A stretch of 24,153 bases of DNA. It comes from a virus. Position 1 is the stretch's first letter, and each line of letters starts with the position of its first letter. Positions 1 through 24,153 of this stretch are shown here, piece by piece. The position numbers were made by a program, and so were the translations under genes. Under the pieces are notes generated by a model. That model saw only the letters and a list, made by a program, of their open reading frames with translations, was not told the origin of the DNA and searched no databases. The DNA lies in the IMG/VR virus record IMGVR_UViG_3300023180_007114, positions 1 through 24,153 of that record. One strand, 5' to 3'.

Positions 1-511
1 ATACTACCACAATATCACCCGGCTGCATCCCATCTACAGGCACCCTGCGCGCCTGCCAATCTCGCCAGAGCCGATAAGTAGAGGGCAGAGTTTTTTTGCG
101 GATCTGCGGCAGCAGAGAGGCCCAGCACTGAGCTGCAAATGCGCCGCACCAAGCAAACTGCCCATCGCGCGTATAGGGCTCCTCCCAGCTCCACTGCAGC
201 CCCTCATCACCTCTGATGTAGGGGTCAATGCGCTGCCAATCTCCACCCAGCCCGGGCTCTGTGACATCACGCTCAAACTCTGCCTGGGCGCGCTCGAGCG
301 CTACCGCGGCAGCTGCCTGCACTTCTGAGGTGAGCGCGCACTCTCCCATGCGCCCCTCAGCTGCGGGCAGGTCGAGCATCATTGAGGCCACCTCTCTGCG
401 TAGGTGCCTGATGTGGGTGGCCTGCGCATCTGCCCCGCCCTGGAGCTCCAGCAGCTGTGCCTCCAACTGCCGCGCTCTCTCGATCAGATCTTTGTTTGAG
501 GGTCTCGCCAT
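1..511 (-). CDS. Cell-wall hydrolase (CHAP/NlpC-P60-like), partial
   Basis: The reading frame starts at an ATG at 511 and runs off the left edge, so only the first 170 residues are seen. The N-terminal ~60 residues are charged and helical, probably a coiled coil (MARPSNKDLIERARQLEAQL). Residues ~115-170 look like the start of a papain-fold amidase/peptidase: the FAWCGAFAAQCW block matches the catalytic-Cys motif of CHAP/TIGR02594-type enzymes, and MQPGDIVVV matches their usual PGDIV strand. The catalytic His would lie beyond the edge. The start overlaps the tail-tip stop as TGATG, with an AGGAG SD 8 nt upstream. Position after the tail-tip gene suggests either a tail-associated hydrolase that opens the wall at entry or the endolysin. 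The family call rests on motifs only. Confidence 0.75.
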   Translation of the reverse strand, partial: MARPSNKDLIERARQLEAQLLELQGGADAQATHIRHLRREVASMMLDLPAAEGRMGECALTSEVQAAAAVALERAQAEFERDVTEPGLGGDWQRIDPYIRGDEGLQWSWEEPYTRDGQFAWCGAFAAQCWASLLPQIRKKTLPSTYRLWRDWQARRVPVDGMQPGDIVVV

Positions 512-3500
512 CAGAGATACTCCTGCCCATCATTTGCGGCAGCCCCCAGCGTGCCCGCTGCGTCTGCCAGATATGCCCGCGCCTGGTGAGAGGCCGGGGC
601 TGAGTCATAGGTGGTGGGCTCGATATGCCCCGCGGCGCTGGCTATCCCATGCGCTGCGCTGAACGTGATCTCATTTCCAGTGATACTGGCAATTGTGTGG
701 GTGGTGGCAGCATCCTCATCACCCGGGGGGATATAGTCGATCACATCACCCACGCTGAAAAACTCTACATCATAGCGGGTGGCGCCCGTGGGGGACTGCC
801 CACGCCCATAAGTAAGGCTGCTCACTTCGATGGTGGTGGCATTGGTGATGGCTGCCACCTCTGCCGAAACATTCCAGCCAGTGCTGCCAAATCCATAGTG
901 CAGCACTTCAACCTCCACTCCCTCACCTGTGAGACTTTGACGCACGCTGCGCACCATGCCCACACCTGCGCTTACACCATAGGCATCCCCATAGCCGCGC
1001 AGCTCTGGGGAGCTCACCTGCACATAGGCGCCCACCTCGAGCAAGTGCCCCAGATAAAATCCTACTGTGCCCCGCCAGAGGCGCACGGGATCAGAGGCAA
1101 TCCTGAAAATGCGGGTGAACACAGGGCGCAGCGCTGAGTAAATGTCTGCTGTATTCTGCCCCAGCTCCTCTGCAGTGGCACCGTAGAGGCTGAGGTCTAA
1201 GGAGAGGCGCTCCTGCGAATAGGAATTGATGGCGCGCTCATTGTTGATCGTCGCCTCACCCCTAAACTCTGCCTCATCCTCATCATAATCATAGGCTACC
1301 TGCAGCTGGTTGACGCTCGCCTCAAAGACGCCCCAGCTAGGTGGCGGATCTGCCAGCCAATCACCAGCGCCCACCGTCTGGCTCACTCTGGTGGCCACCT
1401 CCATACCTACCGGCACCAGCGTGAGCTTGAGGCGCGCATTAGCTGTGCTGGTGCGGCGCAGCACCATGGCTGCACCAATCGAGCGCAACACGCTCTCAAA
1501 GATCGCTCTGATCTCTACATCATCACCAGCTAGGCTAAAGGTCATATTTGAGATGCGGGTGCCGCTACCCAATGAGAGAAATGAATCTTCATCAATAAAT
1601 GTTGAGGAGATGTTGAGCCCCACACCTGTGGTGTCATAGGTGCCATTGATGCCCCCGCCACCTCCGCTCTCTAACAGCGTGAGCAACACCTCTCCCGGGC
1701 TGGCATCCTCAAATCTCACAGAGCTGCTGATGATGGCCCTGCTCTCTGCGCCCCGGCTGGCCCAATCGACAACAGGCACCATCCTGGTGCGCTGGCGTCG
1801 GGATAGGTGCAAGCGATAGCCTACAGTGGCCCCGTCATAGGTGACTGCTGTTTGATGGGTGGCGCGCACATACTGCGTGATCTCCTCATCTCTGCGCCGA
1901 TCATAGGAGCGGATAGAAACAAAGAACGTCTGCCCCCCAGCTGCACTAGGGATGCCAGATATTTGCTCACTGATCAGCAGGATGCGCTCTGATGGCTGCC
2001 ACCAACCCAGCGCATAATCTCTAAAGCGATAGCTCTGCCGGGAGAGCTCCTGCTGCCGCCATTCTCGAGGGTAGAGGGTGCCCTCATCCAGAGAGCGCTG
2101 ATCTGGCCACACCCTAGGATAGGTTTGGGCGCCAGAGGTGGCAGGGTCGATTGGCACCACCATCTGCTGCCCGGGTGCGAGCGGCAGCTGGGGCCCATTG
2201 GCGTCATAGTATTTGGGCAGCTCATCCCCCAACCATGCTGTCCAGCTGCTGTAGGTGTAGACCGCCGCTCGCAGCGGCGCATCTATATGAGGCGTCAAAT
2301 CCCAATACAGCAGGCCCCCTGCCTCCCTCATTGCCCACTTCAAAAAACCACCATCCAGCCCAGTCTGATCGGCTGGGCTGGCGGCATTGTAGCCAGAGAT
2401 AAACTCTGCAGGCCACAGCCTTACCCCTGATGGGATGGTGTATCTGTGGAGCTCCAGCACAGGGGTGCTGTAGCCATGCTGGAATGGCCCGAAATTGTAG
2501 GTATGCACATTTTGATCGAGCTCATAGCCCTCTAGATCAGCGCCATGATAGTGATAGGCATCTACACGCAGCGTGATCGTTGATGATGTGCCGTTCGCGT
2601 TTCTATAGCGCAGAAAGAGGAGGCCAATGCGCGGGTGCTCAGTGTATGGCTGCCCGTCTGCTGTCTGTAGGGTGATGTCAAAAATCGTAGGGTGATCATG
2701 GCCGCCTGTGTCCACTATGTTATTGGCAGCATGGCTGCTCCAGGTCGCGGCCCCCTCCCCCACAATGTTGGGCATATCCTGTGGATTAAATGCACCCCAG
2801 CCAATGCCGCAGGCCCATTCAAAGGTGTCGCCAATTCCCTGTTCAAAATCGTGATACCCATGCAGCAGTGTGGTCTGTCTGCTCACCCCGCCAGTGAGCC
2901 CCTCATCTACCATTGCCGTGAGAGGCACCACCTCGAGGGTGATCGCCAGCCCCTCATCTACCTCTGGCGTGCTATCGAGAAAACCCCGCATCAGCTCCAC
3001 CCAGCCACCCCAGCTGCCATCGCTGCGCCCAGAGCTCACCCAGATTGAGGCGCGGCGCCCCCGCCAGTAGACGACCTGATCAGTGAGCTCTGGCTTATTG
3101 CTCCCAGCCAGCCCTAGCTGATGATCCTGAATAGGCGTCTCACCCACCCCGCGCTGATCTAGGGTTATCGTTGGAGAGGCCCCGCCAGTGGTGCCTGAGA
3201 CTCTGAATGTCTCAGCATCAATATGGCAGAGGTCTCCTGCAGAGTAGACGCCAGAGAGATCTCGATCTGTGTCTACTGTGATCGGGGTGGTGTCTGTGTG
3301 GCTGATTGGCTCGAGGAGAAACGCATGAGAGGCGCCAGTGGCTCGAGGGCCCAGCCTAGAGAATACAGTGCCAGGCTCTGATGCGCCCCCTCTGCGGTCT
3401 ACTGCCAGAGAGATGGTGATGGCCTGATAGCTCGCCACACCTCCAATGGGCTCGAGCTCTGCGCCATAGTCTGAGACTGAGATGATGCTCTCAGAAAACG

Positions 3501-3639
3501 TGCGCGCCACCCCTGCGAGGGTTGAGCCAATCGCACTCACAGATGAGAGGCCAGTGGAGCTGCCAGAATAGTAGACCTGTGGCAGCCCTGCGATAACGAG
3601 AGCAAACCTGCGCCTCTGATTTTGATCAGTGAGACTCAC
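511..3639 (-). CDS. Large tail-tip / central tail hub protein
   Basis: A 1042-residue protein starting with GTG (3637-3639), which overlaps the upstream stop as GTGA and has a GAGGAG SD. It is the largest gene of the window and sits at the distal end of the tail module, where tail-tip, hub or receptor-binding proteins are encoded. The N-terminal third has a beta-rich module with an RG-x-G...H-x-G style segment (RGVGETPIQDHQLG). The last ~100 residues carry an FxxGDVIDYIPP...ITGNEITFS...YLADAAG pattern seen in other phage tail-tip proteins. Residues ~740-930 resemble hub-type domains (SVLRSIGAAMVLRR, SVRQSLTGEGVEVEVLHYG). No enzymatic motif is visible. The functional call is from position, size and these partial resemblances. 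Confidence 0.7.
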   Translation of the reverse strand: MSLTDQNQRRRFALVIAGLPQVYYSGSSTGLSSVSAIGSTLAGVARTFSESIISVSDYGAELEPIGGVASYQAITISLAVDRRGGASEPGTVFSRLGPRATGASHAFLLEPISHTDTTPITVDTDRDLSGVYSAGDLCHIDAETFRVSGTTGGASPTITLDQRGVGETPIQDHQLGLAGSNKPELTDQVVYWRGRRASIWVSSGRSDGSWGGWVELMRGFLDSTPEVDEGLAITLEVVPLTAMVDEGLTGGVSRQTTLLHGYHDFEQGIGDTFEWACGIGWGAFNPQDMPNIVGEGAATWSSHAANNIVDTGGHDHPTIFDITLQTADGQPYTEHPRIGLLFLRYRNANGTSSTITLRVDAYHYHGADLEGYELDQNVHTYNFGPFQHGYSTPVLELHRYTIPSGVRLWPAEFISGYNAASPADQTGLDGGFLKWAMREAGGLLYWDLTPHIDAPLRAAVYTYSSWTAWLGDELPKYYDANGPQLPLAPGQQMVVPIDPATSGAQTYPRVWPDQRSLDEGTLYPREWRQQELSRQSYRFRDYALGWWQPSERILLISEQISGIPSAAGGQTFFVSIRSYDRRRDEEITQYVRATHQTAVTYDGATVGYRLHLSRRQRTRMVPVVDWASRGAESRAIISSSVRFEDASPGEVLLTLLESGGGGGINGTYDTTGVGLNISSTFIDEDSFLSLGSGTRISNMTFSLAGDDVEIRAIFESVLRSIGAAMVLRRTSTANARLKLTLVPVGMEVATRVSQTVGAGDWLADPPPSWGVFEASVNQLQVAYDYDEDEAEFRGEATINNERAINSYSQERLSLDLSLYGATAEELGQNTADIYSALRPVFTRIFRIASDPVRLWRGTVGFYLGHLLEVGAYVQVSSPELRGYGDAYGVSAGVGMVRSVRQSLTGEGVEVEVLHYGFGSTGWNVSAEVAAITNATTIEVSSLTYGRGQSPTGATRYDVEFFSVGDVIDYIPPGDEDAATTHTIASITGNEITFSAAHGIASAAGHIEPTTYDSAPASHQARAYLADAAGTLGAAANDGQEYL

Positions 3640-4271
3640 GCCCAGCTCTCCTCATACAGCTCGAAAATGTCCACTGCCTCTACATTCACCTCAGCGGCTG
3701 TGAGGCGCAACATTAGATTATCTCCTCTATTGGCCAGAGGGACCACTAACGGGCGCGGATCATCCACACCGCCGCTGGCAGCTTGCACCTGAGCCCCTGT
3801 GCCAATCACCTGCACAGGATAGGTGACCACTCCTCGCTGCTCGATTGTTGGCGTAAGCCGATTGTTTACTGTGTCCCATTGGCAGCCCGCATCAATCAGG
3901 GTGTGAGGTGAGCCAGTGGTGTCGAGCTTGTAGAGCTCAGCCAGCAGGGAGGGGGTGGTGCCTGATGCCTGGATGGTGAGAAAGAGCAACAAGTGCCGCC
4001 CAATAGGTGAGCTGAGAAATGGGATCTCTAGCGTCTCTGCGCTGGGGGGAGGGATGATCAGCGGGCGAAATACATCAGTGGGATCATCCAGATCAGAGAA
4101 GGTGCCCTGACCTCTGGTGAAATTTGCATGAATCACGCGACGTGAGCGCCCCACCCCTAGGTGATTGATCAGATCAATCATCTGCGCCACTGTGCCCCCC
4201 ATCACTGGCGCATCCACCATGCACGCTCTAGGTGATGGGGTGGCTGCCTCAAATGCGTTTATCAGTGCCAT
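3636..4271 (-). CDS. Tail-tip module protein, unknown function
   Basis: A 211-residue protein. I place the start at the ATG at 4271 (MALINAFEAATP), because it overlaps the upstream stop as TGATG like its neighbours. An in-frame TTG at 4298 would add nine residues but has a poorer context. The protein has no signal peptide, membrane segment or recognisable catalytic motif. The first half contains a polar stretch with GVGRSRRVIHANFTRGQG. The rest alternates hydrophobic and polar residues as in beta-sandwich virion proteins (RHLLLFLTIQASG). Between the 344-residue gene and the hub gene, it is probably a minor structural component of the tail tip. I do not recognise a family. Confidence 0.75.
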   Translation of the reverse strand: MALINAFEAATPSPRACMVDAPVMGGTVAQMIDLINHLGVGRSRRVIHANFTRGQGTFSDLDDPTDVFRPLIIPPPSAETLEIPFLSSPIGRHLLLFLTIQASGTTPSLLAELYKLDTTGSPHTLIDAGCQWDTVNNRLTPTIEQRGVVTYPVQVIGTGAQVQAASGGVDDPRPLVVPLANRGDNLMLRLTAAEVNVEAVDIFELYEESWA

Positions 4272-5305
4272 CAGGGCCCCCAGACTACCATTGACCAAAT
4301 TGGTGATGCGGGCGCGCGCAGCGCAGACTCTCTGGGCAGCGTGGGCCCATCACGCAGGAGTTCCAGATCAGCAGCGGGTGGGCGCTCATTCACGCGCTCT
4401 GGCTCATCAGTGGTGAGCGTCTGCCATGCTGGCGCAATCTGTGCCGCAGGGATAGTGGCGCGCTGATCTCGCCAGATGATCTCTCTATCGTCGCCATTGC
4501 CGTGGGTGGCGGCGTAGATATGCGCCTCATATTCATGCTCTCGCGCTCTGCTGCCTCCCCATTTGCGGCTCAGTGCAGATTTGGTTTGGAAATCAGAGGG
4601 CAGCATAGATTTAGGCGCGGTAATCGGGGCTGCGTTCTGTAGGCCGCTCCAGGCAAAAAACACCCGGGGGCGCTTTGCCAGCTCTTTTAAAGAATTCAGC
4701 AGCGCCACCCCTCGAGCAGAGGAGAGGGGATAATCAGCCGCGCTCCGATTGGCCCCCATGGGGGTGATGTCAGAGCTGCTGTGTTTGCTATCCACCACGC
4801 CTGCAGCCAATGGGCTGCTGAGGGGCTGCCACTGCAGGGAGAGATAGCTGATGGTGGTGGTGCCTGCTGTGGCGTCCGCTGTGGCAGTGATCTCTAGATA
4901 GGTGCCAGCCTGCGCACCCACAGAGAGGGTGCCCTCATACCACCTCGAGGTGGAGGTGAGGTTGATTGTGCTGGTGTTGTTGTTGGTGAGCTCCTCGAGC
5001 GTGATGCTGCCCGCATTGCTGCTGTTGTCTGCTTTAACATGAATGAGCAGGGTTGAGTGGGCATTGGAGGGGATTGGGATACGCCAGCGAGCATTAGGCG
5101 CAGCAGGTGTGCCTATCACGCTAAACACGCCATCAGGCCAGCCCTGTGAAACTACAGGTGAGCAGCCTAGCTGTGCGTGGGCATAGTTGAGCATATTGCC
5201 CAAGCGGCTGATGGTGTCTGCCTGAATGATCTGGCCAGACACCACAGCATCAGGTGAGGGGATCAGCCCTGAGCCGCTGGTGGGTGCAGTGAATGAGTTA
5301 GCCAT
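4271..5305 (-). CDS. Tail structural protein, unknown family
   Basis: A 344-residue protein with an ATG start that overlaps the upstream stop as TGATG. Residues ~65-165 are rich in Ser/Thr and beta-type sequence (STLLIHVKADNSSNAGSITL, TTTISYLSLQWQP), as in carbohydrate-binding or jelly-roll domains of tail fibres. The C-terminal half is more charged, with REHEYEAHIYAATHG followed by a Pro/Glu-rich tail. It lies between two other tail-tip genes and is translated from the same transcript. A role as minor tail or fibre protein is inferred from position only; no catalytic motif is seen. Confidence 0.7.
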   Translation of the reverse strand: MANSFTAPTSGSGLIPSPDAVVSGQIIQADTISRLGNMLNYAHAQLGCSPVVSQGWPDGVFSVIGTPAAPNARWRIPIPSNAHSTLLIHVKADNSSNAGSITLEELTNNNTSTINLTSTSRWYEGTLSVGAQAGTYLEITATADATAGTTTISYLSLQWQPLSSPLAAGVVDSKHSSSDITPMGANRSAADYPLSSARGVALLNSLKELAKRPRVFFAWSGLQNAAPITAPKSMLPSDFQTKSALSRKWGGSRAREHEYEAHIYAATHGNGDDREIIWRDQRATIPAAQIAPAWQTLTTDEPERVNERPPAADLELLRDGPTLPRESALRAPASPIWSMVVWGP

Positions 5306-6540
5306 CAGCCCACCCCATCATGCTCAATCGTGAGGGAGAGCGGCACCCTGCGCCGCAGCATCCCTGGATAGTTGAGATCAAAATCTGCCTCGAGGAGACG
5401 CCCGATATAGCGCCCCCGCTCTGGCTGGATGGTGTAGAGGGTGCCATATCGTGAGTTGATGTAGGTGCTACCCTGCACAGCCATGGGGGCTGTGTGGCGC
5501 CTCGAGTCTCCCCATTCTCCTACATAGGTGAGACGCTGGCCCGGGCCAGTGTATCGGATAAATCGATCACCCCAATGTTGGTACAGGTCGCGGCTGTCTG
5601 CCTCTGCATCCAGATAAAATGAGATGCGGCTGCTGGTGTAGGTGGCCAGGCGATTGCTCACCATACCTCCACCCAGCAGGCGCCGCGCAGTGGCCACTGT
5701 GTCTGTGCTGAGCTGGTGGCGCTCCACAGGGCGGGTGGGCAGCAGCACCATGGCGCAGGGGTAGCTGGCTCGCAGTCTACTGTAGACGCTCGAGCCTCCC
5801 AGCGCAGTAGGGGCCTCAGAGCCTGTGAAGCCTAGCAGGTTGCGCAGCTTTGTGCTTGACCAGCTTAACGCTGTGACCGCGCTAGGGTAGCTCACCACTG
5901 CGTGCCCCTCCTCATCGATCAGCCACCTAATACTGTTGAGCCCAGCCAGCCCCATCTCTGTGGTGTCTATATGCGAGAGAGAGAGGGTTGAGTTGGTGGC
6001 ATCTGCATCTGCTGTGCTGCCTGATGCAGGATCGCGGGTGAGCACGCGCAGATCCTGATATTCCCCATCTACGGTCACAGTAAATGCCGCGCCCGCTGCC
6101 GGGGTGATCGTGATCGACCATGGCCCCAGCACCCTGCCCCTCACCCATGCGTTGGGCATAGTGGCCACCTCATTGGTGCCCACAGTAGCAGAGCTCACGG
6201 TGGCTGCGCCCACTCCGAGATAATCTGTGCCCGCAGCATAATCGACATCAAACGCAGTGCCAGAGTGCGTGATGGTGATCAGATCCTCATCACTGATCGC
6301 CACGCCCCACCCGCCGGCGGTGGGTGATCCGCCAGCTGTTGCATAGTATTCAATTGTATCAGTGAGGCTCTGTGTTGCTGCATAGCCATTCAGAAAATCA
6401 ATCATATCCTGATAGACGACATCAGCCATGGTGATTTTGATGAATGTGGTGCCCCGCCTATAGAGGTTTACCTCGCTAAGATCTCGCAGATCACATTCTG
6501 TGAGTAGGGCAAAATTAGGCGCGCTGTCTGGACTAGGCAT
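5305..6540 (-). CDS. Distal tail-like protein directly after the tape measure
   Basis: A 411-residue protein with an ATG that overlaps the tape-measure stop (TGATG), preceded by a strong GAGGAGGAG SD inside the end of the tape-measure gene. The N-terminus (NLYRRGTTFIKITMADVVYQ) and a long beta-rich middle suit a virion protein. A TKLRNLLGFTGSE segment near residues 225-240 resembles a motif I recall from other phage tail proteins in this position. The C-terminus (LEADFDLNYPGMLRRRVPLS) is basic. In siphophages the gene after the tape measure is usually the distal tail protein, which caps the tube and nucleates the tip. That assignment is inferred. Confidence 0.7.
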   Translation of the reverse strand: MPSPDSAPNFALLTECDLRDLSEVNLYRRGTTFIKITMADVVYQDMIDFLNGYAATQSLTDTIEYYATAGGSPTAGGWGVAISDEDLITITHSGTAFDVDYAAGTDYLGVGAATVSSATVGTNEVATMPNAWVRGRVLGPWSITITPAAGAAFTVTVDGEYQDLRVLTRDPASGSTADADATNSTLSLSHIDTTEMGLAGLNSIRWLIDEEGHAVVSYPSAVTALSWSSTKLRNLLGFTGSEAPTALGGSSVYSRLRASYPCAMVLLPTRPVERHQLSTDTVATARRLLGGGMVSNRLATYTSSRISFYLDAEADSRDLYQHWGDRFIRYTGPGQRLTYVGEWGDSRRHTAPMAVQGSTYINSRYGTLYTIQPERGRYIGRLLEADFDLNYPGMLRRRVPLSLTIEHDGVG

Positions 6541-8681
6541 CAGCTCCTCCTCAATCGCACAGCGCCTCTGCGCGGGCTGTTGATTGTCCTGACCACCCTA
6601 TCAGCAAATGCGCGCTCAGCGGCTGCCTGTGTGTCGTAGATCACAGCATTGCCCATGTTCACGTTGATGGTGATGGGTGCTCTATCCTGATCATCACCTC
6701 GAGCGCCTCTAGGGGCAGCCTGTGGAGCTCCAGAGGGTGAAGTACCAGAGCGTCTGCCAGCGCCACCACCACCAGAGCTCTCTCCTGGTGTGAGCGCATG
6801 GCCAACACTGCCAGCCACTGCAGCAGCTGTCCCAAACGCCAAAGCAGATTGGAAATAACCAGCAGCTGGGAGGCCCATTGCCAGAGCGATGAGCCCGCGG
6901 CCTGTGGCCATTAGGCTCTCTACTGTGGCTTGGATGGCCACTGCAGTGAGCGCCTCACCCACAGCAGCCTTCATACTCTCCCCCATGAATTTAGCAGTGA
7001 CTGCAGAGGTTAGGATGCTTTGGCTGAATTGCTCTGCTGCTTGGGTCAATGGGGTAAAATCGAACTCTTCTAGCTGGGCAAATGCTGCATTGAGATCATG
7101 CATGAGCTCCACATTTTGAACGCTCAGATCTCGCAGTTGCTCGAGGAGCTGCTCTCTCTCTGCTGCGCGCTGGCGCTCAATATCGAGCAGCTCACGCTGG
7201 CGCACTAAGGATGCTGTCTCTCTCTGTGTCTCTGTTTGAGCCAGCGCTTGAGCTGTGTTGTGGCGTAGCTCAATCAGCGCTATGCGCTGCTGCTCACCCT
7301 CAGTGTAGAGCCTTATCCTCGCCTCCTCGAGGCGCGCTAAATCCTGAAGCTCTGCCCGCTCCTGCGCCTCTCTCTGCGCTCGAGCTTGCTGCGCCATAGC
7401 GCGGCGCTTCTCCGCTGCTGCTCTCCTCAAAGCTCTGCGGCGCTGTATCGCGCTCTCAATGATCAGCGTCTCTGCGAGCTCCCGATCAGATGCGAATTGT
7501 TGCTGCTGTTGAGCACGCTGGGCCTCGAGCTCTGCGCGCCTCTCATTGTATTGGCGTGCAGTGATCGTCTGCAGCTCCAGCTGGCGAGAGAGCGCAGCTA
7601 CCTCTCCCTCAAATACTGTATTGATGCGCTGCAGCTGTGCCTGCTCTAGCGCCTTAACCTGTGAGATCCGCTGGTGCTGCTGTATCTGCAGCTGCCTGCT
7701 CTGAAACTGCAGAGTATTCATCCGCGCCTGGGCAGCCTCTGCCTCAGTCTGGATTTGCAGCGCACCTATGCTGCGCAGGGTGTTGGCATTTTCCTGTAAC
7801 AGCTTGGCCCTCTCACGCTCTGCTGCCTCGATTGCCGCGCGCCCCTGCGTCTCAAGCTGGCGCTCTACCTCATTGGTGAGAGCGCGCCTTGCTCGAGCTG
7901 CCTCTTGAATGAGCGGGATCAGCTCTGCCTCTACTCTAGACGTTCGCTCTATAGCTCGATTGTAGCGCACCTGCGCATCATGGCTGAGTTTACGCACCTC
8001 GAGATCTTCAAGCTGGGCGCGTCTAGCTGCTGTGAGTTGACGGTTGCCCTCTAGGCGTAGCCTGATGGTGGTACGCTGCGCCTCTGCCTCTGCCTGCGCA
8101 TGCTGCAGCGCTGCAGATGCTCTAGCCATTTCTCGCTGAGCTAACTCAATTCGCTTACCAATGGTGCCATTACCCTCTCTGAGGATTTGCACATATTCTG
8201 TCTGCATCTGCGCATTTGTGCTCAGCTGCATCAGGTTGGCATGCTCGGCAGCTGTTAGCTCAATATTTGCATCTGCGAGCTGCTCTAAAACGGTTGTAAA
8301 CTCAGCCGCGCCTACCCTGATGGCCTCTAGGCGCTCCTCTACATCATTGGTGCTATCAATGTATTTTTTGACCGCAAAAACCACCCCGGCAAAAGCGGCG
8401 CCAACAGCTGCAATTGGGCCTGCGAGCGCCATAAAACCAGCTCCCGCTGTGGCAGTTGCAGCGCCCATTTGAGAGATGCCAGAGGTGAGCGTGCCCACGC
8501 TGGTGGCAATCCCGCCTAGGCTCGCTGTGACTTTGTTTGAGCTGGCCTCTAGGGTAGAGCCCATAGCGCTAAACCCACCCGCGGCGCGCTCAGCGCCCTT
8601 GGATATGTTGTTTAGTGCCTTTTCAGCTTTACCTGCCCCGTCTAGCTCAACCCTGATCTCAACTGCGCCCGCTGCTGCCAT
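6540..8681 (-). CDS. Tape measure protein
   Basis: A 713-residue protein. Residues ~130-540 are almost entirely charged helical sequence rich in Gln, Arg, Glu and Ala (RELLDIERQRAAEREQLLEQ), a long coiled coil. There are two hydrophobic Ala/Gly-rich stretches, near residues 60-108 (GPIAAVGAAFAGVVFAV) and 575-630, as expected of the tape-measure segments thought to enter the host envelope. The C-terminus has the ITINVNMGNAVIYDTQ pattern common to tape measures. It follows the tail chaperone gene and overlaps its frameshifted T part by 23 bp. At about 1.5 angstrom per residue it predicts a tail of roughly 105 nm. No muralytic motif is visible. Confidence 0.92.
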   Translation of the reverse strand: MAAAGAVEIRVELDGAGKAEKALNNISKGAERAAGGFSAMGSTLEASSNKVTASLGGIATSVGTLTSGISQMGAATATAGAGFMALAGPIAAVGAAFAGVVFAVKKYIDSTNDVEERLEAIRVGAAEFTTVLEQLADANIELTAAEHANLMQLSTNAQMQTEYVQILREGNGTIGKRIELAQREMARASAALQHAQAEAEAQRTTIRLRLEGNRQLTAARRAQLEDLEVRKLSHDAQVRYNRAIERTSRVEAELIPLIQEAARARRALTNEVERQLETQGRAAIEAAERERAKLLQENANTLRSIGALQIQTEAEAAQARMNTLQFQSRQLQIQQHQRISQVKALEQAQLQRINTVFEGEVAALSRQLELQTITARQYNERRAELEAQRAQQQQQFASDRELAETLIIESAIQRRRALRRAAAEKRRAMAQQARAQREAQERAELQDLARLEEARIRLYTEGEQQRIALIELRHNTAQALAQTETQRETASLVRQRELLDIERQRAAEREQLLEQLRDLSVQNVELMHDLNAAFAQLEEFDFTPLTQAAEQFSQSILTSAVTAKFMGESMKAAVGEALTAVAIQATVESLMATGRGLIALAMGLPAAGYFQSALAFGTAAAVAGSVGHALTPGESSGGGGAGRRSGTSPSGAPQAAPRGARGDDQDRAPITINVNMGNAVIYDTQAAAERAFADRVVRTINSPRRGAVRLRRS

Positions 8682-9602
8682 GGCTAGCCTCCTCTGCTGC
8701 TCTTTGTCTCATCCTAGCCTGCGCTAGGTGTGTTTGCTGGCTGAGCTCTGAAAATAGGTCGAGCACTGCGCAGCTGGGAGCTGTAAACAGATCAGAGAGA
8801 GAGCAGAGCCCAGCCTGCTGCCGCTGATAGGCCTGCAACAGCGGCGCCAGTCTGTTGCCATTGGCCACAGGGCATGAGCGCACCCTCTGCTCTCCCCAGC
8901 TACCATCACAATCTGGCGCAACTCGATATGCCATCACATAGCGCCCCTGATCATCAGAGCGCACCCATGGCAGACCGTCTAGGAATGGCCCCCCACAGTT
9001 GCCCCGGCGCGCACGCAGCCCAGGGGTCGTCTGGCATTGTTCACAGCTCCATGCCCGGGAGCCAGCGTGCTGCAGCCAGACGCTGGCCCCCGCTGCTATT
9101 TTCCCTCTGGGGGCAGGGTGCTTAGCGTCTGGATATGCGCCACTAGCTCAGAGCACAGCAGTTGCCTGTGGTGATCTGGCCGGATGCGATCAATCAGCTC
9201 GAGCGGATCACCATCATGGCCCACCACCCGCACCAGCCCAGCTCGCATCATCTCACGATAGACGCGCGCCAGATAACCCTCATAAGAGCCCAGCGCCTCG
9301 CGCTCATCCTCTGGCAGTTTGTGCTGCCAGCGGGCCCGCTCTGTGGGGTCATCTGGCTGGCCCAGCCAGAGCTGGCGCCCCAGCTCGCTGCGCTTGTACA
9401 CCCCAGCTGCCACCTCTGCCGCCTCACGCTGTGGTGGGGTGAGCGCCCGCACCACAAATCGAGTAGCACCCTCAGTCTGCAGCAGACTCTCATCACGGGT
9501 GCGCAGGTAGCGCGCCTTGTCATCATCACTGCCCTGCACAGCAGGATCAATGGTGGAGACAACCTCAATTTCCTGCGCGGCATCAGTGGCAAAATGAAAC
9601 AT
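8659..9602 (-). CDS. Tail assembly chaperone, -1 frameshift product (gpGT-like)
   Basis: Ribosomes slipping back one base on GGGAAAA (9099-9105) read ATA GCA GCG instead of the TAG stop and enter an open frame that continues to a TGA at 8659, giving a fusion of about 314 residues (168 G + 146 T). The T frame has no ATG, GTG or TTG between the G stop and a GTG at 8964, so most of it can only be made by frameshifting. The T part contains clustered cysteines: C-x2-C-x12-C (SCEQCQTTPGLRARRGNC), then DCDGSW and RSCPVANGN, a possible metal-binding knuckle. Its 3' end overlaps the tape measure start by 23 bp. In lambda the T domain binds the tape measure; the same role is inferred here. Confidence 0.87.
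9057..9105 (-). promoter_or_regulatory. Programmed -1 ribosomal frameshift signal
   Basis: On the minus strand: slippery heptamer G GGA AAA (9099-9105) in the correct phase, zero-frame stop TAG directly after it, a 7-nt spacer (9092-9098), then stem arm GGGGGCCAGCGT (9080-9091), an 11-nt loop (9069-9079) and arm ACGCTGGCTCCC (9057-9068). The arms pair over 12 bp with a single G-U. The heptamer differs from the lambda G/GT site (GGGAAAG) only in the last base. Confidence 0.9.
9096..9602 (-). CDS. Tail assembly chaperone, short form (gpG-like)
   Basis: A 168-residue protein. The ATG at 9602 (MFHFATDAAQEIEVV) is chosen because it lies one base after the major tail protein stop (TAAGATG) with a GGGGA SD; a longer frame starting at 9737 lies inside the tail protein gene and is unlikely. 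The sequence is charged and helical (LTPPQREAAEVAAGVYKRSE), typical of tail assembly chaperones, which bind the tape measure and recruit tail tube subunits during assembly and are absent from the virion. Its place between major tail protein and tape measure is diagnostic. The last codons GGA AAA TAG form a frameshift site, so a fraction of ribosomes make the longer G-T form. Confidence 0.88.
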   Translation of the reverse strand: MFHFATDAAQEIEVVSTIDPAVQGSDDDKARYLRTRDESLLQTEGATRFVVRALTPPQREAAEVAAGVYKRSELGRQLWLGQPDDPTERARWQHKLPEDEREALGSYEGYLARVYREMMRAGLVRVVGHDGDPLELIDRIRPDHHRQLLCSELVAHIQTLSTLPPEGK

Positions 9603-9603
9603 C

Positions 9604-10905
9604 TTAAATCCCCAGTGCGAGCCTAAACGGGCTGTTGGCTGCATCAGTGCTGCCACCGTCACCACCAAATCTAGAGGCAGAGTAGGTGAGGCGCTGCTGC
9701 ACAATCTCACCATCAATCTGCCGGATCTGCGGATCAACCGTGAGATATGCGCCTGGCAGATTAAGGGCCATGCCCTGCCCTGCGCCCACAGGCCCAGAGC
9801 CGATCAGCAGGGAGCGGATCACACCATCTCTGAAATCGTTGGCGATCACAGTGTTGGGGCTGTCTACCGTGATGTTGCACTCCACCACCACATCAGACAC
9901 CTCCATATCACTCATCGCAATGAGGGAGCTGGAGCTCCCCACAGGGGTGAGGGTGTTGGTGATGGTGAGATCAAACTCGCTCACTGAGAGGTCAATCTTG
10001 TCGAGCTCATCACCCGTGGGCCCAGCCACAGTGGTGCGGCTGGTGCTCGCAGTGGAAGAGAGGCGCAGATAACAGCTGCGGAAATGAGGCGTGCTGCCAG
10101 TGAGGGTGGTGGGCTCGATAGGCCCGCTGGCAGAGCCATGATCATCATAGATATGCGCAGCCTGAAAAACGAAATCACCCATCAGGCGCCCGCCATCAAT
10201 GGTGATATTGAGGCTCTCAAGCTTGCATCCAAACGCATAGCTGCGCACCCCAACACCATCCACCCTAAATGCAACAGAGCTGTTGACGCTGCCGCTGTTG
10301 TTGCCTCGAGCAACAAACCAGGTCTCCAGCAGGCGCACCACATCAGGAGCGGTAGTATTGAGCGCCCTGCTGAGCTGGGGGCTGTACCCAATATCGCCAG
10401 CCCCGCCTGCATTGACGCTAGTGATGTGCGCATACTCTGCGCGCCCATCTAGCTCGATACCCATCAGCCCACCTAGCTTGAATGAAGCGGCAGCGGTAGG
10501 GGTGAAGCGATTATCTGAGACAGCAGCTGTCACTGTGTCAGAGGCAGCGCCCGGGATAGTGCGTGAGAATCCAGCACCCAGCAGGAGGCCCAGAGCAGTG
10601 GCGTCATAATTGGCTGCGCTGCTGCCCAGGGTGGTGAAGTCACAGCGCACAGAGAGGGTGCCAGTGCGCCGCTGCTGGCGGGTGCCTCCCACGCTGGTGG
10701 TGTCGAGCTCTGGCGGCAGCCCGTGCGGGCCATCCCTCGCCTCAGTGCGCTCTGACACAGGGGGCTCACCCGGTACAACGATAGGATCGCGCTCGCAGGG
10801 GATGCTGATAAACGTGAGGCCAGAGGGGCTGGGCACACCATCAGCGCCCAATGAGCCAAATGAGCTCTCTCCTACGATTGATAGAGATCTGTGAGTGACA
10901 GCCAT
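9604..10905 (-). CDS. Major tail (tube) protein
   Basis: A 433-residue protein. The ATG directly follows the upstream TAA and has a strong AGGAGG SD 8 nt upstream, consistent with high expression. The sequence is beta-rich and low in charge, with an N-terminal segment FISIPCERDPIVVPGEP and tube-protein-like strands (LTGSTPHFRSCYLRLSST; MEVSDVVVECNITVDS; LIGSGPVGAGQGMALNLPG). It lies between the tail terminator and the tail chaperone, the standard place of the tube protein that forms stacked hexameric rings. It is long for this family, so it probably carries an extra surface domain, perhaps at residues ~120-220. No enzymatic role is expected. Confidence 0.82.
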   Translation of the reverse strand: MAVTHRSLSIVGESSFGSLGADGVPSPSGLTFISIPCERDPIVVPGEPPVSERTEARDGPHGLPPELDTTSVGGTRQQRRTGTLSVRCDFTTLGSSAANYDATALGLLLGAGFSRTIPGAASDTVTAAVSDNRFTPTAAASFKLGGLMGIELDGRAEYAHITSVNAGGAGDIGYSPQLSRALNTTAPDVVRLLETWFVARGNNSGSVNSSVAFRVDGVGVRSYAFGCKLESLNITIDGGRLMGDFVFQAAHIYDDHGSASGPIEPTTLTGSTPHFRSCYLRLSSTASTSRTTVAGPTGDELDKIDLSVSEFDLTITNTLTPVGSSSSLIAMSDMEVSDVVVECNITVDSPNTVIANDFRDGVIRSLLIGSGPVGAGQGMALNLPGAYLTVDPQIRQIDGEIVQQRLTYSASRFGGDGGSTDAANSPFRLALGI

Positions 10906-11373
10906 TTAGAAGGCCTCCTGATAGAGCAGGTCAAACGGGACAGAGAGCAGGATCGCTATAGGGTTTCCATCCTGCCCCAGCACGGGGGTGGGGAGGGGCT
11001 CACCTGTGATGAGGCTGGTGATCCCTGTGTTGGGCAGATCATAGCTAGGATTGCGCAGCGAATTAATGATCTGTGAGGCATCCTCTCCCATCATGCGCTC
11101 CTGCAGCCCTACATCACGCGGCACATCATAGCGCACCCTCACCTCAATTGTGGCTCTCTTGCGGCCTGTGATGCCAGCCTGCCCATCATCATGGGCAGGA
11201 GTTGTGATGCGCATCTCAAACAGCCTGAGCGTGTTGGGGCGCCTATCAGTGAGGAGCTCCTGCCCGCCCGCAGCATCCACACACACAAACCCTTGCGTAG
11301 GATCTGTTTTAGGGGTGAGTGCCTCGAGGCGGCTGATCAGCAGGTCGAGTGCAGATGAGATCCCTTGGCTCAT
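10906..11373 (-). CDS. Tail terminator / tail completion protein
   Basis: A 155-residue protein whose ATG overlaps the neck gene's stop as ATGA. The N-terminus is an amphipathic helix (GISSALDLLISRLEALTP), followed by beta strands (NTLRLFEMRITTP; ATIEVRVRYDVP) and a second helix (QERMMGEDASQIINSL), the layout of gpU-like and other terminator proteins that cap the tube and present it to the head. It sits immediately upstream of the major tail protein and downstream of the neck protein, the conserved siphophage position. The family is assigned by fold pattern and synteny, not by a signature motif. Confidence 0.72.
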   Translation of the reverse strand: MSQGISSALDLLISRLEALTPKTDPTQGFVCVDAAGGQELLTDRRPNTLRLFEMRITTPAHDDGQAGITGRKRATIEVRVRYDVPRDVGLQERMMGEDASQIINSLRNPSYDLPNTGITSLITGEPLPTPVLGQDGNPIAILLSVPFDLLYQEAF

Positions 11374-11891
11374 TTGGGCAGCTTCTTTCTGATGCGCGCA
11401 GCCACAGCAGCGCTCAATATTTTAACGTCATTTGGAGAGAGACCAAGGTATGGGCGCCGCTCATTTACTCGATAGCCATAGCCTCTCACTGCTGAGGTGA
11501 GCCCTATTATGTAACCAGATTTGCTCACCTGCAGGGGCTGGATATTGTTTACCAGCGCGCCGCTCAGGGTGAGATCCACCTCTGCCGTCTGATTGGCACC
11601 ACCCGCCACCCGCCTGCGGGATTTCTCCTTATACTCTGCATAGCCGCCCGCATAATATACGCTGCGCCCCCCGCGCGCCTCACGCCCACCTTTAGGTGTT
11701 AGGCGCGCTCCCTTCTTAGGGACATAGATGGGGCGCGTGCTATAGCTCAGAAATGGGCGCCCTGTGGAGTCTATGCCTTTATAGATCCGTCGCTTGATCA
11801 GTGCGACGGTGTCTAATGCAGTGACCTGAGAGTCTGCAGCGCTCCACAGAGCTGGCACCTTGAATGACTTAAAGGTGACCTGACTAGGCAT
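11370..11891 (-). CDS. Neck / head-tail joining protein (HK97 gp10- or virion-morphogenesis-like)
   Basis: A 173-residue basic protein (many Arg and Lys, ends RIRKKLPK). The start overlaps the connector gene stop as TGATG. It has a helix with ALIKRRIYKGIDSTGRPFLSY near residues 28-48, a basic loop, beta strands with VDLTLSGALVNNIQ, and the near-C-terminal block RRPYLGLSPNDVKILSA. That last block recalls the R-x-F-LGLS-xxD segment of phage virion-morphogenesis (Mu gpG-type) proteins. Its place between connector and terminator fits a neck protein that joins capsid vertex to tail. Family identity is moderately supported. Confidence 0.68.
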   Translation of the reverse strand: MPSQVTFKSFKVPALWSAADSQVTALDTVALIKRRIYKGIDSTGRPFLSYSTRPIYVPKKGARLTPKGGREARGGRSVYYAGGYAEYKEKSRRRVAGGANQTAEVDLTLSGALVNNIQPLQVSKSGYIIGLTSAVRGYGYRVNERRPYLGLSPNDVKILSAAVAARIRKKLPK

Positions 11892-12871
11892 CAGTGCTGC
11901 ATCCCACGCCAGCGAGGGAATTGTTGAGCGATCACCCGCTCTCCCTCTGTTGGCTCGATTGATGGGAGGGAGAATACCCCACGCACATCAGTGGGGCTGC
12001 CCCCTGCCCTGCGCACATCGATCTCATTGGCATCAATGAGGCCATCATCATCAGTATCCAGCACCAACTGCTTTAGAGCGCGCTCGAGCAGATCAGCTGC
12101 GCGCTCTCCAGCCCGATCAGCTAGATCAGATTGAGCGCTCATTTCATAGATCAGCTGGGCTGCCAGGTACCTGTGAGCGGGCGCAAAAACGTGAGGGTTG
12201 AAAATATCATCCTCTGTCTGCTCTGGCCCAATATGCTCTCTGATGCGCAGCGCCAGCTCCTCGAGTGCAGCTGCCACCTGTGGCTCCAGATCTTGCTGCC
12301 TGCGCGGGATCATATCTCCCATCTGCGGCATATGCGCAATCAGGGAGCTCGAGCTCAGCCCGGTGGCAAATGGGTGGCGCACAATCTGCACTGTGCCCTG
12401 TGCACCCACTGGCTCATTGGTAGGGGTGGCAGTGGCTGTGTAGCTGATACGCCACGCGAGCACACCTCTGGTGCCAGTGTGGGCTGCTGGGATTGTATAG
12501 GTGTAGCCTGCCCAGCGGAGCTCCGCTGATGCAGTGAGTGACAGCCCACGGGGGAGCACATCAGCCAGAATCGCAGTGGTGCCCTCGAGGCGATCAACTG
12601 TGACCGCAAACACACCATCACCCGCAGTGATGAGAAACGCTCTGCCAGTGGTGGGGCCAATGAGATATTGGCTGTCATCACCCGCAGTGAGGGTGAGGGT
12701 GCGCCTATCCCCACCCAGAGCTGTCACAGTGCGCGCAGCCCTCACTGCGCTCATGCTGGTGGGTGCCTGCACTGTGCCCGCTGGGGTGGTGTAGCCAATG
12801 CTGGGTGCAGCCTGCAGAGGGCTGGGGGCCTCCCAGTAGAGGGCATAGTCTAGATTCTGCGTAGCTTTCAT
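11891..12871 (-). CDS. Head-tail connector/adaptor with an EF-hand-type loop
   Basis: A 326-residue protein; its ATG overlaps the MuF gene stop as ATGA. Residues 1-185 are beta-rich and Thr/Ala-rich, like an extra domain. Residues ~190-300 form a helical part (QVAAALEELALRIREHIG; AHRYLAAQLIYEMSAQS; LLERALKQLVLDTD) similar in size and layout to gp6-type connector proteins that form a ring below the portal. Residues 272-283, DTDDDGLIDANE, match a canonical 12-residue EF-hand calcium loop (acidic at 1, 3, 5, 9 and 12, Gly at 6, Ile at 8). Ring function is inferred from position between MuF and neck genes. The beta domain may be decorative or glycan-binding. Confidence 0.68.
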   Translation of the reverse strand: MKATQNLDYALYWEAPSPLQAAPSIGYTTPAGTVQAPTSMSAVRAARTVTALGGDRRTLTLTAGDDSQYLIGPTTGRAFLITAGDGVFAVTVDRLEGTTAILADVLPRGLSLTASAELRWAGYTYTIPAAHTGTRGVLAWRISYTATATPTNEPVGAQGTVQIVRHPFATGLSSSSLIAHMPQMGDMIPRRQQDLEPQVAAALEELALRIREHIGPEQTEDDIFNPHVFAPAHRYLAAQLIYEMSAQSDLADRAGERAADLLERALKQLVLDTDDDGLIDANEIDVRRAGGSPTDVRGVFSLPSIEPTEGERVIAQQFPRWRGMQH

Positions 12872-13791
12872 CTCTCGGCCCTCGCTGCCTGATTGGCTCT
12901 GCGCACATCTGCATTGGTGCCCCTCGAGAGATCAGCGCTCTCAATCAGCTCCTCTGAGACCGGCGCCCAGGTGTGCCTGCAGTTGTACCCACCACCCCGC
13001 ACTAAGGGGGGCTCAATTTGATAATTGCGCAGATCTTGCACCTGAGCTTTGGTGAACACCCTACCCACCAGCTGCCTGCAAAATGGGCGGGTGATCCCAT
13101 CTATCGGCCCTGTGTAGAGATAGTGATCAATCCCCACGCTCTCTGCTGCCACCGCAGTGAGCTCACGCCCAAATGAGGTGATGCGCGTGCGAGCTTCTGT
13201 GATCTGCCTGCCCTCTGCAGAGCGCAGTGCGGCATCCAAAGAGCCGATCACCTCTGCAGGATCTGCAGTGAATTGTGCGCCAGCTAACGCATCACGCACT
13301 GCCCGCTGCACATCTGGGATCACTACATCATCAATGATCCCAGAGATGGTGTCATCAGCCAGCGCCTGCCCCACTCCCTCAATCGCATTGACATCAAAGC
13401 CATCAGAGGAGGCCAGTAGGAGCTGCTCAACATTTGCGAGGGTATCTCGCTCTGCCGCTGTGATGTCTAGCACCAGATCACCTAGGCCAACATCTAAAAG
13501 CCAGCGCTCAAGATCAGTGCGATCTAGATTGCGCAGCGTTTGCAGATTGCCGCTATCAGCTGCCCCCTGCACTGCATCACTGATTGCGCTCTTTGCAGCT
13601 CGCAGAGAGCGCCTCAATTTTTTGTCGAGGCTAGCCTCTAGGCGCAGTTGCGCCCGGGTAGCTCTCAATATGTCCCGCTGTCTGGCTGTATTGGCCTCTC
13701 TGATCTGAGAGGCGAGATCAGCCAGCGCGCGCTCATCACCATTCTCTGCTAGATGGTGGTGATGGCGCTGTGAGCACAGCGGGCAACTCAC
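12868..13791 (-). CDS. MuF-like minor head protein
   Basis: A 307-residue protein. GTG at 13789-13791 is the only reasonable start, because an in-frame stop lies ten bases upstream; the SD is weak. The C-terminal domain has MuF-family hallmarks: TRPFCRQLVGRVFTKAQV near residues 232-250 and GGGYNCRHTWAPV near 264-277. MuF/SPP1 gp7-type proteins bind the portal inside the procapsid and are packaged with DNA. Unusually, the N-terminus begins MSCPLCSQRHHHHLAENGD, a CxxC followed by four histidines, which could bind zinc. Between the two ends is helical sequence. I see no toxin or nuclease domain. Confidence 0.85.
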   Translation of the reverse strand: MSCPLCSQRHHHHLAENGDERALADLASQIREANTARQRDILRATRAQLRLEASLDKKLRRSLRAAKSAISDAVQGAADSGNLQTLRNLDRTDLERWLLDVGLGDLVLDITAAERDTLANVEQLLLASSDGFDVNAIEGVGQALADDTISGIIDDVVIPDVQRAVRDALAGAQFTADPAEVIGSLDAALRSAEGRQITEARTRITSFGRELTAVAAESVGIDHYLYTGPIDGITRPFCRQLVGRVFTKAQVQDLRNYQIEPPLVRGGGYNCRHTWAPVSEELIESADLSRGTNADVRRANQAARAER

Positions 13792-13800
13792 AGAAGCGCC

Positions 13801-14793
13801 TTATGCGAGGCAGTTAGTGATCAGGCGCCCGCGGGTGGCGTCGATCACCTTGAACTGCTGAACGTGCTCGCCATAAACATGCTTACGCACCATATCCTGA
13901 GAGTCGTACTCGCCAGCGATGTAGCCCTTATAGCGGAGATCAACAGCGCAGAGAGGCATGATCTTGAGGTTACCGCTGCGGCCCACCTGTGGATCTCCCC
14001 CATGCATGGAATAGAGGCCAATGGTCTCTGCCTCCCAGATCTGCGCCTCGCTAGAGGTGGCGCCAGCCACTGCAGTCTCGCGCCGCGCAGCACCCACCAA
14101 AATGTTCTGGATGCCAAGGTTATCGCGCAACACCTCGAGGATCACATCATTCTGCAGAAGGCGATTGCCAGATGCGACACCACCAGCGCCCGTGGTGATG
14201 TAGCCACGCATCTCAGGATTGCGGCCCAGTGCGCGGAAAACATCATAACCCAAGATCATGGTGTCAGGCATGATCCCGTGGTTAGCAGCCCGGAGCACAT
14301 CAATCTGCTCTGAGAGGTAGGTGAGGGGCTCACCACCTGCTGCGTTGAATTTGGTGGCTGGGCTGGCATTAGCGAACGTGCCCGTATCGAAGAGTAGATC
14401 AGCTGCCCGCTTCTCCTGAGCCAGCAGGAGGGCTCGCTTGACGCGCCGCGCACTACGCATCTGCTCTGCCATTGGATACTGGCTGTCCTCGATATCCTCC
14501 ATTGGGATGCTATCCGCAAAAGAGTAAATCTCGCACTTGTAGGTGGTGCTCGAGCGGGTGAAGTGAGAGAGCGCTTGTCGGCTGGCGCCGGGCGCCCGCT
14601 GGGGATCAGCGCCTGCCTCACCCATAAACGCTCGGCTCTCCTCAATGAGAATGGTGCCGCTGCGATCCTGCACCTCGATAGGCTCAAACGCCTGCGGGGC
14701 GATCAGCTGGCTGTCACTGGGGATCGCCTCGTTGACCACACCAGTGAGGATCTCATTTACTGGGTGAATACTGCTATAGCCGCCAGATGCCAT
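13801..14793 (-). CDS. Major capsid protein
   Basis: A 330-residue protein starting at an ATG three bases after the decoration gene, with a GGGAG SD. The sequence has the look of HK97-fold coat proteins of the gpE or related type: an N-terminal arm, KRALLLAQEKRAADLLFDTG near the spine helix region, PDTMILGYDVFRALGRNPEM (the common 'allocated row, element name' segment), and a C-terminal half with IWEAETIGLYSMHGG and DSQDMVRKHVYGEH. Size and position after protease/scaffold and decoration genes agree. No separate delta scaffold domain is present, which fits scaffold being encoded upstream. Confidence 0.88.
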   Translation of the reverse strand: MASGGYSSIHPVNEILTGVVNEAIPSDSQLIAPQAFEPIEVQDRSGTILIEESRAFMGEAGADPQRAPGASRQALSHFTRSSTTYKCEIYSFADSIPMEDIEDSQYPMAEQMRSARRVKRALLLAQEKRAADLLFDTGTFANASPATKFNAAGGEPLTYLSEQIDVLRAANHGIMPDTMILGYDVFRALGRNPEMRGYITTGAGGVASGNRLLQNDVILEVLRDNLGIQNILVGAARRETAVAGATSSEAQIWEAETIGLYSMHGGDPQVGRSGNLKIMPLCAVDLRYKGYIAGEYDSQDMVRKHVYGEHVQQFKVIDATRGRLITNCLA

Positions 14794-14796
14794 AAA

Positions 14797-15180
14797 TTAT
14801 GCTCCCTGCTCAGAGGCGCCATCAAAGATCACAAAGACCTCTTGAGCGTCTGCAGTGGTGGTGTGATTGATGTTGGGGATCCAAGATGCAACGCTGTACT
14901 TCCCAGCGCCTGCTGCGAAGTCGATCACCTTGCCCGCGGCGCTGACCATGAGAAGGCCCTGCTCGGAGAGGTCTGCCCCGGCGATGGCCTTAGTGAGCCC
15001 GCGCACGCAAACCTCGACCACCTCACCCGCTGCTGCTGGGCGCTGGGCAATGCCGCAGGCGATCTCACCCTCAACAGTGCAGGGAGTGACCTTGCCAGCG
15101 GCGTCAAACTTGACCGCCTGTAGCGCAGTGATGGTGGCAGCCGCCACGCATGAGATGATGGTGCTGTTGTTATCGCTCAT
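14797..15180 (-). CDS. Capsid decoration protein (DUF2190-like)
   Basis: A 127-residue small beta protein, rich in Ala and Gly, with an ATG overlapping the protease stop as TGATG and a GGAGG SD. The pattern ALQAVKFDAAGKVTPCT, GIAQRPAAAGEVVEVCVRG and MVSAAGKVIDFAAGA is typical of DUF2190/gpD-type head decoration proteins, which bind at the capsid surface and stabilise the expanded shell. It lies directly before the major capsid gene, as usual for this class. Confidence 0.82.
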   Translation of the reverse strand: MSDNNSTIISCVAAATITALQAVKFDAAGKVTPCTVEGEIACGIAQRPAAAGEVVEVCVRGLTKAIAGADLSEQGLLMVSAAGKVIDFAAGAGKYSVASWIPNINHTTTADAQEVFVIFDGASEQGA

Positions 15181-15803
15181 CAGAATCCTCCAAACGCGCT
15201 CTTGATGAGAGCGGGCTCAGTGCGTGCGAGGCGCTCATATGCCTCAGAGAAAGTGATGCTCTCAGAGCTGGCGAGCTCCTGAGCGCGCTGGGCGATCGTC
15301 GCCTGGGAGATCTCCTCCCCGCTGGCGCCATGGCCAATCTCAGAGAGAGAGACTGCGTGCTCTGCGGCGCGCCGCGAAAACATCTCCCAGAAAAGGCTAT
15401 CACCCCGCTCTGCGAGCGCCCAGGCGTGCTCTGCCACATCACGCTCTGCGGGGCTGATGCGTCCGCTTCGGAGCAATGCACCCACCTCTGCCTCACGGCG
15501 CGTGGTGGCCTCTTTCTCTGCGAGCGCCTGCACCTGCTCAGTGAGAGCTTGGATCTGGGCAGCCTGTGCGGTGTTGGCCTGCGTGAGTTGCTCACTCATG
15601 CGCTTATATTCGCCCATCTGCTCTTTCTCCTCAGCATCAGAGCTGGCCTCTGCCATCTCCTCTGCATCATCCTCATCCTCTGCCATCTCCTCGCGGCTGG
15701 CCTTTAGACGGGCCTCGAGCTCACGCACCAGCGCATCCTTTTGCTTCAGGAGGGCCTTAGCCTGCTCGAGGTCTGCGATAGCCTCAATCTCTGCTACATC
15801 CAT
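15180..15803 (-). CDS. Candidate internally initiated scaffold protein
   Basis: Inside the protease-scaffold gene an in-frame ATG at 15803 (MDVAEIEAIADLEQAKALLK) lies 9 nt after an AGAGGAG SD-like sequence; a second ATG at 15812 is too close to that SD. Initiation here would give a 207-residue protein of coiled coil plus C-terminal helices, without the protease. This matches the arrangement of lambda Nu3 inside C, where the scaffold is made separately in excess. Expression from this site is inferred. Confidence 0.45.
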   Translation of the reverse strand: MDVAEIEAIADLEQAKALLKQKDALVRELEARLKASREEMAEDEDDAEEMAEASSDAEEKEQMGEYKRMSEQLTQANTAQAAQIQALTEQVQALAEKEATTRREAEVGALLRSGRISPAERDVAEHAWALAERGDSLFWEMFSRRAAEHAVSLSEIGHGASGEEISQATIAQRAQELASSESITFSEAYERLARTEPALIKSAFGGF

Positions 15804-17165
15804 CAGATTCATCTCCTCTGATAGGGTGACCCGCTCGAGTGCAGACGCTGCCTGCTGTGGGCGGGGGGTGAGGGTGACTGCCAACAGCTGAGCAGAGCCA
15901 GTGCGTTCACCGCTCTCTCTGGCGTAGACGTCACCTAGGAAAAACTCGGGGGAGCTCCAGAGGGTGCCACCAGCAGCAGCCACCACCTCAGCTCCCCGTT
16001 GATTGTAGACGGGCACAGCAATCAATTGGCGCCCATCTTCTGAGAGCCGCAGCTCTGCAATCTCACCCAGTGCGCCACTCTCCTCAGGGGTGCTTTGTCC
16101 CCCGGGGGCGCTCTGATGATTCCAATCAATGATCACAGGGTCTGCGTTTTTGCGAGCATCAAAGACCCGCTTGATCTCTGCTAGGTGCTCTGGCGTCACA
16201 TCACAGATTAGATCACCTGATAGGCGCGAGGAGACCTTGCCAGCGCTCAGGGTGACAAATGGGCGGCCCATGGTTTGGCCATCATCCACCACCACCACCA
16301 GCCCATCTACCTCTGCCAGTGCTATCTCATTGAAGGCTGCTCGATAGGTGGGGCGCTCTGCGAGCCTCTGATCTGCTGCATCCATTTGTCTCACCAGCTT
16401 TCTGGCCCATGAATATCCAGCATCCCCACCCCAGCCCTGCCAGGCCTGCCACCCTTTGCCCTGCTCTGGCCAGCTGGAGCCCTCTTTGTCCACCTCATGC
16501 CGGGTGAAATACGCCAGCATCCTGCGGGCCGTCTCGGGGCTGATGGTTTTGCCGTTGGATAGATCACGCGCACGCGCGAGGCCCACAGCTGTCATGCCAC
16601 GCTGCGAGGGGGGCTTCTCTGCCCTCACCTCGAGCGCTCGAGCTGCTGCCTTGCGCACCCCATCAGGGGGAGAGAAATCAATGTGCGCATAGCGCTCTGC
16701 CAGCTGCTCTGTGGCCTGCTCTTTGGCTTTGTAGCTGGGGTGTTCTTTAGGCAGCAGATCATCATCTGTGGTGTAGGATTTTTTGCGCTCGCCTGTGCCC
16801 ACTAAGCGGAGGAAGGCCTTCACCCTGCCCAGCGCCCACTGATTGCGGCTGGTGACGCTGGGCCTGTGGCTCACAGAGAAAGCGCCTGCGCCCCTGCGAT
16901 AGACAGCCCGCAGCATCCCCAGATCAACCCTGCGCCCGGGGGCAGAGTATCGCTCATTGTGCTCATCTCTGAGCCCCTCGAGCGCAGCCTCTGCAGCATC
17001 AGAGATTTTGATGCCGCCGCGGGTAGATGATGCAGAGCCCGGGCGATTGCGGGTAGAGCCAGTGCGTTGATCGCGCGCGGGCGCTGGCGTCTTAGGATCA
17101 TCCTCTGCCAACCGGCGCCGCAGTGTGGATGAGATCCTGCGCCTCAGTTTGCGCTTAGCGCTCAT
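15180..17165 (-). CDS. Mu gpI-like capsid maturation protease fused to scaffold, with N-terminal accessory domain
   Basis: A 661-residue multidomain protein; start overlaps the preceding gene as ATGA. Residues 1-50 are strongly basic (KRKLRRRISSTLRRRLAE). Residues ~75-270 hold an accessory domain with YRRGAGAFSVSHRPSVTSRN, TTDDDLLPKEHPSY, SPETARRMLAYFTRHEVDK and WGGDAGYSWARKLVRQ, a combination I recall from other phage head proteins, of unknown function. Residues ~290-440 resemble Mu gpI-type proteases: DWNHQSAPGG with His near 350 and LWSSPEFFLG with Ser near 403-404 are the candidate catalytic region. Residues ~450-580 form an acidic coiled coil and the C-terminus is helical, as in scaffolds. 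It would cleave itself and assembly proteins inside the procapsid. Confidence 0.82.
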   Translation of the reverse strand: MSAKRKLRRRISSTLRRRLAEDDPKTPAPARDQRTGSTRNRPGSASSTRGGIKISDAAEAALEGLRDEHNERYSAPGRRVDLGMLRAVYRRGAGAFSVSHRPSVTSRNQWALGRVKAFLRLVGTGERKKSYTTDDDLLPKEHPSYKAKEQATEQLAERYAHIDFSPPDGVRKAAARALEVRAEKPPSQRGMTAVGLARARDLSNGKTISPETARRMLAYFTRHEVDKEGSSWPEQGKGWQAWQGWGGDAGYSWARKLVRQMDAADQRLAERPTYRAAFNEIALAEVDGLVVVVDDGQTMGRPFVTLSAGKVSSRLSGDLICDVTPEHLAEIKRVFDARKNADPVIIDWNHQSAPGGQSTPEESGALGEIAELRLSEDGRQLIAVPVYNQRGAEVVAAAGGTLWSSPEFFLGDVYARESGERTGSAQLLAVTLTPRPQQAASALERVTLSEEMNLMDVAEIEAIADLEQAKALLKQKDALVRELEARLKASREEMAEDEDDAEEMAEASSDAEEKEQMGEYKRMSEQLTQANTAQAAQIQALTEQVQALAEKEATTRREAEVGALLRSGRISPAERDVAEHAWALAERGDSLFWEMFSRRAAEHAVSLSEIGHGASGEEISQATIAQRAQELASSESITFSEAYERLARTEPALIKSAFGGF

Positions 17166-17452
17166 ATTGCCCTACCTACTCTAGCTGCCCGCGCACGCTG
17201 GGTGGGGGTGTGTGGGCTGTCTGCATAGCCGCTAAAAACCAGCAGTTGTGCAGTAGAAACGGCGCGATTGAGCGCCTCACTGAGCCGGATATGACTCTCC
17301 TGCTGCCATCTCTCTGGGGTCGCATATGGGGCAAATGAGACCACCCATTTATGGGTCGAGCCACGCTCTGGGCTGTGCGTCTCCAGACGATTGATCGCCA
17401 CCCGCTGATCGCATAGCGCCAGCAGAGCCTCGAATGAGCCGCCTAGCGTCAT
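17162..17452 (-). CDS. Small protein between portal and protease, unknown
   Basis: A 96-residue protein overlapping both neighbours by 4 bp (ATGA at each end), so it is tightly coupled to portal and protease translation. It contains a helical start (GGSFEALLALCDQRVAINRL), a beta segment (HKWVVSFAPYATPERW) and a basic C-terminus (TQRARAARVGRAI). No signal peptide, membrane segment or known motif is visible. The position suggests a head assembly accessory protein, but the function is not known. Confidence 0.7.
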   Translation of the reverse strand: MTLGGSFEALLALCDQRVAINRLETHSPERGSTHKWVVSFAPYATPERWQQESHIRLSEALNRAVSTAQLLVFSGYADSPHTPTQRARAARVGRAI

Positions 17453-18870
17453 TTGCCTGCCCCCTTCATGAGCTTGCGGTAGCGCTCAGCCAGCGCCAGC
17501 CCACCACCACCCGCAGGTGCAGTGGCGCTGATCCGGTCAAAGAATGAGCGCGAGGCCTCATCGGGGAGCTCCCCAGCACCAATGCGCTGCCTGATGCTGC
17601 GCTCGAGATCATCCTCTGGCGTGAGCAAGCCAAACTGCACCAGCGTGCTCAGGCTAGAGAGGCTCTCTGCGAGCTCATCAGCATCTAAGCCAGAGTGCCT
17701 GAGCACTGGCAGCTGTGCTGGGTTGACCTCTCCGAAATTCCAACGAATGAGGCGCCCAATAGTGCCCGCTGCGCGACGATCAACCCCACCCACCCTCGAG
17801 GCAACCATATCGCATAGGTTGAGAGCGCTGCGCCTAAACACTGAGAGGTGAACTTCACCAACACTGCGAGCGCCTGTATCTGTGATCCCTAGGTGCAAGA
17901 ATTGCGCTAGGAAGCTCTGAGCAATCTGGTTATCGCACTCCCTGATAATGCTGAGCGCGTGGGTGGAGTCGAGCTTCTGCTCACCGTAGGTCTGGAATGA
18001 GACCACAGGGTTATCAACCAGATAGCTCTGCTCTTGCGCCACATATGCCTGCGCCTGAGCTGCCGCCCGATCAATCATGGTGTCTATATCATGATCAGTG
18101 AGCCCCATCTCCTCTGCCATAGCTCGATTCACGCTGATGCGAGGGGTGGCCACTGCCCAGCGCTCAACACCTACCCCGATCAGGTTGCTGGTGCGCTGCT
18201 TGAAACGCCACCACCACCAGGCTGGCCTCAACAGCCCGCGCCCCTCGAAGTTGCTGCCCGTCTGATTGAGGGTGAGCAGGAGTAGCTTATCTGCTGGGAT
18301 TGGTAGGGGCTGGCGATTGCCCCGGGTGGCCTGCAGCACTGCGTCTAGATTCTGCCCGTCTGCACTCTCCCAGCGCAGGTGCGCTGAGGGCTCACGGTCT
18401 GCGAACCTATCGAGCCAGACGCGCATCTGCCCAGAGGCGCAGGGGGCCACCCGGTAGAGCTCCTCAAAATAGCGGTAGCCTATGGGTGCAAACTCCCACA
18501 TATAGGCAAGCTGATCTTCCCATGGGATGGTGATTTGCCCCGGGTAGCCATCAAACCCAAATGCCTCATTGGCGTATTCGCACAGGCGCTTTGAGAGCTC
18601 ATCGCTCTCATCGCCGGGCTCCCAGCGCCATTTGGCCTCGAGGAGGGTTTGCTTGAGCACGCGCCAGCTGGCAGCCACGCTGGCATCAGTGGCGAGCATC
18701 TCCTCAGCCTCACGCACCCACGCAGAGCCAGTGAGTCTGTGATTTTGCTCTTTGCCGCTAATGTAGCCAGATTGCAGATAGGTGCCCGAAATCCCCATCA
18801 CCCGCAGATCAGGTGTTGGTGATTGGCCTCTATACGGCAAATCCCGATTAACGTAGCCTAGTTTGTGCAT
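17449..18870 (-). CDS. Portal protein (DUF935 / Mu gp29-like)
   Basis: A 473-residue protein, first gene of the leftward virion operon, with an ATG at 18870 and a GGGGGA SD 5 nt upstream. The signature region near residues 205-225 (NFEGRGLLRPAWWWWRFKQR) followed by GVERWAVATPRIS matches DUF935-type portals, as do the early WRVLKQTLLEAKWRWEPG and the EECDNQIAQSFLAQFLHLG-like helix (here IRECDNQIAQSFLAQFLHLG). The portal forms the dodecameric ring at one capsid vertex through which the terminase pumps DNA and to which the connector attaches. Length is normal for the family. Confidence 0.88.
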   Translation of the reverse strand: MHKLGYVNRDLPYRGQSPTPDLRVMGISGTYLQSGYISGKEQNHRLTGSAWVREAEEMLATDASVAASWRVLKQTLLEAKWRWEPGDESDELSKRLCEYANEAFGFDGYPGQITIPWEDQLAYMWEFAPIGYRYFEELYRVAPCASGQMRVWLDRFADREPSAHLRWESADGQNLDAVLQATRGNRQPLPIPADKLLLLTLNQTGSNFEGRGLLRPAWWWWRFKQRTSNLIGVGVERWAVATPRISVNRAMAEEMGLTDHDIDTMIDRAAAQAQAYVAQEQSYLVDNPVVSFQTYGEQKLDSTHALSIIRECDNQIAQSFLAQFLHLGITDTGARSVGEVHLSVFRRSALNLCDMVASRVGGVDRRAAGTIGRLIRWNFGEVNPAQLPVLRHSGLDADELAESLSSLSTLVQFGLLTPEDDLERSIRQRIGAGELPDEASRSFFDRISATAPAGGGGLALAERYRKLMKGAGK

Positions 18871-18926
18871 CAGTCCCCCTGTGTGACTAATATCACAATC
18901 TAAAGCAGTGTGCAGATTTTCGCCAA
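18871..18926 (+). promoter_or_regulatory. Divergent intergenic promoter region (portal / terminase)
   Basis: This 56-bp gap is one of only two in the window and separates the leftward virion operon from the rightward terminase-methyltransferase pair, so both promoters probably lie here or just inside the genes. It is AT-richer than its surroundings. TAATAT (18888-18893) on the plus strand and TATTAG on the minus strand are possible -10 elements, overlapping the palindrome at 18882-18897. No SD precedes the terminase ATG. Confidence 0.5.
18882..18897. promoter_or_regulatory. CRP-family operator-like palindrome TGTGA-N6-TCACA
   Basis: The sequence TGTGACTAATATCACA is an exact match to the core consensus of CRP-family regulators (TGTGA-N6-TCACA, also used by Vfr and GlxR). 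It lies centrally in the divergent gap, 12 bp from the portal start codon and 29 bp from the terminase start, overlapping both possible -10 elements. Bound protein would therefore more likely repress than activate, unless promoters lie elsewhere. Confidence 0.55.
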
Positions 18927-20294
18927 ATGATCAAACTGAACCCACTACAGCTCGAGCTCCTCGAGGCCATCACCCGCCAGCAAACCATGGTGGCAGTGCG
19001 TGCTGGCTGGGGCTCAGGTAAAACCTCAGCGCTGGTGTTTGCCCTCGCATGGGTGAGCAATATGCGCCCGGGCACCAGCAGCCTCCTTATCACCGATACA
19101 GCGCAGCGCTACCGCACAGTGCTACAGCCAGAGATCGAGAAATGGCTAGGGCCTCTAGGCTGGAGCTACTCTCAAACGCAGGGCATCTGGAGCGATCCCG
19201 CCACGGGCTCATCTGTGTGGTGTCGCAGCTATTTCCGCCCGGGCACCAGAGACGCCAGCCACAATCCCCTCGAGGGCATCAATGCCACTAGCGGGGTGGC
19301 GCTCATTGATGAGGCCCAAACAATGACGCAAGAGGTGGCCTTTAAAGCGCTGGGGCGCCTGCGTAGCGGGCCATCTCCAATGCTGGTGATGTGCGGCCTG
19401 CCAGTGATGGGCGCCTGGTGGGTTGATCTCGCAGAGGATGCTGGCTGCACCCCTCTGCTACACACCTCATATAGCAACAGAGAGAATCTCTCTGAGGAGT
19501 GGTTTAGAGCCACAGAACAGCTGCCGCCAGAGGAGCGAGCAGCAATGATCCTAAACCAACCTGCACCACCCAGCGGGCTGGTTTACTCGGAGTTTTCAGA
19601 GGCAGAGAATATTGTGCAGGGCTGGCAATATCGGGAGGATATGACAGCCCGCATTGCAGTGGATTGGGGATTTAGAAAGCCCAGCGTGCTGATCATCGCG
19701 CATGATGAGGAGCTAGACGCAGACATCATCTGCGCTGAGCTCAATCCCAAAGAGGTGAGCCTGCAGGAGCTCTGCCGCATGATCCTCTCGGTTGCGTGGC
19801 CGCGCGCCCACAGAGCCAGCGCGCCTGGCCCCCGCATTTGGCTGGATGCTGGCTGTGGCGATAAGGCTGGCGCCGCGCGCAGCGACCGTACCGCACAGAG
19901 CACATTTAAGGAGCTGCGCTACCCTCCCCCGCATGGGCTGGGCCTGAAGCTGCGCTGGTCAACTTCCCCCGTGAAAACTGACATCATGAATGGAGTGCAG
20001 CGCCTCAAGAGAGCAATATGGGAGCGCAAATACCGCATCACGCAAGAGGTTTGGGATACAGGGCGCAATGCCCCGGGCAACAGCCTGCGCAAGGCAATTG
20101 CAGGATATGCATGGGATAAGCGCAGAGAGCAACCTGTGAAATCAGGCATTGAGGATCCTCTTGACGCCCTGCGCTATGACCTGATCTGCTGGCGCTGGGA
20201 TGATGGGCAGGCGCTCGAGCGCAGGGCTGCTGGAGCTCCAGCGCGCCCGTCAACGCCACAGATAAAGCCATGGGAGAAGCGGGGCAGATTTTGA
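18927..20294 (+). CDS. Terminase large subunit
   Basis: A 455-residue DNA packaging motor subunit. The ATPase domain shows Walker A at residues 27-33 (GWGSGKT), Walker B with catalytic Glu at 124-129 (VALIDE) and a coupling-type segment LVMCGLP at 153-159. The RNase H-like nuclease domain has candidate metal-binding acids at D246 (AVDWGF), D307 (IWLDAGCGD) and D410/D413 (EDPLDALRYD). It cuts concatemeric DNA and pumps it through the portal. The ATG at 18927 has no SD and no alternative start lies upstream in frame, so the message may be leaderless or have a very short leader. No small subunit gene is visible nearby. The gene is on the opposite strand to the head genes. Confidence 0.94.
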   Translation: MIKLNPLQLELLEAITRQQTMVAVRAGWGSGKTSALVFALAWVSNMRPGTSSLLITDTAQRYRTVLQPEIEKWLGPLGWSYSQTQGIWSDPATGSSVWCRSYFRPGTRDASHNPLEGINATSGVALIDEAQTMTQEVAFKALGRLRSGPSPMLVMCGLPVMGAWWVDLAEDAGCTPLLHTSYSNRENLSEEWFRATEQLPPEERAAMILNQPAPPSGLVYSEFSEAENIVQGWQYREDMTARIAVDWGFRKPSVLIIAHDEELDADIICAELNPKEVSLQELCRMILSVAWPRAHRASAPGPRIWLDAGCGDKAGAARSDRTAQSTFKELRYPPPHGLGLKLRWSTSPVKTDIMNGVQRLKRAIWERKYRITQEVWDTGRNAPGNSLRKAIAGYAWDKRREQPVKSGIEDPLDALRYDLICWRWDDGQALERRAAGAPARPSTPQIKPWEKRGRF

Positions 20295-21532
20295 GCGCCA
20301 CAGTCATCAATGCAGACTCAATAGATCACCTCAAAACGCTGCCAGACTCTAGCATTGATGCAGTGGTCACTGATCCCCCATATGGGCTGGGCAATTGCTC
20401 CCCCCGGGCAGTGAGCGCAGCGCTCACAGCGTGGCTGGCGGGTGAAGAGTATCAGCCCAGCGGGGCAGGCTTTATGGGTAAAAGCTGGGACGCATTTGTG
20501 CCCGGGCCAGAGCTCTGGCGTGAGGTATATCGAGTGCTCAAGCCAGGGGGCCATGCTGTGATCTTCGCTGGCTCACGCACTGTAGACCTGATGGGGGTCG
20601 CAGTGAGGCTGGCTGGGTTTGAGGTGAGAGATATGCTTCACTGGCTTTATGGCAGTGGCTTCCCAAAATCTCATGATGTGAGCAAGGCGCTCGATAAGCG
20701 GGCAGGGGCTGAGCGTGAGGTGATTGGTGCAGGTGTCAGTGGGTCCACTCGCCTTATTTACTCTGGGGGTATGGGTGCCTTTGATATTACAGCCCCCGCC
20801 TCCCCTCTAGCGCAGCAGTGGTCTGGCTGGGGCACAGCCCTCAAGCCAGCGCATGAGCCGATCCTGCTCTGCCGCAAGCCACTGGCTGGCTCTGTGGCAG
20901 AGAATGTTGAGCAGTGGGGGGTGGGGGGGCTCAACATTGATGGGTGTAGGATTGAGACTGATGAATATATTTTTACAACTCCTAGAACCCAGCAATCTCA
21001 TATTTATGGGAAGTATGCTCAGCAAGATCCAATGCAAAGCACAGGTCAAGAAATAGGCCGCTGGCCAGCCAATATCCTCCTAGATCCTAGCGCAGGCGCA
21101 GCTCTTGATCTGCAGGCAGGTTTTGAGGCCAGCCGCTTCTTTTATGAGGGTAAGGCCAGCAGAGAGGAGCGTGAGGCAGGGCTGGTGGGGCTCGAGGCCC
21201 GCGCAGTGGGTGATGGCAGAGGGACGCCGATAGATAACCCTTATCAACGGGGTGAGACTAAGCGGCAGAATGTGCACCCCACCGTAAAGCCGATCGCAGT
21301 GATGCGCTGGCTCTGCAAGCTGATCACCCCGCCGGGGGGCGTGATCCTTGACCCGTTCTGCGGCAGCGGCACCACTGGCTGCGCTGCCACCCAGCTAGGG
21401 TTTGAGTTTGTGGGTATCGAGCGCGAGCCAGAGTATGCGGAGATTGCTCGAGCCAGGATCGCGCATTGGGGCTGCCTACCACCAGAGGAGCTGGGGGCGC
21501 GTAAGCCAGCTAAGCAGCCTACGCTGTTCTAA
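20270..21532 (+). CDS. DNA methyltransferase, beta class (N6-adenine or N4-cytosine)
   Basis: A 420-residue SAM-dependent DNA methyltransferase. The catalytic motif IV DPPY is at residues 35-38 and the SAM-binding motif I DPFCGSGTTG at 361-370, so the order is that of the beta class (Pfam N6_N4_Mtase). Other family marks are GFMGKSWD, NVEQWGVGGLNIDGCRI, GRWPANILLD and HPTVKPIAVMRWL. The ATG used overlaps the terminase by 25 bp; an in-frame TTG forming a TTGA overlap with the terminase stop would shorten it by seven residues. No restriction enzyme is adjacent, so it is a solitary methyltransferase that may protect phage DNA from host restriction. Residues ~228-264 are encoded by AT-rich DNA unlike the rest and may be part of the target recognition domain. 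Confidence 0.9.
   Translation: MGEAGQILSATVINADSIDHLKTLPDSSIDAVVTDPPYGLGNCSPRAVSAALTAWLAGEEYQPSGAGFMGKSWDAFVPGPELWREVYRVLKPGGHAVIFAGSRTVDLMGVAVRLAGFEVRDMLHWLYGSGFPKSHDVSKALDKRAGAEREVIGAGVSGSTRLIYSGGMGAFDITAPASPLAQQWSGWGTALKPAHEPILLCRKPLAGSVAENVEQWGVGGLNIDGCRIETDEYIFTTPRTQQSHIYGKYAQQDPMQSTGQEIGRWPANILLDPSAGAALDLQAGFEASRFFYEGKASREEREAGLVGLEARAVGDGRGTPIDNPYQRGETKRQNVHPTVKPIAVMRWLCKLITPPGGVILDPFCGSGTTGCAATQLGFEFVGIEREPEYAEIARARIAHWGCLPPEELGARKPAKQPTLF
20903..20938 (+). other. Inverted repeat with G-rich loop inside the methyltransferase gene
   Basis: AATGTTGAGC (20903-20912) and GCTCAACATT (20929-20938) form a perfect 10-bp inverted repeat. The 16-nt loop is AGT followed by G-runs of six and six, with one more G in the stem (G6-T-G7 in total). 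It encodes the conserved NVEQWGVGGLNI segment. It could form a hairpin or be a slippage site. Confidence 0.5.
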
Positions 21533-21996
21533 ACTACGCAGTGCACCCTCACCCCGTGCTCTGAGAGATACCTCAGCCCCTCATCATCCCTGCCTGCGAG
21601 CTCGCACCACACCACAGCCACCCCGGCGTGATGAGCCAGCTTGGCACACTGCAGGCAGGGCGCCCCGCTCACAATCAGCCAGGCACCATTCACTGCGGCG
21701 CCGCGTCGGGCAGCATTGGCGATTGCATTGGCCTCAGCATGATGGCAGCCCACCTCACAGCGCTGCCCTGATGGGATGGCGAGCTGATCACGCAGGCAGC
21801 CATCAGGCCCGCAGCTGATCGCTGGCCCTCGAGGTGGGCCATTCCAGCCCTCAGCGATGATGGTGTTGGTTTGTGCGTCTACCAGCAGCGCACCATACTG
21901 CGCCCGGTCACAGGGTGAGAGCTGCGCCAGCGTGCGGCAGTAGCTGAGGCGCGCAGCTAGGTGTCGCGGGTTCAATGGTTGCGCTCTCTGCGCCAT
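21529..21996 (-). CDS. dCMP deaminase
   Basis: A 155-residue zinc-dependent deaminase of the dCMP/cytidine family. The zinc and catalytic residues are visible: HAE at 86-88 (H86 ligand, E88 proton shuttle) in CHHAEANAIANAARRG, and PC-x2-C at 113-117 (C114, C117). The N-terminus has SPCDRAQYGALLVD and a Cys-rich insert (ISCGPDGCLRDQ) usual for phage and bacterial dCMP deaminases. It converts dCMP to dUMP, the substrate of the ThyX encoded just upstream. Start ATG at 21996 overlaps thyX by 25 bp. The stop overlaps the convergent methyltransferase stop by 4 bp, leaving no room for a terminator between them. Confidence 0.92.
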   Translation of the reverse strand: MAQRAQPLNPRHLAARLSYCRTLAQLSPCDRAQYGALLVDAQTNTIIAEGWNGPPRGPAISCGPDGCLRDQLAIPSGQRCEVGCHHAEANAIANAARRGAAVNGAWLIVSGAPCLQCAKLAHHAGVAVVWCELAGRDDEGLRYLSEHGVRVHCVV

Positions 21997-22622
21997 GCCC
22001 CCAGCGTCACAGGCCAGAGGTCAAACACAATGCGCTCAACTTGCTGCGCGTACGCTCTGATCTCCTGCTGGGCATCTGGTGCTAGGCGCAGGTCTAGGAA
22101 ATGAAGTAGCGCTTGAAGAGAGGCTGTCCAGATCACCTCACTCTGTACAGCCTGTGGCAGTATTGCCCGCGCCTGCTCTCGACAAACGCCAGCATCTATC
22201 AGCTTCTGATAGGCCGCGGCTGCTGCCTCGCAGCCCTCCACATATGCTTTCTCTGCCTCTAGGGTGAGATCAGCTGGGAGCTGCCCCCCGCTGCCTTGTT
22301 TGGTACCAGGCGCAGCCTCACGCCAGATCTCTGGCTTCCAGACGCCTGCGCGCTCCGCATCAAACTGCACATAGCGATAGCTGATCTCATTCCAGCTGCA
22401 GCCTATCTGATGTTTGCCCCACTGCCTCAAAACAAAGATGGGCGCCACTACATGAAATGACGCATAGCAATGGCGCAGCGGGCTGGTGTGCTGGTGCCGG
22501 ATCAAGTAGTCGATCAAGCTCTGCTCTGACGGCCCAATCTCTGTGACGGTGCGGCCCAGTGAAACGCGAGCAACATTGGCCACCGTTACATCAGAGCCCA
22601 TTTTGTCGATTAATTTTATCAT
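21972..22622 (-). CDS. thyX: Flavin-dependent thymidylate synthase
   Basis: A 216-residue ThyX, which methylates dUMP to dTMP using methylenetetrahydrofolate, FAD and NADPH. Visible marks are HQHTSPLRH at 43-51, PIFVLRQWGKHQIGCSWNEISYRY at 61-84 in pieces (RQW at 66-68, SWNEIS at 76-81, R83), and the conserved C-terminal VIWTASLQALLHFLDLR with the substrate-binding HFLDLR arginine. The classical RHR-x7-S motif appears in the variant KHQ form with one extra residue. Translation begins at ATG 22622 after a weak GGAT SD. Together with dCMP deaminase it would raise thymidylate during infection, independent of host ThyA. Confidence 0.93.
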   Translation of the reverse strand: MIKLIDKMGSDVTVANVARVSLGRTVTEIGPSEQSLIDYLIRHQHTSPLRHCYASFHVVAPIFVLRQWGKHQIGCSWNEISYRYVQFDAERAGVWKPEIWREAAPGTKQGSGGQLPADLTLEAEKAYVEGCEAAAAAYQKLIDAGVCREQARAILPQAVQSEVIWTASLQALLHFLDLRLAPDAQQEIRAYAQQVERIVFDLWPVTLGAWRRERNH

Positions 22623-22678
22623 GCCATATCCGAATATTTGGCGCCTCTGCGTTCTTATGACTGCAGAGAGGAGATTGT
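22623..22678. promoter_or_regulatory. Divergent intergenic region (thyX / unknown gene)
   Basis: A 56-bp gap between divergent starts. It contains an imperfect 12-bp palindrome CCGAATATTTGG (22629-22640, 10 of 12 symmetric), possibly an operator or part of a promoter, and the inverted repeat CTCTGC (22645-22650) / GCAGAG (22663-22668). The latter touches the AGAGAGGAG SD of the rightward gene and could partly hide it. Promoter elements are not clear enough to name. Confidence 0.4.
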
Positions 22679-23326
22679 ATGGACACTACAAAGAACATTG
22701 ACGCGCTCTGTGAATTTCTCGGGCAGCCTTACCGCGCACCAGACGGCTCTGGCCTGTGGGGATACCTGCGCCAGAAAGAGCGTGAGTTTCAGGGGTGGGA
22801 TCAGGATGGCTTGCTGGGGCTGCTGATTGAGCGGGTGGGGCTCTGGCGCCCCGTCGCAGAGATCCTCGAGACCGTAAATGAGTATACCCCAATCTATGGC
22901 GGGGCCCCCCTCGAGGAGCGCGAGATCCACCGCGCGCGGCTGGGGCTCAACACCCTCGGGCGCCGCCATATGTGGCGACATCAGCACTATCTGCACCACC
23001 GCGCACTCTCTGCGCGCAATGCGGCGCCAGCCGCAGGGGAGGAGCGCTGGCTGGCTGCTGTGCTGCCTGATATGGCGCGCGGTGAGGTGGGCGTGATCTT
23101 AACGCAGTGCATTTGTGCGGCCTGCGAGCCAGAAGATTGGCGGCTGTTTGATCTGTTTGCCCCTGAGGGAGAGGCGCCAGATCTCATGCGGGCCGATTGT
23201 GGCGGGTATACCCCAGTGGCGCTCGAGGCCCTCGCGGAGCCCGATAGGGCGATCGTAGAAAGCAGCGTCTATATGTGGGTTGATCAGTTGCGCCTCGAGG
23301 CAGAGCGCAGAGCGGCCTGCCGCTGA
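22679..23326 (+). CDS. Unknown protein, His- and Trp-rich
   Basis: A 215-residue protein starting at an ATG with a strong AGAGAGGAG SD. It is the only rightward gene of the right-end block. The composition is acidic with many tryptophans. A histidine-rich run near residues 97-107 (RRHMWRHQHYLHHR) and a CICAACEPEDW segment near 147-157 could bind metal. There is no signal peptide, membrane segment or recognised catalytic motif. Its 3' end overlaps the convergent small gene on the other strand by 43 bp. The setting next to nucleotide metabolism genes suggests an early gene, but I do not recognise a family and assign no function. Confidence 0.72.
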   Translation: MDTTKNIDALCEFLGQPYRAPDGSGLWGYLRQKEREFQGWDQDGLLGLLIERVGLWRPVAEILETVNEYTPIYGGAPLEEREIHRARLGLNTLGRRHMWRHQHYLHHRALSARNAAPAAGEERWLAAVLPDMARGEVGVILTQCICAACEPEDWRLFDLFAPEGEAPDLMRADCGGYTPVALEALAEPDRAIVESSVYMWVDQLRLEAERRAACR

Positions 23327-23499
23327 AGCATCCAGGCCTCCTCTGCCTCATCCTCAGAGAGGGGGCGCGCGTCTTCTGCCTCGAGCTGCCAGGTTTGCCC
23401 AGCTGCCTTGCACCGCCGGCAAGCGCAGCGGGCGAATACCACCCCGCGGCCTGAGGAGAGGGTGAGCAGCAGCTCCTCAACTGCCTGCCAGTGGCTCAT
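23284..23499 (-). CDS. Small Cys-rich protein, unknown
   Basis: A 71-residue protein. The ATG at 23499 is chosen because it overlaps the upstream stop as ATGA; a longer frame from 23565 would run into the neighbouring gene. It contains CACRRC near residues 26-31 (RCACRRCKAAG), a possible zinc knuckle although only three cysteines are seen, followed by an acidic helix (EDARPLSEDEAEEAWMLQ) and a basic end. The last 43 bp overlap, antisense, the coding end of the rightward unknown gene. Function unknown. Confidence 0.6.
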   Translation of the reverse strand: MSHWQAVEELLLTLSSGRGVVFARCACRRCKAAGQTWQLEAEDARPLSEDEAEEAWMLQRQAALRSASRRN

Positions 23500-23777
23500 C
23501 CCTCCCCCTCGCCTGCGAGGATCTGGTGGAGCTTGTCTCGCAGATAAGTGGTGCGTTTCTGCCATGCATGCGTGATCGCTTCTGAGGTCTGGATGAGCTG
23601 AGGCAAAGAGCTATCCAACCCACCACGCTGATCAGCGCGCGCCTCCTCGAGGGCCCGCGCGAGCTGCGCGAGGGCCACCTCTTCATGGGGGGTGTTACCG
23701 CGGCGCAGGATCTCTGCGGCGATCTGGTGGATCAGCTCGAGGTTATGCACCGCGACCTGAAGATCGTCGGCGCTCAT
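23496..23777 (-). CDS. Small helical protein, unknown
   Basis: A 93-residue protein with 4-bp ATGA overlaps at both ends. It is predicted almost wholly helical (LQVAVHNLELIHQIAAEILR; EVALAQLARALEEARADQ; SEAITHAWQKRTTYLRDKLH), acidic, with no cysteines or membrane segments. Such proteins in phage early regions are often regulators or inhibitors of host proteins, but nothing in the sequence shows this. Confidence 0.65.
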   Translation of the reverse strand: MSADDLQVAVHNLELIHQIAAEILRRGNTPHEEVALAQLARALEEARADQRGGLDSSLPQLIQTSEAITHAWQKRTTYLRDKLHQILAGEGEG

Positions 23778-24088
23778 GCCTCTACCTCCACCAATACCTC
23801 CACTAATACCGGCGTGAGATCTGCTGGGCTGTAAACCGCAGTGTTTGGCGCCAGCAGCACAAGCGCCTGGTCACCCGGGCGCAGCTTACCCAGTCTGGGT
23901 GGCTTATCCTCGAGCGGGGCGAATGAGCGCGAGATCTCAGCGACCTTATTCCGTTTGGGGACGCAATTGATGCATGGCTGGGTGTGCGCCCACATCATGG
24001 CGCGGGGCACGGGCAGCCTTTTGATCTTCAGCTGTGCCTCATCCGGCAGCGCCTTTAGAGGCAGCTGGTGCAAGATATATACGCTCAT
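23774..24088 (-). CDS. Small protein with a CxxC, unknown
   Basis: A 104-residue protein with a good AGGAG SD and ATGA overlaps with both neighbours. It begins MSVYILHQLPLKALPDEAQ, has a CINC pair near residues 39-42 (HTQPCINCVPKRNK), and continues LGKLRPGDQALVLLAPNT before an acidic hydrophobic end (VLVEVLVEVEA). The PGDQALVL block faintly recalls DUF1874 (STIV B116-like) proteins, but this is too weak to name it. Function unknown. Confidence 0.65.
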   Translation of the reverse strand: MSVYILHQLPLKALPDEAQLKIKRLPVPRAMMWAHTQPCINCVPKRNKVAEISRSFAPLEDKPPRLGKLRPGDQALVLLAPNTAVYSPADLTPVLVEVLVEVEA

Positions 24089-24153
24089 TTGGAAACTCCT
24101 AGGTGATCTAGCAGGCGCTGCATCATGAGCCTCATCTCTGCGAGCTCATCCTC
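24085..24153 (-). CDS. C-terminal end of an unknown gene, partial
   Basis: The frame entering from the right edge reads EDELAEMRLMMQRLLDHLGV and ends SK-stop, with its TGA overlapping the next gene's ATG as ATGA. Only 22 residues are inside the window, an amphipathic helix. It shows that the small-gene operon continues beyond the window. Nothing can be said about function. Confidence 0.6.
   Translation of the reverse strand, partial: EDELAEMRLMMQRLLDHLGVSK

What the first reader, a model, noticed from the sequence alone, without database searches (positions are those of the whole stretch)
9057..9105. Complete -1 frameshift cassette producing a tail chaperone G-T fusion
The last sense codons of the chaperone, GGA AAA before TAG, form the slippery heptamer GGGAAAA in the right phase. 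A 7-nt spacer and a 12-bp stem with an 11-nt loop follow. The -1 frame is open through 146 codons and lacks a usual start codon over its first third. Heptamer, stop, spacer, stem and gene position all agree, and a conventional annotation would split or truncate this gene.
Basis: partly seen in the sequence, partly recalled or inferred. Interest (0 to 1): 0.8.

Follow-up and report, generated by a model that had tools for sequence, protein, structure and literature searches.

The report
Frameshift making phage tail-chaperone fusion
An uncultured tailed phage makes two versions of what is probably its tail-building helper protein, by having some ribosomes slip back one base at the end of the gene; this is a strongly conserved example, in a phage group without close isolates, of a trick long known from phage lambda.

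Summary
On the minus strand a 168-codon gene (9602-9096) ends in GAG GGA AAA TAG, giving the phased -1 heptamer GGGAAAA (9105-9099). A 12-13 bp stem with an 11-nt loop starts 6 nt downstream. The -1 frame stays open for 146 codons (to 8659) and has no ATG, GTG or TTG in its first 45. The window is an IMG/VR virus fragment.

Collection scans gave about 120 distinct relatives at this junction. GGGAAAA is invariant in all of them, although GGA is only 10% of glycine codons in these genes. The zero-frame stop is always 0 or 2 codons further on. In relatives where TAG is lost from its usual place, a new TAG appears two codons later. The stem is stronger than synonymous recoding predicts (mean z -2.65, controls -0.9 to +0.3) and shows many compensatory base changes. 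The downstream protein is conserved from its first residue after the shift.

I conclude this is programmed -1 ribosomal frameshifting producing a G-T-type tail assembly chaperone fusion: a known kind of system in an uncultured phage group. The frameshift is close to certain on sequence evidence. The chaperone role rests on gene order, two weak tape-measure matches and a weak fold match. No protein product was tested.

The parts
9604..10905 (-). 433-aa gene just upstream, in the position of the major tail (tube) protein
   Evidence: ORF; same position and size (431-457 codons) in most of nine relatives checked; no family match, so the name is inferred from gene order
9096..9602 (-). G: putative tail assembly chaperone, 168 aa, zero-frame product ending Glu-Gly-Lys then TAG
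   Evidence: about 160 relatives in IMG/VR; top fold matches in the viral library are annotated tail assembly chaperones, weak
9099..9105 (-). slippery heptamer G_GGA_AAA
   Evidence: invariant in all relatives read
9096..9098 (-). zero-frame TAG stop directly 3' of the heptamer
   Evidence: stop at 0 or 6 nt in every relative
9056..9092 (-). stimulatory stem-loop, 12-13 bp, 11-nt loop, 6 nt after the heptamer
   Evidence: codon-shuffle test; covariation
8659..9099 (-). T: -1 frame extension, 146 codons, no usual start in the first 45; fusion product 314 aa
   Evidence: coding-type substitution pattern in codons 2-45
6540..8681 (-). putative tape measure protein, 713 aa, start overlaps the T end by about 22 nt
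   Evidence: phrog_4211 tape measure, E 2e-4; L022 homologue phrog_1538 tape measure, E 2e-6; a long gene in the same place in relatives

Best explanation
This is a programmed -1 ribosomal frameshift site in the tail module of an uncultured tailed phage. Most ribosomes read G and stop at TAG, giving a 168-aa protein. A minority pause at the stem-loop with tRNA-Gly and tRNA-Lys on GGA AAA. Both tRNAs re-pair one base back on GGG AAA, and translation continues with AUA GCA into the T frame, giving a 314-aa G-T fusion. By analogy with lambda gpG/gpGT, abundant G would coat the tape measure protein and rare GT would recruit the tail tube protein. The elements and their selection are shown by sequence comparison. 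The slip itself, its frequency and the chaperone role are inferred.
For: Phased heptamer, adjacent stop and open -1 frame. GGGAAAA invariant in three searches, one of which used only G-internal patterns. In 66 distinct G genes the slip codons are always GGA (10% of glycine codons elsewhere in G) and AAA (53%), and the codon before always ends in G even when it is Ala (11/11, 24% expected) or Ser (5/5, 11% expected). In most relatives the T frame is closed 2-3 codons upstream with no start codon between. Stem: mean z -2.65 in 54 sequences against codon shuffles, controls -0.87 to +0.33, and -2.94 in 31 further sequences. Compensatory changes: 8 pairs/19 cells in A5 (0 of 500 shuffles) and 8 pairs/66 cells in A6 (cells 0 of 500 shuffles), far above slid registers. 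T is conserved from its first residue, Ile-Ala. Gene order: tube-like gene, G, T, tape measure.
Against: No proteomic or ribosome-profiling data. G and T have no sequence match to named families. The fold match of G to known chaperones is weak (best E 7e-3, TM about 0.3), there is no PDB match, and the T model is poor (pLDDT 53). Some relatives carry ATG at the start of the T frame. Sequences in the covariation sets are related and were grouped by stem register, which inflates the percentage paired.
Confidence: 0.93

Rival explanations
1. T is a separate protein started by termination-coupled reinitiation at a non-standard AUA/AUC/AUU codon overlapping the G stop (AUAG), with no frameshift.
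For: The first T codon is always AUN, and a clade has ATGA or ATA ATG there.
Against: Gives no reason for invariant synonymous bases in GGGAAA or a covarying stem 5-8 nt later. When the codon is ATC/ATT the stop lies two codons downstream, not overlapping, yet heptamer and stem remain. AUA is a very rare start codon (own knowledge).
Confidence: 0.04
2. Both routes operate: frameshift fusion everywhere, plus free T from ATG in the minority ATGA clade.
For: ATG at or next to the first T codon in L072, L079, L133, L134, L136, L204, L215 and L224, with heptamer kept and stem strong in L204, L215 and L224.
Against: Does not apply to the window, which has ATA; ATG there may only reflect drift of the stop from TAG to TGA.
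Confidence: 0.2
3. Two ordinary genes, with T starting at GTG 8964; heptamer and stem are chance.
For: A gene caller would report a 101-aa ORF there.
Against: T-frame codons 2-45, upstream of that GTG, are conserved and change mostly at third positions; residues 1, 2 and 6-9 are invariant in A2; a start at that place is absent in many relatives.
Confidence: 0.01
4. The inverted repeat is a transcription terminator between two genes, or the shift arises by transcriptional slippage on the A-run.
For: A strong GC-rich stem lies just after a stop codon.
Against: No U-run follows the stem and T and the tape measure gene continue through it; the A-run is only four bases, too short for known transcriptional slippage (own knowledge).
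Confidence: 0.01

Closest known systems
Phage lambda gpG/gpGT programmed -1 frameshift (Levin, Hendrix and Casjens 1993; Xu, Hendrix and Duda 2004, 2013, 2014; reviewed in PMC5009743)
   Same: [quoted passage not shown] -1 shift giving a G-T fusion from a frame without its own start; same place between tail tube and tape measure genes.
   Different: Heptamer is GGGAAAA, not GGGAAAG as in lambda (own knowledge; PMC5009743 names G_GGA_AAG as highly shift-prone in E. coli); the stop lies at 0 or 6 nt, whereas annotated tail-chaperone sites average 26-36 nt to the stop (PMC10885494); a strong conserved stem follows; T has conserved cysteines and no sequence similarity to known families was found.
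Tail assembly chaperone of Arthrobacter phage Molivia (BFVD A0A286S2B7 and the longer form A0A286S2C9)
   Same: Best and third-best fold matches of the G model; the phage has a short and a long form.
   Different: E 7e-3 and 1.9e-2, TM about 0.35, 16-17% identity: suggestive only.
dnaX-type bacterial -1 frameshift (A_AAA_AAG with upstream Shine-Dalgarno and downstream stem)
   Same: Heptamer, downstream stem, nearby zero-frame stop.
   Different: No conserved upstream Shine-Dalgarno signal here (mean z -0.13 over 95 sequences).

Membership tests
Programmed -1 ribosomal frameshift site (bacterial/phage) | X_XXY_YYZ heptamer in zero-frame phase in the overlap of the two frames | tested here: met
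   G_GGA_AAA at 9105-9099, invariant in about 120 distinct junctions
Programmed -1 ribosomal frameshift site (bacterial/phage) | Downstream stem or pseudoknot 5-9 nt away under selection | tested here: met
   6 nt in the window, mostly 5-8 nt in relatives; codon-shuffle z and covariation; no support for a conserved pseudoknot
Programmed -1 ribosomal frameshift site (bacterial/phage) | -1 frame encodes a conserved protein reachable only by the shift | tested here: met
   Start-less first 45 codons conserved; frame closed 2-3 codons upstream in most relatives; a minority has ATG at the junction
Programmed -1 ribosomal frameshift site (bacterial/phage) | Measured fusion product | not testable with these tools
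   needs proteomics, ribosome profiling or a reporter
[quoted passage not shown]
   A long gene (mostly 640-790 aa where complete) follows T, with tape-measure profile matches in window and L022; the tube gene has no family match and is inferred from place and size
Phage tail assembly chaperone pair G/GT | Sequence homology to known chaperone families | tested here: inconclusive
   no Pfam or PHROG match; PMC5009743 notes low sequence similarity among these ORFs between phages, so absence is not decisive
Phage tail assembly chaperone pair G/GT | Fold similarity to known chaperones | tested here: inconclusive
   viral-library top hit and several others are annotated tail assembly chaperones, but best E 7e-3 and no PDB hit
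Phage tail assembly chaperone pair G/GT | G and GT absent from virions; required at a set ratio for tail assembly | not testable with these tools
   experimental

The most novel reading that the evidence does not exclude
The stop codon directly 3' of the heptamer is part of the signal. Slow termination at UAG in the A site would prolong the pause with tRNA-Lys on AAA, so the slip competes with release factor 1 and the G:GT ratio is tuned by release-factor activity. The stop is at 0 or 6 nt in every relative, and in all 6 distinct relatives with ATC/ATT the stop is supplied two codons later by a YTA leucine codon, which is only about 11% of leucine codons at that place in the others.
Probability: 0.15. 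Interest if true: 0.5.

Novelty: new member of a known kind. Interest (0 to 1): 0.3.

Why it matters
It gives an annotation fix for an uncultured phage group that is frequent in IMG/VR but was found neither in the cultured-phage collection nor in the GTDB genome scan: G would be annotated alone and T cut to about 101 aa or missed. It adds about 120 natural variants of a single frameshift signal with fixed heptamer, drifting stem and covarying pairs, a good set for studying which parts of a -1 signal evolution holds fixed. The stop-adjacent layout makes the role of termination in the G:GT ratio testable.

Tried and rejected
Conserved pseudoknot: loop-to-downstream pairing is barely above shuffles (6.6 against 6.0 nt) and no single pairing recurs. 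Upstream Shine-Dalgarno stimulator: not above synonymous expectation. Sequence homology of G and T to Pfam, PHROGs, PDB and cultured phages: none convincing. Host through prokaryote genomes: no relative of T in genome contigs. Fold of T: model too poor to search. TAG as a preferred stop for its own sake: T begins Ile-Ala, and AUA-GCN forces TAG, so the excess of TAG needs no further cause; the retained stop in the ATC/ATT variants is the part not explained that way.

Full report
What is there. The window is a 24,153-base virus record of IMG/VR with head genes (portal, scaffold, major head protein) and tail genes on the minus strand. Gene G runs 9602-9096 and ends CCA GAG GGA AAA TAG. The heptamer GGGAAAA sits in the phase needed for a -1 slip. 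The -1 frame entered at base 9099 is open for 146 codons; it has no ATG, GTG or TTG in the first 45 and closes upstream at 9150. A 13-nt inverted repeat with one non-Watson-Crick position and an 11-nt loop follows at 6 nt, folding at -34.7 kcal/mol, z -5.1.

Relatives. Searches with T, with G and with a divergent T alignment gave relatives down to about 45% protein identity, 120 distinct junction sequences in all. The heptamer is GGGAAAA in every one. The G-alignment search used patterns inside G away from the junction, so the invariance is not a product of the search. In 66 distinct G genes GGA makes up 10% of other glycine codons and AAA 53% of other lysine codons, yet the last two codons are always GGA AAA, and the preceding codon always ends in G even when it is Ala (11/11) or Ser (5/5). 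That is selection on nucleotides, not on protein.

Stem. Against randomised synonymous codons of the T frame, the 45 nt after the slip codon are more stable by a mean z of -2.65 in 54 sequences (51 below -1). Seven later windows of T lie between -0.33 and +0.33, and six windows of G between -0.14 and -0.87. In 31 further sequences the mean is -2.94. The 5' arm mostly starts 5-8 nt after the heptamer. The 3' arm register differs between subgroups by 0-3 nt, so pairs were counted within the two largest registers: A5 (34 sequences) 87% of cells paired, 8 pairs with changes on both sides, 19 such cells against 4.4 in shuffles; A6 (26 sequences) 93%, 8 pairs, 66 cells against 24.9; slid registers score far lower. 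RNAalifold finds the same helix in both sets. Caveat: sequences are related and were sorted by register, so the paired percentage is inflated; the compensatory changes and the codon-shuffle test do not depend on that alone.

Stop codon. The zero-frame stop is directly after the heptamer in most relatives (mostly TAG, a few TGA, one TAA) and two codons later in those whose first T codon is ATC or ATT. In all 6 distinct ATC/ATT junctions of the first two sets the stop is supplied by a leucine codon YTA followed by G; among ATA relatives with leucine there YTA is 6 of 56. So a stop within 6 nt appears to be maintained. By comparison, PRFect reports mean slip-to-stop distances of 26 nt (SEA-PHAGES) and 36 nt (Xu phages) for annotated tail-chaperone sites (PMC10885494). 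Whether termination takes part in the slip is not shown.

Coding status of T. Codons 2-45, before any usual start codon in the window, change mainly at third positions (window to L009: 10, 8 and 22 differences at positions 1, 2 and 3). Residues Ile1, Ala2 and Ser6 to Leu9 are invariant in A2, as are cysteines 19, 22, 35, 76 and 110. A minority of relatives have ATG at or next to the first T codon (L072, L079, L133, L134, L136, L204, L215, L224). They keep the heptamer, and L204, L215 and L224 have some of the strongest stems (z -5 to -6), while L072 is weak (-1.5). There T might also be made separately.

Function. The next gene downstream is mostly 640-790 aa where complete and overlaps or abuts T (L008 is an exception at 316 aa). 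It matches tape measure profiles in the window (phrog_4211, 2e-4) and in L022 (phrog_1538, 2e-6). The gene upstream is a 431-457 aa protein in most of nine relatives checked, in the tube-protein position. G and T match no named family and no PDB chain. The AlphaFold2 model of G (pLDDT 84) has annotated tail assembly chaperones among its best viral matches, led by Arthrobacter phage Molivia (E 7e-3), and none in the PDB. That is weak, but agrees with the position. The lambda mechanism, with G and the G part of GT binding the tape measure and T binding the tube protein, is described in PMC5009743 and is assumed here by analogy.

Verdict. A genuine, strongly selected -1 frameshift cassette of the known phage tail-chaperone kind, in a phage group with no T relative in the cultured-phage collection or in the prokaryote genome scan. 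Its own peculiarities are the fixed GGGAAAA (last base always A), the stop at 0-6 nt, and a T domain with conserved cysteines.

Noticed in passing
L072, L079, L133, L134, L136, L204, L215 (T codon 1), L224 (T codon 2): ATG codons at the junction (ATGA or ATA ATG in place of ATAG), with heptamer retained: a possible dual route to T in some relatives.
   Followed up: partly
L022, L032, L050, L077, L085, L161: ATC/ATT in place of ATA removes the adjacent stop, and a TAG two codons later appears through a YTA leucine codon in all six.
   Followed up: yes
8662-9099 (T protein): T has invariant cysteines including a CxxC pair (C19, C22, C35, C76, C110), suggesting a possible metal-binding or disulfide-bonded domain; the predicted model is too poor to tell.
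   Followed up: no
15180-17165 and 12868-13791: Both genes have weak matches to head maturation protease profiles, in the 661-aa protein alongside a separate domain of unknown function (phrog_2859): possible fused or duplicated protease arrangement.
   Followed up: no
18927-21532 (+) and 21972-22622 (-): A terminase-like gene (weak match) and a DNA methyltransferase lie on the plus strand, opposite to the portal and tail genes, and a thymidylate synthase gene lies beyond on the minus strand.
   Followed up: no
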